DNA of 64,000 nt from Acidobacteriota bacterium (GTDB lineage: Bacteria; Acidobacteriota; Terriglobia; Terriglobales; Acidobacteriaceae). Made by a program: the position numbers and the translations under genes. The notes under the pieces were generated by a model. It was given only the letters and a program-made list of their open reading frames with translations. It was not told the DNA's origin and made no database searches. The DNA is taken from positions 4,531 to 68,530 of the forward strand of contig JAJXZK010000048.1 of the NCBI GenBank assembly GCA_021780095.1, in the 5' to 3' direction. This document shows, piece by piece, positions 1 to 64,000 of this stretch (its first letter is position 1; every line of letters starts with the position of its first letter).

Positions 1-619
1 TGTTGCCTGCCACGATACGGGGTACGCTCGCGGTTCCGACGGACGAGCTTTGTTTGAAGACCTGGACCTATGTTTGTGGGGGCGCGGGTACAGGCTCGAC
101 GAAATGCGCGCAGCAATTTTGCGAGTGCAGTTGAGAAAGCTGCCAACCGTCATCCAGCATATGAATCGAAGTAAATACCGAATTCGCCAGGCGGTGGAAG
201 CGTATCCGGGGATTCATTTGCGCAAAATTGCCGATCCAAAAGGCGATACCGGCAGTTTTCTAGTGACCACCTATCCATCGCCCGAAATCGCCACGCGGAT
301 CAACCAGGCGCTGAGGGCGGAAGGAATCGTGACTCTGCCCCAGGGCGTGAATAACATTGTCATGACGCAATGGGGTCTTCACATTTACTACAACATTCCC
401 AGCCTTGTACAAAAGACCGGAGTGGACACGAGAAATTCTCCGTGGTCGCTGGCTGAAAACAAGGATTCGCGCACGGAATACGGTAAAGGTACATGTCCGG
501 TTGCTGACGGCCTGTTTGAACGAACCATTTTGCTGGCAATTCCTTCGTGTCTGACCGATCAGGATGAGCAAGACATCATCGACGCCTTCGACAAAGTCCT
601 CACCAGCGATCACGACTGA
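1..619 (+). CDS. DegT/DnrJ/EryC1/StrS-family aminotransferase, 3' part only
   Basis: About 205 codons are visible, open from base 2 to a TGA at 617-619; the 5' end lies before the window. The segment G-Y-R-L-D-E-M-R-A-A-I-L followed by Q-L-R-K-L matches the region in the PLP-dependent DegT/StrS sugar aminotransferases that follows the active-site lysine, and the C-terminal half has the usual family layout, ending in an acidic helix. The catalytic lysine itself is outside the window. These enzymes transaminate nucleotide-linked keto-sugars or related cyclitols; the substrate here cannot be told. A TTG at 50 opens an apparent shorter frame, but the homology-like sequence continues upstream, so I treat the gene as truncated by the window edge. 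Confidence 0.8.
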   Translation, partial: VACHDTGYARGSDGRALFEDLDLCLWGRGYRLDEMRAAILRVQLRKLPTVIQHMNRSKYRIRQAVEAYPGIHLRKIADPKGDTGSFLVTTYPSPEIATRINQALRAEGIVTLPQGVNNIVMTQWGLHIYYNIPSLVQKTGVDTRNSPWSLAENKDSRTEYGKGTCPVADGLFERTILLAIPSCLTDQDEQDIIDAFDKVLTSDHD

Positions 620-725
620 GATCAGCTACGCCCACTGGGCTATCCGCAGCCCCCGCACCATGAAGGGATCGAATCGCGTCGTGTTTTGTCCGCCAGCCAT
701 GCCTCGAATTACTCTCAAGGGTGTC

Positions 726-2849
726 ATGCGATTGCCCAGACAGCTTCATGTCGCGAGTGGGACGCAGCAGAGACATGCGCAACTCGCACGTTCCCTGCGG
801 ATGACGTGCGCAATAACCGCGATTTTATGTGCAGTGTTGGGGAGGAGCACTGGTGTGTCGGCACAGACAACCGCGGCCGACCCGGTGCTGGACTGGATGA
901 ATTCAATTGCGCAACAGCAATTGAGGCAGAGAGCGGAGGCGATCCGTGTGATCCACACGGTCGCAGAGGCGAACCGACGCAAGCAGATTGTTCATGCAAA
1001 ACTTCTGCAAGATCTGGGCGGCCTTCCCAAGTACGACGGGCCATTGAATCCAAAAGTCACCGGCGAGATTCGAACAGACTCCTACACCATTGAGAAAGTG
1101 ATCTATGAAAGTCTTCCTGGCTTCTATATCACTGCGAATGTCTATCGACCGAACAAGCCAGGTCGATATCCGGCCGTCCTGCTGCAAGCTGGCCATACCC
1201 AGGAAGGGAAGCCGGAGAACCAGCGACTCGCGGCCAACCTTGCGATGAAGGGGTTTGTCGTTTTGTGTTTTGATCCGATCGGTCAGGGCGAAAGAGTGCA
1301 GACCTACAGTAAGCAGATGGACGCGCCGCTGGCGGGATGGTCTGTTCCAGAGCACATTGAAATGGGAGCCCAGGCGCAATTGATTGGTGAAGGTTTGGCT
1401 CGCTATTTCATCTGGGATGCCATGCGCTCGCTTGACTATCTTGCCAGCCGGCCGGACGTGGATCCCACGCATATTGGAGCCGCCGGTTGCTCCGGCGGCG
1501 GCGCGCTGACAACGTTCGTGGGCGGTCTAGATCCAAGACTCAAAGTTGTCATTCCGGGTTGCTATCCAAGTTCGTTCCAGCTGCTGTTTCCAACTTCCGG
1601 CCCGGACGCAGAAATGGTGTTTCCGCATTTTCTGGCGAGTGGCTTGGATACATCTGATTTTGTGGAGCAGTCCGCACCGACGCCATGGCTTCTGCAATCG
1701 ACTCAGCATGACGAATATCACTTCGCTCACCAAGGGGTTCAACTCGTGTATGAGGAAGCTCAAACATGGTATGAGCTTTACCAAGCACGGGAGAATGTAG
1801 GTTTCATGGTCGGGCCCGGTTCCCACGGGATGCCTCTCGTGAGCCGCGAGGCCGTCTATCAGTGGATGATTCGCTGGCTGAAAAACGGCGACGGAGATGC
1901 GCACGAACAGCCTGTGAAGATGTTCACCAACCATCAGTTGCTGGTGACGCCGACCGGAAATGTGGAGGACGAACCTGGCAGCAGAAAGCTCTACCAAATT
2001 TTGTTAGGAGACTTTCACGCCCGCCAGAAAAAGAGAACGATTCCAGAACTGATGTCCGAACTTCGAGATTTGAAAATCCCGACGGATGGATCTGCGCCGA
2101 AGGTGAGGATTCTGAAAGAAAGTGTTCGCTCGCACGGGCCAGGAGAGCGAATACAGTTCGAAAGCGATCCGGGAATCTGGTTGGATGCAACGCTGTATTT
2201 TCCATCCGCTGCGGGTCGAAAGCCAGCCGTACTGGTGATGAAAGGCAGCGAATTGTACGGCATGAAGCCTGCGGATTCGCTCGCAGAGCAAATGGCCGAA
2301 CAGGGTCACGTCGTGTTGGAGATGGAGCCGCGCAGATCCACCTTGCCGAACCGTGAAGGCCCATACACTGGTGACTGGATGACCGACATACAGGCCAATC
2401 TGATCGGCCTGAATCTGCCGGCGTTGCGCGCGCATGACATTTTACGCGGCGTGGATTTGCTGCGGGCTCGTCCGGATGTGGATCCCCACTCGATTCGCGC
2501 CGCCGCTCGTGGCGTGGAGGGGATATGGCTTTTGCTCGCAGCTGCCGCAGACCCCCGAATCGGCGGAATCTGGCTGGACAGGACGCCGTACAGCTTACAT
2601 GCGTCGCTGGAAAATTCTATGGCATCCGATTTATGGGACGCTGTCATTCCCAACTTTGTGCTGCATTGGGATCTTGACGATCTGGTGAAGGCGATGGGAA
2701 AGCGGCAGGTTTTGTGGACGGATCCCACCAACTGGATGCGCGGTGTCGTCACTCTTGGGCCTCCCTATCGGTATCGTTACATTTTGGGAGACACAACGGA
2801 CTTGGCGAACGCCCAAGATGATGCGTACATTCAGGAGCTGCTGCGTTGA
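726..2849 (+). CDS. secreted tandem alpha/beta hydrolase (acetyl-xylan-esterase / S9-like), second domain degenerate
   Basis: A 707-residue protein. The frame is open from 564, but ATG 726 has AAGGG five bases upstream and opens an arginine-rich n-region with a hydrophobic core ending near G-V-S-A-Q, a signal peptide. The first half is an alpha/beta hydrolase with the nucleophile elbow G-C-S-G-G-G (Ser256) in the context R-P-D-V-D-P (242-247), a possible acid loop in S-T-Q-H-D-E and a late G-S-H-G histidine. The second half repeats the fold: R-P-D-V-D-P recurs at 582-587, but the residue equivalent to Ser256 is glycine (A-R-G-V-E-G). One active and one structural or binding domain is the simplest reading. 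Substrates may be esters on plant polysaccharides; this is inference. It converges on the minus-strand isomerase with only 15 bases between stops. Confidence 0.75.
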   Translation: MRLPRQLHVASGTQQRHAQLARSLRMTCAITAILCAVLGRSTGVSAQTTAADPVLDWMNSIAQQQLRQRAEAIRVIHTVAEANRRKQIVHAKLLQDLGGLPKYDGPLNPKVTGEIRTDSYTIEKVIYESLPGFYITANVYRPNKPGRYPAVLLQAGHTQEGKPENQRLAANLAMKGFVVLCFDPIGQGERVQTYSKQMDAPLAGWSVPEHIEMGAQAQLIGEGLARYFIWDAMRSLDYLASRPDVDPTHIGAAGCSGGGALTTFVGGLDPRLKVVIPGCYPSSFQLLFPTSGPDAEMVFPHFLASGLDTSDFVEQSAPTPWLLQSTQHDEYHFAHQGVQLVYEEAQTWYELYQARENVGFMVGPGSHGMPLVSREAVYQWMIRWLKNGDGDAHEQPVKMFTNHQLLVTPTGNVEDEPGSRKLYQILLGDFHARQKKRTIPELMSELRDLKIPTDGSAPKVRILKESVRSHGPGERIQFESDPGIWLDATLYFPSAAGRKPAVLVMKGSELYGMKPADSLAEQMAEQGHVVLEMEPRRSTLPNREGPYTGDWMTDIQANLIGLNLPALRAHDILRGVDLLRARPDVDPHSIRAAARGVEGIWLLLAAAADPRIGGIWLDRTPYSLHASLENSMASDLWDAVIPNFVLHWDLDDLVKAMGKRQVLWTDPTNWMRGVVTLGPPYRYRYILGDTTDLANAQDDAYIQELLR

Positions 2850-2864
2850 TGAGTGGAGGCTGGA

Positions 2865-3677
2865 TCACCCAACGTGATCGAGGAAATACTGCTGAATCTG
2901 CTGCAGCAGGCCATCATCGGCGGACTTCCAAACTTCTTCATTAAAGATCTCAACCTCGATGGGCCCGTCGTAGCCGGTTGCGTCGACCGCCTGGCGGAGG
3001 CTTCGCAATTCAATGACGCCGCGTCCCATCATCGCTCGACCCATCAGGATTCCAGGCAGAGGCACTGGCCAATCCGACACATGAAAGCCCACGATTTTTC
3101 CATGCGCACGCTCGATCTGCGGCATCACCTCTGGATCCCACCACACATGGAACGCATCGACCACAACCCCTGCGGCTGAGCTGTTCATCTGTTGGACAAT
3201 ATCGTTCGCTTGCTTCAGCGTAACCACGACGGAACGTTCCGCCGCGTACATGGGATGCAAGGGTTCGACGCCAAGGATGATGCCAGCTTTTTCCGCATCG
3301 GGTAACACTTCCATCAACCCGTCCAACACGGTGGCTCGCGCGTCTTGCAGCTTCTGCCCATTGGCTGGTCCCGCGACGATGACCAGGACCGGCGCGCCCA
3401 GGATGGCGGCTTCTTCAATCGCCACGCGGTTATCCGCAATGCGTTCGCGTCGCTCTTTCGCCGTCGGCGCCGAAAACCATCCACCCCGACATAGGCTCGA
3501 GACACGTAAACCCTGCCTGTGAATCATGGCGGCCGCTTTTGTGACGTCGCCGTCAAGTTTATGGCGCCAAACTGCGATGTAGGGGATCCCGCTGTGGGAA
3601 CAATTGCGCACCACTTGTTCCAGCGACCAGGGATCGGCGGTGATCTGATTGAAGCTGAGACGTTGCAGCAGGCTCAT
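2865..3677 (-). CDS. TIM-barrel sugar (phosphate) isomerase/epimerase (AP endonuclease family 2 fold)
   Basis: 270 residues with no signal peptide, so cytoplasmic. The putative metal ligands appear in family order: Glu in G-V-E-P-L-H-P, Asp/His in V-V-D-A-F-H-V-W-W, His in G-F-H-V-S-D-W and Glu in I-E-V-E-I-F-N. This fold covers xylose-isomerase-like epimerases, inosose dehydratases and the C-C or C-O cleaving enzymes acting on 3-keto-glycosides. It is the last gene of a four-gene minus-strand operon; its ATG overlaps the TGA of the DUF993 gene (ATGA), so translation is probably coupled. The dehydrogenase next door makes oxidation followed by isomerisation or elimination of a sugar a reasonable model, but the substrate is unknown. 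Confidence 0.8.
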   Translation of the reverse strand: MSLLQRLSFNQITADPWSLEQVVRNCSHSGIPYIAVWRHKLDGDVTKAAAMIHRQGLRVSSLCRGGWFSAPTAKERRERIADNRVAIEEAAILGAPVLVIVAGPANGQKLQDARATVLDGLMEVLPDAEKAGIILGVEPLHPMYAAERSVVVTLKQANDIVQQMNSSAAGVVVDAFHVWWDPEVMPQIERAHGKIVGFHVSDWPVPLPGILMGRAMMGRGVIELRSLRQAVDATGYDGPIEVEIFNEEVWKSADDGLLQQIQQYFLDHVG

Positions 3678-4843
3678 GCGACACCCGCGAGCAGCAGGTA
3701 GTTTCGCATTCGTTCGGTCGCGAGTTCAGGATTGCGCAGGACCCCCGCTTTTTCCGCTAGAACGAACAATTCACATAAATGCGCTGTGGATCGTGCGCTC
3801 TCCAGGCCGCCAACCATGCGGAAGTGCGATTGAAAACCGTTCAAAAACGCCAGAAATACGACCCCGGTTTTATAGTGTTGTGTCGGGGAAGCGAAGATAT
3901 GTTGTGAAAGCGGCACGGTAGGTGCGAGTAGCTCTTGGTAGCGGAAAACGTCACCTGCATCCAGCGCGGCCAGCGCCAGTGAAGCTGCAGGGGCAATCGC
4001 ATCGAAAATCCCCAGTAAGGCGTCGCTGTGACCGTGATCGTCGCCCAGGATCAGGCGGTCATAGTTGAAGTCGTCCCCGGTATACATGCGCACGCCATCC
4101 GGAAGCGCACGACGCATGGAAATCTCCATCTCCGCATCAAGTAGAGAAACCTTGATGCCGTCGATTTTTTGCTTGTGAGCACGAATCACTGCTAGACAGT
4201 TGTCCATGGACGCGGTGATCGTGTCTCCGCCCCAATAGCCTTGCAGGGCTGGATCAAACATTGGTCCCAGCCAATGCAGAATGACGGGCTGCCGAACCTG
4301 GCGGAATACGGTCGCATATACCGATGCGTAATCGTCCGCGTCTCGCGCCACTGCGGCCAGGGCGCGACTCGCCATCAGGATAATGCGTCCATCCACAGCT
4401 TCAATGGCTTCACATTGCTGCAGGTAGGCGTTCGTCACGTCTTGTAACGCGAGATGTGGACTTGGCGGAAGGTGATCGGTGCCCGCCCCGCTTGCGACCA
4501 CGGCTCCTCGCGCTTTCGCGGCTGCAGTACTCCGTTGGATTAATTCCAGCGCCAGCGGCCAATTCAATCCCATGCCGCGCTGGGCGGTATCCATCGCCTC
4601 GGCCACACCAAGCCCAAGCGACCAAAGGTATTCTCGATACGCCAGCGTCGCTTCCCAATCAATCGCAGGATGCGCCCACGGCTCCGACGTCCGTAGTGGG
4701 TCGAGCACGACATGGGCGGCCGCAAATGCGATCCGAGTAACGAACGATTTCCGAGCAGCGGGCACCACCGGCTCGCCTATCGGCGAGTAAGTGTAGATGG
4801 ACCCGTCCGGTCGCACCAGTTTTAGGCCGTTCTTCAAGCTCAT
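3674..4843 (-). CDS. DUF993 family protein (dihydrodipicolinate-synthase-like TIM barrel)
   Basis: 389 residues from ATG 4843, which overlaps the TGA of the upstream dehydrogenase (ATGA). The frame is open further upstream, but that part is antisense to the dehydrogenase in low-complexity arginine-rich sequence, so I reject the longer start. The protein begins M-S-L-K-N-G-L-K-L and carries I-D-G-I-K-V-S-L-L-D, whose lysine sits where class I aldolases of the DHDPS type form a Schiff base. I recognise it as the DUF993 type by overall sequence; no reaction is assigned with certainty. Its place between a Gfo/Idh dehydrogenase and a sugar isomerase suggests aldol or retro-aldol cleavage of an oxidised sugar. 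Confidence 0.72.
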   Translation of the reverse strand: MSLKNGLKLVRPDGSIYTYSPIGEPVVPAARKSFVTRIAFAAAHVVLDPLRTSEPWAHPAIDWEATLAYREYLWSLGLGVAEAMDTAQRGMGLNWPLALELIQRSTAAAKARGAVVASGAGTDHLPPSPHLALQDVTNAYLQQCEAIEAVDGRIILMASRALAAVARDADDYASVYATVFRQVRQPVILHWLGPMFDPALQGYWGGDTITASMDNCLAVIRAHKQKIDGIKVSLLDAEMEISMRRALPDGVRMYTGDDFNYDRLILGDDHGHSDALLGIFDAIAPAASLALAALDAGDVFRYQELLAPTVPLSQHIFASPTQHYKTGVVFLAFLNGFQSHFRMVGGLESARSTAHLCELFVLAEKAGVLRNPELATERMRNYLLLAGVA

Positions 4844-5991
4844 GCCCTCAGTTCCGGTACATCGATCCAGCGACGCTCCTGCCAGGACTTCAGTCCCAGC
4901 TCCGCCAACTGCACGCCACGGGCTCCTTCCACAAAGTCGTGCGGAAAGGGCGCATCTTCGGCGACGTGGCGGAGAAACATCTCCCACTGAACCTTGAAGC
5001 CGTTGTCGAATATCTGATTGTCCGGCACGTCCTGCCAGTGCTCGCGAAAGCGGAACGGGTTCTCGACATCTGGATTCCACACCGGTCGAGGCGTATTCAC
5101 ACGATGCTGGGTCCGACATTCCCGCAAGCCCGCGACTGCGCTCCCTAATGTTCCGTCCACCTGCAAGCTGAATAGTTCATCCCGATACACGCGAAAAGAC
5201 CATGAGGAGTTGATCTGGGCAACGATTCCTCCCTCGAGCTCAAACGTTCCGTAGGCTGTGTCGTCGGCGGTGCACTTGTAGCGATTCCCCCCCTCATCGA
5301 CACGCTCTGGAATCGTGGTGCCGCCCAGGCACTGCACAGCGCGCACTTTGCCAAACGTATGGTCCAGCACATACCGCCAATGGCAGAACATATCCACGAT
5401 GATGCCGCCATCGTCCTGCTTGCGGTAGTTCCAGGAGGGCCGCTGCGCGGGTTGCCAATCGCCCTCGAAAACCCAATATCCGAACTCTCCGCGAACCGAA
5501 AGAATTCTTCCGAAGAAGGCGCTGTCGACCAAGCGCTTCAGTTTGCGCATGCCTGGCAGAAACAATTTGTCCTGCACCACCCCGTGCTTCACTCCCGCGG
5601 CTCTGGCCATGGCGGCCAGTCGCAGCGCTACAGCCGAATCGACGGCGAGAGGCTTCTCGCAATAAACGTGTTTTCCGGCAGCCATCGCCGCTTCAACGCT
5701 TGAGGCTCGCAGTGACGTCACCTGAGCGTCAAAGTAAATGGCATCGTCTGGATTGGCGAGCGCACCGCTCAGATCGGTGGTCCAGCGAGCCACTCCGTGA
5801 TCTTTGGCAATCTGTTCAAGCTTGGCGGCATTCCGACCCACCAAGATTGGATCGGGCACAAGTCGAGTGCCATCGTTGAGTTCGACCCCGCCTTGATTCC
5901 GAATTGCCAAAATGGATCGAACCATGTGCTGGTTCAATCCCATGCGTCCAGTGACGCCGTTCATGATGATGCCGATTCGCTTCTCGTTCAT
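4840..5991 (-). CDS. Gfo/Idh/MocA family NAD(P)-dependent oxidoreductase
   Basis: 383 residues. The N-terminus I-G-I-I-M-N-G-V-T-G-R-M-G is a dinucleotide-binding loop, unusual in having an extended glycine region like that of dihydrodipicolinate reductase. The family hallmark C-E-K-P-L-A follows about residue 115, with the catalytic-domain histidines later (M-F-C-H-W-R-Y). There is no signal peptide. GGAG lies six bases before ATG 5991. These enzymes oxidise hydroxyls of sugars, inositols or glycosides, often at C3. Second gene of the transporter-dehydrogenase-DUF993-isomerase operon; the gap to the transporter is 37 bases. Confidence 0.85.
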   Translation of the reverse strand: MNEKRIGIIMNGVTGRMGLNQHMVRSILAIRNQGGVELNDGTRLVPDPILVGRNAAKLEQIAKDHGVARWTTDLSGALANPDDAIYFDAQVTSLRASSVEAAMAAGKHVYCEKPLAVDSAVALRLAAMARAAGVKHGVVQDKLFLPGMRKLKRLVDSAFFGRILSVRGEFGYWVFEGDWQPAQRPSWNYRKQDDGGIIVDMFCHWRYVLDHTFGKVRAVQCLGGTTIPERVDEGGNRYKCTADDTAYGTFELEGGIVAQINSSWSFRVYRDELFSLQVDGTLGSAVAGLRECRTQHRVNTPRPVWNPDVENPFRFREHWQDVPDNQIFDNGFKVQWEMFLRHVAEDAPFPHDFVEGARGVQLAELGLKSWQERRWIDVPELRA

Positions 5992-6028
5992 TGCCTACTC
6001 CAGGACACTGTGTCCGCTTCAACATTAT

Positions 6029-7303
6029 TCACTCTGCCAGGCCCGATGCTGGATTGGTTTCCGCATCCCGCAGAAAGCTGCGATTGTGGGCTTCCGGTCC
6101 AAACCAGAAGATCACGATCATCACTAGAGTGACGCCGCCCCCAAAAACGGTGAGCGCCCAGGGATACCCGACGTGCTCGCGCAGCATGAATTCTACTGCG
6201 GTCGCCGGAGCAGCCAGCAGCACGCCCAACTGATACACGACTCCGGGAAAAAGGCTGCGAACATCGTCCGGAGAAAGCTCTGTCAAGTGCGCGGGAATTA
6301 CACCGAACGCACCCTGGACGCCCACCTGCATCACGAATGATCCGACCACGAGCACGCCTAGCGAGGTACCGAAAGCCCATGCCGGAATGGAGAGTAATGA
6401 CACCACCAGCGCCATCATGATGGCTTTCCGCCGTCCCATTCCCTGGGACAGATGGCCGAAGAAAAGCGCACCGACGATGGCGCCAATGTTGTACACGATC
6501 GGAAGGCCGTATAAGGCTTTCATCCCGATGACTGTCTTTTCCGCGATGCCGGGGACGAACTTGAGGAAATCAGGATACAGATCCTGCGTGCCATGCGAAA
6601 GGCACAGGAGCACGCTCATCATCAACAACAGGTAGAAAAACATCGCTTTGTGATGAAGCAGGGAGATGAAGATATGCTTCATCGATGCGGGCCGATTTTG
6701 CTTCCAGGCCTCAGACTCCGGCGCGAACAGCGTCAGCGCGACGACCAGCAATGCGATCGGCGCGCCGATAAAAAAAACAGACCGCCAGCCGAACGCGGGA
6801 GCAATCGTCTGCATGGCCACAGAAGCCAGCAAATAGCCCATAGGATATCCGGCTTGGATCATGCCGGAGAGCACGCCTCGGAACCGGCGTGGCAAACTCT
6901 CCATGGCGTAGGACGCGCCTACGCCCCAATACCCGCCCATGCCGATGCCGTATAGCGCTCGAAAGAGCACGAACACCCAAAAGGTGGGCGCTAAACCTGT
7001 CAACACCGTGCACAGGGAGAAGTACAGCACGCAGAACATCAGGGGGCGTTTGCGTCCAAATCGGTCAGCCAGCGCACCGAAGACCAGCGCGCCCACCGGT
7101 CGCATTGCGAGGGTCAGCGTCAACGTATAAACGACCGAAGCCTTGGAGACGTGGAATCTCGTCGCCAGTGTGTCGAACAAAAACACAACAACGAAGAAGT
7201 CGAAGGCGTCCAGCACCCAACCCAGAAGGCCGGACGTGACGGCGAACTTCCAGCCCTTGATCTCCTGATCGCTGCCGGTGTGTGACCCGGTTACAAAGGC
7301 CAT
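6029..7303 (-). CDS. major facilitator superfamily transporter (sialate/aromatic-acid:H+ symporter-like)
   Basis: 424 residues with about twelve hydrophobic segments. The loop 2-3 motif A-D-R-F-G-R-K-R-P is intact and a second copy G-R-R-K-A begins the second half, as in MFS. The early segment W-V-L-D-A-F-D-F-F matches the D-x-x-D-x region of metabolite:proton symporters of the AAHS/sialate type, which take up organic acids or acidic sugars. It is the first gene of the operon running to 2865 and presumably imports the substrate of the downstream dehydrogenase, DUF993 and isomerase proteins. No strong Shine-Dalgarno sequence precedes ATG 7303. Confidence 0.85.
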   Translation of the reverse strand: MAFVTGSHTGSDQEIKGWKFAVTSGLLGWVLDAFDFFVVVFLFDTLATRFHVSKASVVYTLTLTLAMRPVGALVFGALADRFGRKRPLMFCVLYFSLCTVLTGLAPTFWVFVLFRALYGIGMGGYWGVGASYAMESLPRRFRGVLSGMIQAGYPMGYLLASVAMQTIAPAFGWRSVFFIGAPIALLVVALTLFAPESEAWKQNRPASMKHIFISLLHHKAMFFYLLLMMSVLLCLSHGTQDLYPDFLKFVPGIAEKTVIGMKALYGLPIVYNIGAIVGALFFGHLSQGMGRRKAIMMALVVSLLSIPAWAFGTSLGVLVVGSFVMQVGVQGAFGVIPAHLTELSPDDVRSLFPGVVYQLGVLLAAPATAVEFMLREHVGYPWALTVFGGGVTLVMIVIFWFGPEAHNRSFLRDAETNPASGLAE

Positions 7304-7414
7304 ACTTTGTGCGCCATTTCCACAATCGTCTCCCGCCTGCCACGGTGAATGCAGTGATCTGTTCGGTGGAAAGATTCTATCGCCTTGTGTTCCAACGCGG
7401 ATTGCGCAAGGACG

Positions 7415-8806
7415 TTATCGCGAGGGGGGAAGCGATTTCCAGTTCGTGTTGGGTGCATCCGGCAAACGACCCAGCATCCGATATATGTCGATCAGACCCT
7501 GATTTTCCATCTGCTCGCCTGCACCTACCTGAACCCATGTGGTCGCGCTCTGCGCACCATAGCCGCCTTCGACGGCAGCTTTGATGGTCGGAAAATATCC
7601 GTAATATCCGTTCGTGTATCCAAGGAAAAAGCAGTGCTGCACCGGACAGCGGGCTCGCATGTTCATTTGGAATTCTACGAATGGTTCTCCCGGCATTCCC
7701 AGGATTGCGATGTTTCGATCAATCATCGCCGTCGTCACCGGCAAATGCATTGTTTCCTCAATCGACGGTGCGAAGGTTTCAAACGCGATTGGATTGATTT
7801 CTCGCAACAGTTCCTGATGAAACTTTTCCGGGTTCCAGCGAAGTTTGAAAGCAAGCGAGTCCTCCGTGAAGTCGATGCTGGGATTGGGATCGGCGCTGGT
7901 TTGGATTCCCTTTGCCGTATTCGCGGCCGCTTCGCCTAAAGTTTGTCCCGCCCAATCTCGCCGTGCGATGGCGTCTTGTTTCATCGGCGTCGTGGCGTCG
8001 AAGACATTAATGTCACCCGGCGCTCCTTGAACAAAAAATGCCAACGGTTTGCCGCCGAATGCCTGCTCCACCACTTTGCACATGACACCTGGGAAATCCG
8101 CGGAGAAGCGTAAATTATCCGGCCCAAAGGTCACCGGATGCGTCGAGTAGTTCACCAATAGGGCCAACGGTTGTCCGTCCATTTGATCAATGCGCAGCAC
8201 TGCAATCGTCGGATCCACAGGCCAAGTTGGCATCTGCGTCGTGTTCGACCAAAGCATTGTGACGCTGCCATCGGAATTGATCAGGCGACGGTTATATCCG
8301 ATGTAGGTGTCGCCGTAGCCCACCCCTAATTTCACTGGCACAACATGTTGCGCTGCGTTGTGAATCGCTTGTTCAATTTTGCCAAGGTCCGCCGTCTCCC
8401 ACGCCGGAGGTCCAGAGGGATAGTCGTCCAGGATCACGGGTCCGGCATGGGTATGTGTCGCCTGCACAATCACGTCGCCAATGCCAGTGTCCTTCTTCAC
8501 AGCCTCGCGCAGTCTATCGAGCGAGGCGGGACCAAATGTCCTGCCAAGATCCAGGTCAACATACGCCAGCCGCTGATCTCCCGCCTCCAGCACCAGAACG
8601 CGGGCATACAACGGATCGAGAATCCCTTCGGCCCCCTTCAGACGATCGAAATATCCCCACATATGCACGCCCAGTGGCGGAGTGATGTCGACCCTGGCTA
8701 CGCCAGCTTTCATGTCCGCCGCGCTCGCGTGAGCGCCAGAACATAGGATCAGCAGAGCGGCCACATGCGGAAGATAGTCACGGAACGAACGAAACTCTCG
8801 AGTCAT
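7415..8806 (-). CDS. secreted neutral/alkaline ceramidase-like hydrolase (N-terminal domain family)
   Basis: 463 residues. It has a signal peptide (hydrophobic core A-A-L-L-I-L-C-S-G, cleavage near A-S-A-A-D) and the family opening A-G-V-A-R-V-D-I-T-P-P. A-T-H-T-H-A-G-P puts zinc-ligand-type histidines at 118 and 120, and N-Y-S-T-H-P-V-T-F is the later conserved histidine block. Full neutral ceramidases are longer (650 residues or more) with a C-terminal immunoglobulin-like domain; only the catalytic N-terminal part is present. Acidobacterial members of this family are often annotated alkaline ceramidase without known substrate; amide or ester hydrolysis outside the cytoplasm is as far as the sequence goes. 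GAGG sits seven bases before ATG 8806. Confidence 0.8.
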   Translation of the reverse strand: MTREFRSFRDYLPHVAALLILCSGAHASAADMKAGVARVDITPPLGVHMWGYFDRLKGAEGILDPLYARVLVLEAGDQRLAYVDLDLGRTFGPASLDRLREAVKKDTGIGDVIVQATHTHAGPVILDDYPSGPPAWETADLGKIEQAIHNAAQHVVPVKLGVGYGDTYIGYNRRLINSDGSVTMLWSNTTQMPTWPVDPTIAVLRIDQMDGQPLALLVNYSTHPVTFGPDNLRFSADFPGVMCKVVEQAFGGKPLAFFVQGAPGDINVFDATTPMKQDAIARRDWAGQTLGEAAANTAKGIQTSADPNPSIDFTEDSLAFKLRWNPEKFHQELLREINPIAFETFAPSIEETMHLPVTTAMIDRNIAILGMPGEPFVEFQMNMRARCPVQHCFFLGYTNGYYGYFPTIKAAVEGGYGAQSATTWVQVGAGEQMENQGLIDIYRMLGRLPDAPNTNWKSLPPSR

Positions 8807-9147
8807 AATCGATCCTCAATTAGTTATATTTGTAATAAATAAGCTCATCCAATCGAATATGGCGGGGCTATATATTCAGAAGATGAAGCTATTGGATATT
8901 TGAGCAGCTGTCAACGATTGAATTGATCGCAGTTGTGGCTGTCAGACATACCTCGGCATGACCTGATCAAAATTTATTATTGTTCCTTTCTAAAATACTT
9001 ACGCGCGGCTAGAGTGCTACGAAAGCTTTTTCTATGCTTCTTCCAGATTGGCTGAATCTGCCTTGATAAGGAAGGAGGGGCAATGTCGCCAGAAGTGCTG
9101 GCTTCTGAACTGGGACAGTCGGAGCTGGCCAATGGACTCCATTTTAG
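8807..9147. other. intergenic region upstream of the ceramidase-like gene
   Basis: The first 80 bases (8815-8890) are strongly AT-rich, with TTATATTTGTAATAAATAAG and neighbouring A/T tracts, and lie just upstream of the minus-strand ceramidase-like gene. That is where its promoter should be, though I cannot fix -35/-10 boxes with confidence. Nothing coding is seen. An in-frame TAG at 9145 bounds the TonB-receptor remnant that follows. Confidence 0.4.
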
Positions 9148-9369
9148 CGCCTACCTAGTTCGCTGGCCGCCCTGTTGCAGGATGTAAGGGTGACGTCGAC
9201 CACCTCTTTGGATTTCCGCGCGGAATTCTTTAACGCATTCAACCATGCACAGTTCCATGGCATTAGTTCTGTGGATGGGAACTTCAACGACGGCCCCGGA
9301 AACTTTGGCGGTATCTTCGGCGACAACGGCGGCCGCATTGGTCAACTGGCGGTGAAGTCCAATTTCTAG
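9148..9369 (+). pseudogene. C-terminal remnant of a TonB-dependent (Oar-like) receptor
   Basis: The frame from after the stop at 9145 to TAG 9367-9369 reads L-D-F-R-A-E-F-F-N-A-F-N-H-A-Q-F in its middle and ends V-K-S-N-F. F-R-A-E-x-F-N-x-F-N is the last-strand signature of the big carboxypeptidase-regulatory TonB receptors, and both intact receptors in this window carry it or a close form of it near their C-terminus. No signal peptide, plug or barrel remains upstream, so about 1,000 residues are missing. It is a truncated gene tail, not a small gene. Confidence 0.75.
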
Positions 9370-9695
9370 CCGTTGAACGAGATATGTCGAGCGATTTTCG
9401 TGGCTGCACTTGGTGCAGCCACCCGAGTTGGCTTCATCCTCAACTCTGGGAATGCCTGTTGTCGAATGATTTGGCTTTCGAAGTCAGTTATCGCCGAAGC
9501 GAGGCGGTCTGGAGGTATTTTCCGAGGGACAGGATTCTCCCACCGCGCAATGGCAGTTCGTTCCAACCCTCATTCAGTGTTAGCCTGCACGATAAGAAGA
9601 GTGGACACGAAATTGCGCGACATTTGCCCCGCAATGGAGCTGAGAGCGGAGCAGAGTGCAAGGTCTGCGCGATCCATCACTCTGGAGGAAACACG
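9370..9695. other. intergenic region before the threonine-dehydrogenase-like gene
   Basis: Open reading frames cross this stretch but show no recognisable protein. It holds a perfect hairpin at 9400-9422 that belongs with the receptor remnant. The only convincing translation signal is GGAGG at 9684-9688, for ATG 9696. Confidence 0.4.
9400..9422 (+). terminator. perfect 10-bp hairpin behind the receptor remnant
   Basis: GTGGCTGCAC (9400-9409), loop TTG, GTGCAGCCAC (9413-9422). It begins 31 bases after the stop of the TonB-receptor remnant, where a terminator for the former gene would stand. No U-run follows on the plus strand, so present termination is doubtful. Confidence 0.4.
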
Positions 9696-10724
9696 ATGAA
9701 GGCGCTGGTGAAGAACCGTGATGAGCGTGGTCTGTGGATTGACGATGTGCCGAAGCCGCCAATTGGAATTAATGATGTGTTGATCAAGGTTCAGATGGCC
9801 GGCATTTGTGGAACTGATCTGCATATTTACGAGTGGGATAGTTGGGCGAGATCGACAGTTCAAGTGCCCACGGTGATTGGGCATGAATTCGTCGGGGAGA
9901 TCGTGGATGTCGGATCGAACGTTACCGACTTCCGCCCGGGCATGATTGTCAGCGGGGAAGGCCACGTGGTGTGCGGGCGCTGTCGAAATTGCCTGGCGGG
10001 ACGTCGTCATCTGTGCGCGCAAATCCGCGGGGTGGGCGTCAATCGGCCAGGTGCGTTTGCAGAGTACATCTCTCTACCGATGAGCAATATTTGGCGTCAT
10101 CATCCGAACGTGTCGCTGGAGGTTGCTTCGATCTTCGATCCTTTCGGCAATGCGGTCCACACTGCCTTGTCATTTCCGGTTCTCGGCGAGGACGTGCTGA
10201 TCACGGGAGCCGGGCCGATTGGACTGATGGCTGCAGCGGTCGCGCGCCATGCGGGAGCGAGATATATCGTCATCACCGACTTGAACCCGTTTCGTCTGGA
10301 ATTGGCCAAAACCATGGGCGTCACGTTGGCCGTCGATCCAACCAAGAAGACTCTCGAGGAAGTTCAGAAAGAACTGGGCATGATGGAGGGTTTTGACGTC
10401 GGGCTTGAAATGTCAGGAAATCCGACAGCGTTTCGCGACATGCTTGCCAATATGAGCCATGGCGGCAAGATCGCGATGCTGGGTATCCCCAGCCAGGAGA
10501 TCGCGATCGACTGGCACCGTGTGATTTTCAACATGCTGACGTTGAAAGGCATCTACGGCCGCGAGATGTACGAAACCTGGTACAAGATGACGGTGATGCT
10601 GGAGTCGGGTCTGGATATTCGACCCGTGATTACCCATCGCTTTCCATGGCAGGAATTCGAAAAGGGATTCGCAGTGATGAAGACCGGGGATTGCGGCAAG
10701 GTCATTCTGGACTGGAGGAATTAA
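9696..10724 (+). CDS. tdh: zinc-dependent L-threonine 3-dehydrogenase-like enzyme (MDR family)
   Basis: 342 residues, practically the length of bacterial L-threonine 3-dehydrogenase. Start is ATG 9696 with GGAGG seven bases upstream; the frame is open from 9384, but the extra N-terminus is unlike the family. Catalytic zinc residues are in [10 protein letters not shown] and G-H-E-F-V-G-E. The structural zinc lobe is [15 protein letters not shown]. The NAD loop is G-A-G-P-I-G-L-M, and [10 protein letters not shown] is typical of Tdh. It oxidises L-threonine to 2-amino-3-ketobutyrate in known members. No kbl ligase is next to it, and the following genes are quinoproteins, so another secondary alcohol could be the substrate. 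Confidence 0.82.
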
Positions 10725-10729
10725 AGTTC

Positions 10730-13315
10730 ATGCATCGCTTGCTTGCGAGTTCGGTAGATTCTTCTCGTCGTTCCAGGAAGAGTTGCATGTTTCCGACTCG
10801 TGATCGTGCAATCGAGCATCTGCCCGCGAATCGGCACAAGAATCGATTGAAATCGTGCAGATCGCGAATCCTGTGCGTTTCACTCGCGACCTGCCTGGTT
10901 ATGCATTGGGGTATAGCACGCGGCCAGTTCTCTACGAACCCCTCCGGCCAGGAATGGCATTCCTACGGGAATGACATGGGTGGGCAGCGATTCTCACCGC
11001 TGAAACAGATCAATCGAAGCAATGTGGACCAACTGCAGCGAGCTTGGACGTACAAGGTACAGGCGTTTCCGGGCAGCGGCGTTGTCGCGTTCGAAAGTAC
11101 TCCGCTGATGGTGAACGATGTCCTGTACTTTGCGGTGCCAACCGGACAAGCCATCGCTGTTGACGCGGAAACCGGGAAGCAGCTCTGGGTCTTCAGTCCG
11201 TTCAGCGGAGTGTCTCAACCGCCGAATCCGGTTCCCAATCGTGGAGTGGCCTATTGGCCGGGCAGTTTAGCCGACGCGCGTAACGGCTCAGAAAAAAATA
11301 TAGGAAGCCGAATTCTTTACGTCAGCTCGAATGCTCGCCTGTATGCGCTCGACTCTGCAACCGGGAAACCTTGCATGGATTTTGGCAGCGGTGGCTCGAT
11401 CGATCTTCGCGCAGGCGTCGCCACGCAATGGCCCCAGCTGAAGTATGACGACACCTCTCCGCCGGTCATCTATAAGGATGTTGTCATTGTTGGATCGGAA
11501 GTCCAGGAATATCCTTCGATCGGGCCAAGCGGTGCGGTTCGAGCCTTCGATGTTAAAACCGGGAAACTGGTCTGGAGGTTTGATACGGTCCCAAAGCCTG
11601 GCGAGATTGGGCACGATACCTGGAATGGCGACGACTGGAAAGATCGCTCCGGCACCAATGCGTGGGGCCTGCTCAGCGTCGATGCCAAGAATGGACTGGT
11701 CTTTGTGCCGCTAGGGTCTCCCTCCTATGACTTTTATGGCGCGGACAGAAAGGGCAAAGATCTGTTTGGAGATTCACTGGTTGCTCTCAATGCCGAGACC
11801 GGCAAACTCGTTTGGTATTACCAGACCGTGCATCACGATCTTTGGGATTACGATCCCGCTGCGCAACCCGTTTTATTTTCTCTGCACCGGAACGGCCGTG
11901 AAATTCCTGCCGTTGCAGAGGTAACCAAGACGGGATTTGTCTTTGTCTTCGACCGTCTGACGGGCAAGACCCTGTTTCCCATTGAAGAACGCCCCGTCGC
12001 GCACAGTGACTTACCCGGAGAAGCAAGCTGGCCCACCCAACCTACGCCGGTGAAACTGCCGCCGTTGGCCACCACCTCGGTTACGCTCGCTGACATCACC
12101 ACGGTTACCCCAGAATCACGTGAGGATTGCCTGCAGAAATTTGGGTCTGCACTTCCGGGACGAATCTTTAATCCCTGGGGATTGGATTTGAAACTGGAAA
12201 TTCCGGGAACGTTAGGCGGCGGCAATTGGTCCGGCGCCTCGTTCGATCCCGCATCTGGCTACCTCTTCGTCAATATAAGCAATGTTGGAACGGTGGGCAT
12301 GATGAAGCCGCAACCCGCCGGCTCACCTGAAGCCTATGCGTGGGGAAGTCCATGGGGCACCTATTCTCGCTTCTGGGACAGCCATCATTATCCGTGCCAA
12401 CAACCGCCATGGGGAACACTGAGCGCAGTCAATCTGAACACAGGAAGCATTGCTTGGAGAGTGACCCTTGGAGTGGTGGACGAGCTCGCCGCAAAAGGGA
12501 TTCCCAAAACTGGCATCTACAATCTGGGCGGTTCCATCGCGACCGATGGAGGGCTCGTCTTTATCGCCGCCACTTCCGATCACCGGCTTCGGGCCTTTGA
12601 TGCGAAAACCGGAAAGGAACTTTGGGTCACCAAGCTTGAATCGGATGGTCACGCCACTCCGCTCACCTATCTTGGTCCTCAAACCAAAAAACAATTTGTG
12701 GTGATTGCCGTCGGTCCAGGCGGAAACTTTGGAGGTGGAAGATCTGGTCCGACGGCCTTGGCCGCGTACACCCTGTTTCCCAAAGGCCAGATCAGCCCTG
12801 CCGAAGCGAAATTGCAGACAGAGTTGAAGGCAATGCAAACCAGCAACGGGGGCCATGGAAGCGAACCGACAGACATTCACTCGTCGCTCCCTGCGCCGGT
12901 GCAGCCGATCGCGTTTAGCCATAGGCTCCATGTGACGACAGCCGGAATGAAGTGCGACGACTGCCACCATGTCTCCGCGGATGGCAAGCAGATGCAAATT
13001 CCGAATGTCGCCAATTGTATGACCTGTCATCAAGCCGTGATGACCACAAGTCCGGAAATTCAGAAATTGGCTCGCTTGCAAAAAGAACGCCAGCAGGTTC
13101 CTTGGATTCGGCTGTATCAGCTACCGCCGTTTGTCTTTTTCAGTCATCAAAAGCACATTGACGCGAATGTGAAATGCGCCGTGTGCCACGGCGATGTGCG
13201 CAACCAGATTGCCCTGAGGCAGGAAAAGGATATTTCGATGGCCTCGTGCGTCAACTGTCATCAACTCCGCAAAGCTTCCATCTCTTGCGGCCTCTGTCAC
13301 GAAGTTGGGTATTGA
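10730..13315 (+). CDS. exported PQQ quinoprotein dehydrogenase fused to a C-terminal pentaheme cytochrome c domain
   Basis: 861 residues from ATG 10730 (GGAGG at 10714, five bases after the previous stop). An arginine-rich leader is followed by a hydrophobic core ending near I-A-R-G-Q. Residues about 70-690 form an eight-bladed quinoprotein propeller: G-Q-R-F-S-P-L opening, K-P-C-M-D-F-G-S-G-G and P-P-W-G-T-L-S-A-V-N as in membrane glucose dehydrogenases, and H-H-D-L-W-D-Y-D near the PQQ site. The last 150 residues carry five haem motifs: CDDCH 742, CMTCH 763, CAVCH 816, CVNCH 840, CGLCH 853. Two F-S-H-x-x-H motifs are also present, the pattern of class III / c7 cytochromes. It should oxidise a sugar or alcohol in the periplasm and pass electrons along its own hemes. 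Confidence 0.85.
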   Translation: MHRLLASSVDSSRRSRKSCMFPTRDRAIEHLPANRHKNRLKSCRSRILCVSLATCLVMHWGIARGQFSTNPSGQEWHSYGNDMGGQRFSPLKQINRSNVDQLQRAWTYKVQAFPGSGVVAFESTPLMVNDVLYFAVPTGQAIAVDAETGKQLWVFSPFSGVSQPPNPVPNRGVAYWPGSLADARNGSEKNIGSRILYVSSNARLYALDSATGKPCMDFGSGGSIDLRAGVATQWPQLKYDDTSPPVIYKDVVIVGSEVQEYPSIGPSGAVRAFDVKTGKLVWRFDTVPKPGEIGHDTWNGDDWKDRSGTNAWGLLSVDAKNGLVFVPLGSPSYDFYGADRKGKDLFGDSLVALNAETGKLVWYYQTVHHDLWDYDPAAQPVLFSLHRNGREIPAVAEVTKTGFVFVFDRLTGKTLFPIEERPVAHSDLPGEASWPTQPTPVKLPPLATTSVTLADITTVTPESREDCLQKFGSALPGRIFNPWGLDLKLEIPGTLGGGNWSGASFDPASGYLFVNISNVGTVGMMKPQPAGSPEAYAWGSPWGTYSRFWDSHHYPCQQPPWGTLSAVNLNTGSIAWRVTLGVVDELAAKGIPKTGIYNLGGSIATDGGLVFIAATSDHRLRAFDAKTGKELWVTKLESDGHATPLTYLGPQTKKQFVVIAVGPGGNFGGGRSGPTALAAYTLFPKGQISPAEAKLQTELKAMQTSNGGHGSEPTDIHSSLPAPVQPIAFSHRLHVTTAGMKCDDCHHVSADGKQMQIPNVANCMTCHQAVMTTSPEIQKLARLQKERQQVPWIRLYQLPPFVFFSHQKHIDANVKCAVCHGDVRNQIALRQEKDISMASCVNCHQLRKASISCGLCHEVGY

Positions 13316-13320
13316 ATAAG

Positions 13321-14223
13321 ATGACGGTGGATCGGCGAACAGTCTTGAAGGGTCTTGCCGCAGGTCTCATCGCGACCGGCGTTCCGGCCAATGCGGTTGC
13401 AACTGAAGAAGACCCCAGGCTCGATGGCTCCTTCCGAATATGGGATGCCCACAGCCACCTCGGAAGTCTCCCGGGGAACACGCCGGAAGAGCGCATGGCA
13501 GTCCTGGTTCGACACATGGACAGGCTGGGCATCGAGCGCCTTATTCTCTCCCAGGGGTACGAGGAATACGTCAGCCATGCGACGCCCGATCAGATTCGGA
13601 TTGAAAACAATCGAGTGATGCGTGCGGTGAAGCATTTTCCCGATCGGGCCTACGGATCGCTGTACCTGAATCCCGAAAATGGCAAGTTCTGCTTGGAGGA
13701 ATTCGATCGATGTATCCGGAATGGACCGATGGTCTGCATTGGTGAGATACAGACAGACGTTCTCTGCAGTTCTGCTGCGCTGGATCCGATTGTCGAACAG
13801 GCAATCTCAATGAATGTGCCGATCCTGCAACATACTTGGATCAAAACCTGGGCCAATCAGCCGGGAGAGTCGACCCCTTACGACGTGGTGGAACTTGCGA
13901 AGCGGCACCCCAACGCGAACATCATTTGCGGACACACGGGAGGAACTTGGGAGCTTGGCATCCGCATCATTCGCGCGACGAAAAACGTGTACGCAGATCT
14001 TGCGGGATCGGACCCAACGTCAGGATTCACGGAAATGGCGGTGCGAGAACTGGGAGCCGAGCGCGTGATTTACGGAAGCGATGTCGGCGGCCGTAGCTTT
14101 GCGTCTCAGGTCGCGAAAGTCCTGGGCGCCGAAATCTCCGATGGCGACAAGAAGCTCATTCTCGGAGGAAACATGCGGCGTCTTTTGCAACCGGTTCTGC
14201 AGGCGAAAGGTCTGGCGTCATGA
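13321..14223 (+). CDS. Tat-exported amidohydrolase (amidohydrolase_2 family)
   Basis: 300 residues from ATG 13321, five bases after the quinoprotein stop; the frame is open from 13174 but that part lies inside the upstream gene. The N-terminus D-R-R-T-V-L-K-G-L-A-A is a twin-arginine signal. The metal site is of the amidohydrolase_2 type: H-S-H (W-D-A-H-S-H-L-G), then L-Q-H-T-W, C-G-H-T-G-G and Y-G-S-D-V-G. Family members hydrolyse lactones or decarboxylate aromatic acids. The gene overlaps the next amidohydrolase by ATGA. Between quinoproteins, lactone hydrolysis after sugar oxidation is a plausible role, stated as inference. Confidence 0.8.
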   Translation: MTVDRRTVLKGLAAGLIATGVPANAVATEEDPRLDGSFRIWDAHSHLGSLPGNTPEERMAVLVRHMDRLGIERLILSQGYEEYVSHATPDQIRIENNRVMRAVKHFPDRAYGSLYLNPENGKFCLEEFDRCIRNGPMVCIGEIQTDVLCSSAALDPIVEQAISMNVPILQHTWIKTWANQPGESTPYDVVELAKRHPNANIICGHTGGTWELGIRIIRATKNVYADLAGSDPTSGFTEMAVRELGAERVIYGSDVGGRSFASQVAKVLGAEISDGDKKLILGGNMRRLLQPVLQAKGLAS

Positions 14224-14999
14224 TCGATACGAATGTCGATTTATTTCGCTGGCCTTTTCGGCGCGTCATCGGTGACGATCCGGCCAGTCTGGTGACTCGC
14301 CTGAAGCAAAAAGGTGTCACGCAAGCATGGGCTGGGAGTTACGAAGCACTGCTTTGCCGTGATGTCGCCGGCGTCAATATAAGGTTAGCGACGGCGTGTC
14401 GCGAATCGGGGCCGAATTTTCTTGTCCCCTTCGGATGTGTCAATCCCAATGCCCCAGATTGGGAGGAAGACCTGCGGCGCTGTCATGAAGTGCATCGCAT
14501 GCCGGGGATCCGCTTGTACCCGAACTACCATGGCTACACACTCGCGGATTCAGCCTTGGCCAGGTTGCTCTCCCTGGCCGCAACTCGCAAATTAGTAGTT
14601 CAGATTGCGCTGTCCATGGAAGATACGCGCACTCAGTTCCCGCTGATGCGAGTGCCCCCTGTCGATCCAGATCCGCTTGCCGATTTGCTCGCACGTTTAC
14701 CTCAACTTCGCGTAGTGTTGCTCAACTCCGGAGGTTGGACCGGCGATGACGCCAGCGCGAGCATCGTGAAAATTACCAAGGCGCAGAATGCCTATTTCGA
14801 TATCGCCATGGACGAAGGGGTGGGAGGGCTCGCCCAGTTGATCGCTGCCACTTCGCCGTCTCGTGTTGTTTTCGGTTCCCACTATCCGTTCTACTATTTT
14901 GAGGCTGCCGTATTGAAGGTTCGATCGGCCGATCTTCCCAGCGATCAGGAGCGGGCTCTGATTGAACGAAATGCAACATCACTACTGGGCGAGGCGTAG
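14220..14999 (+). CDS. amidohydrolase_2-like protein lacking the N-terminal HxH metal motif
   Basis: 259 residues, ATG overlapping the TGA of the preceding amidohydrolase. It opens D-T-N-V-D-L-F-R-W-P-F-R-R, where the active members have H-x-H, so one half of the usual metal site is absent. Late landmarks of the fold remain: V-V-L-L-N-S-G-G-W replaces the usual H-x-G-G, and F-G-S-H-Y-P-F stands in for the G-S-D strand. No signal peptide is visible, unlike its neighbours. It may be a non-catalytic partner of the gene it overlaps or a divergent enzyme with another metal set. Confidence 0.68.
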   Translation: MIDTNVDLFRWPFRRVIGDDPASLVTRLKQKGVTQAWAGSYEALLCRDVAGVNIRLATACRESGPNFLVPFGCVNPNAPDWEEDLRRCHEVHRMPGIRLYPNYHGYTLADSALARLLSLAATRKLVVQIALSMEDTRTQFPLMRVPPVDPDPLADLLARLPQLRVVLLNSGGWTGDDASASIVKITKAQNAYFDIAMDEGVGGLAQLIAATSPSRVVFGSHYPFYYFEAAVLKVRSADLPSDQERALIERNATSLLGEA

Positions 15000-15038
15000 G
15001 GGTTCGTCTGATTCGCCGTTCTATAGAGGGTATTTTTG

Positions 15039-15809
15039 ATGAAGACTCACAGATTCGCACCGGCAACGACATCGCTTTCACTGCTTACGGCGATCGCTTT
15101 CGTGGCCGCGACCGCAATCTGGTGCAATGGTAAGCGGCAGCCCGTGGTGAAAGCTGCGGGTCCAATCGTCACTCAAGTCCATGCCTATACCACGAGGTTC
15201 CCGCACACTGAAAGCCCCATCTCCGAAGGCGGCCGCTGGCTTGGAGGTAAGACAGTCGGGCTCGATTGGGGCGATATCTCAACAACTCCGGGGTTCGCGA
15301 TCGGAAAGGCGGGGCCGAGACATTTTGCCGATGCAACCGCTTTGCTGAAAGGAAACTGGGGGCCCACACAATCGGCTGAGGCAGTGGTCGTCTCCAAGGA
15401 CGTCTACAGTTACCCGGAGGTTTCGTTGCGCCTGCGATCTTCGCTTTCCGCGCATCGCTGCACCGGCTATGAAATCTCGAATTCGCTTAGAAAGGGTAAG
15501 TCGGCATATCTGATCATTGTCAGATGGAATGGACCTTTGGCCGACTTCACGTATCTAGTGCAGGTTGGGGGTGAAAAATACGGCGTCACCACCGGGGATG
15601 TAGTAAAGGCAACGATTGTAGGCAACCTAATCACAGCCTACAAGAACGGTATCGAACTGGCTCATGTTACAGACAACACCTATTCCACGGGGAGCCCTGG
15701 TATAGGTTTTAACGAAGGAATCAATGGAGAGTATGGAATTTCCCGTTTTGCCGTTACAGACGCTCCCATTCTCATGCAACCTCAGGGTCGACATGCATCT
15801 GGCGAATAA
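15039..15809 (+). CDS. exported LamG/DUF1080-like beta-sandwich protein
   Basis: 256 residues. AGAGGG eight bases before ATG 15039 supports this start over the TTG just upstream. The hydrophobic stretch L-S-L-L-T-A-I-A-F-V-A-A-T-A is a signal peptide or anchor. The mature part looks like a concanavalin-type sandwich: V-S-L-R-L-R-S, C-T-G-Y-E-I-S, then A-Y-K-N-G-I-E-L and S-P-G-I-G-F. This is the pattern seen in DUF1080 (3-keto-disaccharide hydrolase) and LamG-like domains. No catalytic residues can be named. It overlaps the next cytochrome gene by 17 bases, so it is part of the same transcript. Confidence 0.6.
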   Translation: MKTHRFAPATTSLSLLTAIAFVAATAIWCNGKRQPVVKAAGPIVTQVHAYTTRFPHTESPISEGGRWLGGKTVGLDWGDISTTPGFAIGKAGPRHFADATALLKGNWGPTQSAEAVVVSKDVYSYPEVSLRLRSSLSAHRCTGYEISNSLRKGKSAYLIIVRWNGPLADFTYLVQVGGEKYGVTTGDVVKATIVGNLITAYKNGIELAHVTDNTYSTGSPGIGFNEGINGEYGISRFAVTDAPILMQPQGRHASGE

Positions 15810-16617
15810 TGGAATCATCGTCGCGCGAATCCGTCGCCTGAACATCACCCGCCACCGCTGGCGCTCGATCTGTCTCGTATGGACGCTTGCGTGCGCGTTT
15901 CCGCTTTTCGCGCAAAGCGACCGGATGAAGCACGAAAATGTGCAGCGTGGCCAGGCGAAATATCAGCAATCGTGTTCGATCTGCCATGGGACGGAAGCTA
16001 TGGGCGGTGTGGGGCCAAACCTTGTGCAGTCTGCTCTAGTGCGCCACGATGAGAACGGCAATCTGATTTCGCCGGTGATTGAAGAGGGTCGCGCAGATAA
16101 AGGAATGCCGGCATTTCCGCTCATGACCGCTGGCGAAGTGTCGGATATTGTCGCGTTCCTGCACGCTCGGGTGCAGCTCGCCAGCGTGGTGTCGTCGGAG
16201 GGCCTAGCGGGTGGATATTCACTACAGCAGTTGCTGACTGGAAACGCCGATGCGGGCAAACAATATTTCAATGGGGCTGGGAAGTGCGCGGCGTGTCACT
16301 CACCTACCGGAAATCTAGCAGAGATCGCGAAGAAATATTCGCCGGCCGATCTGGAAGCGCGCTTCCTTTATCCCCCCGATGACTCCGTAACGGCCACTGT
16401 GGTGCTGACTTCCGGCAAGCAGATTCAGGGCAAGCTGCTTCATCTCGATGCTTTCTATGTCGCCATTCTGGATCAGCACGGATGGTATCGTTCCTGGCCG
16501 CTGCAACAGGCCAAGGTCCAGATCGAAGACCCGCTCGCGAAGCATCTGGAGCTACTCAGTCAATATACGGACAAGGACATTCATGACGTTTTTGCATATC
16601 TTGAAACGCTCAAGTAG
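15793..16617 (+). CDS. exported diheme cytochrome c, partner of the following quinoprotein
   Basis: 274 residues from ATG 15793 (AGGG five bases before). The leader ends near P-L-F-A-Q. Haem motifs are CSICH at 61 and CAACH at 165, each with a later methionine-rich segment (G-M-P-A-F-P, a possible axial ligand). After the second haem comes a small beta domain with S-G-K-Q-I-Q-G-K-L-L. The arrangement parallels residues 1-280 of the quinoprotein at 19229, where the same two cytochromes are fused to the propeller. It overlaps the next quinoprotein gene by 35 bases. Its job is probably to accept electrons from that quinoprotein. Confidence 0.8.
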   Translation: MHLANNGIIVARIRRLNITRHRWRSICLVWTLACAFPLFAQSDRMKHENVQRGQAKYQQSCSICHGTEAMGGVGPNLVQSALVRHDENGNLISPVIEEGRADKGMPAFPLMTAGEVSDIVAFLHARVQLASVVSSEGLAGGYSLQQLLTGNADAGKQYFNGAGKCAACHSPTGNLAEIAKKYSPADLEARFLYPPDDSVTATVVLTSGKQIQGKLLHLDAFYVAILDQHGWYRSWPLQQAKVQIEDPLAKHLELLSQYTDKDIHDVFAYLETLK

Positions 16618-18178
16618 AGCCCAGGCTGCAGTCCTTCTGCTACTGGCAAGTGCGAGCTCCGTGCTGGCGCAGAACTCCACCGTCACGGATTCCATCCAAA
16701 CTGTCCACGGTTCGTGGCCTACGTTCAATGGCGATTATTCCGGCCGACGGTTCAGTCCCTTGACGCAGATTAATCAGACGAACGTCCAATCCTTAAAGCT
16801 GGCTTGGGCCTTTCAAACCCACGCGGCCGCATTGAAGGCGACACCGTTGGAGGTCGACGGAATCCTTTACTTCACCGTGCCGAATCGGGTATGGGCCATC
16901 GACGCAAAAACTGGAGAACAGATTTGGCAATTTCGTCGGGCTGCCGAAGGGGACGATCTTGGCCAGCGCGGAGTGGCCTTCTACAAGGGCAGAGTGTATT
17001 TCGGGACCACGGATGCGCATTTCTTTTGTCTCGACGCTCGCAATGGAAAGAAGATTTGGGAAGACACGGTAGCCGACGTCAAGTTCGGGTACTACATCAG
17101 CGCGGCTCCGTTGGTCGTTAATGGTCTGGTCGTTCTCGGCACTTCTGGGGATTCCGCCAATGTGCCGCACTTTGTCGAAGCTCTCGACTGGAAAACTGGA
17201 AAAATTATTTGGCAGACATTTACGGTTCCGAAGGCCGGCACGCCAGAAGCTCAAACCTGGCCGAATGAATATGCCATGCTGCACGGTGGCGGCCCCGCCT
17301 GGTTCACCGGGACCTATGATCCAGAGCTGAACTTGATCTACTGGGGAACCGGAAACCCGCATCCTGTGTTGGCAGGAGCGGGGCGCACCGGCGCCAACCT
17401 GTATACCTGCTCCATCCTTGCACTTAACGCGGATACCGGAAGGATCGTCTGGTATTTTCAGGCATCGCCGCACGACACACACGATTGGGATGCGGTGGAA
17501 ACACCGGTTCTGTTCGATGCGGCGTTCCGTGGAAGGCCACGCAAGTTGTTGGCGCAGGCAAGCCGAAATGGCTATTTCTTTGTGCTCGATCGGGCGACAG
17601 GAAAAAATCTGCTCACCATCCCGTTCGGTGCCGCGAACTGGGCGAAGGGTGTGGATCCAAAAGGAAGTCCCATTCCAAATCCGGCGAAAGAACCGCAGCT
17701 GGACGGCACGCTGATCCGACTTGCCGAGGACGGTGGGACCAGTTGGATGTCGCCCAGTTTTGATCCGCAGACAGGCCTGTTCTACTTCAATGCATGGCGC
17801 GGCGATAGCTTTTGGTTTCTCAGCCCCGGCAGTCACCCTACAGACCATCAGGGCGGCGGCACGGTCCCCCTGGTTGCCAATTCCGTCCTGTTGGCCTTGG
17901 ATTATCAGACCGGGAAAATACGATGGCAACGAGAGAGCGGCAAGGGTCTCGGCGGCGCAAGCATCTTGACCACGGCAGGACATCTGCTTTTCACCGCGGA
18001 TGCCTCCGGCAATCTGTTGGCGCTCGACGCCGCAAACGGTCGCGCGCTATGGCACACTCGGCCCGGCGGTCTCGTGGACTACGCCGCGCCCATGACGTAT
18101 CAGCTCGATGGAACGCAATATGTCGTGACCGGCGTCGATGGTGTCTTGTATGCCTGTAGTCTGACGGGCGGCTTGTAA
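16583..18178 (+). CDS. exported PQQ-dependent quinoprotein dehydrogenase (propeller only)
   Basis: 531 residues starting inside the 3' end of the cytochrome gene. A signal peptide ends near S-V-L-A-Q. The propeller opens W-P-T-F-N-G-D-Y-S-G-R-R-F-S-P-L, with the blade repeats A-x-D-x-x-T-G-x-x-x-W throughout (A-I-D-A-K-T-G-E-Q-I-W and others) and S-P-H-D-T-H-D-W-D near the PQQ pocket. No haem motif is present, in contrast to the two other quinoproteins here; the overlapping upstream diheme protein supplies it. The electron donor is an alcohol or sugar of unknown identity, oxidised in the periplasm. Confidence 0.85.
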   Translation: MTFLHILKRSSRAQAAVLLLLASASSVLAQNSTVTDSIQTVHGSWPTFNGDYSGRRFSPLTQINQTNVQSLKLAWAFQTHAAALKATPLEVDGILYFTVPNRVWAIDAKTGEQIWQFRRAAEGDDLGQRGVAFYKGRVYFGTTDAHFFCLDARNGKKIWEDTVADVKFGYYISAAPLVVNGLVVLGTSGDSANVPHFVEALDWKTGKIIWQTFTVPKAGTPEAQTWPNEYAMLHGGGPAWFTGTYDPELNLIYWGTGNPHPVLAGAGRTGANLYTCSILALNADTGRIVWYFQASPHDTHDWDAVETPVLFDAAFRGRPRKLLAQASRNGYFFVLDRATGKNLLTIPFGAANWAKGVDPKGSPIPNPAKEPQLDGTLIRLAEDGGTSWMSPSFDPQTGLFYFNAWRGDSFWFLSPGSHPTDHQGGGTVPLVANSVLLALDYQTGKIRWQRESGKGLGGASILTTAGHLLFTADASGNLLALDAANGRALWHTRPGGLVDYAAPMTYQLDGTQYVVTGVDGVLYACSLTGGL

Positions 18179-18210
18179 TTCGCAATGCAGATGTGGAGGA
18201 ATCGATTCCA

Positions 18211-19191
18211 ATGATGCTACGCAAACGAATCAGTTACCGGGTTCGATGGTCGGCATGGTTCATCCTGACGATCATTCTTTCTACGTCGTTCGCGCTTGCA
18301 TCCGATCTGCGACTGGGAATCATTGGTACCGATACTTCCCATGTCATTGAATTCACCAAGCTGTTGAATGATCCTATTCAGCCTGGGCATGTGTCCGGCG
18401 CCGTTGTGGTTGCGGCATTCAAGGGGGGCAGCCCCGATATTCCCATCAGCCGCGATCGAGTCGATGGTTTCAGCCAGGAGCTGCAACAGAAATGGCATGT
18501 TCGCTTCGTTTCCCGCATTGGCGAACTGTGTCCATTGGTAGATGGAATCCTGCTGGAGAGCGTTGACGGGCGCGCACACCTCGATCAATTTTGTCAGGCT
18601 GTGGCATGTGGCAAGCCCGTGTACATTGACAAGCCGCTTGCTTCCACACTCGACGACGCGCGCCAGATCGCTGAGATCGCAGCCGCTCACCACGTCCCAT
18701 GGTTTAGTTCATCCTCGCTTCGCTTCGGCCCGGTACAGGCGATGCGCTCGCCCGATATTTCCGGAGTGATGGTGTGGGGGCCGGGACCGTTCGAACCACT
18801 CCAGCAACTCGACCTGTCCTGGTATGCAATCCATTTGGTTGAAATTCTTTTTACGTTGATGGGGCCGAACGTCCAGCAGGTGACTCGCACCTACACTCCA
18901 GGCGCCGATGTCATCACCGGGATCTGGAAGAACGGTCGTGTCGGCACCGTTCGCGCCAATCGGCCCTACAGCACCTTCGGTGCAATCGTTTTTCGCGTCG
19001 ATCAGAATGAGCCCACTCTATATAGCAATATCGAACCTGGATATTCTCCGATGTTGCGAGAAATTGTGAAGTTTATGCGAACGGGAGTGCCGCCGGTTTC
19101 GAATGACGAGACTTTGAAGATATACGAATTCATGGACGCGGCACAGCAAAGCCGAGAGCACGGCGGAGCACCAGTTCCGATTGCGCAGTGA
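18211..19191 (+). CDS. exported Gfo/Idh/MocA-like protein with atypical nucleotide loop
   Basis: 326 residues; GGAGG twelve bases before ATG 18211. A basic start and hydrophobic W-F-I-L-T-I-I-L-S-T-S-F-A-L-A form a Sec-type signal or anchor. The Rossmann strand then reads G-I-I-G-T-D-T-S-H-V, without the usual G-x-G-x-x-G, and the family E-K-P is I-D-K-P-L-A. The C-terminal part keeps H-L-V-E-I-L-F, the usual histidine region. A nucleotide-dependent enzyme outside the cytoplasm needs a tightly held cofactor; the altered loop raises the chance that it binds none. It lies between two quinoproteins. Confidence 0.7.
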   Translation: MMLRKRISYRVRWSAWFILTIILSTSFALASDLRLGIIGTDTSHVIEFTKLLNDPIQPGHVSGAVVVAAFKGGSPDIPISRDRVDGFSQELQQKWHVRFVSRIGELCPLVDGILLESVDGRAHLDQFCQAVACGKPVYIDKPLASTLDDARQIAEIAAAHHVPWFSSSSLRFGPVQAMRSPDISGVMVWGPGPFEPLQQLDLSWYAIHLVEILFTLMGPNVQQVTRTYTPGADVITGIWKNGRVGTVRANRPYSTFGAIVFRVDQNEPTLYSNIEPGYSPMLREIVKFMRTGVPPVSNDETLKIYEFMDAAQQSREHGGAPVPIAQ

Positions 19192-19228
19192 AGGTTCCAT
19201 CAGTTGCAACCCAGTAGTTCGAAAGTTG

Positions 19229-21604
19229 ATGGCGCACATGGCAGCTTTCTACCGACAAACACGGTTGAAAAAGTTCGCGAGTGTTCTCGTCGTGGGGCTC
19301 GCCTTCCATTTCGTGTCGCTGTCGGCTCAAAATGCCGCTGCCGATGCAGCGTTGCAGGAGCAAGCGAAGAAAATGTATGCAGTCCAGTGCGCGCTCTGTC
19401 ATGGAGCCGAAGCGCGCGGTGGCGAATATGGTCCGGCGCTCGCCCGGAACAGCGATCTGCGCGGTAAATCCGCCGGGTGGCTGCATGACGTGATCAAAAA
19501 TGGGATTCCGTCGGGGGGTATGCCGGCGTTCAATCTTCCTCCCGCCGATCTCAACGCGCTTGCGTCCTGGATCGAATCGATGAACATTCCCGCCACCCAG
19601 AGCGCTGTACCTGGGAACCGTCTGGATGGCGAGCGATATTTCTTCGGTGTGGGAAAATGCGCCAGTTGCCACATGGTGGCGGGCAGGGGGTCTGTTTCCG
19701 GTCCGGATCTGTCGAGTATCTCCGGCGAGAGAACAGTTCAGGAGATTCGGGCGTCCTTGCTGGAGCCAAGCCACAACGTCGCTCCGGGCTATGAATCTAT
19801 GACGGTGAAATTGCGAAACGGTCAGACGCTTCAAGGCTTCGCGCGAAGTCAGAGCAATTTCGAGATCACGCTACAAGACAGCACCGGAAACTTCCATCGG
19901 CTTCTACAAGATCAAATTCTCTCCGTTAGCAAAGATCCGAAGTCAACGATGCCGCCTGTACACGCCAGTCCAGAAGAGGTAGAGAATCTGATGGCGTATC
20001 TCACCGGACTGACGGGAGTCGAGCCCGAAAAAAATGCGACCGCGTCTCCTTCGACCGCCGGTGGGGTTACATTCGAAGACATCCTTCATCCTTCCCCTGG
20101 CGATTGGCTCACCTACAACGGTGGTCCGAGCGGAAATAGATATAGCAAATTGGCGCAGATCAACATTGCGAACGTATATCAGCTACAGCTGCGATGGATG
20201 TACACAGTGCCGCTGTGGAAGCAGTTCTATCCAGACACCTCGTATTACAGAGAAAATATGCAGTATTTCGGGCTGGAAACAACGCCGTTGGTTGTCGACG
20301 GAATTCTGTATGCAACCGGCCCGCAACAGGCATACGCGCTGGATGCTCGCACCGGCCAGCAAATATGGCTGTACAAGCGCAATCGCACGCCCGGAATCGT
20401 CGGCGATGCGGGGCTGGCCTCGAATCGCGGACTCGCCATTCTTGGAGACAAGGTTTTTATGGTGACGGATGACGCTCACATGATTGCGCTGAATCGGACA
20501 ACCGGAAAGCCAGTGTGGGAAGTCGTAATGCCGGAGAAGCCCATGCACTATGGCGGTACGGTTGCGCCCCTTGTGGTGAAGAACATGGTGATTGGCGGCA
20601 TCGCCGGCGGCGACTGGGGTGTGCGCGGATTCCTTGCGGCGTATCGAGCCTCTGACGGCAAACTTCTTTGGCGGCATTGGACTGTTCCAAAAAAGGGAGA
20701 GCCGGGTACAGAAACGTGGGGCGGTGATCCTCCCGAAACTGGCGGAGGCGCAACCTGGACCACCGGCTCCTACGATCCCGAGACCGACACGATCTACTGG
20801 GCCACAGGCAATCCCTATCCCGACGGCGACGGAAAACATCGGCCTGGAGATGACCTGTACACGAACTCCATCCTGGCGCTGAATCCGGATGACGGCAAGC
20901 TCAAGTGGTTTTATCAGGTGACGCCGCATGACGTGAAGGATTGGGACACCACCGCGCCGTTAGTGCTGGTGGATACCGTGTATCACGGAACGCCGCGGAA
21001 GTTGCTGATGCATGTTGATAAGAACGGGTTCTTTTATGTACTCGATCGCGTTAACGGTCACGTGCTGCTCGCCAAGCCCGCGGTTCGCGTGACGTGGGCT
21101 AGCGAGATTGCCCCCAATGGCCGTCCCCAGCGTGTGGACGACCATGGGATCGTTTGTCCGGCGGCCGGTTCCAATTGGAACGCCGCCGCCTACAGCCCCT
21201 TGACCCGCTTGTATTACGTGATGGTGACCGAAGAATGCAACGTGGACATGGCGGCTGACAACCAGAAATATCTGGATGAGCAAACTCCGAAGAAATTCCT
21301 GGAAGCGATCAACATTGAAGATGGGAAGATCGTCTGGAGAATCCCCCAACTCGGTCCTGCAGACGGCAAGCGTGATGCTGGGATATTGGCAACCGCGGGC
21401 GGTCTTTTGTTCTATGGCGACCCCACCGGCGATGTGGTTGCCGCCGATGCCCGCACCGGAAAACCCATTTGGCATTTCCCGACGAACGGAGAAAACAAAG
21501 CCTCGCCCATGACCTATACCGTGAATGGAAGGCAGTGTGTCGTGCTGGCCGTCGGACCAAATCTTCTCAGCTTCAGCCTTCCACCAAAGGAAGAAAAACC
21601 ATGA
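19229..21604 (+). CDS. exported diheme cytochrome c fused to a PQQ quinoprotein dehydrogenase
   Basis: 791 residues from ATG 19229; another ATG at 19238 is possible. The leader ends near V-S-L-S-A-Q. Residues about 35-275 hold two cytochrome c motifs (CALCH 54, CASCH 144) with G-G-M-P-A-F as a likely axial methionine, and a beta segment N-G-Q-T-L-Q-G. From about 285 the quinoprotein propeller starts (D-W-L-T-Y-N-G-G-P-S-G-N-R-Y-S), with T-P-H-D-V-K-D-W-D in the PQQ region. Order is hemes first, the reverse of the 10730 protein. It overlaps the isomerase gene by ATGA, so sugar oxidation and isomerisation are probably co-translated. Confidence 0.85.
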   Translation: MAHMAAFYRQTRLKKFASVLVVGLAFHFVSLSAQNAAADAALQEQAKKMYAVQCALCHGAEARGGEYGPALARNSDLRGKSAGWLHDVIKNGIPSGGMPAFNLPPADLNALASWIESMNIPATQSAVPGNRLDGERYFFGVGKCASCHMVAGRGSVSGPDLSSISGERTVQEIRASLLEPSHNVAPGYESMTVKLRNGQTLQGFARSQSNFEITLQDSTGNFHRLLQDQILSVSKDPKSTMPPVHASPEEVENLMAYLTGLTGVEPEKNATASPSTAGGVTFEDILHPSPGDWLTYNGGPSGNRYSKLAQINIANVYQLQLRWMYTVPLWKQFYPDTSYYRENMQYFGLETTPLVVDGILYATGPQQAYALDARTGQQIWLYKRNRTPGIVGDAGLASNRGLAILGDKVFMVTDDAHMIALNRTTGKPVWEVVMPEKPMHYGGTVAPLVVKNMVIGGIAGGDWGVRGFLAAYRASDGKLLWRHWTVPKKGEPGTETWGGDPPETGGGATWTTGSYDPETDTIYWATGNPYPDGDGKHRPGDDLYTNSILALNPDDGKLKWFYQVTPHDVKDWDTTAPLVLVDTVYHGTPRKLLMHVDKNGFFYVLDRVNGHVLLAKPAVRVTWASEIAPNGRPQRVDDHGIVCPAAGSNWNAAAYSPLTRLYYVMVTEECNVDMAADNQKYLDEQTPKKFLEAINIEDGKIVWRIPQLGPADGKRDAGILATAGGLLFYGDPTGDVVAADARTGKPIWHFPTNGENKASPMTYTVNGRQCVVLAVGPNLLSFSLPPKEEKP

Positions 21605-22581
21605 AGAAAGCATTCTCAAGACGAGAATTTCTGCAAGCATCCTCGGCGACTGCGATGGCCGGAGCGGTGACGATGTCTGCGTGGCCCGCAATGCCGGTGG
21701 AGGCGGATCGGCGCCCACCCTTTCGCGGAACGCTCTGCTTGTTCTCTAAACCCGTTCCGCAAATCAGTTGGAGCGAGCTTGCGCAGAGCGCGAAGGCCGC
21801 CGGCTTCGGGGGAATCGATTTGACCGTTCGACCCGAAGGTCACGTTCTGCCCGAGCGTGCAACGACAGATCTTCCCAAAGCGGTCGCGGCGATCCGCGCC
21901 GAAGGTTTGGAAGTTCCCATGATCAGCACAGCCCTTGTCAGTGCTGCCGATCCCGCCGCCCAACCAATCCTTGAAACGGCGAGCAAGCTCAAAATTCCCT
22001 ACGTCAAGCCGGGCTACTACTACTACAAATTCGTCAACGTTATTCAGGAGCGCGACCGGGCTGGCCGCAAATTTCGCGGGTTGGTGGAGCTTGCAGAGAA
22101 ATATCAGATCCAGATCGGCTACCACAACCACACGGACTATATTGGGGCTGGGCTGTGGGACATAGCGCCCGTGATCGAGCCGCTCGATCCGCGCTGGTGC
22201 GGTTTTTATTTTGATTTGGGTCACGCTTCGGTGGATCTCGGCGAGAACGGCTGGAAGGTCGCGACCAATTTGGTGCTTCCACGATTGAAAATGGTGGGCG
22301 CCAAGGATTTCATCTGGAAAGAGCGGGGCCCGCGCCGGTGGCATGGGGAAACGTGTCCCATGGGGCAGGGAATCGTGCCGTGGAGGCAGTTCCTACACAT
22401 TCTCGCGCAATCGAATTTTCACGGACCCATCTCGCTGCAGCAGGAATTCATGATCCCAGGAGTGACGGACGATCAAGGGATCGCAGTATCACGCGCTGCC
22501 GTTCCTCAGGTGATGGACTCCGCGAAAACAAATCTGGACTACCTGAAGTCACTGCTGCGCGACGCCTACCAGCAGATCTAG
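21601..22581 (+). CDS. Tat-exported TIM-barrel sugar isomerase/epimerase
   Basis: 326 residues, ATG overlapping the stop of the fused quinoprotein. The leader F-S-R-R-E-F-L-Q-A-S-S is a twin-arginine signal. The barrel has the metal-site series typical of AP endonuclease 2 fold isomerases: Y-H-N-H-T-D-Y, Y-F-D-L-G-H-A, G-A-K-D-F and Q-Q-E-F at the end. Related proteins isomerise or cleave keto-sugars. Export by Tat fits a protein loaded with metal in the cytoplasm and acting in the periplasm on the product of the neighbouring quinoproteins. Confidence 0.8.
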   Translation: MKKAFSRREFLQASSATAMAGAVTMSAWPAMPVEADRRPPFRGTLCLFSKPVPQISWSELAQSAKAAGFGGIDLTVRPEGHVLPERATTDLPKAVAAIRAEGLEVPMISTALVSAADPAAQPILETASKLKIPYVKPGYYYYKFVNVIQERDRAGRKFRGLVELAEKYQIQIGYHNHTDYIGAGLWDIAPVIEPLDPRWCGFYFDLGHASVDLGENGWKVATNLVLPRLKMVGAKDFIWKERGPRRWHGETCPMGQGIVPWRQFLHILAQSNFHGPISLQQEFMIPGVTDDQGIAVSRAAVPQVMDSAKTNLDYLKSLLRDAYQQI

Positions 22582-22603
22582 AGGTTTCACCACGGAGATA
22601 ATT

Positions 22604-24064
22604 GTGGCCCCACATTCCGACATGACGCGAAGAAATTTCTTAAAGGCTGTCCCGGCAGGAGCACTCTGTCTATCACCTGTTACCTCAGCCCCACTTTTCG
22701 CTGTGTCAAGGCGCAGGTCGAGCGACATTCGCGTCAAGGAAATCCGTCTCAGCTATGAGAATTTCCCGTATCGCACTCCATATCAGTTCGGCGGCCGCAG
22801 CGTCGACCAGGTTACCTTGTTAAATGTCGACTGCACCGTAGAGACCGTGTCCGGGCACGTGGCTCATGGATTCGGCTCGATGCCGATGGGAAATGAATGG
22901 TCGTTTCCTTCGAAGACACTTTCCTACGACACAACGCTGCAGGCCATGAAGACGCTCGCCGAACGTATTCGGAAAATCACCGTAGCGAATACCGAGGCTG
23001 GTCATCCCATCGACATCAATTACACGCTCGAGCCTGAATATCTGAACGCCGCGGCCGACGTGACCCACACGATGAACCTCGATCAGCCCATCCCGAAGTT
23101 GTGCACCCTCGTGACCGCGAGCCCCTTTGATGCTGCCATTCATGATGCCTTCGGTAAGGCACAGGGACTGAACTGCTATCGAACCTATGGTCCCGAATTC
23201 ATGTCAAATGACCTTGGACATTACCTTGCGCCGGAATTCAAAGGAAAATACCCCAGCCAATATCTTCTCCGCACCCCGCAGCCATGGTTGTGGTGCAATC
23301 ACTCCGTCGGCGCCCAGGATCCCATTGACACGTCGGAGGTGAAGAAGCAACTGCACGACGGTCTTCCTCAGACGCTGGGTGGCTGGATGACTGCCGACGG
23401 GCTCACGCATCTCAAAATCAAACTCAACGGCAACGATCTCAAGGCGGATACAACGCGTGTACTGGATACCGACCGGGTGGCGACCGAGGTCGAGACCCGT
23501 CGCAGGGTGCCACGGTGGTATTACTCGCTGGACTTCAATGAGCAGTGTCCCGATGTTGAGTACATCCTTGAGTTCATTCGTCGGATCAAGAAGGGCTCCC
23601 CCGGTTGTTATGACCGCATTACGTTCATCGAGCAGCCGACTCGCCGTGACTTAGTGGCCACTCCGCAGCAATATCTTTTCCCTGTCTCCGCGCTCAAGCC
23701 AGTGGTAATGGATGAATCCCTAACTGGCTGGGATGCATTGCTGCGCGGCCGCCAAATAGGGTATACCGGTGTGGCGCTGAAAGCTTGCAAAGGTCAGAGC
23801 CAATCCGTGGTGCTGAATGCCGCGGCCCAGGAATTCAACATGTACATGACGGCGCAGGACCTGACCTGCCCCGGTGCCTCGCTCATCCAGTCTGCGGGCA
23901 TCGCCGCGCACGTTTCCAAAATCGACACGCTGGAATCGAATGGGCGCGAATATGTTCCGTCGGCGAATCGGCCGTGGATCCAGAAATTTCCAGGACTGTT
24001 TCAAGTGCGGGATGGCAAGCTGCACACCGCAAATCTCAACGGTCCCGGATTGAGTGCCGTTTGA
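22604..24064 (+). CDS. Tat-exported enolase-superfamily protein (mandelate racemase/muconate lactonizing type)
   Basis: 486 residues from GTG 22604, chosen because GGAG lies six bases upstream; ATG 22622 has no such site. T-R-R-N-F-L-K-A-V-P is a Tat signal. The enolase-fold landmarks are K-I-K-L-N-G-N-D for the lysine strand, and Y-S-L-D-F-N-E, T-F-I-E-Q-P and V-V-M-D-E-S-L for the three metal-binding acidic residues. V-A-L-K-A-C-K-G-Q-S is the second lysine region. Such enzymes abstract a proton next to a carboxylate (sugar-acid dehydratases, racemases). It would be suited to aldonic acids made by the upstream quinoproteins, which is inference. The protein is longer than the usual 370-400 residues. 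Confidence 0.8.
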   Translation: MAPHSDMTRRNFLKAVPAGALCLSPVTSAPLFAVSRRRSSDIRVKEIRLSYENFPYRTPYQFGGRSVDQVTLLNVDCTVETVSGHVAHGFGSMPMGNEWSFPSKTLSYDTTLQAMKTLAERIRKITVANTEAGHPIDINYTLEPEYLNAAADVTHTMNLDQPIPKLCTLVTASPFDAAIHDAFGKAQGLNCYRTYGPEFMSNDLGHYLAPEFKGKYPSQYLLRTPQPWLWCNHSVGAQDPIDTSEVKKQLHDGLPQTLGGWMTADGLTHLKIKLNGNDLKADTTRVLDTDRVATEVETRRRVPRWYYSLDFNEQCPDVEYILEFIRRIKKGSPGCYDRITFIEQPTRRDLVATPQQYLFPVSALKPVVMDESLTGWDALLRGRQIGYTGVALKACKGQSQSVVLNAAAQEFNMYMTAQDLTCPGASLIQSAGIAAHVSKIDTLESNGREYVPSANRPWIQKFPGLFQVRDGKLHTANLNGPGLSAV

Positions 24065-24091
24065 TTGGAAGAATATTGGGGGCGCACCACC

Positions 24092-24607
24092 ATGATTTCA
24101 ATGAGGATGCAGAGAAATAATAGACGCATTCGCCGCTTCGACGGCAGCGCGGGGCCGAAGGGCAGGCGCCGACGCAGCACTCCCATGAGTTTTCGATTTG
24201 CCATGCATGGGTGCGCACTCGTCTTGTTTGTTGCCCTCGCAGGTTCATATCAGGTGGAAGCACAATCCGGCTCATCCACACCGATCTATCTGGATAAGAC
24301 ACAGCCGATCGAATCTCGGGTCGATGACCTGATGAAACGCATGACGCTGAAAGAAAAAGTAGGACAGCTGAACCTGCCTTGCGGCTATGTCGACGGGTTA
24401 GGAAAAACAATTCCAGAAAAGATGGAGTCGGCGCGCAAGTTTGCCGCCGGAACCTATACCAGTGAGATTGGCCCCGGCGCCGGCTTCTTCACCTTGGCCG
24501 ATACCATCAAGCTGAACAATCTGCCGCAACAGGTGAAATATTTTAACGAGCTGCAAAAAATTGCCACCACACAAACGCGACTAAAGATTCCGCTGCTTCA
24601 GGATTAA
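24092..24607 (+). pseudogene. GH3 beta-glucosidase-like gene, N-terminal piece before an in-frame TAA
   Basis: From ATG 24092 (alternative 24185) the frame encodes an export leader (C-A-L-V-L-F-V-A-L-A-G, ending near V-E-A-Q) and the start of a glycoside hydrolase family 3 barrel: R-V-D-D-L-M-K-R-M-T-L-K-E-K-V-G-Q-L. It stops at TAA 24605-24607 in R-L-K-I-P-L-L-Q-D-stop. The following codons, in the same frame, are E-G-T-H-G-A-M-F-P-G-A, the exact continuation expected in GH3. One base change in an original GAA codon would give this TAA. Either a recent nonsense mutation or a sequencing error; the piece alone cannot fold into a barrel. Confidence 0.8.
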
Positions 24608-24625
24608 GAAGGAACCCACGGCGCC

Positions 24626-26548
24626 ATGTTCCCTGGAGCTACTGTTTTCCCGGAAGGTTTATCGATCGGCAGTACGTTTGATATGCCATTAGTGCAGTCC
24701 ATCTATGCGGCCGCCGCACAGGAGGCGAGAGCAACCGGCATTCACGTCCTCTCGACTTTGGTGCTGGAAACCGATCGAGACCCGCGCATGGGTCGCAACA
24801 TGGAAGGCTACACCGAAGACCCATATCTCGATTCGAGTATCGCAACCGGCATAGTGGAGGGCACGCAAGGGTCGAACATCGATGCCCCTGACAAAGTGGT
24901 GGCGTTGATGACGGATTTTCCGACACAGAGTGAGCCCGTCAGCGGAATGGAGCGCGGCGCGATCGAACTCTCCGAGCGATATATTCGCGAGAATTTTCTG
25001 CCTCCGTGGATTGCCGCCTTCAAAGCAGGCGCCCTGGGGGTGATGGCTGGTTATCCGGAAATTGAAGGCGTGCCGGAGCATGCATCGGAAAAGTGGAATA
25101 CGCAAATTCTTCGCAACGAGCTTGCTTTTAAGGGAATTGTCGACAGTGAAGGAAACGGATTTGACACCTTACTCTACGAGCACATCGTTCCCACTCAAAA
25201 AGAGGCGGGCGCGCTTGCATTGCGTGCCGGCGTCGATCTCGACATCACGTATGAACCGGCCTACATGGGGCCACTGATTGAAAATGTCGAAGAAGGAAAG
25301 GTTCCTGAAGCCCTGGTTGATCGTGCCGTCCGACGAGTGCTCGAACTGAAATTTCGTCTGGGGCTTTTTGACCATCCATATGTCGACCTGGCGCAGGCTG
25401 AACACGTGGTGCATTCCCAGGACCATCAGCAACTGGCGCTGCAGGCCGCACGTGAAGGTATCGTCCTACTGAAAAATCAGAACAATCTTCTGCCTCTTAA
25501 GAAGGACCTCAAATCTATTGCCGTCATTGGCCCCAACGCGGACGATCGATGGAATCAGCTGGGTGATTATTCGCCTTCCGAAGTGCCACAGAAGGTGATC
25601 ACGGTGCTCGATGGCATCCGGCAAGCTGTTTCACCCGCGACGCCAGTAATGTACGTGAAGGGCTGCGAGGTCATCGGCGGCAAAGAAGACTTTACCATGG
25701 CGGTGGAGATTGCTCGTCGTGCCAGCGTGGCCGTTGTCGTCGTGGGTGAGCACCCGAATAACGGCGGCAAAGACAATGTTCCGCCGACCGATGGAGAAGC
25801 CTACGATGTGGCAAGCCTCGACCTAACGGGCGCGCAGCAAGCCTTAATCAAGGCTATTCATGCCACGGGCACGCCAGTTGTGCTGGTTCTTATCAATGGC
25901 CGACCGCTCTCGATTCCGTGGGCAGCAGCGCATATTCCCGCCATCGTTGAAGCGTGGGAACCGGGAGAGCGCGGCGGCCAGGCTGTGGCGGATGTTTTAT
26001 TTGGGGACTACAACCCGAGTGGACGTTTGGCGATTACGATTCCTCGAAGCTCCGGCCAGCTTCCCGACTACTACAACTACAAACCATCGAAAGAATATTG
26101 GATCCAGCAGGCCTGGAGCCATGATGGCGGCTATGCCGACATGCCCGGCACACCGCTATATCCGTTTGGCTATGGATTGAGTTATTCCGACTTTACCTAC
26201 ACCAATTTGCGTATTAGTCCGCCGCAGATTTCTCCGCAGGAAAACGCCCAGATAAGCGTCGACGTCACAAATGTCGGCCGACTTTCTGGAGTGGAAACAG
26301 TCCAGCTGTACTTGCATGAACGCTACACGCCGGTAGCCATTCCGGTGAAGAACCTCCGCGGCTTTCAGCGCGTGACGCTCAATCCGGGTGAGACAAAGAT
26401 GGTGACGATGAAACTCACGCCCGAGGACCTGATGCTGCTCGATAATGATATGCATTGGAAGGTGGTTCCGGGCACCTTTGACGTGATGGTCGGCAAATCG
26501 TCGGCGGATATCTTGCTGATGCGACCGCTCCTGGTGGAGGGACGCTAA
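24626..26548 (+). pseudogene. GH3 beta-glucosidase-like gene, main piece after the in-frame TAA
   Basis: 640 residues from an ATG that is only an internal methionine of the full gene (same frame as the N-terminal piece). It continues with G-A-T-V-F-P-E-G-L-S, E-T-D-R-D-P-R-M-G-R and the A/B-domain linker, then the C-terminal alpha/beta sandwich and a fibronectin-III-like tail (V-T-N-V-G-R-L-S-G, typical of GH3). The usual K-H-F is replaced by M-T-D-F-P-T-Q. The nucleophile strand reads G-I-V-D-S-E-G-N-G where most GH3 enzymes have S-D. No frameshift is seen in 1.9 kb, so the break is recent or artefactual. No Shine-Dalgarno precedes the ATG. Confidence 0.78.
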
Positions 26549-26595
26549 GTCGCTGGTCGAACTTCGCCCTCGCCGAGGTGATAGCATATCGCTCG

Positions 26596-28743
26596 ATGAC
26601 GCCTTCCTTCCGATTCTTTCCGTTTCGAGCCTTTGCCGTTGCAGCGACGAGTTGCGCGCTGTGTGCGTCCGCCGTCCCTCCATCAATTATGGCGCAGGCA
26701 ACTTCTAACCGTGCCGAGCCCGCGCAACATCAGGTCATCACCAATCTGTTGCAGGATCTCAGTCGCACGCGCGCACCGCGCCAGGCTGCGATTTCTCCGG
26801 ATGGTCGAACTGTTGCCTGGGTTGCGCCCGCCGCGAATACGGGCGAACGCGTCAGTATTCGACCTCTGAATGGCAACGATGCGTCAACGATGTTGATTTC
26901 AGTGCCCAATTCAAATCCGCAAGTTCAACACACATGCAGCGAGAACAACATTGCATGGTCACCTGACAGTAAGAAGATCGCGTTTACGTCTGACTGCGCG
27001 ACCCCTGGACAATCGCAGATCTTTGTTTCCGACGTGAGCCTAAACTCGACTGAAAGTTCAAATAAGGTTGCGGTGCCCCGGCGGTTGACCACCGTAAAGG
27101 GCTTTATCCATGACGTGACTTGGTCGCCCGATGGCGCCCGGATTGGTTTTCTATTTGTTGAGAACGCAACTCGGCCGCCCGGTGCCTTGGCTGCGATGAA
27201 GCCGGCCGTGGGTGTGATCAGTGCTCAAACATTGGCGGAAATTCAGAGAGTTGTGGTCATTGACGTTTCTGCAACGGCGGAAAGAATGCCGCAGGTCGTG
27301 CAGGTGACGCCCTCAAGTTTGCACGTTTACGACTATGACTGGTCGCCGAGCTCAAAGGAATTGGCGTACACAGCCGCGCCACCCCCAGGCGAGGACAACT
27401 GGTGGGTTGCGCAACTATACGTTCAAGCCATTGCCAATGGCACGCCGCGGTCCATCCTGAAACCAAACATGCAGATTGCCGAGCCTCGGTGGTCCCCTGA
27501 CAGCCAAAACATCGTGTTCATCGGAGGCCTGATGAGCGATTACGGAGAAACCGGAGGCGACGTCTATATCGTTTCTTCTACAGGTGGCGACGTCAAGGAT
27601 CTAACGCCCAACCGCAAGGCGAGTCCGGCGTGGCCCCACTGGATTGGTAACCGCAAACTCGGCTTCACTGAAGTTGTCGATGGAGAATGTCGATTCACTG
27701 TGATCGATCCGACGACCGGCTCCGAGGACGTATCGGACCAAGTCACCTTTCCCGCCACCATCGGTGCTGGGGTTCAGCGCCTGAGCTTATCTTTTTCCGG
27801 CGCCAAAAGAGCAACACCAGTGGCGGCGCTCATCAAGTCCAGTTTCAACGAGCCGCCCGAAGTATGGGCCGGCCCGCTGAATAAACTTTCCCAGATTACG
27901 CACCTGAATGACGGCTTGCATCGTGACTGGGGTCAGAGCCAAAGCGTGACCTGGAACAACGAAGGATTTCGCGTCCAGGGTTGGCTCATCTATCCGAAGA
28001 ATTACGAGCCGCAGAAAAAATACCCATTGATTCTCTGGGTTCACGGAGGGCCAGCGAACCAGATGTTGTCCCACTGGCCGATCTCCACCTACAATCCTCC
28101 GATTGCATTTTCGACACTGAACTACTTCATATTGATGCCAAACCCGCGGGGCAGCTATGGCGAGGGAGAAGCCTTTACGGTGGCCAACCGCAAGGACTTT
28201 GGTTATGGAGATCTGCGCGACCTGCTGGCAGGAGTCGATGTTGTAACGAAGAAATTCCCCATTGATCCCCATCGTGTTGGCATCACCGGTTGGAGCTATG
28301 GCGGATTCATGACAATGTTCGCTGTTACCCAGACGCATCGCTTCCGCGCGGCGGTCGCCGGCGCAGGCATCTCTGACTGGAAGAGCTATTACGGGGAGAA
28401 TTCCATCGACCAATGGATGATTCCGTTCTTCGGCGCCAGCGTGTACGATGACCCCGCGGTCTACGCAAAAAGTTCCGCGATCAATTTCATCAAGAATGCA
28501 ACCACTCCGATGCTGATCGTCGTGGGCGACCGGGATGGAGAGTGTCCAGCGCCCCAGTCTTTCGAAATGTGGCACGCTCTGAACACCATGCACGTCCCCG
28601 TGAAACTTGTCGTATATCCCGATGAGGGCCACGGATTCTCGAATCCAAACGATGAACGTGACGTGTTGGAGAGAGCCATCCAGTGGTTTGACAAATACAT
28701 GCCGCCCAATCAATTGGGAAATCAACCCGCGATGCGGCCGTAG
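26596..28743 (+). CDS. secreted S9-family prolyl-oligopeptidase-like serine peptidase
   Basis: 715 residues from ATG 26596. The leader is F-A-V-A-A-T-S-C-A-L-C-A-S-A, ending near I-M-A-Q. Residues about 60-440 are a TolB/WD40-like beta propeller with repeated S-P-D-G / W-S-P-D-S units. The C-terminal alpha/beta hydrolase has H-G-G-P, then the nucleophile elbow G-W-S-Y-G-G-F, the aspartate region G-D-R-D-G-E-C and the histidine D-E-G-H-G-F. It is the acylaminoacyl-peptidase/DPP type of S9 and removes short peptides outside the cytoplasm. It ends the long plus-strand run; the gap from the GH3 gene is about 47 bases. Confidence 0.87.
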   Translation: MTPSFRFFPFRAFAVAATSCALCASAVPPSIMAQATSNRAEPAQHQVITNLLQDLSRTRAPRQAAISPDGRTVAWVAPAANTGERVSIRPLNGNDASTMLISVPNSNPQVQHTCSENNIAWSPDSKKIAFTSDCATPGQSQIFVSDVSLNSTESSNKVAVPRRLTTVKGFIHDVTWSPDGARIGFLFVENATRPPGALAAMKPAVGVISAQTLAEIQRVVVIDVSATAERMPQVVQVTPSSLHVYDYDWSPSSKELAYTAAPPPGEDNWWVAQLYVQAIANGTPRSILKPNMQIAEPRWSPDSQNIVFIGGLMSDYGETGGDVYIVSSTGGDVKDLTPNRKASPAWPHWIGNRKLGFTEVVDGECRFTVIDPTTGSEDVSDQVTFPATIGAGVQRLSLSFSGAKRATPVAALIKSSFNEPPEVWAGPLNKLSQITHLNDGLHRDWGQSQSVTWNNEGFRVQGWLIYPKNYEPQKKYPLILWVHGGPANQMLSHWPISTYNPPIAFSTLNYFILMPNPRGSYGEGEAFTVANRKDFGYGDLRDLLAGVDVVTKKFPIDPHRVGITGWSYGGFMTMFAVTQTHRFRAAVAGAGISDWKSYYGENSIDQWMIPFFGASVYDDPAVYAKSSAINFIKNATTPMLIVVGDRDGECPAPQSFEMWHALNTMHVPVKLVVYPDEGHGFSNPNDERDVLERAIQWFDKYMPPNQLGNQPAMRP

Positions 28744-29070
28744 AGTTCTTAGTCGGCGCTTGGGAACCCTTCTCGACTGATCAATCTAATCATTTTTCCT
28801 AGCGTGTGCGCGCTTCGGTCAATCATCTCGCATCCACTCGCAGGCCTTCTCCAATGCCATGCAAGGCGCTCGTCTGCGACGCCCAGTTTTTCTTGACAAT
28901 CGAGCACTCCTAGTTAAACATTTAACCAATTCAAAACGCCGCTGCGCGCCCGCGAGTTCAATCGTTCGCTCTGCGCGGCTGGTCGCTCTGAGACTTCATG
29001 GCTTTTAGTTCAAGGCCGGGGCGGATGTCTTTGGGGGAACTGTAAGAAAACTTTACCCGGGGGGAACGCC
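28744..29070. other. intergenic region and 5' leader of the TonB receptor
   Basis: No gene. A weak imperfect hairpin follows the S9 gene (AGTCG near 28752, CGACT near 28774, then a T-rich stretch), a possible terminator. The regulated promoter is at 28893-28927. The remaining 140 bases to ATG 29071 form a GC-rich leader ending in a G-rich run just before the start. Confidence 0.45.
28893..28927 (+). promoter_or_regulatory. promoter with LacI-type operator, upstream of the TonB receptor
   Basis: TTGACA at 28893-28898, an 11-base gap, then CTAGTTAAACATTTAACC at 28910-28927. The box contains the inverted repeat GTTAAA-CA-TTTAAC (28913-28926), placed where the -10 element must be (TAAACA/AAACAT, 16-17 bases after TTGACA). 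The same arrangement, base for base in the box and with the same spacing, occurs on the minus strand at 39995-39961. Repression by the LacI protein at 41075-40035 is the likely use. Confidence 0.78.
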
Positions 29071-32000
29071 ATGATTCGCACCAGATTCCATGTATGGCAT
29101 ATCAGACATAAGCTTGTCCCGACAATAGCATCCGCCTCGCAACGTTTCCTCAGGGTAGGATGGTTCGTTCTTCTGCTGCTTTCGATTGTGCCGATGGCGA
29201 CGGCGCAAGGGACCGGAAACATCTCGGGATATGTTCGTGACGCCTCTGGAGCGGCCGTGCCAGGCGCAACGGTAACTGCCGTCATGACCGAACAGCAGAC
29301 CACTCGCACACAGCAGACAGACGCGCAGGGCTTCTATAACTTTATTGCGCTGCCTTCCGGCCATTACACGATCACTTTCTCTGCGAGCGGGTTTAAAAAA
29401 GAAATACGATCCGGCGTCGAGTTGACGGTGTCGCAGAACGCTCGAGCCGATGCGCAACTGACCGTTGGCGCCGTACAAACTGAGGTGAAGGTCTCCAGTA
29501 CGGTCGCGTTGGTGGATACAACGTCGAACACTTTATCGGGGCTGGTGGATGATCGACGCGTAGTGGACCTGCCGCTGAATGGACGGAATGTTATGTCGTT
29601 GGCGGGCATTCTTCCAGGCGTTACAAACGTCAGCGCCCCCCAGACGCAGAGCGATGCTCGTGGTGGCCCGCAGATGGACGTCAATGGCAGCTTGCCCAAC
29701 GCGACGGTGTACACGTTCGACGGAGCATTCTTCAACAATCCATCTCGCAATACCGGCATCAATTTTCCGCCGCCCGACGCCATCGCTCAATTCCGTATGC
29801 TGACCAGTAATTTTTCGGCCGAATACGGACATAATGCTGGCGCACAGATTGAAGTGGTTTCCAGAGCGGGAACCAATAAGTTCCACGGCGCCGCGTGGGA
29901 GTTTCTGCGAAACGCAGCCTTCAATGCGAAAGATTACTTTGCTCCCAATGTTCCCGCCGAAGTCCAGAATCAGTTTGGTGCGGCGCTCGGTGGCCCGATC
30001 CTCAAGGATAAGTTGTTTTTCTTTGCTTCCTATCAGGGACTTACGAATCATCAGCAAGCTGAAAGCGTTCAAGCAGTCGTCCCTAGTGCGGCGGCGCGAA
30101 GCGGCGACTTCACTGGAGCCAATCAGCTTTTCGATCCTACAGATCCTTTGACTGGGCTTCCGCTGACCGATGCCAATGGAAATCCCTGCGTAGCCGCAAA
30201 CATCATCAACCCCAACTGCATTAGCCCAGTTGCGACCAATCTTCTCAAGTATGTCCCCAGCTCGGCAACCGGCACGGTCACGGCGCTGGCCGCGAGCCCA
30301 GTCCTTGACAACAATGGAAATATACGTGTCGATTGGAACCAGAGCTCGAAAGATTTGATTTACGGCCACTACTACCAGGACAATACGAGTTACTCATCAC
30401 CCTTTGCGGGAGGTAACATTGTCGGGTACATGGGCCAGACTTACAATATCAAGCAACAAGATGGCGTCATCAACGACATCTACACCTTCAGCCCTAATAT
30501 CATCAACCAAGCCATCTTTTCGGTGTTGAATTCGACGTCGAGCCAGTTGGAAAGCACAACGATTTCAAACCAGAGCCTTGGCATTAATCTGCCGAACTAC
30601 CTCGAGGCGTACAATCCATCGGGCGCTGTTAACGTGAATGTAGGAAATGATTTCACCCTGGGCGGAGGCGCCATCGCAATCTTCTCCGGCCGGAATTACC
30701 AATATGCCGACAATCTTTCCTGGACCAAAGGCCGGCATAGCATGAAATTCGGCTTTGAGGTCCTCAAGCTTCACTTCTATCAGGCCTACATCTATCCGCC
30801 GAGCTTCTCTTTTACGGGCGCTCGGACACAAAACCCAAATCCCGGACCGAACAGTCCGCCCAGCGGCGATCCCGTCGCGGATTTTCTACTGGGAGCCTAC
30901 AACACGACCACGGTTGCCTTCGGACTCGCGGTCAACGATAACCGGACCGCCTACAATTCCTTCTATGGGGAAGACTCCTGGCGTGTGAACCCACGTTTTA
31001 CTCTGAATTATGGGTTGCGCTACGAACCTTTCCTGCCATGGAAGGCTGCTGGAAATAAGCTCACAACCGTCGAACCAGGGGTTCAATCCAAGGTCGACCC
31101 GACCGCGCCTCCGGGAATTGTGTTTCCGGGCGACCGTGGAATTACTGACGGCATCGCACCCGCAAGCCTCAGCAACTTTGCTCCTCGCGTCGGCTTTGCG
31201 TGGGACGTCTTTGGCGACGGACGAACGAGTGTTCGCGGTGGGTACGGAGTCTTCTATAACGCGATCAATGCGGACTCATTAGCCCAAATCAACGCGCCCT
31301 ATGCCGGGACAGCAAACCCCTCGAACGGGGATATCGCGAATCCGTTTACTTCCGTCGGGCTGACAAATCCACCAACTACGCTCACGGGTCAATTCGGCTG
31401 CGTGCCAATTCCAACATACCCATACTACAGTTGCTCACTTTTCCCTTTGCCTTTAAGCGGCCTCTACATCAGCACGAAGCTTAAATTGCCTAGATATCAG
31501 CAGTATGATTTATCGGTGCAGCGACAGATCACCCCGAGTACCATGATCGAGATATCGTATGTAGGTAATACCGGGAGTCAAATCCCCGGGTATATTCCAA
31601 ACAACCCAGCCAGGTTTATTACCGACCCAATTACCGGCGCTCCCCCCTCGGAAGGCAATGTGAATGACCGTGTTTTATATGAACCGGGGATATTGTCTTC
31701 CTCTGGGTATATCTACACCAACTATGCCCATAGCAACTACAATTCCCTGCAGATTCAAGGGACAAAACGTTTTGGGAATGGAGCAACCATCTTGGCTAAC
31801 TACACCAGGGCAAGGTCGCTCGACTACATTTCAAATAATAACTCGAGCGGCAACATTCCAGACCCGTTTAACTTATCCAGGGCGTACGGGCCGTCCGACT
31901 TCGATCGACGCGATTCCTTTGTGATTTCGTGGCTGTATACGCTTCCGTTCCATTTCCATAACCCAATCGAGGAAAGCCTCTTAGGGGGTTGGACTGTGAC

Positions 32001-32472
32001 GGCCATCCATACCGTAGAAAGCGGTCTTCCACTCACGTTCTACGCTGGCGAAGATGTTGCGGTGGATGGAACTTTCCCGTATCCAGGACAGTACGCTGAG
32101 TTGCAGCCTGGTGCGAGCGCCAGCACCATCAAGATCAGCCATCCTAGCCGAGCCGCAATGGTCAACGAATTCTTTAATACAGCCGCATTCGTCAACCCCA
32201 GCAATGAGCCGCTCGGAACCTACGGTAACTCAAGTAAAGGCATGATTAGCGGGCCTGCGTACGCCAACACGGACGCATCCATTCTGAAAGACTTTACATT
32301 GCCGGAGACATTTCGACTGCAGTTTAGGGCGGAGAGCTTCAACACTTTCAATCAAGTGAACTTCGCAAACCCAAATACATACGCAAACGCTGGGTCAGCA
32401 TTTGGTCAGATCCAATCGACGGTAGCACAGACGGGTCGACAACTCCAACTTGCGTTAAAGCTTCTTTGGTAA
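29071..32472 (+). CDS. TonB-dependent outer-membrane receptor, Oar-like, with carboxypeptidase-regulatory domain
   Basis: 1133 residues. The leader is long and basic, with core V-L-L-L-L-S-I-V-P-M-A-T-A and cleavage near A-T-A-Q. Residues about 48-130 form a carboxypeptidase-regulatory-like domain (I-S-G-Y-V-R-D-A-S-G, Y-N-F-I-A-L-P-S-G-H-Y). A plug follows with D-L-P-L-N-G-R-N and F-D-G-A-F-F-N-N, then a large beta barrel with alternating aromatic strands. The end is F-R-A-E-S-F-N-T-F-N and a terminal tryptophan suited to Bam insertion. It imports large ligands across the outer membrane using TonB energy. The two GH20 genes just downstream and the shared operator point to amino-sugar oligomers such as chitin or glycoprotein fragments. 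Confidence 0.88.
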   Translation: MIRTRFHVWHIRHKLVPTIASASQRFLRVGWFVLLLLSIVPMATAQGTGNISGYVRDASGAAVPGATVTAVMTEQQTTRTQQTDAQGFYNFIALPSGHYTITFSASGFKKEIRSGVELTVSQNARADAQLTVGAVQTEVKVSSTVALVDTTSNTLSGLVDDRRVVDLPLNGRNVMSLAGILPGVTNVSAPQTQSDARGGPQMDVNGSLPNATVYTFDGAFFNNPSRNTGINFPPPDAIAQFRMLTSNFSAEYGHNAGAQIEVVSRAGTNKFHGAAWEFLRNAAFNAKDYFAPNVPAEVQNQFGAALGGPILKDKLFFFASYQGLTNHQQAESVQAVVPSAAARSGDFTGANQLFDPTDPLTGLPLTDANGNPCVAANIINPNCISPVATNLLKYVPSSATGTVTALAASPVLDNNGNIRVDWNQSSKDLIYGHYYQDNTSYSSPFAGGNIVGYMGQTYNIKQQDGVINDIYTFSPNIINQAIFSVLNSTSSQLESTTISNQSLGINLPNYLEAYNPSGAVNVNVGNDFTLGGGAIAIFSGRNYQYADNLSWTKGRHSMKFGFEVLKLHFYQAYIYPPSFSFTGARTQNPNPGPNSPPSGDPVADFLLGAYNTTTVAFGLAVNDNRTAYNSFYGEDSWRVNPRFTLNYGLRYEPFLPWKAAGNKLTTVEPGVQSKVDPTAPPGIVFPGDRGITDGIAPASLSNFAPRVGFAWDVFGDGRTSVRGGYGVFYNAINADSLAQINAPYAGTANPSNGDIANPFTSVGLTNPPTTLTGQFGCVPIPTYPYYSCSLFPLPLSGLYISTKLKLPRYQQYDLSVQRQITPSTMIEISYVGNTGSQIPGYIPNNPARFITDPITGAPPSEGNVNDRVLYEPGILSSSGYIYTNYAHSNYNSLQIQGTKRFGNGATILANYTRARSLDYISNNNSSGNIPDPFNLSRAYGPSDFDRRDSFVISWLYTLPFHFHNPIEESLLGGWTVTAIHTVESGLPLTFYAGEDVAVDGTFPYPGQYAELQPGASASTIKISHPSRAAMVNEFFNTAAFVNPSNEPLGTYGNSSKGMISGPAYANTDASILKDFTLPETFRLQFRAESFNTFNQVNFANPNTYANAGSAFGQIQSTVAQTGRQLQLALKLLW

Positions 32473-32476
32473 GTGG

Positions 32477-32522
32477 GCTATACAGTGGAGAGGCACGTCA
32501 CTCTCCACTGTATAGCTTTATT
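32477..32522 (+). terminator. strong intrinsic terminator after the TonB receptor
   Basis: A perfect 16-bp stem, GCTATACAGTGGAGAG (32477-32492) with CTCTCCACTGTATAGC (32501-32516), 8-base loop, followed by TTTATT. It begins four bases after the receptor stop, so read-through into the GH20 genes is limited. Confidence 0.85.
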
Positions 32523-32617
32523 CTACGATGCGCCGCATAGGAATCGAAATCGCAGTAAAAAGCCGTCGTGACGTTGCCATGGCGCACGCGTAACAAGTAC
32601 TGCTTGAGGAGATACAA

Positions 32618-35014
32618 ATGAAGGCTTTGGTCATTGCGGCAATTGCCAGCGTATGTTGCTCGCTGACGTCGGCACAAACGGTGTCGCCGTTATTCGCTCG
32701 TGGTTACACAGTGATTCCCGAGCCGCAAAAGGTTTCTTTGGAGGCTTCCGACCTCACCTTTAACCAGTCCTGGCGGCTGAAACTCGAGAAGGGTGTGGCG
32801 AAAGACGATATTGCGGTGGACGCCCTGCGCGAAGATCTGGCCAGTAGATTGAACATACGGCTCGGCTCGGGCGATGCGGCAGGTGGAACCGTCACATTAC
32901 GCATTCAGCCAGGCGAGGTTCAGATTGGTACGGCCCTGGATTCCGATAAGAAGTCGTTGGAGGAGGAAGCATATCGGATCGAGATGCATAAGGGAGCCAT
33001 CGCGATTACGGCCAACGCGTCAACCGGACTGTTTTACGGAGTTGAAACGTTTGTGCAGTTGCTGCGTCGCGACATGGGATCACTTTGGTTCCCGGAAGGC
33101 ACCATTGTGGATTGGCCAGATATGCAGCTGCGTCACATCTATTGGGATGATAACCACCACCTTGAGCATGTGGACGAATTAAAGCGCGATCTGCGACAGG
33201 CCGCGTTTTACAAAATCAACGGCTTTGTCATCAAGCTTGATGGCCACTTCCAATACAAAAGTGCGCCGGCGGTTGTAGAACCATACGCCCTGAGCCCAGC
33301 GGAGCTACAGGAGTTGACCAATTATGGCCTGCGTTACCACATACAGTTGATTCCTTATCTGGATGGGCCAGCCCACATATCCTTCATTCTTAAGCACCCG
33401 GAATACGAGAAGTTGCGGGAATATCCAGAGAGTAATTATGAAATCTGCTCCACGAATCCAGCTTCTTACAAGCTGCTGCAGGGCATGTATCAAGACTTGC
33501 TAGATGCCAACAAGGGAGTGAAATATTTCTACCTATCGACGGACGAGCCCTACTATCTCGGGCTCGCCCATAATTCGCAGTGTAATGAGGTAGATCTTGC
33601 GAAGCAGTTAGGCTCCGTAGGAAGGGTGTTCGCGAATTTTGTCGACAAAACGGGTGGCTACCTGCATGATCGCGGGCGAAATGTGATTTTCTGGGGCGAG
33701 TACCCCATGAAGCCCAGCGATCTGGCGTCCCTGCCGCCCTATGTCATCAACGGAGAAGTCTATGGCCCTGCGTACGACAAGGCATTCCATCAACATGGAA
33801 TCCGCCAAATGATTTTCACCTCGACAGAAGGCGAAGAAAAGCTGTTTCCCGATTATTTCATCCTCCCTAAAAGCGATCGCCTGCACGGCGCATCGAACGA
33901 TGAGTTCGAGGACAATCCAGGTCTGCCCCGGGTAGACGACATCATGAAAAAGATTTCTTTCGATTTGTCCCGCGTGAATACGAGCGTGATCGGGGAGGTG
34001 GACGCTGGCTGGGCAGATGAGGGCGTCCATCCGGAGACCTTTTGGCTAGGGTACATTGCGGGTGTAGCTGCGGGTTGGCATCCGGGCATGCCGAGCGCTC
34101 CGGAACTGTCGAGTGCGTTCTACTCGCTCTTCTATGGAGCGAAGGTCGTCAACATGGATCGCTTGTATCAGTTGATGAGCGAGCAGGCGCAATCATGGAA
34201 TGACAGCTGGGACTCAATGGAATCGAAAGCGCGAAAGCCGATATGGGGATCGTCGTATGAAATCTTTAATCCGCCGCATCCAGCGCATGATCAGACATTG
34301 CCGCTGCCACCTGCTCCCGATAACACCCTGAATTATTCCTCGGCCTGGTCAACGCAAAATTCGCGACGAATTGCTCTAGCCTTGAAAGCTGAGCAGCAGA
34401 ACCGAGTGTTACTTGGGTTGCTGCACGAAAATCTTCAGCGCGCGCAGTTCAATCGATATAACCTCCAGATCTATCTCACCATTGCGGACCTATGTCGGCA
34501 AAATCTGGCAATGATTGTCAGTATCCATCGAATGGACGTCGATCTCGCTGCCGCTTCTCAAGCGAAAGAGAAAGACCCAAAGGAGGCGATCAGCGAAATC
34601 GATAGTGCGCTGGACACCGCTACATCAATCTGGCAGCAGCGTAACCAGGTTCTGAAGAATTCAGTTGCAATCTGGGACGAGAGATGGTTCCCGCGGGTAG
34701 AAGAAGCGAATGGTCGCCGGTTCCTGCATGAACTGGATGATGTGAAGGATCATCTTCCTGATCGAACAACGGATATGTCCTACCTTGTCTATCGCGAAAA
34801 ACTTCTTCCGTTTGGGGAGTGGGTCAAAGCCATCGCTGCAGCGCGCAACCTGTTCGCTGCGGCCCATAATTTACCGACCAGAAACTACCGGCTGGCATGG
34901 GACGATTTCAGTGCTGTGCCCGCCGTGTGTTCATCAGCGTCGGACCTGATGGCCAACCCGCAATTGCGACCGGCAGACGTCGATCAGGCGGCCACCTGCG
35001 GTATGGGCGAGTAG
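32618..35014 (+). CDS. exported GH20 beta-N-acetylhexosaminidase-like enzyme, first of a tandem pair
   Basis: 798 residues; GAGGAG six bases before ATG 32618. A short signal peptide ends near L-T-S-A-Q. Residues about 30-170 are the GH20b domain (F-A-R-G-Y-T-V-I-P-E-P-Q-K-V, then G-L-F-Y-G-V-E-T). The barrel starts at D-W-P-D-M-Q-L-R and carries the catalytic Asp-Glu pair at 309-310 in L-S-T-D-E-P-Y. About 250 residues of helical C-terminal sequence follow, beyond the usual catalytic core. It should release terminal N-acetylhexosamines in the periplasm or at the surface. Expression relies on its own promoter or leakage past the terminator upstream. Confidence 0.85.
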   Translation: MKALVIAAIASVCCSLTSAQTVSPLFARGYTVIPEPQKVSLEASDLTFNQSWRLKLEKGVAKDDIAVDALREDLASRLNIRLGSGDAAGGTVTLRIQPGEVQIGTALDSDKKSLEEEAYRIEMHKGAIAITANASTGLFYGVETFVQLLRRDMGSLWFPEGTIVDWPDMQLRHIYWDDNHHLEHVDELKRDLRQAAFYKINGFVIKLDGHFQYKSAPAVVEPYALSPAELQELTNYGLRYHIQLIPYLDGPAHISFILKHPEYEKLREYPESNYEICSTNPASYKLLQGMYQDLLDANKGVKYFYLSTDEPYYLGLAHNSQCNEVDLAKQLGSVGRVFANFVDKTGGYLHDRGRNVIFWGEYPMKPSDLASLPPYVINGEVYGPAYDKAFHQHGIRQMIFTSTEGEEKLFPDYFILPKSDRLHGASNDEFEDNPGLPRVDDIMKKISFDLSRVNTSVIGEVDAGWADEGVHPETFWLGYIAGVAAGWHPGMPSAPELSSAFYSLFYGAKVVNMDRLYQLMSEQAQSWNDSWDSMESKARKPIWGSSYEIFNPPHPAHDQTLPLPPAPDNTLNYSSAWSTQNSRRIALALKAEQQNRVLLGLLHENLQRAQFNRYNLQIYLTIADLCRQNLAMIVSIHRMDVDLAAASQAKEKDPKEAISEIDSALDTATSIWQQRNQVLKNSVAIWDERWFPRVEEANGRRFLHELDDVKDHLPDRTTDMSYLVYREKLLPFGEWVKAIAAARNLFAAAHNLPTRNYRLAWDDFSAVPAVCSSASDLMANPQLRPADVDQAATCGMGE

Positions 35015-35113
35015 TTGAACATAGAAGTGATTCATCGATCCAACGGTGTCGCGGAAAGGCTCGCCGGATCGGATCTACGACGAGAACGCACGTCTGCGCG
35101 GGCTAGCGATCGG

Positions 35114-37435
35114 ATGAAAGCTCTTGTTATTGGAACGATTTTCATTTGTCTGTGCTCAGCGGGAAATGCCCAGGCAGCCTCTGCACTCTTTGCTCGTGGG
35201 TACACCCTAGTTCCAGCACCGCAGAAGGTTGTTTTAACACAGCAAGATTTTGCTTTCGGTCACAATTGGCAACTCCGTTTAGACAAGAGCGTGTCCTCGA
35301 AGGATATCGCCGTGGAGTTGTTGCGCGACGACCTGGCTTCAAGATTTCATGTGACCCTTGTGAGATCCAGCGGGGCCAGCAATCTTGTGACCCTCTCGAT
35401 TTCGCCCGGAAGTGTCACCGTCGGGGAGGCTCAGGACAGAGACAAAGCTGCGCTGGAGGAGCAGGCATATAGGCTAACACTTCGCCCCGGATCGATTGCC
35501 ATTACGGCGAACGCGGCGGCTGGACTTTTCTACGGGGTGGAGACCCTGATTCAGCTTGCGAGGCCGACACGAGGCAATCTGCTGTTTCCGCAAGGCGAAA
35601 TTGTGGATTGGCCGGACGTGAGGCTTCGCGAGATCTTTTGGGACGAGCTTAGGCATCTGGATCGTTTCGACGTTTTGGAGCAGGCTGTTCGACGCGCAGC
35701 CTTCTTCAAGGTAAACGCGATTGCTCTGCGGCTGAATGAACATTTTCAATACGCAAGCGCTCCCGAGTTAGTCGATCCGAATGCTCTATCCACAGTCCAG
35801 CTTCAATCCCTTACCAACTATGGACTGAGATATCACGTTCAGATCATTCCTTATCTGGATGGGCCGGCTCACGCGGCTTTTATTCTGGAGCGACAGAACT
35901 ATAGGCATTTACGGGAGTTTCCAGACGTTGCCTTTGAGATGTGCTCTACCAACCCTGAGACCTACAAATTGCTCGAAGGCATGTATCAGGACCTGATAAA
36001 CGCCAATCAAGGTGTGGAATATTTCCATCTTTCGACAGATGAAGCGTGGTTTGTTGGGAAGGCGGACAACAAACAATGCCACGAGGCTGACGCGGCGAGA
36101 GAAGCGCGAGGCGTCAGTAAGGTCTGGGTGGATTACACAAAGAAGACGTCGGCCTATTTGGTGAGCCGCAATCGCAAAGTTATTTTTTGGGGCGAAGATC
36201 CATTACAACCTGAAGACATACCGCTTTTGCCGCAGGGTCTAATCAATGGAGAAGTTTATAGCACAAGCTATAACAGAGCGTTCAAGGCTCGTGGAATTCC
36301 ACAGATGATCTATACCAACTCGCAGCCCGACGATCCCCTGTTTCCTGCCACGGCAATTCTTTCCCCTCAGGACGAAGTCCACCCCCAAGCGGTACAGGAT
36401 AGAACGGCGCAAGTCTTCAACGAGATTTCATTTACTTCAGCTCGCCAAGAAGCTGACATCATTGGGGCAGGTGTGTATGCATGGGGAGATCTTGGACCGC
36501 ATCCGGAGACGTTCTGGCTGGGATACGCGGTTGGGGCTGCCGCGGCTTGGCACCCTGGATCAGGCAGTCCGCGTGAGTTGACGGAGAGTTTCTACCGGCT
36601 CTTTTATGGCCAGGGCGCAACGCAGATCGGGCAGCTTTATCGATGGATGAGCACACAGGCGCAGTTTTTTGCCACCAGCTGGGATAGTCGGCCATCGACG
36701 GACCTGCCTCTCATATTCGGTTATTCCTATGGAACTGGCCCGTTCGTTCCGCACGTCGATACACTTCCGCTACCGCCTTTGCCGACAGGCGAATATCTTC
36801 AGCTATCCGGTAATTGGGCTGCGGAGAATTCTCGCAGGGTGGAATTGGCGGAGAAATTCCTAGGGGAAAACGACGACTTGTTGGATCTGCTTTATGCAAA
36901 TATTCCGGCGGTCCAGTTCAATCACTATAACCTTGAAGTCTATCTTTCCATTGCTCAGTTATGCCGGCAAAATCTACTGATGATAACAGGGCTGGGGGAG
37001 ATCACCCATCAGCTTTCAACCGCTGAAGAAGAGGCTTCGAAGCTGCACTACTCCGCCGCCGTCGCAGCGCTTGACGCTTCGATCGATATTGCCGTACGCA
37101 TTCGAGACGAGAGAAACCAAGCCCTTCAGGCGACCACAACAACCTGGTATGAGACCTGGTTCCCCAGGGATAAGGAGGGGAATGGACGCCATATCGCTCG
37201 CGATCCACAGCGGTTCGTAGATACCTCGACAAGTATAGACGCCCGCAGAAAGCAAGTAGGATTAAACTACCTCATCGACCGGGAATTCCTGCTGCCATTC
37301 GGGGATTGGGTCAACCAGCTGCAAGAAATAAGAAATCGCTATGCGGAAGCTCACAAGTTACCGCTTCGCATGGTTCATTTTGATTGGCAAGATAGCAAGA
37401 CACTCCATAGCCAGGGAGTAAATCGTGAGCTATAG
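35114..37435 (+). CDS. exported GH20 beta-N-acetylhexosaminidase-like enzyme, second of a tandem pair
   Basis: 773 residues from ATG 35114; the frame is open from a TTG at 35015. The chosen start gives the same leader (M-K-A-L-V-I) and the same numbering of the catalytic pair (D309-E310 in L-S-T-D-E-A-W) as the upstream paralogue, which supports it. GH20b domain: F-A-R-G-Y-T-L-V-P-A-P-Q-K-V. The barrel starts D-W-P-D-V-R-L-R. The C-terminal helical region is also shared. The 99 bases from the first gene make co-transcription likely. The many substitutions outside motifs suggest an old duplication and a different linkage or sugar preference. Confidence 0.85.
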   Translation: MKALVIGTIFICLCSAGNAQAASALFARGYTLVPAPQKVVLTQQDFAFGHNWQLRLDKSVSSKDIAVELLRDDLASRFHVTLVRSSGASNLVTLSISPGSVTVGEAQDRDKAALEEQAYRLTLRPGSIAITANAAAGLFYGVETLIQLARPTRGNLLFPQGEIVDWPDVRLREIFWDELRHLDRFDVLEQAVRRAAFFKVNAIALRLNEHFQYASAPELVDPNALSTVQLQSLTNYGLRYHVQIIPYLDGPAHAAFILERQNYRHLREFPDVAFEMCSTNPETYKLLEGMYQDLINANQGVEYFHLSTDEAWFVGKADNKQCHEADAAREARGVSKVWVDYTKKTSAYLVSRNRKVIFWGEDPLQPEDIPLLPQGLINGEVYSTSYNRAFKARGIPQMIYTNSQPDDPLFPATAILSPQDEVHPQAVQDRTAQVFNEISFTSARQEADIIGAGVYAWGDLGPHPETFWLGYAVGAAAAWHPGSGSPRELTESFYRLFYGQGATQIGQLYRWMSTQAQFFATSWDSRPSTDLPLIFGYSYGTGPFVPHVDTLPLPPLPTGEYLQLSGNWAAENSRRVELAEKFLGENDDLLDLLYANIPAVQFNHYNLEVYLSIAQLCRQNLLMITGLGEITHQLSTAEEEASKLHYSAAVAALDASIDIAVRIRDERNQALQATTTTWYETWFPRDKEGNGRHIARDPQRFVDTSTSIDARRKQVGLNYLIDREFLLPFGDWVNQLQEIRNRYAEAHKLPLRMVHFDWQDSKTLHSQGVNREL

Positions 37436-37504
37436 AAATAAGCTCGAAGCTACCGCCGATCAATTCAGCCTGACGTGGTGACATCTGCATTCCAGCACGA
37501 CTAC

Positions 37505-38632
37505 TTACTGTGCTCCGACGTGCGCGCCGTTTGTGGTGACGATTTGGCTCACACTTTGAGAGAGCACTAATCCTTTTGCATTGGCGAAAGACAGCAGGTT
37601 GTCCAACGTCGCCTCAGGGTGAATCGTATGCGGTGAAGTGACGCTGAACGCGGCCAGTGTCAATCCCAGATCAATGGCGGTGCTGATCGATCTCCTTCCC
37701 TCTGCGGCAGATCCTTTGTCCTCTGCGAACGGCATTCCCACGATCAATCCAGCAATCGTGCCAGCCAGCAATGCGTCGCCCGCTCCGGCAGTCGAAATCG
37801 CATTCATGGGAATGGCCGGGTGCTTCGACCAATGCCCGCTCTCAAAGGCATACGCTCCTCGCGAACCCGCACTCACAAGCATCTTCATCGATGGATTCAT
37901 GGAGATCGCTATCTCGGAGCACGCATCGAGCAGTTGCGTTTCGCTTAGATCGCGCAGGCCGCTGCCAGCTAATTTCATTGCTTCTTCGCGATTGAGCGCC
38001 AGCAGATCCACATTCGCAAGTAGCTTCAACTCGACGGCAGATTTCAGCTCTTCCGATGCGAAGGATGCGACTCGATAAGTCGCGCAGTCGGTCGCCATGC
38101 GTAAGAACTCCTGGCGTTTATCGAATGGTACTTCCGGCAGGCAAAGGGCAATGCTGCGGCCTCCGGCCTTCTCCCATAGAACGCGACATTCGGCGAGCTG
38201 TTCCGCATCCAATCTGGAATTTGCCGAATTGGAAGCCGTGATATTGCCGCCCGTCCTATCGGGATAGAAAAATACCGTACTGAACATCGTGGGACTGTCG
38301 GGCTCAACGCGCACATAGCGGGTATCGATACCGGCATCCTTCATTTCGCAAAGTAACATGCTGCCAGCAGTATCGGCGCCGACATTGCCTACAGCAATCA
38401 CTTCGAAGGTGCGGTGATCCCGGGTCAAGCCCAGTAGCGCGGCGATATAGTGTTCTACAATGTGGAGTTTGCAGTAGTCGCGGGCATCGACCACGGTCCC
38501 CATGCGGCTTTCATTCCTTCCCAGAGTATGATTTCCCTGCAGCGCAAAAATGATGCCCGTCCCAATCCCACCTATGCCGACTACCTGTGTAAACCCGGTT
38601 CGCGGGTCAGGCCGCAACCCCCGGATTGTCAC
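37505..38632 (-). CDS. PfkB-family carbohydrate kinase
   Basis: 375 residues from GTG 38632. The start is fixed by GTGA overlap with the upstream deaminase stop and GGGAG five bases before; a TTG at 38644 would extend the frame by four codons. The first strand is V-V-G-I-G-G-I-G-T-G. The anion-hole and base motif near the end is S-T-A-G-A-G-D-A-L-L-A-G with the catalytic aspartate. N-R-E-E is the conserved metal/phosphate motif. PfkB kinases phosphorylate sugars such as ribose, fructose, tagatose-6-phosphate or 2-keto-3-deoxygluconate. In this operon an amino sugar or its fructose product are candidates. Confidence 0.82.
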   Translation of the reverse strand: MTIRGLRPDPRTGFTQVVGIGGIGTGIIFALQGNHTLGRNESRMGTVVDARDYCKLHIVEHYIAALLGLTRDHRTFEVIAVGNVGADTAGSMLLCEMKDAGIDTRYVRVEPDSPTMFSTVFFYPDRTGGNITASNSANSRLDAEQLAECRVLWEKAGGRSIALCLPEVPFDKRQEFLRMATDCATYRVASFASEELKSAVELKLLANVDLLALNREEAMKLAGSGLRDLSETQLLDACSEIAISMNPSMKMLVSAGSRGAYAFESGHWSKHPAIPMNAISTAGAGDALLAGTIAGLIVGMPFAEDKGSAAEGRRSISTAIDLGLTLAAFSVTSPHTIHPEATLDNLLSFANAKGLVLSQSVSQIVTTNGAHVGAQ

Positions 38633-39549
38633 AGTAACTCCCAATCCGGATTCTCACTGATCGGATGACGTGCGGTCTCACGTGTTGCGGTGATCCGCGC
38701 GTCGGGATGTAACTGCAACAGCGTGATTGGATATTCGACTACAGGTTCGCTGAATAATGCAACACGTAACGCCGTCTGCTTCCACGCGCCGGTATCGCTG
38801 TAGATGCGCACTTTTCTTGCTGACAAGCACTCTCGCATTCCTAGAGTGATCGACATCGGCGGAACAAATTGGTACGCCGCGCCGAACGTGCGTTGCGCCA
38901 GACTCAAAATAGTGTCGATGTTATTTTCTTGAATGCGAACAGTACTATTCGCCAGGTCATCGAGGCTGACATGATGAAAGGGATGGCGCCGCGCCTGGTT
39001 ATATGCGACATGGCCGTCTTGACCCCAACCGCCGATCAAAATGTCAATCGGAGCCGCGCCAATCGCAACTTTCACCGCTTCCATCGTCGATGGCGAAAGC
39101 CAGTGCCGATTTCCTGCCGGAACAGCAAGGTCGGCCCGTATGTCGCCGTAAAAATGCCTCTCCATGAAGGTGCGGAAATTGTAAGGATGATTGATCGGCA
39201 GCAGTCGACCTTGCCAGTCCAGACATTCATCCATGTGAAATACTTCCAAGTTGTGGAGCGAAAGCCCGCGTACGTTTACAAGGTGAGCGAAAGGGGCGTA
39301 CCAGCATCTTGGTCCGCAAGGGATGATGGCGCGTGTAGCCAGCCCTTTACGATTGTTCTCCTCGATGACTTCGGCCAGTTCTTCCGCCATCAGCTGGCTC
39401 ATTTCCTCCGGGTCACGAACTTCTTGATATGGAATCCGAAGGTCGGGATGGCCCGTCAGCTTATCGCCAGGCACTTTGCACCAGTCCAACAGTTTTCTGG
39501 TATTCACGAAATCGTTACGATGTGTCATATTGGTTGGGCGCGCTTTCAT
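38629..39549 (-). CDS. glucosamine-6-phosphate deaminase/6-phosphogluconolactonase family protein (NagB-like)
   Basis: 306 residues from ATG 39549, four bases after the NIPSNAP-like stop. NagB-type motifs are present: F-H-M-D-E-C near 120 (catalytic aspartate region), L-I-G-G-W-G-Q-D-G-H-V-A-Y-N for the G-x-G-x-D-G-H-I-A-F-N active-site loop, and a later S-I-T-L-G-M. It is about 40 residues longer than NagB, mostly at the N-terminus. NagB turns glucosamine-6-phosphate into fructose-6-phosphate and ammonia; a substrate variant is possible given the altered motifs. No nagA deacetylase lies in the window. Confidence 0.78.
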   Translation of the reverse strand: MKARPTNMTHRNDFVNTRKLLDWCKVPGDKLTGHPDLRIPYQEVRDPEEMSQLMAEELAEVIEENNRKGLATRAIIPCGPRCWYAPFAHLVNVRGLSLHNLEVFHMDECLDWQGRLLPINHPYNFRTFMERHFYGDIRADLAVPAGNRHWLSPSTMEAVKVAIGAAPIDILIGGWGQDGHVAYNQARRHPFHHVSLDDLANSTVRIQENNIDTILSLAQRTFGAAYQFVPPMSITLGMRECLSARKVRIYSDTGAWKQTALRVALFSEPVVEYPITLLQLHPDARITATRETARHPISENPDWELL

Positions 39550-39553
39550 CGAG

Positions 39554-39865
39554 CTATAGCTCGAGTACCTTGTAGATTTCAGTTCGCATTTCAACGATGA
39601 GCGACTGCTGCTTCTCAAACAGAGCCGTGTGAGTGGGGTCGTCGGCGAGCTTCCTTAGCGCGTCTTCCACATCCTGGAGCGAGGAAAACTCGCCTTCCCA
39701 TATCAGCATGTTGGTTGGCTGGCCTTCCGACAACATTTGAGCCCGCCGGCCTTGCGGAAACTGCGGCGAGCAGCGCTCCAACGCCTGGAATTGTGCTTCC
39801 AACTCAAAAAATCTCTGAGCGGCAGACGGCTCAAACGTCTGCAGGAATCGCAAAAGATATGGCAT
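39554..39865 (-). CDS. small NIPSNAP-like ferredoxin-fold protein
   Basis: 103 residues from ATG 39865, preceded by AGGA seven bases upstream; the frame is open to 39931, but the extra part is unlike the family. The start M-P-Y-L-L-R-F-L-Q-T-F and the repeated pattern L-I-W-E-G-E-F-S-S-L-Q-D-V-E-D-A-L match the NIPSNAP / dimeric alpha-beta barrel type. Function is not known; such proteins accompany sugar-catabolic operons in many bacteria. It is the first gene of the operon driven by the promoter at 39995-39961. Confidence 0.62.
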   Translation of the reverse strand: MPYLLRFLQTFEPSAAQRFFELEAQFQALERCSPQFPQGRRAQMLSEGQPTNMLIWEGEFSSLQDVEDALRKLADDPTHTALFEKQQSLIVEMRTEIYKVLEL

Positions 39866-39960
39866 CCCTCTTTCCTGGAATTGCCTTTCTTGTCTGAGAT
39901 GGGACCCTCCCCGTCGATGGGTCTGCGGCATAGAACAGGGATCGGATTCACGGATCTCTA

Positions 39961-39995
39961 GGTTAAATGTTTAACTAGATTGAGATAAGTGTCAA
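39961..39995 (-). promoter_or_regulatory. promoter with LacI-type operator, upstream of the NIPSNAP-deaminase-kinase operon
   Basis: Read on the minus strand: TTGACA (39995-39990), 11 bases, then CTAGTTAAACATTTAACC (39978-39961), with the inverted repeat GTTAAA-CA-TTTAAC covering the -10 position. It is identical in box and spacing to the site before the TonB receptor at 28893-28927. It lies between the LacI gene and the operon's first gene, so one nearby repressor could control both transcripts. Confidence 0.78.
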
Positions 39996-40034
39996 TAACA
40001 AATTCAATGCTGATCGAGGGAAAGATCGTCACCG

Positions 40035-41075
40035 TCAGCGAGCCTTCTGTGAAATGCGCGCCGTACTCTTGCGAATGATCAGGTGTGCCTCGATTGTCTT
40101 CTGCGTTATAGTACGACTTCCTGCGTTATGTGACGATAATTGCTTTTGCATGATTTCGGCGCTCAGCAATCCCTGCTCCTCCAGGTGTTGGCAAATTGTA
40201 GTGAGCGGAGGGTTATAGAATGCGGCCCCGGGAATATCGTCGAAGCCCACCACAGAGCAGTTCTCCGGTACCCGGCGACCCGCACTGCTCAGTGCGCCGA
40301 TCGCTGCAAAGGCGGTCAGGTCGTCGAACGCAATGAGTCCGCTGAAGTGCTTTCCAGTTTGCATCAATTGCTGTGTAAGGTCGTAACCCTCTTCGTAACT
40401 CGAGTTGCTCCCTCGTATCTCCACAACCAGGGACCGATCAATCGGGATGCCTTTTTTCCGCGCGCACTCGCGAATTCCGGTCCATCGCGGAGCACTGTCT
40501 GTCATCGCCTTGGGGCCTTTGATCACAGCAAGGTGACGATGGCCAAGGGAGTAGAGATGCTCAACAGCCGCCCGGGTTCCCGCAGTGTTATCCACCGTTA
40601 CCGAAGAATAGCGTTTGCCCTCCGGATGGCTACCGATAACAACGCACGGTATTTTGAATTGCGCGAGCGCCGTGGATAATCCCGTTCCTAACCGTACAGG
40701 GTTCGCGATTGCTATGATCCCTTCGACCCGGCGACCCATCAGCATTTGCAAGCATCGGTGCAGGCGCTTGGGAGTGTTTTGCAGGTCCGCCAAGACAGAC
40801 ATGTATCCCGCTGTTTCTAGGGAAGACTCGATCCCACGGATGACGAGACTGCAATATGGGTCGGTGATGTCAAACACAAGGACGCCTATGCTGTGGGTCC
40901 GCTTGCTTCGAAGAGAGCGCGCCTGGAGATCGGGAGAATAGCCAAGTTTGAGTGCGGTCTCTTGTACCAATCTTTGTGTCACGGGGGGAATCCTGCGCCC
41001 CGCTTGATTCAAAACCATGGATACTGTCGCCGTGGATAGTCCCGTTGCCTTTGCAATATCGCGAATCGTGATCAC
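40035..41075 (-). CDS. LacI-family transcriptional regulator
   Basis: 346 residues from GTG 41075. The N-terminal helix-turn-helix is canonical (T-I-R-D-I-A-K-A-T-G-L-S-T-A-T-V-S), followed by the hinge helix L-Q-A-R-S-L-R-S and a periplasmic-binding-protein-like effector domain (I-G-V-L-V-F-D-I-T-D-P-Y). Its place directly upstream of the amino-sugar operon, with the GTTAAA-N2-TTTAAC box in between, makes it the likely regulator of that operon and of the TonB receptor. The ligand is presumably a sugar or sugar phosphate from the pathway. Confidence 0.88.
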   Translation of the reverse strand: MITIRDIAKATGLSTATVSMVLNQAGRRIPPVTQRLVQETALKLGYSPDLQARSLRSKRTHSIGVLVFDITDPYCSLVIRGIESSLETAGYMSVLADLQNTPKRLHRCLQMLMGRRVEGIIAIANPVRLGTGLSTALAQFKIPCVVIGSHPEGKRYSSVTVDNTAGTRAAVEHLYSLGHRHLAVIKGPKAMTDSAPRWTGIRECARKKGIPIDRSLVVEIRGSNSSYEEGYDLTQQLMQTGKHFSGLIAFDDLTAFAAIGALSSAGRRVPENCSVVGFDDIPGAAFYNPPLTTICQHLEEQGLLSAEIMQKQLSSHNAGSRTITQKTIEAHLIIRKSTARISQKAR

Positions 41076-41375
41076 GCAGTCTTGCCCCCAGGTCGTAAAA
41101 GCGTCCCGTGGATAGATATACAGACTATCGTCTTTTCTGTCATCGAATTCTCGTGTTGTTGACGGCGGCCTGCACAGGAAGAGGGAGGGAAAGTCTGATC
41201 GGAAGCGCTCAGGGAGATAGAATGCTGATCGGGTGCGGGTCTCGGCGACTAGCCATGCAAGCCAGTGTTTCGGGCGATCATGTCCGAAGTCGCGAAGCCG
41301 TCTGTGAGATAGCTGCTTCTAGAATGTGCAATAGCGTTGTCGCCGCACGATAATAGGTTCGAGGTCCAATGTCGA
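41076..41375. other. divergent intergenic region between the LacI gene and the aldo/keto reductase
   Basis: 300 bases that must hold promoters for both divergent genes. A short frame at 41108-41353 shows no recognisable protein. I find no copy of the GTTAAA-N2-TTTAAC box here, so self-regulation of the LacI gene through that box is not supported. Confidence 0.45.
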
Positions 41376-42398
41376 ATGACGCAGTCGCAAATTTCGATCG
41401 ATCCTGCGCGAGTGCCTCGCCGCACCCTCGCAAGCGGGGCGCAGATTCCCGTTATCGGATTGGGCACGTTTGGTTCCGACAAGGTCAGTGCAACCGAGAT
41501 CGCTGTTGCGGTGCTCGATGCGGCGAGGATCGGATATCGCCAGTATGACTGTGCCTCGGTCTACGGCAATGAAGCGCATATCGGCGAAGCACTCCAATCC
41601 GTGTGCAACGTCATTGCGCCGCGCGAAGAGCTCTGGATCACCTCTAAGCTATGGAACGACAAGCATGCTCCCAAGGATGTCGAGTCCTCATGCAGGCAGT
41701 CGCTCCGTGATCTGCGCCTCCAGTATCTCGATCTCTATCTTGTCCACTGGCCATTTCCCAACTATCATCCGCCCGGCTGCGATGTGGAGACACGAAGTCC
41801 AGAGGCTCGTCCGTACATTCACTCGGAATTCATGGAAACGTGGAGTGCGATGGAGAAGCTTGTGGATCTCGGATTGGTTCGTCACATCGGAACTTCAAAT
41901 ATGACGATTCCAAAACTCGAACTGCTGCTGAAGGATGCTCGGATTCGTCCCGCGTGCAATGAGATGGAGTTGCATCCGCACTTTCAGCAGACGGAATTTC
42001 TCCACTATCTCCTCGCAAAACGGATTCAGCCCATCGGATTTTGCCCGCTCGGTTCGCCTGGCCGCCCTGAAAGAGATCGAACGCCGACAGATACTTCTCC
42101 GCTCGACGATGCTGTGATTCGCGCCATTGCGGAAGATCATCGCGTCCACCCCGCTGAAGTTTGTCTCAAATGGGCGGTGCAGCGAGGGGAAGTGGCGATT
42201 CCGTTTTCCATCAACCCGCAAAACTATACAGCGAATCTGCGCGCAGTGGTGGATGATCCGCTGTCTCCCCAGGAAATGGAGAGAATTACCGCCCTGCATC
42301 GCAACTGCCGTTTGATCAAGGGACAGGTTTTTCTATGGAGGCAGAAGCAGTCCTGGCACGACCTTTGGGATGAGAATGGAACCATTACGCCGGCTTGA
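41376..42398 (+). CDS. aldo/keto reductase
   Basis: 340 residues from ATG 41376 (GAGG eleven bases before). The tetrad of the AKR barrel is visible: Asp and Tyr in Y-D-C-A-S-V-Y-G-N-E, Lys in I-T-S-K-L-W and His in L-V-H-W-P-F-P. The signature G-L-G-T-F-G opens the barrel, and A-I-P-F-S-I-N-P is the NADPH-contact strand (usually I-P-K-S). Loss of that lysine and arginine (I-P-F-S here) may alter cofactor preference. It reduces carbonyls of sugars or ketones with NAD(P)H in the cytoplasm. Followed after 17 bases by a zinc alcohol dehydrogenase. Confidence 0.85.
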   Translation: MTQSQISIDPARVPRRTLASGAQIPVIGLGTFGSDKVSATEIAVAVLDAARIGYRQYDCASVYGNEAHIGEALQSVCNVIAPREELWITSKLWNDKHAPKDVESSCRQSLRDLRLQYLDLYLVHWPFPNYHPPGCDVETRSPEARPYIHSEFMETWSAMEKLVDLGLVRHIGTSNMTIPKLELLLKDARIRPACNEMELHPHFQQTEFLHYLLAKRIQPIGFCPLGSPGRPERDRTPTDTSPLDDAVIRAIAEDHRVHPAEVCLKWAVQRGEVAIPFSINPQNYTANLRAVVDDPLSPQEMERITALHRNCRLIKGQVFLWRQKQSWHDLWDENGTITPA

Positions 42399-42415
42399 CG
42401 AGGACAAAGGGGGGG

Positions 42416-43507
42416 ATGTTGACGAGCGACATGCACGCGAAAGCGGAAGCTGAAATGCAAGGGGCTGTGCTTCCAGGTAACAGCACCGCGGAAATTCGAT
42501 CCTATGCGGTCCCGGAGCCAGGATGGGGCCAGGTACTGCTGCGCATGAAGTCTTCGACCATCTGCGGCTCGGACATTCGCGCCATCTATCGTGAGCACCT
42601 GGGGAAAGGGCCTGAGGGGTACCAGGGTGTGATCGCGGGTCACGAGCCTTGCGGGCAGGTCGTACAGACGGGACCAGGCTGCAGGCGTTTTGCGGTTGGC
42701 GATCGCGCTATCGTGTATCACATTTCCGGGTGTGGTCTGTGCAACGACTGTCGCCGTGGTTATATGATTTCCTGCACCAGTGAGAAGTACCGGCGAGCCT
42801 ACGGTTGGCAGCGGGACGGCGGCATGGCGGATTATCTCCTTGCAGAGGAGAAGGATCTGGTGTCGCTGCCGGATGCACTCTCCTATACGGATGGAGCGCA
42901 GGTCGCCTGCGGGTTTGGCACCGCATACGAAGGACTACAGAAAATTGGCGTCAGCGGGAATGATGCGGTACTCATCACTGGGCTCGGCCCGGTTGGCATG
43001 GCGACAGCGGCGCTCTGCCGTAAGCTTGGTGCAAATCGCATTTTTGGAATCGATCTTCTGCCGCAACGGCTGCATCTGGCGCGCGAGCTTGGATTGTGCG
43101 ACGAGGTGGTTCCGTCAGGACCGAACAATGCCGCGGAAATATTGGCGCTGACCTCGGGCCGCGGAGTCGAGTGTGCTGTCGAATGTTCCGGTCATCCAGA
43201 AGCGCGGTCGACTGCAATCCGGGCCACCGGGCGCTGGGGTCGAATCGTTTTTCTCGGCGAAGGCGGAACGGTTCAATTTCAGCCATCCGCAGACTTGATG
43301 CATGAGCAAAAGACGATTTATGGTTCCTGGGTTACATCCATCTGGAGAATGGAAGAACTGGTTGAGCGTCTGGTGCGTTGGCGGCTTTTCCCGTCTAGCC
43401 TGGTCACTCATCGATTTCCCCTCGCTCGTGTCGGCGAAGCCTACGCCTTAATGGCCTCCGGACATTGTGGCAAGGTGGCGGTCTGTTTCGATGAAGAGGG
43501 GAGCTAG
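42416..43507 (+). CDS. zinc-dependent medium-chain alcohol/sugar dehydrogenase
   Basis: 363 residues from ATG 42416, preceded by a purine-rich AAAGG; the open frame begins at 42395 over the aldo/keto reductase stop. Catalytic zinc: S-T-I-C-G-S-D-I and G-H-E-P-C-G. Structural zinc lobe: C-G-L-C-N-D-C-R-R-G-Y-M-I-S-C. NAD loop: G-L-G-P-V-G-M-A. It resembles sorbitol/threonine dehydrogenases. With the neighbouring aldo/keto reductase it could interconvert a ketose and a polyol or epimerise a sugar by oxidation and reduction; this is inference from pairing. Confidence 0.82.
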   Translation: MLTSDMHAKAEAEMQGAVLPGNSTAEIRSYAVPEPGWGQVLLRMKSSTICGSDIRAIYREHLGKGPEGYQGVIAGHEPCGQVVQTGPGCRRFAVGDRAIVYHISGCGLCNDCRRGYMISCTSEKYRRAYGWQRDGGMADYLLAEEKDLVSLPDALSYTDGAQVACGFGTAYEGLQKIGVSGNDAVLITGLGPVGMATAALCRKLGANRIFGIDLLPQRLHLARELGLCDEVVPSGPNNAAEILALTSGRGVECAVECSGHPEARSTAIRATGRWGRIVFLGEGGTVQFQPSADLMHEQKTIYGSWVTSIWRMEELVERLVRWRLFPSSLVTHRFPLARVGEAYALMASGHCGKVAVCFDEEGS

Positions 43508-43521
43508 GCGTTGAGAGTGAA

Positions 43522-43590
43522 TCCGCTCCTGGTTCCGATTCCTCTCAGAAATGATTGGCGAGGAGGCATGACCAGGGAATCGTAAGCGGA
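43522..43590. other. imperfect inverted repeats between convergent genes
   Basis: TCCGCT (43522-43527) pairs with AGCGGA (43585-43590), and CGATTCC (43536-43542) with GGAATCG (43576-43582), leaving a 33-base loop. A shorter hairpin, TGAGAG/CTCTCA, also starts at 43512. The region lies between the convergent dehydrogenase and sugar transferase genes and may help end transcription, but no T-run follows. Weak evidence. Confidence 0.3.
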
Positions 43591-43698
43591 CAGCCGACCC
43601 ACCCTAGCATTCGGGACCGGTGCTGAGGCTTCAGTGCCGACCTGATACGAGTTAAAAGCTTTTGCGAATAGCGGTGCCCATCGCCGTTTCGCCAGTTC

Positions 43699-44511
43699 TC
43701 AAGGCAGTCGAGTCGGCGAAAAATAGGCCATCGATTTGTGCCTCATCAGGTCTTCGTGGGTGATGTGCTCACCGGTCCGAAAGACTGTGGCCAACAGCAG
43801 GCTGATATCGGATAAAACCGTCGCTCGTTCCATGTATTCGCTATCCAGCCTGATTTTATGTGGAACGATGTACTGCTGGTAGAAGCTCTCGATGCGCTCC
43901 GCCGGTACCTCAGATAAGATGCGCGCCTCGAAACGGAATGCGAGCGTCGCCGCCCCGGTGACTCCGGGACGACACGCCATGGCAGCGGGATCATGGTTCG
44001 GCAATTTTGGTCGTGGACCGACCAGGCTCATATCCCCTCGCAGCACGTTGTAGAGCTGAGGAAGTTCGTCCAACTTGAAGCGTCGCAGAACACGCCCAAC
44101 AAGGGTGACTCTGGGATCGCCTTTCGCCGTATGCCCGGGACCAATAGCTTCAGAATTCTGCACCATCGTACGAAATTTGTAGATTGTGAATAACTTGCGA
44201 TTCTGACCCACACGCTGTTGACGAAAAATCACCGGTCCTGGGGACGTCAGGCGAACGGCAATCGCAATTACTCCCAGAGCCGGAGCAACAAGAATCAGCC
44301 CCGGGATGATGCACAGCAAGTCAAAACACCGCTTCCAAGTCGAGGCGCACCAGGAACTAAGCCTGGAAGAGTGTATCTGCTGCTGCAAGGGCATATCGGT
44401 TCCCGACGCTCGACCTTGTGAAACCAGCCATGGGATTCGTCCTTGCGCAATCCCTGAGGGCGCGGCAGCAATATATTTTGACGTAGAGGGAAGATAGGGT
44501 TCGCTACTCAC
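43699..44511 (-). CDS. priming sugar transferase of exopolysaccharide synthesis (bacterial sugar transferase family)
   Basis: 270 residues from GTG 44511 (GGAG nine to ten bases upstream). A single membrane segment, C-F-D-L-L-C-I-I-P-G-L-I-L-V-A-P-A-L-G, is followed by the conserved domain: P-G-P-V-I-F-R-Q-Q-R-V-G, I-Y-K-F-R-T-M, then K-L-D-E-L-P-Q-L-Y-N-V-L-R-G and S-L-V-G-P-R-P. It transfers a sugar phosphate from a nucleotide sugar to undecaprenyl phosphate. The N-terminal four-helix and CoA-binding-like regions of WbaP/WcaJ proteins are lacking, as in the short PglC-like form. It starts the repeat unit for the Wzx/Wzy-type locus here. Confidence 0.87.
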   Translation of the reverse strand: MSSEPYLPSTSKYIAAAPSGIAQGRIPWLVSQGRASGTDMPLQQQIHSSRLSSWCASTWKRCFDLLCIIPGLILVAPALGVIAIAVRLTSPGPVIFRQQRVGQNRKLFTIYKFRTMVQNSEAIGPGHTAKGDPRVTLVGRVLRRFKLDELPQLYNVLRGDMSLVGPRPKLPNHDPAAMACRPGVTGAATLAFRFEARILSEVPAERIESFYQQYIVPHKIRLDSEYMERATVLSDISLLLATVFRTGEHITHEDLMRHKSMAYFSPTRLP

Positions 44512-44912
44512 AGTCTGTGATCTCCGTATTCATCGAACAGACGTTCTTATAGGTTTAAGATTACTTGGAGTCTAGGTCGTTACATTATCAGATGGAAGCG
44601 CTCCATTTTTAATCAATCCAAGCCTATCTCATAACTGGCTGCGTACTGTTCGGTAGATGCAGCGGTAATCGGGGGCCCCAACTCATAGGTCGTCCGTATG
44701 GAACCAGGAACTACCGATCGAACGGGCACGGTTCCAGACGTACATCGAAGCGAATTATTGTTGCTTAAATTTACAACGTACATCGACGGCGATTCAAGGA
44801 CATTCGACGCCTAAGAGAAGATCTTATTCTTCATTTTATTAAAATGAAACATAACGCTATAAGACGTTGGTAATCGTCGCGATAGACGAAGCAAACATGA
44901 GCAATGCCAACA
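44512..44912. other. AT-rich intergenic region between the Wzz-like gene and the sugar transferase
   Basis: 401 bases without a gene. It separates two minus-strand genes of the same pathway, so the sugar transferase probably has its own promoter here. Visible structures are TTCATTTT-ATT-AAAATGAA (44830-44848), about 65 bases behind the Wzz-like stop, and ATGGA-AGCGC-TCCAT at 44592-44606, an operator-like palindrome. Neither can be assigned. Confidence 0.4.
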
Positions 44913-46199
44913 TCATGTATGATGCGCGCGGAATCGCAACATTTGGCGCAACCGATTTATTTTTTCGGCTTCCTCAGGATTTTCCATTCGGTGTTCATAG
45001 GCCGCTTGCAGAATTACCCAGAAAGTGGCAGTCATGACAGCCAGGATGAAGGCCAGCAGCGTCAGCAGCGTCCGCGGAGGCCAGGAGCGTCTCTCGGGAG
45101 CTAATGCCGGGTCAACCACTTGAATCATCTGACCCTGCTTGGCTTCGTCGACCTTGGCCATTTCGTATTGTCGGGTCATGAATTCAAACAGCGTTTCCTG
45201 GTAGCGCAAATCTCGCAGACGACGAAGATATTCCAGGCTGGCCGCCGGCACCTGAGAGGTTGGAGTCAGGACGTTCCCGTCCGTCGATACGGACTGGGGA
45301 TGGCCTTTCTCAAAGTCCGCAAGCTGCGTCCGCAAGCCGGCAATTTGAGATTGCAAGGTGATGACTTCAGGATTTTGTTCTGTGGCGGAGGTGCGAAGCG
45401 CGCCCAACTCCACCTCGCTGGCAGAGATTTGAGCTCGCAACTGCATGATGGTAGCGATGACGGCCTGAGCTTGCCCTTGCGGCTGGATGATCCCGGTTTT
45501 TCTCTCGGTCTCTTCCAGGGCAACTTCCGCGTCCGCCAACTTCTCTTTCACCTGCATAACCTGCTGCTCAAAAAACATTCTTCGCTGGGCGGCTGATGTC
45601 ACGGCCAGATGGGACATCAAATCGTGCAACTGATCGACGTATGCATTCGCCAACGCCGCTGCTCGTTTCGCGTCATGGTCCTCAACGGAGATGCTGATCA
45701 GAGAACTCTTTTCAGGCAGAATCTTTGTTTTCGACTTCAAGGTTTTGCGAGCATCGCTCAATCGCTTCGCTTTATAGACCTTCATCAGATCAAACCGTTG
45801 GATAATTCCATCCATGACATGCTCGCTTTGCAGCAGCCCTACGTATAGGTCGTCTGGATTCTTCAACCCCAGGGCGCTGGCCGCGCCACCGCCAGCCAGC
45901 GACGCAAGCCCACCCAACTGGCCTAGCATTGCCATCGCAGAACTTTCCTGCTGCTGGGGAGGCAACATGGTTGTTGTGGCCGTGTAGGTTACAGGCATAA
46001 TGAGAACCACAATTGCTGTCAGCACAGCGACCGAGAAGCTGAACCCAAGGATGAACCGCTTTCGCGCCGCCAGAACCAGCGCGAGATCCAGCAGGTTCAC
46101 GGAGTCTTCCGCATCGGATGCGACCCCCCGAAAAATTGTCGCGGAATCCGCTGGTTCCGCCCTGACAGGTTCCGCATTGGGGTCTGTTGAAATTGTCAT
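44913..46199 (-). CDS. Wzz/chain-length-determinant polysaccharide copolymerase
   Basis: 428 residues from ATG 46199, eleven bases after the export-protein stop; the frame is open to 46274 inside that gene. Membrane segment 1 (F-S-V-A-V-L-T-A-I-V-V-L-I-M-P) follows the typical short cytoplasmic start. A long coiled-coil periplasmic part has A-L-A-N-A-Y-V-D-Q-L and L-R-A-Q-I-S-A-S-E. Membrane segment 2, preceded by the proline-rich A-P-E-R-R-S-W-P-P-R, ends the protein. No Walker motifs are seen, so any tyrosine kinase partner is elsewhere. It sets chain length in exopolysaccharide polymerisation. Confidence 0.87.
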   Translation of the reverse strand: MTISTDPNAEPVRAEPADSATIFRGVASDAEDSVNLLDLALVLAARKRFILGFSFSVAVLTAIVVLIMPVTYTATTTMLPPQQQESSAMAMLGQLGGLASLAGGGAASALGLKNPDDLYVGLLQSEHVMDGIIQRFDLMKVYKAKRLSDARKTLKSKTKILPEKSSLISISVEDHDAKRAAALANAYVDQLHDLMSHLAVTSAAQRRMFFEQQVMQVKEKLADAEVALEETERKTGIIQPQGQAQAVIATIMQLRAQISASEVELGALRTSATEQNPEVITLQSQIAGLRTQLADFEKGHPQSVSTDGNVLTPTSQVPAASLEYLRRLRDLRYQETLFEFMTRQYEMAKVDEAKQGQMIQVVDPALAPERRSWPPRTLLTLLAFILAVMTATFWVILQAAYEHRMENPEEAEKINRLRQMLRFRAHHT

Positions 46200-46210
46200 G
46201 ATGGCGCGCC

Positions 46211-48844
46211 TTACAACCCCAACAGCGTCAGCGCCGCAATGCCCAGGCCGAACTGAGAGAATACTGACGTCCAATCGCTCAGTCCGCGCAGGAACGTGGT
46301 TTTGTTGACGTTGGCCGGGACCACGATTGTATCTCCTGGATACGCGATCTTGCCGCCGAACTCATCCGTAAACAACGTCCCCCCGGCGGTTTGCTTGCTG
46401 ATCACGGACCCATCGGCGCGGATCACAAACTCGTGGCGCTTATCGGCATTTCGTGTAGTCCCGCCCGCAACCTTCAAATAATCCTGAACGTGTTGTCCGT
46501 GCCGATATAAGAAGGAATTCTGATCGTAGACAGATCCCACTACATTCACCGTTGCAGGCACGACAGGCACGACAAACTGATCGCCGTCTTGTAGCGGCAG
46601 CTCCGGGACGGCGTCGACCCCGTGGCTATAGGGAGTCAGGTCTAGCACAATTCGTCCGCTCGCGCGCAACTTCCGCAACGTTGCTACCAGATCGCGCTGA
46701 CTCTGCAAACTCGTTCCCAACGCCGCGGTCCCTATGGGATTTATGATCGAGCCGCTTGCATTGGCGGCTGAAAGTTCAATATCTCGCTCGAGCGAATTGG
46801 CATACTCGTTCAGTCGCGCCTGCTGCAGGCGCTGGGCCGACTCCCGCGAAAATTCCGAACCGTAGAGATACGCTTTGGGCGTCAACCCGCCCGCGCGCGC
46901 CACCACATCTCGCAATGTTTCGCCAGGTTCGACGCTATAGATCCCCGCATGGACGATCTCGCCCTGGAGGCTGACATATTTCACCTGTTGCGCTTGCGGC
47001 ACCTGAATGTCCGCAGTTGAGAATACTGTCACAACATCGCCGGGCTTCAGTTCTAGATTCTGCGCCGAATCATGATCCAGGACAGCCTTTCCCAGGCTGA
47101 ACGGTATCAGGGAGGTGGCCAATGTATGTGGGTCAGTTCGCTCAATGACGGCATAGCTCCAATCGATGCTGGGGGCAGTCCGAAGAACTTCATTCTTAAT
47201 CGGAAACTGTCCCTGCGAAAATCGATCTCCAGGAGGAAAAAATCGAAGCTGTGGAGTCGAATCTGTCTTCTGGTTTTCGGCTTTGTTCTCCGGAGCGTTT
47301 ATATCAGTCTTATTGTTAGAGGCACCGCCAGTAGGCTGGGTGGCTGCCAAGGAAAGGCTGGACGCTTCAGTTGCATTTGCTTCCGAAGTTTTTTCCGCCG
47401 GGTTTGGCAAGCTGGCATTATATGGAGAAAGCAGCGGCGTATATTCCGGAGCGGGCAGCCCGAGCGCGATTCTCCGGTGCCAATAGCCGCGCGTTTGCAG
47501 TGCATCCTTGTCTGGGATCAGATCTAGAATTCGCATTCCAGGTGTCCAGCGGTATCGTCCTGGATTGGCGACATTACCTCGCAGCGTCACTGTCCTGTCA
47601 AACTGCAGCAACATTGCCGGAATCCGGAGAATGTCACCTTCGCGGAGCGGGGTGCCCATGCCGGCTCCATCCAGCGCAAGCTGAACCGTCTGTCGCGTTC
47701 CGCCGCGGGTGGTCCGGTCCAACTCAGCCTCTTGCTTGGCCGCCATGGTGCTCAGGCCGCCGGCTAATGCGATGGCTTGCCCAGCCGTCTCCGTTCCTTT
47801 CAGTTCGTAGATCGCGGGCACATGGACGCTGCCGGCAATCGCTACCTCCGGTCCCACAGGGGGAATATAGATGACATCCCCAGGCAACAGCGCTGCGTCA
47901 TGGGATTTATCGCCGTCAATCAAAAGATCGTAAAGATCGAACGTCGTCACAACCTTACCGTCGCGCCTCAATTCGATCCGCCGCATTGACCCTTGTTCGG
48001 AGGGGCCCCCAGAGGCAAATAGCGCGTTCACCAGAGTGCTGAGCGAGCTGAGAGTATAGCTGCCTGGCTGGCGAGCATTGCCGACGACGTAGATTTGGAT
48101 GGAACGCAACTGGCCCATGTTGACGCTCACGTCGAAGTTGCGAAACACCCGTCCAAGCTGGTTCTTCAGATAGTCGTTGAGCTGCTGAAAGTGCAGGCCT
48201 GCCACCTCAATATTCCCCACCTGCGGAATGTACACATCCCCGGCGCGATCCACGGTCGCGTGAACGTTGAAGTTGACTTGCCCCCATACCCGGATGAGCA
48301 GTTGATCGCCGGTGCCAACGACATAATCTGAGGTGACCGGCGTACGATCGATGGGCGTGAATGCTGCTCCATTGCTGGAAAACAGGTTCGCCCCAAAGAT
48401 CGGCAACACCGCTCCCACAGAGCCTGCCACCACCCGCTGAAACTCTGTCACTGGCTGGTTGCGCTGCATGCCAAAATATGGGTTGTACTGATTCGCTGGC
48501 GAGTTGCCAAACGGGACCTGATCAACGTAGGTCGGGACTCGTTGCGGGATTCCATTTCCTCGCATGGCCGAGGGTTGCTGCTGGACTCCGGCGCCGTACC
48601 CCCCTGAACCCATGCCGCCCGGAGCAAAACCGCCTTGTCCCATAGTCCCTGCTGTTGCGCCGTAGGGCTGCCCAGTTGAGTAGGGATTCAGTGATGTTCC
48701 GCTGCACTCCGGCGAAGACGCGCTCGCCGGGCTGGAACAGTCGGTGGTCTGTGGCGTCGAGCCTCCACCCTGAAACTGGGCGTTCGCCACCATCGAGCCG
48801 ATACACAAAAGCGCTGCAACCAGGGAGAGAATTCTGCGTAGCAT
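46211..48844 (-). CDS. Wza-type outer-membrane polysaccharide export protein with SLBB domains
   Basis: 877 residues from ATG 48844, which begins a good signal peptide (L-S-L-V-A-A-L-L-C-I-G-S-M-V-A-N-A-Q); the frame is open to 48961. A glycine/glutamine-rich stretch comes first. The Poly_export domain follows with Y-V-V-G-T-G-D-Q-L-L-I-R-V-W-G and V-D-R-A-G-D-V-Y-I-P-Q-V-G. Several SLBB-type repeats come next, marked by G-D-V-I-Y-I-P-P-V-G-P and R-G-N-V-A-N-P-G-R-Y. The end is hydrophobic (F-G-L-G-I-A-A-L-T-L-L-G-L). At more than twice the length of Wza it belongs to the large OPX group with extra SLBB copies. Confidence 0.88.
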   Translation of the reverse strand: MLRRILSLVAALLCIGSMVANAQFQGGGSTPQTTDCSSPASASSPECSGTSLNPYSTGQPYGATAGTMGQGGFAPGGMGSGGYGAGVQQQPSAMRGNGIPQRVPTYVDQVPFGNSPANQYNPYFGMQRNQPVTEFQRVVAGSVGAVLPIFGANLFSSNGAAFTPIDRTPVTSDYVVGTGDQLLIRVWGQVNFNVHATVDRAGDVYIPQVGNIEVAGLHFQQLNDYLKNQLGRVFRNFDVSVNMGQLRSIQIYVVGNARQPGSYTLSSLSTLVNALFASGGPSEQGSMRRIELRRDGKVVTTFDLYDLLIDGDKSHDAALLPGDVIYIPPVGPEVAIAGSVHVPAIYELKGTETAGQAIALAGGLSTMAAKQEAELDRTTRGGTRQTVQLALDGAGMGTPLREGDILRIPAMLLQFDRTVTLRGNVANPGRYRWTPGMRILDLIPDKDALQTRGYWHRRIALGLPAPEYTPLLSPYNASLPNPAEKTSEANATEASSLSLAATQPTGGASNNKTDINAPENKAENQKTDSTPQLRFFPPGDRFSQGQFPIKNEVLRTAPSIDWSYAVIERTDPHTLATSLIPFSLGKAVLDHDSAQNLELKPGDVVTVFSTADIQVPQAQQVKYVSLQGEIVHAGIYSVEPGETLRDVVARAGGLTPKAYLYGSEFSRESAQRLQQARLNEYANSLERDIELSAANASGSIINPIGTAALGTSLQSQRDLVATLRKLRASGRIVLDLTPYSHGVDAVPELPLQDGDQFVVPVVPATVNVVGSVYDQNSFLYRHGQHVQDYLKVAGGTTRNADKRHEFVIRADGSVISKQTAGGTLFTDEFGGKIAYPGDTIVVPANVNKTTFLRGLSDWTSVFSQFGLGIAALTLLGL

Positions 48845-49180
48845 CTGAGGTAACTCTAGTGTAAATGGTGGGCTAGCCCAAATCATTTGCATGGTTGTAA
48901 AAGCCCAAGTTTCCCCGGTCATGCGCCCCTTTGGAAGCAACGGCATGCGAGGCACTCTCAAGAGGGTTTGGAATACCTGTCAAACCCTCCCAATCTCTGC
49001 ACTTCGACGATACACGATCGGGTGTATTACGGTGCGATGTTGTCAGAAATCGTTGAAAAATCTATCCCATAAGCGGGCCGGTCAGGTCGACCGGGCGGAA
49101 CCCAAGACATCGGCGCCCCCAATGATCGGAGAACCGTCCGTCCCACCCGACAACGTTACAATCTCCCTAGGAGCCATGGC
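48845..49180. other. divergent control region of the exopolysaccharide locus
   Basis: 336 bases between the minus-strand export gene and the plus-strand GT2 gene, so both arms of the locus start here. Open frames in it are shadows. I can place no -35/-10 pair with confidence; TAGGAG at 49168-49173 is the ribosome site of the GT2 gene. Confidence 0.4.
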
Positions 49181-50005
49181 ATGCAACAGGGTCCAAGCCA
49201 GCGTTTTGAAGGCGGACGGCGTACCCGAAGAGACTGCGTCAAGGAAACTTCCGTTTCTGTGATTACTGCGGTATACAACGGAGAGAAATACATCGCGGGC
49301 TGCCTAGAAAGCGTTTTGCAGCAGGATTATCCCGACATTGAACACATTGTGCTGGATGGCGGATCGACTGATCAGACGGTCGACATACTACGCCAGTATG
49401 ACGACAGAGTCGAGTATTGGGCGAGCGAACCTGACAATGGCGTTTATGATGCATGGAATAAGGGCCTAGCCGAAGCGCGAGGGAATTGGATATGCTTTCT
49501 CGGCGCGGATGATGAGTTTCTACCCGGCGCAATCAGCGCGTATATGAAAATGGCTCGCGACAATCCGCAAGCTGAGTATCTCAGCTCCCAAGTCGAATGG
49601 GTGCACGAATCTGGCTATTCACGCGTCATCGGAGAACCGTGGGACTGGAAGCGTTTTTCACGATTTATGTGTGTCGCCCACCCGGGAAGTATGCATCGCA
49701 GGAGCCTGTTTGATCGGCTGGGCTCTTATGATTGTACGTACCGACGAACGGCCGATTATGAGCTTCTGTTGCGTGCCAGAGGAGATTTGCAGGCCGCGTA
49801 CCTACCGATCTCAACGGTCATGATGAGGGCCGGCGGTGTAAGCGATTCGACCTCAGCCTTGTCAGAAGCCATGCGAGCTAAAGTACTGGCAGGTGGACGT
49901 GGGTCGTGGCTGGCAGCTGCGGAGCGGCTGGTAGCCACTATCAAATTTTATGCGGCCTTATCTAGCCGTAAAACCTTAGCAAAAATTCAAACAAAATGGA
50001 CTTAA
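49181..50005 (+). CDS. GT2-family glycosyltransferase (WcaA/WbbD-like)
   Basis: 274 residues; TAGGAG seven bases before ATG 49181. The GT-A nucleotide-binding start V-S-V-I-T-A-V-Y-N-G-E-K-Y follows a 25-residue lead. D-G-G-S-T-D-Q-T is the first acidic motif and F-L-G-A-D-D-E-F the D-x-D-like metal site. D-N-G-V-Y-D-A-W-N-K-G is the block typical of WcaA-like transferases acting on undecaprenyl-linked oligosaccharides. No membrane segment. It adds a sugar to the repeat unit in the cytoplasm. Confidence 0.87.
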   Translation: MQQGPSQRFEGGRRTRRDCVKETSVSVITAVYNGEKYIAGCLESVLQQDYPDIEHIVLDGGSTDQTVDILRQYDDRVEYWASEPDNGVYDAWNKGLAEARGNWICFLGADDEFLPGAISAYMKMARDNPQAEYLSSQVEWVHESGYSRVIGEPWDWKRFSRFMCVAHPGSMHRRSLFDRLGSYDCTYRRTADYELLLRARGDLQAAYLPISTVMMRAGGVSDSTSALSEAMRAKVLAGGRGSWLAAAERLVATIKFYAALSSRKTLAKIQTKWT

Positions 50006-50101
50006 TACTTCTTCGAAACGGCAGATCTGGCCAAAGCTTGATTGTCAGAATAACCAACGATATTCCATAGATAGATCGCTTCCAAATATCATCTGACTAC
50101 T

Positions 50102-51319
50102 ATGCGAAAGTACATCTTGTATTCGACTATTCTGTCGCTTTTTCTAGATACTGTAATCGCTCGTACGTCACTATTCGACATCAAAACATTCTATTTCATT
50201 CTTGTGCTAAATTTTCCCTTTATTTTGTTGACCTGGGACCTGAAGCTCCCGAGGTTCTATATGGCTATTATAGGCTACGTCTGGGTTACTGGCCTGCTTG
50301 AGGTAGTGTTTGGACCCGACCGAGTTCCATTGTATTTGAAGGAGGTCTTTGGAATTACAATCACTTCTTTCTATTTCTATCTATTTTTTAAATATCAGAA
50401 GCGGTCAACAACAGAAATATTTGATCTTTATGCGAGAGCATCAGCCTGGGTAAGCCTGGTCGGAATATTCCTATCTTTGATTGAGAGCTTGGTGGCACAT
50501 GCGTTTGTTCCGGTGAAAAGCATTCTTATTGAGCCGTCGGATTTTGCAATCGTGATGTTGCCAGCTTTCTACTACTATGCATCCATGGGAAAGGCTTGTG
50601 AGTATAGGTGGCGGATGTGGGTAATCCTTGCCTCAATTCTGTTGTCGGTTTCTTCTGTTGGCATGCTCGGTATTTTTCTCTCTGTCGCCCTATTGTTCGG
50701 CAGGAGGTCCTGGGGCCTATTTGTTTCAATACCGCTAGTTGGGGCTCTTTTCGTCGCTACCTACACGAGCAGTGAACATTTTCGCCTGCGGGTAAATGAC
50801 ACAGTGCAAAGCATATCCACTCTAGAGGTTCAGAATGCGAACGCAAGCACATACGCACTGGTTTCTAACGCTTATGTTGCAGCTCGTGCCTTACAGGAGA
50901 GGCCATTCTTCGGTTATGGGATTGGTGGGCATGTGGTGGCGCATTCGAAATATCTGGGCGATCTGCTGGGGCCTGTGGGGCTTACTGACGAGACCATTAT
51001 CAATCTCAATGATCGCGACGCAAATTCGTTGTTCCTGAGGACGATGTCGGAATGTGGCATAATCGGAATCATTTTGATCGCGTCTTTTATCGTTAAATTT
51101 TGGACATCCGGTAATTCCGTCCAGGCAAATGTAAGCACGGCAATTTTTATTTATTTTTGTATGATCCTTCTTCGCTCCGGTAAGTGGTTCGATCCAGAAA
51201 TATACTTTTTTGTTTGGATATATGTATTTACCTCCCACGACGCGGTCACTGTTGATGGCAAACGCGGTCACACTTGGGTTGCTGGCAGTATAAAAGTGCC
51301 ACAGATTACTGTGAATTAG
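50102..51319 (+). CDS. O-antigen/exopolysaccharide polymerase-like membrane protein (Wzy-like)
   Basis: 405 residues with about ten or more hydrophobic segments, starting I-L-Y-S-T-I-L-S-L-F-L. The loop after the mid-protein helices carries E-R-P-F-F-G-Y-G-I-G-G and later S-L-F-L-R-T-M-S-E-C-G-I-I-G, close to the pattern of O-antigen ligase/Wzy polymerases. The gene is visibly more AT-rich than its neighbours, as is common for Wzy genes. No clear Shine-Dalgarno sequence before ATG 50102. It would polymerise the repeat units in the periplasmic leaflet. No Wzx flippase is visible in the window. Confidence 0.8.
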   Translation: MRKYILYSTILSLFLDTVIARTSLFDIKTFYFILVLNFPFILLTWDLKLPRFYMAIIGYVWVTGLLEVVFGPDRVPLYLKEVFGITITSFYFYLFFKYQKRSTTEIFDLYARASAWVSLVGIFLSLIESLVAHAFVPVKSILIEPSDFAIVMLPAFYYYASMGKACEYRWRMWVILASILLSVSSVGMLGIFLSVALLFGRRSWGLFVSIPLVGALFVATYTSSEHFRLRVNDTVQSISTLEVQNANASTYALVSNAYVAARALQERPFFGYGIGGHVVAHSKYLGDLLGPVGLTDETIINLNDRDANSLFLRTMSECGIIGIILIASFIVKFWTSGNSVQANVSTAIFIYFCMILLRSGKWFDPEIYFFVWIYVFTSHDAVTVDGKRGHTWVAGSIKVPQITVN

Positions 51320-51329
51320 AGATCTAGTG

Positions 51330-51944
51330 ATGAAAGCAAATAATCATACGCTGCTTGAAACGTACGGAATCTATGGGGGAATTCTCACATTCATAGATTT
51401 ATTCTTGACAAAGCTTTCGTATCCTCAAGCGCGCCTGATGCGGAGGCCGGTTTATCTACGGGGGCGGAGGTGGATGCAGATTGGAAAAGGGTTTACGTGT
51501 GGGCCAGGTTTGAGGATGGATGCGTTTCCACAGTCCCTAACAAACGAGGCGCTGCTGCGAATTGGCTCCGATGTCCAGATGAATGACTATGTACATGTTG
51601 CGGCGGCGAAATCGGTGATTATAGGTGATCGCGTTTTAATTGCAAGCAAGGTGTTTATCAGTGACCATGACCATGGTTGCTACCGCCCCGGTTTATCACA
51701 GGACTCTCCACTTACCCCACCCTCTAAGCGCGCTCTCTACTGTTTGCCCGTAGTGATTGAGGACGATGTATGGATCGGCGAGTCTGCTGCGATATTACTC
51801 GGAGTTACGATAGGAAAGGGTTCTATCATCGGGGCGCACTCTACCATCACAAAAAATATTCCAGCATATTCCATCGCGGTTGGATCCCCTGCGAAAGTAG
51901 TGAAGCGATACAACTTTGAAACCAAAATGTGGGATAGGGTGTGA
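51330..51944 (+). CDS. left-handed beta-helix acyltransferase (WcaF/maltose O-acetyltransferase type)
   Basis: 204 residues from ATG 51330; a GTG one codon earlier is also possible. Hexapeptide repeats run through the second half (I-G-D-R-V-L-I-A, I-G-E-S-A-A-I-L-L-G-V, I-G-K-G-S-I-I-G-A). The active-site loop has I-S-D-H-D-H-G with the catalytic histidine. The ending S-I-A-V-G-S-P-A-K-V-V-K-R is the usual family close. It would acetylate the exopolysaccharide or its precursor. Its stop overlaps the next gene's GTG start (GTGTGA). Confidence 0.87.
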   Translation: MKANNHTLLETYGIYGGILTFIDLFLTKLSYPQARLMRRPVYLRGRRWMQIGKGFTCGPGLRMDAFPQSLTNEALLRIGSDVQMNDYVHVAAAKSVIIGDRVLIASKVFISDHDHGCYRPGLSQDSPLTPPSKRALYCLPVVIEDDVWIGESAAILLGVTIGKGSIIGAHSTITKNIPAYSIAVGSPAKVVKRYNFETKMWDRV

Positions 51945-53047
51945 AGCCTAAGATCGTCCTTTCCGCTGTCAACCTATTCCAGGCTGGTCCGTTGTCCGTG
52001 TATCAGGATGCTCTTGCCGAGTTGGCGGGAACCTTCGCGGACCAGTACAACATTGTGGCCCTTGTGCATCGCAAGGATCTTTTTTCTGTTCCCGGCGTTG
52101 AATTTATCGAGTTTCCGAAGATCCGCGCGTCCTGGATCAGGCGCGTCAAGTTCGAGTACTACGATCTTTTTAAAATCAGTCAAACCCTGGATGCATATTT
52201 GTGGTTGTCGCTCCATGATATGACTCCTCGAGTTCGGGCGAAGATACAGGCTGTGTATTGTCATAATCCAGCTCCGTTTTCGCAGGTAAAACTGCGCGAT
52301 GTATTTTACGACTGGAGATACTCTGCGTTCGCGCTGTTCTATCGACATCTGTATAGGCTCAATATTCACCGTAACAACTTTGTAATTGTGCAACAGGCAT
52401 GGATGCGCGACCGTTTTCAAGAAATGTATAGCGTGAAGAATGTCATCGTCGCTCACCCGAAGACGGACGCCCCCTTGGCGCATTGCGCGAGGGCTCATGG
52501 GGAAAACTCTTTATCGAAGGAGAAATTCCAATTCTTTTACCCCGCATTTCCGCGAGTGTTCAAAAATATTGAACTTTTGCTGCAAGCCGCTGAAATTCTC
52601 AAACACGACGAGATTGAAATCTGGCTGACCTTTTCCGGAGAAACAGGCCGCTATGCCAGGAATCTGGCCAGGAAATGTCGCGATCTGCCCAATGTCAAAC
52701 TTCTTGGGCGTCTGACGCGGGAGCAGGTATTTGCACGCTACGATGCCGCCGATTGTCTCGTATTTCCATCCCGATTGGAGACCTGGGGGCTTCCGCTTTC
52801 GGAGTTCAAGCGAACCGGCAAGCCCATGCTGGCAGCGGACCTGCCCTATGCCCGCGAGACAGTTGGAACGTACAAGAGTGTTCATTTCTTCGATCCAGAA
52901 AACCCGGAAGAGCTAGCATCCTTAATGAGAAGGATGTCGCTCGGCGACCTGAAGCCCACGCCCGCAACGGCAGTTGCCATAGCCTCGCCGTTTGCTAAAG
53001 GCTGGCGTGAGCTGTTCGATATTTTGCTCCACGCCGAATGTTCCTAG
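51941..53047 (+). CDS. GT4-type (glycosyltransferase family 1) glycosyltransferase
   Basis: 368 residues from GTG 51941, overlapping the acetyltransferase stop by four bases. GT-B fold: F-Q-A-G-P-L-S-V-Y-Q-D-A-L in the N-domain, R-V-F-K-N-I-E-L-L-L-Q-A in the C-domain start, and the donor-site acidic motif F-P-S-R-L-E-T-W-G-L-P-L-S-E near residue 275, a form of E-x-7-E. The last part is short and lacks the C-terminal crossing helix of some members. It adds a sugar during repeat-unit assembly. Confidence 0.84.
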   Translation: MKPKIVLSAVNLFQAGPLSVYQDALAELAGTFADQYNIVALVHRKDLFSVPGVEFIEFPKIRASWIRRVKFEYYDLFKISQTLDAYLWLSLHDMTPRVRAKIQAVYCHNPAPFSQVKLRDVFYDWRYSAFALFYRHLYRLNIHRNNFVIVQQAWMRDRFQEMYSVKNVIVAHPKTDAPLAHCARAHGENSLSKEKFQFFYPAFPRVFKNIELLLQAAEILKHDEIEIWLTFSGETGRYARNLARKCRDLPNVKLLGRLTREQVFARYDAADCLVFPSRLETWGLPLSEFKRTGKPMLAADLPYARETVGTYKSVHFFDPENPEELASLMRRMSLGDLKPTPATAVAIASPFAKGWRELFDILLHAECS

Positions 53048-53114
53048 GGAGTCAGGTTGTCAGCGGATTGCTCGGTAATCTCGTTGGCACAGATATACTT
53101 GGGTTTGAATTCAA

Positions 53115-53969
53115 ATGTGTCAGTCAACCGTCAGCATTGTCATCTACGAAAGTAGCGTCGCGCAAATCGATCGGCTTTTGCAGCATGTGCGGTGCGATAC
53201 TTCAGTTCTACGCTGGGTGGTCGTCGACAACGGAAGTTCCGATGAAATCCGCGATGCTGTTCGGGGGATGGGAGGCATCTATGTGCGCCCCGGGAAGAAT
53301 CTCGGGTTTGGCGGTGGGCACAACCTGGCGCTAAAGCAGCTTGCTGACGCCGATGCTCCATATCATCTGATCCTCAATCCAGACATCGTGTTCGATGGGA
53401 ACGCTCTCGGCAGATTGGCTGATGTGATGGATTCCCATCCAGACGTGGGGCTGGTGATGCCCAAGGTCCTCTACCCTGACGGCAGGAATCAATATCTCTG
53501 CAAATTGCTTCCGGCGCCCATCGACCTTGTGTTGCGGCGGTTTCTTCCTGGCCCATGGAAAGCCCTTGCCCGAAAGCGGGCTGCATTGTACGAACTGCGC
53601 TTTCTCGATTGCGACGCTCCTGCATACGTCCCGTCGCTCTCGGGCTGTTTCATGTTTACGCGGCGCTCTGTGTTGGAGGCAGTGGGCGGTTTCGACGATA
53701 GATTTTTTCTCTATATGGAGGACGTAGACCTTTGTCGGCGAATGTTAGGCGCCTCTAGGCTGTTATATTGGCCGGGCGTCACCGTCGAGCATGTCCATCA
53801 GATGGGTTCGTATCGAAGCCGCAAGCTGCTGTTCCTTCATATCCGTTCTGCCATTCAGTACTTCAACAAATGGGGATGGATTCGGGACAGCACACGCGCC
53901 CAGATCAATCGCGCAACTCTAGCCTCTCGCGCACAGTCGCCTTCCAGTTGCGGGCAAGCCCTCAGCTAA
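53115..53969 (+). CDS. GT2-family glycosyltransferase (rhamnosyltransferase-like)
   Basis: 284 residues from ATG 53115, 67 bases after the GT4 stop. GT-A motifs are V-S-I-V-I-Y-E at the start, V-V-V-D-N-G-S-S-D and L-N-P-D-I-V-F for the metal-binding D-x-D. G-C-F-M-F-T-R-R and F-L-Y-M-E-D-V-D-L-C-R-R are the acceptor and catalytic-base block characteristic of the dTDP-rhamnose type. It closes the plus arm of the exopolysaccharide locus and converges on the gene at 54072. Confidence 0.87.
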   Translation: MCQSTVSIVIYESSVAQIDRLLQHVRCDTSVLRWVVVDNGSSDEIRDAVRGMGGIYVRPGKNLGFGGGHNLALKQLADADAPYHLILNPDIVFDGNALGRLADVMDSHPDVGLVMPKVLYPDGRNQYLCKLLPAPIDLVLRRFLPGPWKALARKRAALYELRFLDCDAPAYVPSLSGCFMFTRRSVLEAVGGFDDRFFLYMEDVDLCRRMLGASRLLYWPGVTVEHVHQMGSYRSRKLLFLHIRSAIQYFNKWGWIRDSTRAQINRATLASRAQSPSSCGQALS

Positions 53970-54071
53970 ACGCTTGTTCAGTCTCGACTGCAGACTTCTC
54001 CTTCGCGCACGCGCCTTTGCCTTTTCCAGTGTTCGTTCCACCGCCGATAGATTGACTTGTGTTTCCCGCAT

Positions 54072-54887
54072 CTAGTGGACCTGACCGGCGGAATTCGCAA
54101 GAACGACGTCTGAAAGCACCGCTGAATCCACAGTGGCAGGAAGATGCGAGCAGAAACCGATGCCAACATAAAAAGGTCCATCGAAGTGCAATTGAATCGG
54201 TGGCCCGAACTGATGCATGGGCTCGCCCTTCAAACTGACAAAGATCGCGATCGCATCGCCGCGCTTCTCAATTCCAATGCGCTTAGCCATCACTCCCGCG
54301 AGCGTTCCTCCAAAGCGAAACTGCATATCCGTCATGTCCGCACCCCGGGTCGGACGCTCTGCCAGATGAATCATCCCCGTCCCGTGTTCGCCGGTCATTG
54401 CTTCCTTGGAGTCGTCCTCCAGATTCTGGCGAATCACCAACACAGCTTTGCGATCGCTATAGCCCTTCGGATCAGGGAACGTGGCATCGGCGGCCAGCGA
54501 CACGTCGCCTGACATTTTCTTCCAGAGATAACGGAACTCGTCGCGAGAGTACCAGATGTTATAGCCGGCCGAAGTGAGGGTGTACTGCTTTGTCTCGGCG
54601 TTATAACTCGCGCTACCCGCCACAACTGCGGCGCCTATGTCGGATTGCCCTTGAAATATGCCAATCGGCGTATCGAAATTTTTGCTTGGCCGGTGGAAGT
54701 CCGCCGGCGGTGGAACCTGTTCGTGGGTATCGGAACCCGGTTGCGCCCAGTCTGGAACCGCCGGAGTTGTGCCGGAAGGTGCGGACGTCTGCCCATGCAG
54801 CAGTTGGGGTGCAGTCAATAGAATCAGGCCAAGCAGCGAAACTAGATAGCAGGATATCGGTATCGCACGAACGACGTAGTTATCCAT
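54072..54887 (-). CDS. exported DUF1349/LamG-like beta-sandwich protein
   Basis: 271 residues from ATG 54887; the frame is open to 54986, but the leader S-C-Y-L-V-S-L-L-G-L-I-L-L starts well at this ATG and ends near L-H-G-Q. After a proline-rich linker comes a concanavalin-like domain: F-Q-G-Q-S-D-I-G, Y-T-L-T-S-A-G-Y-N-I-W, then G-D-V-S-L-A-A-D-A and G-T-G-M-I-H-L-A. The same domain precedes TolB-like propellers in some Acidobacteriota proteins; here it stands alone. No catalytic residue can be named. Divergent from the S1 gene with 137 bases between starts. Confidence 0.6.
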   Translation of the reverse strand: MDNYVVRAIPISCYLVSLLGLILLTAPQLLHGQTSAPSGTTPAVPDWAQPGSDTHEQVPPPADFHRPSKNFDTPIGIFQGQSDIGAAVVAGSASYNAETKQYTLTSAGYNIWYSRDEFRYLWKKMSGDVSLAADATFPDPKGYSDRKAVLVIRQNLEDDSKEAMTGEHGTGMIHLAERPTRGADMTDMQFRFGGTLAGVMAKRIGIEKRGDAIAIFVSLKGEPMHQFGPPIQLHFDGPFYVGIGFCSHLPATVDSAVLSDVVLANSAGQVH

Positions 54888-55024
54888 AGCCAAGAACTGT
54901 ATCACCCTCCCGGAAGTGCTGACTGGCGCACGGCGGTCGCCCATGCATTGTCCTGCGCGATGGATACGGCAGGCTGCAAATATCATCGACGCGTAGCTCG
55001 TGCCAAAATGGTACGTAAGCCATT

Positions 55025-56722
55025 ATGTCAAACGAAATCATTCCAAATTCATCCGCCCCAGTTGAAGCCGATTCCGAATCCACCAATGAATCCTTCGGTG
55101 AGTTGCTTGCGCAATTTGAGCACAGCCATTCTCACAAAGCGGAAGGCGACACCAAGCAGTTGGAAGGTATTGTTGTCTCCGTCGACGCCGAATCTGTCTA
55201 TCTGGATATCGGATTCAAAGCCGAGGGGATTCTGCCGCGGAACGCGTTCGAGAACAACGCGGAAGGCGTCATGTCTGGCGACAAATTTCCCGTCTCCGTG
55301 AAGGGCCGCAATCTCGAGGGCTACTACGAACTGTCGCGCCGACGGGTGACCCTCCCTACGGACTGGGCCTCGCTGGAGGAAGCCTTTGCGCAAAAATCTG
55401 CCGTCGTTGGAATCGTGACTGGCGTGGTCAAGGGCGGCCTCAACGTAGATGTTGGAGTGCGCGCCTTTATGCCCGCATCCCGCAGCGGCGTCCGCGATGC
55501 AGCAGAGATGGAAAAACTGGTCGGCCAGGAGATTACCTGCCGCATCACTAAGCTCGACGTGACGGATGAGGACGTTGTCGTCGACCGCCGCGCCATCCTC
55601 GAGGAGCAGGCCCTTTCCGTCCGCCATGACCGATACTCCGCTCTCAAGGAAGGCGATATCGTCAGCGGGCAAGTGCGCAGCCTCACCAGCTATGGTGCTT
55701 TTGTCGATATTGGCGGAATCGACGGCCTGCTGCACGTCAGCGATATTTCATGGAGCCGCGTCAATGCGCCGGAAGATGTGCTGACAGTGGGGCAACAACT
55801 CCAGCTCAAAGTCCTGAAGGTTGATCCGGAGAACAGCCGCATATCTCTTGGCCTAAAGCAGCTTCAGTCAGAACCCTGGGATACCGCGGCCGAGAAATAC
55901 AAAGTTGGCCAGAGAATCACGGGGACGGTCACGCGTCTCATGGACTTCGGTGCCTTCGTCGAACTGGAGGCCGGAATCGAAGGCCTCATCCACGTTTCGG
56001 AAATGTCATGGCTGAAGAAAGTTCGCAAGCCCAGCGATGTTCTCAAAACGGGAGACACGGTGGATGCAATCGTCCTCTCGGTTAGCGCAGGCGATCGCCG
56101 TATTTCTCTTGGGCTCAAGCAGGCACTGGGTGATCCGTGGAAAGATGCCCTGCAGAAATTTCCTACGGGCTCAACCATTGAAGGTCCGGTGACGAAATTG
56201 ATGAAGTTTGGCGCATTTGTGCAGATCACGGAAGGCGTCGAGGGGCTGGTTCACGTCAGCGAGATCAGCGCCGAGAAGCATATCGATCACCCACAGGATG
56301 TGTTGCGCGCCAGCCAGATTGTCAAAGCCCAGGTGCTCGCCGTAGATACGGAGAAGCGCCAGATCAAGCTGAGCATCAAGCAATTGGCTCCCACTGGCCT
56401 TGGCGAATATCTGGAGGAACACAATCAAGGGGACGTCGTGTCGGGTCGCGTGGTGGAGCAAGGTCCCGACTCGGCTGTCATCGAATTGGGCGATGGCATT
56501 CGCGCGAACTGCAGGCTGGCAGCGGCCGCTCCAACTTCAGAGAACAAGAGCAGCTCCGGGGCGGACCTGTCTTCCTTGACGTCTATGCTGCAGGCTCGCT
56601 GGAAGGGCGGCGTCGCTGCTTCCGCAAAGCAGGCCGAGGCGCTGGGAAAGGGTCAGATTCGCAGTTTTCGAATTGTGAAGCTAGATCGCGCGACCGAGAA
56701 GATTGAACTGGAGTTGGCCTGA
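55025..56722 (+). CDS. rpsA: 30S ribosomal protein S1
   Basis: 565 residues with five clear S1 RNA-binding domains and a short sixth. They lie at about 44-108 (G-I-V-V-S-V-D), 125-190 (G-V-V-K-G-G-L), 212-280 (S-Y-G-A-F-V-D-I), 297-367 (D-F-G-A-F-V-E-L) and 384-453 (K-F-G-A-F-V-Q-I), then a degenerate copy near 470-510. Domains 3-5 carry H-V-S as in all S1 proteins. It unfolds and positions mRNA on the 30S subunit. The acidic, serine-rich N-terminus is typical of this phylum. The leader has no strong Shine-Dalgarno sequence, as known for rpsA in other bacteria, which suits autogenous control. Transcription ends at the hairpin 56791-56825. Confidence 0.93.
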   Translation: MSNEIIPNSSAPVEADSESTNESFGELLAQFEHSHSHKAEGDTKQLEGIVVSVDAESVYLDIGFKAEGILPRNAFENNAEGVMSGDKFPVSVKGRNLEGYYELSRRRVTLPTDWASLEEAFAQKSAVVGIVTGVVKGGLNVDVGVRAFMPASRSGVRDAAEMEKLVGQEITCRITKLDVTDEDVVVDRRAILEEQALSVRHDRYSALKEGDIVSGQVRSLTSYGAFVDIGGIDGLLHVSDISWSRVNAPEDVLTVGQQLQLKVLKVDPENSRISLGLKQLQSEPWDTAAEKYKVGQRITGTVTRLMDFGAFVELEAGIEGLIHVSEMSWLKKVRKPSDVLKTGDTVDAIVLSVSAGDRRISLGLKQALGDPWKDALQKFPTGSTIEGPVTKLMKFGAFVQITEGVEGLVHVSEISAEKHIDHPQDVLRASQIVKAQVLAVDTEKRQIKLSIKQLAPTGLGEYLEEHNQGDVVSGRVVEQGPDSAVIELGDGIRANCRLAAAAPTSENKSSSGADLSSLTSMLQARWKGGVAASAKQAEALGKGQIRSFRIVKLDRATEKIELELA

Positions 56723-56790
56723 TCCATCGAGTCGCCCCGGTTCGGGCAGGGAAGGGAAGCAGCGACGGATCGCCTTCCAGCCGTCCAAAT

Positions 56791-56825
56791 GCAAAAAGGC
56801 ATGGCGGTTAGCCATGCCTTTTTGC
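56791..56825. terminator. bidirectional intrinsic terminator between rpsA and glnA
   Basis: GCAAAAAGGCATGGC (56791-56805), five-base loop, GCCATGCCTTTTTGC (56811-56825): a perfect 15-bp stem whose A5/T5 tracts give a U-run in both directions. It lies 69 bases after the S1 stop and 29 bases after the end of glnA on the other strand. Confidence 0.9.
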
Positions 56826-56853
56826 GTGCGTCCCAAATTGCAGTTGCCGAAAT

Positions 56854-58284
56854 CTAGAACATGTTCCATAGGAACTGGTTATAAACGTCGTGGTGGTATT
56901 GGACCTCCGGTACTTTGACAAAGGTTCCCAATAGCCGAGCACAACGGTCCGCCGCCGCCTGCTTCAGGTCTGCGTACCGTCCCTTCACATCCGCCCCAAG
57001 TAGCTTGGTAGTCCACGCGGAGCTACGGAAATCCTCGATGGCCGTGTAGACGTTGTCCGGAAGATATCGTTCGGCCTGGCGCAGGTTCTTCACGGTCGAC
57101 TTGTTGCCTTGCAGTCCCGATCGGAAAATTGAATACAGAACCATGTACGGGTTAGCATCCGGACTGACCGACCGAACCTCGATGCGGGCGCTCTTTTCGT
57201 TGCCGATCGGAATTCGAATCATCGAGCCGCGATCCACTGCCGAAGCCTTGATCTGGTTGGGAGCCTCGAAGTGCGGATCCAGTCGACGATAGGCATTCAC
57301 GCTGGCATTCAGCAACAGACACAAGTCGTTTCCGTGCGTCAGGATGCGGTCAACGAAGTTCCAGGCGAAATCGCTCACTTTCTCTTCGCCCTTGGCGTCC
57401 CAGAACAGATTTTTTCCGTCTTTACTGATGGAGACGTTGGTATGCATGCCGCTGCCGTTCACGCCAACGACCGGCTTGGGCAGAAAGGACGCTGTCATTC
57501 CAAGGTTGGTCGCCACTTGGCGGCAGATCAGCTTGTACAGCTGGATTTGATCGGCTGCGGCCACCACCTCTCCATAGCTGTAGTTGATTTCAAATTGCGA
57601 CGGCGCCACTTCCGGGTGATCCTTTTCATTCTCGAAACCCATGGCCCGCTGCACTTCTGCCGTGGTATCGATGAACGTGCGTAGCGGATCGCCCGGTAAT
57701 GAGTGATAATAGCCGCCCGTGTTCACATACTCGAACTTGCCGGTCTGGTAATAATTCCGCTCGGCATCGACGCCCTGGAACAGGAAGCCTTCAATTTCAT
57801 TGGCCGCATTCAAGGTATAACCGTCAGACTTGTACAGCTTGCTGGCAAACTGCTTCAGCTCTCCGCGGATGTCGGCGCTGTACGGCTTGCCGTTCTTGTC
57901 GATCACTTCGCCGAAGACAAGTACCTTGCCCGAACCGAACACATCGGCCGGTGCCCAGTAAAACGCACTCCAATCGATGCCGAGTCGCAAATCGCTTTCG
58001 CGCTGCGCGGTAAATCCACGAATCGAGGAGCCGTCGAAGGTTAGATTGTCCCAGCTCTTGACGAGGAATTTCTTGTCGTAATCGAGCATGTGCAGGCGCC
58101 CTTCAAGATCGCTGAACAGCACGGTCACAGCCTTGATCCGCTTTTCGTCCGTCAGGTATTTCAGTCGCTGTTCCTGGATCTTGTGGGCGGCAACGCGGTT
58201 CTTCCGCTGTTCCTTGGCCTCCAGATTCAAATCCTCCAGCTCCCCGTATGAGAGCGCAAGAAAATCCCGCAATTCACTTGACAT
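56854..58284 (-). CDS. glnA: glutamine synthetase
   Basis: 476 residues, in the usual range of type I enzymes; AGGAGAAGG just before ATG 58284 is a strong ribosome site. Motifs are F-D-G-S-S-I-R-G-F, then E-V-A-P-S-Q-F-E-I-N-Y, V-G-V-N-G-S-G-M-H-T-N and R-I-P-I-G-N-E-K-S-A-R-I-E-V-R. All are the catalytic blocks for ATP, glutamate and ammonia. The region where adenylylated enzymes have N-L-Y-x-L-P is not found near the C-terminus, so GlnE-type control looks absent. It makes glutamine from glutamate, ammonia and ATP. The N-terminal part before the beta-grasp domain is long and basic. Confidence 0.9.
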   Translation of the reverse strand: MSSELRDFLALSYGELEDLNLEAKEQRKNRVAAHKIQEQRLKYLTDEKRIKAVTVLFSDLEGRLHMLDYDKKFLVKSWDNLTFDGSSIRGFTAQRESDLRLGIDWSAFYWAPADVFGSGKVLVFGEVIDKNGKPYSADIRGELKQFASKLYKSDGYTLNAANEIEGFLFQGVDAERNYYQTGKFEYVNTGGYYHSLPGDPLRTFIDTTAEVQRAMGFENEKDHPEVAPSQFEINYSYGEVVAAADQIQLYKLICRQVATNLGMTASFLPKPVVGVNGSGMHTNVSISKDGKNLFWDAKGEEKVSDFAWNFVDRILTHGNDLCLLLNASVNAYRRLDPHFEAPNQIKASAVDRGSMIRIPIGNEKSARIEVRSVSPDANPYMVLYSIFRSGLQGNKSTVKNLRQAERYLPDNVYTAIEDFRSSAWTTKLLGADVKGRYADLKQAAADRCARLLGTFVKVPEVQYHHDVYNQFLWNMF

Positions 58285-58300
58285 ACCTTCTCCTGTAAAA

Positions 58301-58315
58301 CTGATTTCGAATCAG
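58301..58315 (-). promoter_or_regulatory. palindrome in the glnA leader
   Basis: CTGATT-TCG-AATCAG, a perfect six-base inverted repeat around a three-base centre, lying 16 bases before the glnA start and just upstream of its ribosome site. It could be an operator or a small leader hairpin. No known nitrogen-regulator box is matched. Confidence 0.35.
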
Positions 58316-58551
58316 AATTGACTTTGTAATTGTTGAGCTTCGGAGTCACTAGGCAATATGGGAACAGTCTTCTCCGGCTTTATATAGATTACGTCGTCAT
58401 CCCTGCAATCGGAAATAGATTCCGGTTATCCAGTCCATAGTTTTTCTTTATTTGCGCCAGTATGGCGCCGTAAGCGAATCCAACAATGCGGGTTGCTCCA
58501 GAAATCACGCGTCTGGATCGAAAAAATAACCTCCGCCTGGATCTTTGAACT

Positions 58552-59115
58552 ATGATGGGCAGCATGATGCGAATCTCGTCGATCCTGCGCCGCTCTTTTC
58601 TCGTCGTCCTGGCCTTCTGCGTTGTGGGCTGCCTCCCATCCGTGCAGGTTGCGGGTGCACAGTCCTCGGCTCCAGCGCAAGCGAAGATTCTGTCGCCACA
58701 GGATATCGGCGCTCTGATGCCGCCCTCCGTATTTTTTCGTGGGCAGACCGCCACCGTACAGTTGCGGAACACCTTTGGCCTGCGTCTCGCAAACGGCGCG
58801 GTGGTGCTGGCGGGATTGGTGGACAATTCCGGATATGCGACCGCGCTTCAGCAGAAATATCAGGGTTACTTGCTCAGCGAAACCGCATTGACGATCAATG
58901 GACAAGCGCTGCCGCCAGGAGCCTACGGATTCGGGTTTGTCGCGAACGATGCCTTTATCGTCATGGACTTGGGAGCGCATCAAGTATTCAAGGTCACATC
59001 CAAAGCGGACTCGACCATGGTGCATCCGCGGCCTTTAATGATTGTCGCAGGCCTCCACCCGGGCAACTTTCGCCTGTATGAAGGCCGCAGGTATGTCTCC
59101 ATCCATCTGAAGTAG
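58552..59115 (+). CDS. small exported protein of unknown function
   Basis: 187 residues from ATG 58552; starts at 58555 and 58564 are equally possible since M-M-G-S-M-M precedes the leader. The leader L-V-V-L-A-F-C-V-V-G-C could be a lipobox (V-V-G-C), or cleavage may come later at V-A-G-A-Q. The mature part opens P-Q-D-I-G-A-L-M-P-P-S-V-F-F-R-G-Q and has G-A-Y-G-F-G-F-V-A-N-D-A-F near 125. The pattern is regular, and codon usage looks real. I do not recognise the family. The 59116-59730 gap separates it from the next gene. Confidence 0.65.
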   Translation: MMGSMMRISSILRRSFLVVLAFCVVGCLPSVQVAGAQSSAPAQAKILSPQDIGALMPPSVFFRGQTATVQLRNTFGLRLANGAVVLAGLVDNSGYATALQQKYQGYLLSETALTINGQALPPGAYGFGFVANDAFIVMDLGAHQVFKVTSKADSTMVHPRPLMIVAGLHPGNFRLYEGRRYVSIHLK

Positions 59116-59730
59116 TCACTCGCAAAGCGCGGTTTATCTTCCGTCTTCGGCCGCGTTAATCGGTCCCTCCTCGGTGTGTCCGGCAGTCGCGAGCCCTTGA
59201 GTGGTTCGTCCACGTGTGCGGCCCAGCACCGTATTGACGCCTTCCAAATCCCCAGGCTGCCTTGGCAAATATGCGTCCGCAATCACTGCGGCCAATCGCC
59301 TGCGGGCTCGCCTCCGGAATGAACCCTCCCTATCTGGGCTATTAAAACGATTCTATAGATCTCCGAAGGCCCGCTGGGGCATAAGAATTGAGCCGCAACC
59401 GTCAATCGATTGAATGCTTGACTTTTCGATTCACAAAAGAGTACAAGGTCTTGCAGCATCCATGTGTGCGACTCACAGTGGTGGAAATCGTGACGGGAAA
59501 TCGCACATGCTCGGTCGGTCCAGGGCTCACGGGCGACAACTGTTCCGGGACATCCAACGGAATAAGCCTTCGAGTATTGAAACAATTGAATGAACAAGTG
59601 GCACGTCTTATGAAACGCGCGAACCATCTGCTCCCGGCTGCAAGTGCGGGCTCGGCGGGGCGGCGCACAAGCCGTCCTCATTTTCATCACGATTACAAAA
59701 ACATTGAACTGTTTCTTTCTGGAGGCTCGT
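59116..59730. other. intergenic region upstream of the second TonB receptor
   Basis: 615 bases with no convincing gene; several short frames run through it without recognisable sequence. A possible promoter is TTGACT (59418-59423) with TACAAG 18 bases on, weak. The ribosome site GGAGG at 59721-59725 serves ATG 59731. The GTTAAA-N2-TTTAAC box is absent. Confidence 0.4.
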
Positions 59731-62700
59731 ATGCGCAACTTCATGCGCTGTTCTCTCGCGCTCGCAATTTTTCTATTGGGGAATCGGGCTTTCGCCCAAA
59801 ATACAAACTCGGGTACCATTCGCGGCACGGTCATGGACGCGACTGGAGCTGTACTGCCCGGCGTCACGGTAACCGTTGAGGATGTCGATAAAGGCGTCAC
59901 CACGACATATGTGACGAACGGATCGGGCCTGTACGATACCGGCTCGATCGTTCCGGACCATTACACCCTCACCTTCACCAAAGACGGCTTTAGCACATTC
60001 GTGCGCGGTCCTGTCACGCTCCGGGTTCAGACACTAACGGTCGATGGAAGTCTCAAGGTGGGTGCCACGACACAGACCGTGCGCGTCACCACGGATGTTC
60101 CGCTGTTGCAAACGGAAACGGGCGCGCAATCGACGACTCTGCCGGAAAAGGAACTGAAGGATCTGCCGCAGGTGGGTGCCAGTTGGGAAAACTTCGTCAT
60201 TCTGATGCCCGGCACCTCGGGCACGCCGACACAGGGCCAGAGTAATTTGAACCCCGGTCAAACCGCCTCCGTCAACGGCAATGCTGTTTTTTACAATGTG
60301 TTGGGTGACGGTATCACCATGTCGCTCCCGTCGAATGGAAATTCCTACGACTATAATTTTGATACGCTGGGCGAGGTGCAAATGGTGACCAACGCCTTCT
60401 CCGCCCAGTATGAGAACGGCGGCGTCATTTACAACCAGATCAGCAAGGGAGGGTCCAATCGCTTCCACGGCGATCTGTTTGAATACTTCCAGAACAACGC
60501 TCTGAATGCCGCCCCATATTCTTTCGGTCAGAATGCCCAAGTTCCAATTCTGCACTCAAATTATTTTGGCGGCTCGATTGGCGGCTACATTCCGGGTCCT
60601 CTCAGAAAGAAGCTGTTCTTCTTCTTCAATTACGACTACTCGCAGTACTATGGCGGCAGTTCCAACGGATTTGAAACAGTGCCCACCGCAGCCATGCTCG
60701 CCGGAGACTTTACCGGCCAACCGACGATCTACGATCCCACTACACAAACGATCGACGCCAATGGGGTGGTACACCGGCAATCGTTTGCCAGCGAATACGG
60801 GAACGGCAACAAGATACCCCAGAGCATGCTCGACCCGGTCGCCCTCAAGATTCAGGCCTATTATCCAAAACCCAACGTTCCTAACCCCACCGTGGTTGAC
60901 GGAGTGACGACCAATAACGTGTTTTACAACATTCCGTCTAACAGCCCCAGCTGGTCGTATTTCTACCGCGTTGATTTCGACATCACGCCGACCAATCGGT
61001 TGACTGCGACCGAGTACTACACCAAGGGTCAATTCAATGAGTTGTCCAATGACTGTCCGATCAACTGCACGACAGCAGGTGATAGTGCCATTACCGCGCA
61101 GCTTACCGACGTGTGGACGTTCAGCCCGAATGCCACGAACGAATTCCGTGTGGGATTGTCGACCCAGAACAACCTTTTCCTCCCGCAATCGATCGGCCAA
61201 GGCTTCCCCGCCAAAATCGGATTGCAGTTTGCGAAAGCTGATATCTTTCCCGAGATCAACGTCACCGGAGGCTGCTGCTGGGGGCTGGCGCCAGGAACCA
61301 ACGCCATCCAACACCAGATCATGTTCGAACCTTCCGACGTGGTCACATTGGTTCGCGGCAAGCATGTGCTCCACTTCGGCGGCGAATATTTGAACCAGCA
61401 AATCAACGCGACGTTCTGGGGTAATGTTGACGCCGGCAGCACGACGTATGCCGGTGTCTACACGGCCTCGACTCAAGGTACAAGCAACGACACCGGTCTT
61501 CCGTATGCAGATTTTCTGCTGGGGCAGGCTCAGTCATGGAGCGCCGCCAATACGCCTGAATTCTACCCAAGAACGAAGACGATTCAGGCTTTCGTTCAGG
61601 ACGACATCAAGGTGCTTCCCAACTTCACCTTTAACATTGGTGTGCGCTGGGAGGGTTGGACCGGTATGACAGAGGCCCATAACAACATGCGTTCCTGGGA
61701 TCCCAACGTCATCAATCCCGGAGTCGATCCCTTAGGAAATGCCAATACTCCAGGTGCGATGTGGTACGGGACCACCCATGCGAATGGTCGTACTCGCGTC
61801 ATTGCTCCCTCATGGAATACATTTCTGCCACGGTTTGGTTTCTCCTGGCAGGCGAAATCGAACACCGTCATCCGCGGCGGGCTGGGTCTGTTTGGCTACA
61901 ACTACAACGAAGGCCCCAACGCGTATAACGAGCTTGGAAGTGAGTTAGGCCAATCCGGCAATGAAAATGACTCAACCAACGGCGTGTACCCAGTCGTAGT
62001 TCTCAGTTCGGACGGCAATACCAACTATCAGGGGGCTGCCGGTGCAAGCATCAACTCCCTGTATCTGAATGCTCCCACGACCCCCGATGCCCTGAATGGA
62101 CAAGGGGTGAACTTCGCCTATTATCACGAGCCGATCAGCAAGATCTGGCAATACAACCTGGAAATTCAGCGGGAACTTGGCACCAACATGGTGGCCAACA
62201 TCGCCTACGTCGGCAGCCATGGGTACGACCAGATGTTCGGTATTGATCTCAACCAGATACCCGAGGACAAGTTGAGTATCAACGATGCCAGTGGTCCCAC
62301 CAACGCCCGACCCTATCCAAATTTCCAGTCGATCGGCGGCAACAAATTTGTGGCGATTTCTAATTACAACTCACTGCAGGCGACGATTGAGAAGCGTCTG
62401 ACCTCAGGGCTTCAGTTCAATTTCAACTACACGTGGTCGAAGTTCCTGAACGAGGCTGATCCTTGCGCATGGAACTGCGGCACCTTTACGGTCCAGAACA
62501 TGTATGTGCCGTCTCAGAACTACGGCCCGTCAGACTATGACATCCGACATATGTTTAAGGGGCGCGTCATCTATCAATTGCCTGTAGGCAAGGGCCAACG
62601 ATTCCTCAACAATAACTCGCTATTGGCTCAAGTGATTGGCGGCTGGCAAACGGCCGCCACGATCCAGTGGCAGACTGGGAACCCATTCACCGTCGTCATG

Positions 62701-63078
62701 GCGGACTCTACAAACTCCTATGCGCAGTCGGGGTATTGGTATCCAAATGTGGTTGGAGACCCGATGTCCGGTCCACATGGCACTGTGAATCAGTGGTTCA
62801 ATGTGGGTGCCTTCGCGCAGCCCACGCCCGGGACCTTCGGCAATAGTTCCAGAGACAGTGTCTATGGACCTCACCTGTCGAACGTAAACATGTCGCTGGC
62901 GAAAAACTTCAACATCTGGAAGACGGTTTTGCAAATTCGCGCCGACTCGACGAACGTCTTCAATCACGCGAGCTTCGGATTGCCGGACCCCAACATTGGT
63001 CCCGGACATACCGCCCAAATCAATTCCGTCACCGTGGGTGGGCGCGCTGTTCAACTGCTGGGTCGGTTATCTTTCTAG
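59731..63078 (+). CDS. TonB-dependent outer-membrane receptor, Oar-like, with carboxypeptidase-regulatory domain
   Basis: 1115 residues from ATG 59731 with GGAGG five bases upstream; the open frame from 59644 is longer but has no ribosome site. The signal peptide ends near N-R-A-F-A-Q. The regulatory domain (I-R-G-T-V-M-D-A-T-G, G-L-Y-D-T-G-S-I-V-P-D-H-Y) spans about 28-115. A plug and large barrel follow, with L-R-K-K-L-F-F-F-F-N-Y and the last strands I-R-A-D-S-T-N-V-F-N-H, ending G-R-L-S-F. The terminal phenylalanine fits outer-membrane insertion. Ligand unknown: the facing permease is of the gluconate type, but the two genes converge and need not be related. Confidence 0.88.
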   Translation: MRNFMRCSLALAIFLLGNRAFAQNTNSGTIRGTVMDATGAVLPGVTVTVEDVDKGVTTTYVTNGSGLYDTGSIVPDHYTLTFTKDGFSTFVRGPVTLRVQTLTVDGSLKVGATTQTVRVTTDVPLLQTETGAQSTTLPEKELKDLPQVGASWENFVILMPGTSGTPTQGQSNLNPGQTASVNGNAVFYNVLGDGITMSLPSNGNSYDYNFDTLGEVQMVTNAFSAQYENGGVIYNQISKGGSNRFHGDLFEYFQNNALNAAPYSFGQNAQVPILHSNYFGGSIGGYIPGPLRKKLFFFFNYDYSQYYGGSSNGFETVPTAAMLAGDFTGQPTIYDPTTQTIDANGVVHRQSFASEYGNGNKIPQSMLDPVALKIQAYYPKPNVPNPTVVDGVTTNNVFYNIPSNSPSWSYFYRVDFDITPTNRLTATEYYTKGQFNELSNDCPINCTTAGDSAITAQLTDVWTFSPNATNEFRVGLSTQNNLFLPQSIGQGFPAKIGLQFAKADIFPEINVTGGCCWGLAPGTNAIQHQIMFEPSDVVTLVRGKHVLHFGGEYLNQQINATFWGNVDAGSTTYAGVYTASTQGTSNDTGLPYADFLLGQAQSWSAANTPEFYPRTKTIQAFVQDDIKVLPNFTFNIGVRWEGWTGMTEAHNNMRSWDPNVINPGVDPLGNANTPGAMWYGTTHANGRTRVIAPSWNTFLPRFGFSWQAKSNTVIRGGLGLFGYNYNEGPNAYNELGSELGQSGNENDSTNGVYPVVVLSSDGNTNYQGAAGASINSLYLNAPTTPDALNGQGVNFAYYHEPISKIWQYNLEIQRELGTNMVANIAYVGSHGYDQMFGIDLNQIPEDKLSINDASGPTNARPYPNFQSIGGNKFVAISNYNSLQATIEKRLTSGLQFNFNYTWSKFLNEADPCAWNCGTFTVQNMYVPSQNYGPSDYDIRHMFKGRVIYQLPVGKGQRFLNNNSLLAQVIGGWQTAATIQWQTGNPFTVVMADSTNSYAQSGYWYPNVVGDPMSGPHGTVNQWFNVGAFAQPTPGTFGNSSRDSVYGPHLSNVNMSLAKNFNIWKTVLQIRADSTNVFNHASFGLPDPNIGPGHTAQINSVTVGGRAVQLLGRLSF

Positions 63079-63100
63079 CTGCATTTGAATCCATAAGCGA

Positions 63101-63129
63101 AAAGGACGGCAAAAAAATCGCCGTCCTTT
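63101..63129. terminator. intrinsic terminator between the convergent receptor and permease genes
   Basis: AAAGGACGGC (63101-63110), nine-base loop, GCCGTCCTTT (63120-63129), then CTTTTCT. The stem has A and T ends, so it can also stop transcription from the minus strand. It begins 22 bases after the receptor stop. Confidence 0.85.
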
Positions 63130-63196
63130 CTTTTCTGCTCACTTGGTCGCGTCGGTGCGTATGAACGCCGCGATATAGATGTTGGCCGAGCGAACA

Positions 63197-64000
63197 CTAG
63201 ACGATCCGAGCCAGCCCCAGCGTCAACAACAGCGCCACCGTGGAAATGATCGTCTCGCAGACTGTCCACGTCTTGAACGTGTCGGCCACGGTCATATTGA
63301 AATACTCTTTCACCAGCCAGAAGCCGCCATCGTTCACGTGGGAAAAGACCAGCGAACCGGCGCCCGTTGCAATGGCCAGTAATTCGGGCTGCGCTCCGTG
63401 AACCTGTAAAGCGATGGGAGCAATAATTCCTGCTGCAGTGGTCATGGCTACCGTCGCAGACCCTGTGGCGACGCGAACGGCCGCGGCGACCAGCCATGCC
63501 AGCAGCAGCAGTGGAATGTGCGCACGCAGCGCTACCTCCACAATGGCCGCCGCAGTGCCGCTGTCCTGAAGAATCTGGCCAAATCCGCCGCCCGCACCGA
63601 CTAATAATGTAATGGTCGCAGTCGGAGCTAGACATTCGTTGGTAAATTTCAGGATCGTATCGCGGTTGAATCCGCGCATCGTTCCCAGCGTAATAAAGCT
63701 GATCAGGACGCCAATCAGCAGCGCAATATCGGCGCCACCCAGCAAATGAAGAAGTTGATTCGGTAGCGTCCCCTTGGTGGCGAACGTATTGGCCCAACTC
63801 CCGATCATCATCAAAATCACCGGAAGCAGAACGGTCGCCATGGTCAAGGCGAAGCTGGGTAGTTTGCTGTGCGGATCACGATCGAGAAACTCGGCGGCGA
63901 TGGGATTCTCGGCTGCGAGATGAATATGCGGAGAAATCAACTTTGCGTACAGAGGGCCGGCGAGAATCGCGGCTGGGATGCCGACAATCATCGCATAAAA
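63197..64000 (-). CDS. GntP-family gluconate:H+ symporter-like permease, 3' part only
   Basis: 268 codons are visible; the reading frame continues beyond the window edge, and the ATG at 63991 is internal. There are about six to seven hydrophobic segments. The motifs G-A-G-G-G-F-G-Q-I-L-Q-D-S-G, R-V-A-T-G-S-A-T-V-A and F-S-H-V-N-D-G-G-F-W are the defining blocks of the GntP/GntT family, which imports gluconate, glycerate or related sugar acids by proton symport. No kinase gene for gluconate can be seen inside the window. Confidence 0.88.
   Translation of the reverse strand, partial: FYAMIVGIPAAILAGPLYAKLISPHIHLAAENPIAAEFLDRDPHSKLPSFALTMATVLLPVILMMIGSWANTFATKGTLPNQLLHLLGGADIALLIGVLISFITLGTMRGFNRDTILKFTNECLAPTATITLLVGAGGGFGQILQDSGTAAAIVEVALRAHIPLLLLAWLVAAAVRVATGSATVAMTTAAGIIAPIALQVHGAQPELLAIATGAGSLVFSHVNDGGFWLVKEYFNMTVADTFKTWTVCETIISTVALLLTLGLARIV

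Follow-up and report, generated by a model that had tools for sequence, protein, structure and literature searches.

Two promoter-like regions about to be described, both within the same 64,000-nucleotide stretch of acidobacterial DNA (the window), carry an identical box that very probably belongs to an ordinary local LacI-family switch, slightly unusual in its centre, serving two sugar-use operons of a soil acidobacterium. We hold this view because relatives keep the site beside the same repressor: two related genomes (G002 and G004) have it next to a LacI gene, and related sites stand beside related LacI genes further afield. The features concerned are as follows.

28893..28898, plus strand: TTGACA, a -35-like element before the receptor gene (read directly)
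28910..28927, plus strand: putative operator box CTAGTTAAACATTTAACC, with the receptor ATG 143 bases downstream (read directly; GTTAAACATTTAACC with TTGACA upstream in G002, G004 and a further genome, G339)
29071..32472, plus strand: TonB-dependent outer-membrane receptor, which we take to be Oar-like (Pfam CarboxypepD_reg, Plug, OMP_b-brl_4)
32618..35014, plus strand: GH20-like hexosaminidase (Pfam PF02838, PF00728)
35015..37435, plus strand: second GH20-like hexosaminidase (Pfam), with a TTG start as given in the ORF list
37505..38644, minus strand: PfkB-family sugar kinase (Pfam PF00294)
38629..39528, minus strand: NagB-like protein, ATG start chosen by us, with Gln replacing a NagB Glu (NCBIfam TIGR00502, PDB NagB matches)
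39554..39865, minus strand: gene for a 103-aa product, the first of the minus operon, with a start that we chose (ORF; in L002 and L004 homologs precede the NagB-like gene)
39961..39978, minus strand: putative operator box CTAGTTAAACATTTAACC, read on the minus strand, 95 bases before the first gene (read directly)
39990..39995, minus strand: TTGACA, -35-like element of the minus operon (read directly)
40035..41075, minus strand: LacI-family regulator that we propose binds both boxes (scores for Pfam LacI and Peripla_BP_3 exceed the cut-off; G002 and G004 have orthologs next to the box)

The paired sites in the window

On the plus strand TTGACA (28893-28898) is followed after an 11-base gap by CTAGTTAAACATTTAACC (28910-28927), and on the minus strand TTGACA (39995-39990) is followed, again after 11 bases, by the identical 18-mer (39978-39961); the gap sequences differ between the two sites. 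The pair that a preliminary description had reported before the receptor and the minus-strand operon is exact, at 28893-28927 (+) and 39995-39961 (-). That description had also called a chance match negligible, which stands for the whole arrangement, as an identical 6+N11+18 pair with equal spacing occurred once in the window and in none of 60 first-order Markov runs. It does not stand for the 18-mer by itself, repeated 18-mers averaging 0.17 per simulated window in those runs, with a maximum of 4. The pair is thus beyond chance when the -35 match, the spacing and the box are taken together. The core GTTAAANNTTTAAC matches exactly at two places in the window; allowing up to two mismatches there were three, against 1.11 expected, and because 8 of 100 shuffles also reached at least three, the loose core is not special.

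The arms of the box, GTTAAA and TTTAAC, are perfectly inverted and evenly spaced, the form of a LacI operator, and since the central pair is CA (GTTAAA-CA-TTTAAC) the box is not symmetric. The hexamer AAACAT stands 17 bases downstream of TTGACA at the window sites. Promoter scans found no sigma-70-like promoter above threshold in either box region, and a TATAAT-like partner for TTGACA was rejected at that threshold; the earlier proposal that the core overlaps the -10 position therefore holds by spacing and not by sequence. An RNA element was rejected as an explanation of the box, the window having no Rfam match at gathering scores. The 14-base cores lie 96 and 144 bases before start codons. 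A survey of the family (Ravcheev et al., 2014; PMC4052901) places more than 75% of LacI sites 140-30 bases upstream of the start codon, a range that includes the 96-base core and ends just short of the 144-base core.

The LacI-family protein and its close relatives

The protein encoded at 40035-41075 has an N-terminal LacI helix-turn-helix (PF00356, 34.5 bits, cut-off 27) and a C-terminal sensor domain of the periplasmic-binding-protein type (PF13377, 86.5 bits, cut-off 26.5), and is the best candidate binder of the boxes. Its hinge, QARSLR, is common to the LacI proteins of the window, G002, G003 and G004 and includes the Leu described as intercalating in this family (Camas et al., 2010; PMC2978694). 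Its recognition helix reads TVSM; residue 20 is Met, and both window sites have T at site position 6, the position at which G goes with Arg20 in the recognition code (PMC2978694). No site within two mismatches of GTTAAANNTTTAAC precedes the LacI gene, so that autoregulation through the box was rejected; 72% of the regulators studied in the survey are autoregulated (PMC4052901). When plasmids were searched with the protein, all that matched were general LacI proteins with identities under 60%, and metagenomes contain orthologs at 80-89% identity.

Among 398 genomes of the family, three encode a LacI protein 67-72% identical to that of the window (G002, 72%; G004, 68%; G003, 67%), and four contain the exact 15-mer GTTAAACATTTAACC (G002, G004, G339 and G237). 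Two of the three ortholog genomes are among these four, a hypergeometric probability of about 2e-4 as calculated by hand with kinship ignored. In both, the box occupies the space separating the LacI gene from the operon that follows, and TTGACA precedes it by 14 or 16 bases; conservation beside orthologous regulators is thus seen in two of three ortholog genomes besides the window, G003 being the exception. Across the relatives the distance from TTGACA to GTTAAA is 14, 15 or 16 bases, against 14 in the window; judged from these sites, equal spacing between TTGACA and box is not essential.

In the relatives the box, whose wide occurrence in unrelated promoters would have told against the earlier proposal, is not widespread: GTTAAANNTTTAAC occurs once each in G002 (4.6 Mb) and G004 (4.4 Mb), and TTGACA-N11-18-box was found in 3 of 397 genomes of the order, with none for the reversed control. 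The 15-mer by itself does arise by chance at this scale, as its reversed control matched in 2 of 398 family genomes and the G237 copy has no TTGACA; that copy, near an unrelated cytochrome gene, was taken as chance. The LacI ortholog of G003 has Ala16, Met20 and the same hinge, and G003 has no GTTAAANNTTTAAC genome-wide, nor does L003, its 17-kb locus, contain a site that comes within two mismatches of GTTAAACATTTAAC; a three-mismatch site some 340 bases before the LacI gene (L003:7790) was taken as chance. In G339, TTGACA and the box precede another receptor gene, which lies next to SIS, PfkB, DeoR-family and GatZ/KbaZ-like genes. G339 gives 11 LacI matches with identities of only 25-37%, and TVSM is absent from the nine recognition helices covering 9 of these 11 loci.

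The central CA is shared by both window sites and those of G002, G004 and G339, and in all five TTGACA-bearing sites it runs along the direction of transcription, so that the site could double as part of the -10 element.

CG-centred sites beside distant relatives

Where the LacI relative is 49-54% identical, CG-centred, GTGAAACGTTTCAC-like sites are frequent in the gap that separates its gene from the operon. A site within two mismatches of GTKWAACRTTWMAC, a consensus written post hoc after the sites had been viewed, is present in 7 of 12 distinct distant-relative regions, either in this gap or, for L001, ahead of the receptor, and the centre of these seven better sites is CG; the consensus failed, with at least three mismatches, in L008, L012, L018, L024 and L025. 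The L001 site is weak, being matched by 11 of 500 shuffles, as are some other counted sites. L091 and L092 are excluded from the 12 because they seem to repeat L008 and L011, with which they share both site and LacI identity. Also left out of the scoring were L003, where hardly any space separates the LacI gene from its neighbour, and the acidobacterial loci whose available stretch contains no LacI gene (L005, L006, L010, L014-L016, L019 and L021-L023).

The distant loci bear on the earlier suggestion that the receptor and the cytoplasmic genes are controlled jointly. In L001 a receptor ortholog, GH20-like and NagB-like genes are consecutive on one strand behind the LacI-type site, a gene order that supports joint control indirectly. 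The exact box is shared between the two kinds of operon in the window only, since the receptor has no match at E 1e-200 in G002, G003, G004 or G339; each of seven related genomes contains 58-103 loose matches as candidates for this receptor kind.

Products of the minus-strand operon

Two gene assignments made earlier were not confirmed. The supposed NIPSNAP protein (39554-39865) has no Pfam family at E <=0.001, and its L002 homolog has none at E <=0.1. The supposed deaminase of amino-sugar use (38629-39528) has no Pfam match and scores 61.7 bits against TIGR00502, below the curated NCBIfam cut-off of 236.9. In NagB the catalytic Glu follows a DGHxAxN motif. Of 12 PDB NagB matches to the NagB-like protein, the two with alignments given both place its Gln opposite a Glu, and among motif matches of its family (L001-L080) Gln stands in place of this Glu in 80 of 80. 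An amino sugar is at most a candidate for the sugar handled by the two operons.

Discussion

We consider it likely that the LacI protein encoded at 40035-41075 has the box as its operator, and that a dimer of this protein would repress both operons until a sugar inducer releases it. According to this model, the dimer would bind GTTAAACATTTAAC over the spacer and predicted -10 region of the two TTGACA promoters and there would block RNA polymerase, acting as a repressor rather than an activator. The inducer would be a sugar or sugar phosphate derived from imported glycans, and on its binding the LacI protein would leave the box. Release would then turn on the receptor and both GH20-like enzymes at the same time as the NagB-like/kinase operon.

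The assignment of a LacI-type operator to the adjacent LacI gene, as first proposed, is supported by comparison with G002 and G004; as the sole possible assignment it is less secure, given the absence of the box from G003 and of a close LacI protein from G339. It is conceivable, if unlikely, that a different regulator owns the box and controls both operons, with the LacI gene a mere neighbour. The G339 box, which has TTGACA and SIS, PfkB, DeoR-family and GatZ/KbaZ-like neighbours in a genome with no close LacI ortholog, would fit such an arrangement, as would G003, with its LacI ortholog and no box. Against it, the box adjoins the LacI gene in three genomes (the window, G002 and G004), CG-centred versions of the palindrome occupy the same gap in 7 of 12 distant relatives, the palindrome itself has the LacI form, and no DeoR-type gene was noted beside the window operons among the part of the window genes scanned with Pfam. 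That the LacI protein binds the box but activates, or that the two sites act differently, seems improbable: some LacI-family regulators, FruR/Cra and PckR, do also activate (PMC4052901), but in all five TTGACA sites the box begins 14-16 bases after TTGACA, where the -10 element is expected, and this placement favours the blocking of polymerase. A chance repeat or a leftover of duplicated DNA, devoid of any regulatory role, is scarcely credible; the simulated frequency of repeated 18-mers speaks for it, whereas the TTGACA and spacing match, the gap sequences differ and the same placement recurs in G002 and G004.

Returning to the LacI operator, we tentatively suggest that in one acidobacterial branch it may have shifted from CG-centred GTGAAACGTTTCAC to CA-centred GTTAAACATTTAAC, together with changes of residue 16 from T to A and of the residue before ARSL from F to Q. 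The site would then perhaps be both operator and part of the -10 element, and the G339 box would have arisen by spread or convergence.

A literature search found no mapped Acidobacteria regulon in which cytoplasmic sugar genes are tied to a receptor of this kind. If the proposal is correct, it provides a testable switch in which one regulator acts at two sites, two naturally paired LacI clades that differ in a few residues and in the centre of the operator, and a clue to the role of the uncharacterised NagB-like family. In GalR, PurR and CcpA operators, inverted arms of the AAAC type flank a pyrimidine-purine step; the box shares this layout and differs in its outer GTT...AAC and its CA centre. 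The arrangement resembles the local sugar regulons of the LacI survey, the main text of which does not name Acidobacteria, in its even palindrome near the start codon, its adjacent regulator gene and its few operons serving one sugar pathway (Ravcheev et al., 2014; PMC4052901). It differs from them in showing no sign of autoregulation in the window and in its central CA: of 1303 regulators studied there, 1173 have a CG centre, 49 another pair and 29 a degenerate pair. The recognition code of Camas et al. (2010; PMC2978694), in which residues 15/16 and 20 covary with site positions 4-6 and the hinge Leu is kept, describes a similar relationship; it was derived from TVSR proteins, however, and its application to a TVSM protein is therefore an extrapolation. 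By these comparisons the paired sites would constitute a new local regulon of a known LacI kind, with a minority CA centre.

A box common to two operons

The window holds two copies of an 18-base operator-like palindrome with a CA centre, each preceded by TTGACA, and re-reading the sequence bore out to the letter the positions that a preliminary description had assigned to them. Across the window, the core GTTAAANNTTTAAC is matched exactly at two places. The features concerned are:

28893-28898 and 28910-28927, +: TTGACA and box, 143 bases upstream of the receptor gene
29071-32472, +: TonB-dependent receptor gene
32618-35014 and 35015-37435, +: two GH20-like genes, downstream of the receptor gene
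39995-39990 and 39978-39961, -: TTGACA and box, 95 bases upstream of the 103-aa ORF
39554-39865, -: 103-aa ORF, followed by the next two genes
38629-39528, -: NagB-like gene
37505-38644, -: PfkB-family kinase gene
40035-41075, same strand as the minus TTGACA: LacI-family gene, ending 40 bases upstream of that TTGACA

Chance had been called a negligible explanation for the match. This holds for the pair sharing 6-mer, 11-base gap and 18-mer, found a single time in the window and never in 60 Markov runs, but a repeated 18-mer alone arose at a mean of 0.17 per run and is not decisive. Because the two 11-base gaps are unlike in sequence, the copies are not one copied block. The product of 40035-41075 combines a LacI helix-turn-helix with a sugar-sensor domain, both over Pfam cut-offs. 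The tandem GH20-like genes have a 20-base identical repeat in common (33350-33369 and 35846-35865), which would fit duplication of a GH20-like gene.

Conservation in relatives

Querying GTDB with the NagB-like protein gave 164 relatives, of which the best 80 loci were kept. At loci L002 and L004 (genomes G002 and G004) a LacI ortholog (72% and 68% identical, respectively) is followed by an exact GTTAAACATTTAACC and then the operon. Relative to the window, L002 has an extra class II aldolase gene (PF00596; L002:2875-3579) that separates the box from the 103-aa gene, and by eye a similar sequence occupies the same place in L003.

The search for the core in relatives that the preliminary description had suggested found the box to be uncommon: GTTAAANNTTTAAC is present in three of 12 genomes (one copy each in G002 and G004 and, among the ten others, one copy with a different centre in G009), and the 15-mer box in 4/398 family genomes (G002, G004, G237 and G339), its reversed control being present in 2/398. 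Among 397 order genomes, a sample partly shared with the family set, three (G002, G004 and G339) had the box when TTGACA was required 11-18 bases upstream; its reversed control occurred in none. In these three, TTGACA is separated from the box by 14, 16 and 15 bases, so the identical distances at the two window copies do not reflect a rule.

LacI matches at E 1e-110, with up to five scored candidates per genome, were obtained in seven of the 398 family genomes, at 67-72% identity in G002, G003 and G004 and 53-54% in the other four. A second, overlapping draw of 378 relatives of G004 returned the same three genomes at E 1e-120, and the genera of G002 and G003 (two genomes each) yielded no additional ortholog. 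G003 encodes a second LacI protein, 54% identical.

Where the LacI protein is 49-54% identical, CG-centred sites lie in the same intergenic gap, ahead of the NagB-like gene, for example at L007 (GTAAAACGTTTCAC), L009 (GTGTAACGTTTCAC), L013 (GTGAAACGTTACAT), L017 (ATGAAACGTTACAC) and L020 (GTGTAACGTTAAAC); at L001, AAGTAACGTTACAC lies upstream of the receptor gene. Sites within two mismatches of a consensus composed after the sites were seen occur in 7/12 distinct regions (L091 and L092 being treated as duplicates of L008 and L011), and none was found at L008, L012, L018, L024 or L025. The weakest of the seven, that of L001, was equalled by 11/500 shuffles of its region, against 0 to 2 for each of the remaining six. 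Within the range of 10-21 bases examined, TTGACA or a one-mismatch form stands 16-19 bases upstream of three of the seven (L009, L011 and L013). One strand of L001 carries, in succession, an ortholog of the receptor (77%), a pair of GH20-like genes and the gene for the NagB-like protein, with a LacI gene divergent from them; the window's two operons are thus a single run there. The genome of L001, G001, was the only one of seven checked with a receptor match at E 1e-200.

Recognition residues and exceptions

Recognition residues were numbered by hand as in GalR; the LacI sequences of L017 and L020 are truncated before the helix and gave none. In the window clade (window, G002, G003 and G004), residue 15 varies, A16 and M20 are shared, and Q precedes the hinge ARSL. 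In the 49-54% group, V15 T16 M20 predominates among the NagB-linked proteins, except in L001 (N15 T16 L20) and L024 (I15 S16 L20), and the hinge is preceded by F (once Y). PMC2978694 relates positions 5/4 of the site to residues 15/16, and a G at its position 6 to R20. In the window copies T occupies position 6, as it does in most half-sites elsewhere; L001 and L011 each have one half-site without it. It is conceivable that the Q is tied to the CA centre, a conjecture that gains no help from G003, where Q and A16 are present and the box, despite the LacI ortholog, was not found.

G339 fits no better. Here GGTTAAACATTTAACC (L095:4385-4399), with TTGACA, lies 43 bases upstream of the first ATG of a receptor ORF similar in Pfam make-up to the window receptor, beside GatZ/KbaZ-like, SIS, PfkB and DeoR-family genes. 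Its 11 LacI matches are 25-37% identical, with no close ortholog among them; TVSM was absent from the nine of their helices that were listed, and a search run without a positive control gave no NagB-like match at 1e-10. Either the genome is incomplete or a different protein reads the same box.

Function of the operons

Hexosamine use, perhaps of galactosamine, is suggested by the kinase and the GH20-like genes, together with the GatZ/KbaZ and SIS genes beside the G339 receptor ORF. The NagB-like family carries the motif GWGQDGHxAYNQ (GYG in one case); by record title, its members come from Acidobacteria, Bacteroidales, Chloroflexi, Spirochaetota, Armatimonadota and others. The window protein has no Pfam match. 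We would not apply the name glucosamine-6-phosphate deaminase to this protein, earlier labelled a 'deaminase', since the score against NagB is far under the curated cut-off and Gln replaces the NagB Glu in 80/80 motif matches (L001-L080, the best 80 of 164 relatives, assuming one match per locus). For 'NIPSNAP', also applied to this operon, Pfam gave no support: neither the 103-aa window protein, searched to E 0.001, nor its homolog in L002, searched to E 0.1, matched a family.

Comparison with known LacI regulons

Box, LacI gene and operons together look like a local LacI-type regulon, in keeping with the survey in PMC4052901, where close to 90% of the LacI regulators examined are of the local kind. 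The CA centre of the window box, in contrast to the usual CG, is of a minority type that is already known among LacI regulators, a centre other than CG being recorded there for 49/1303.
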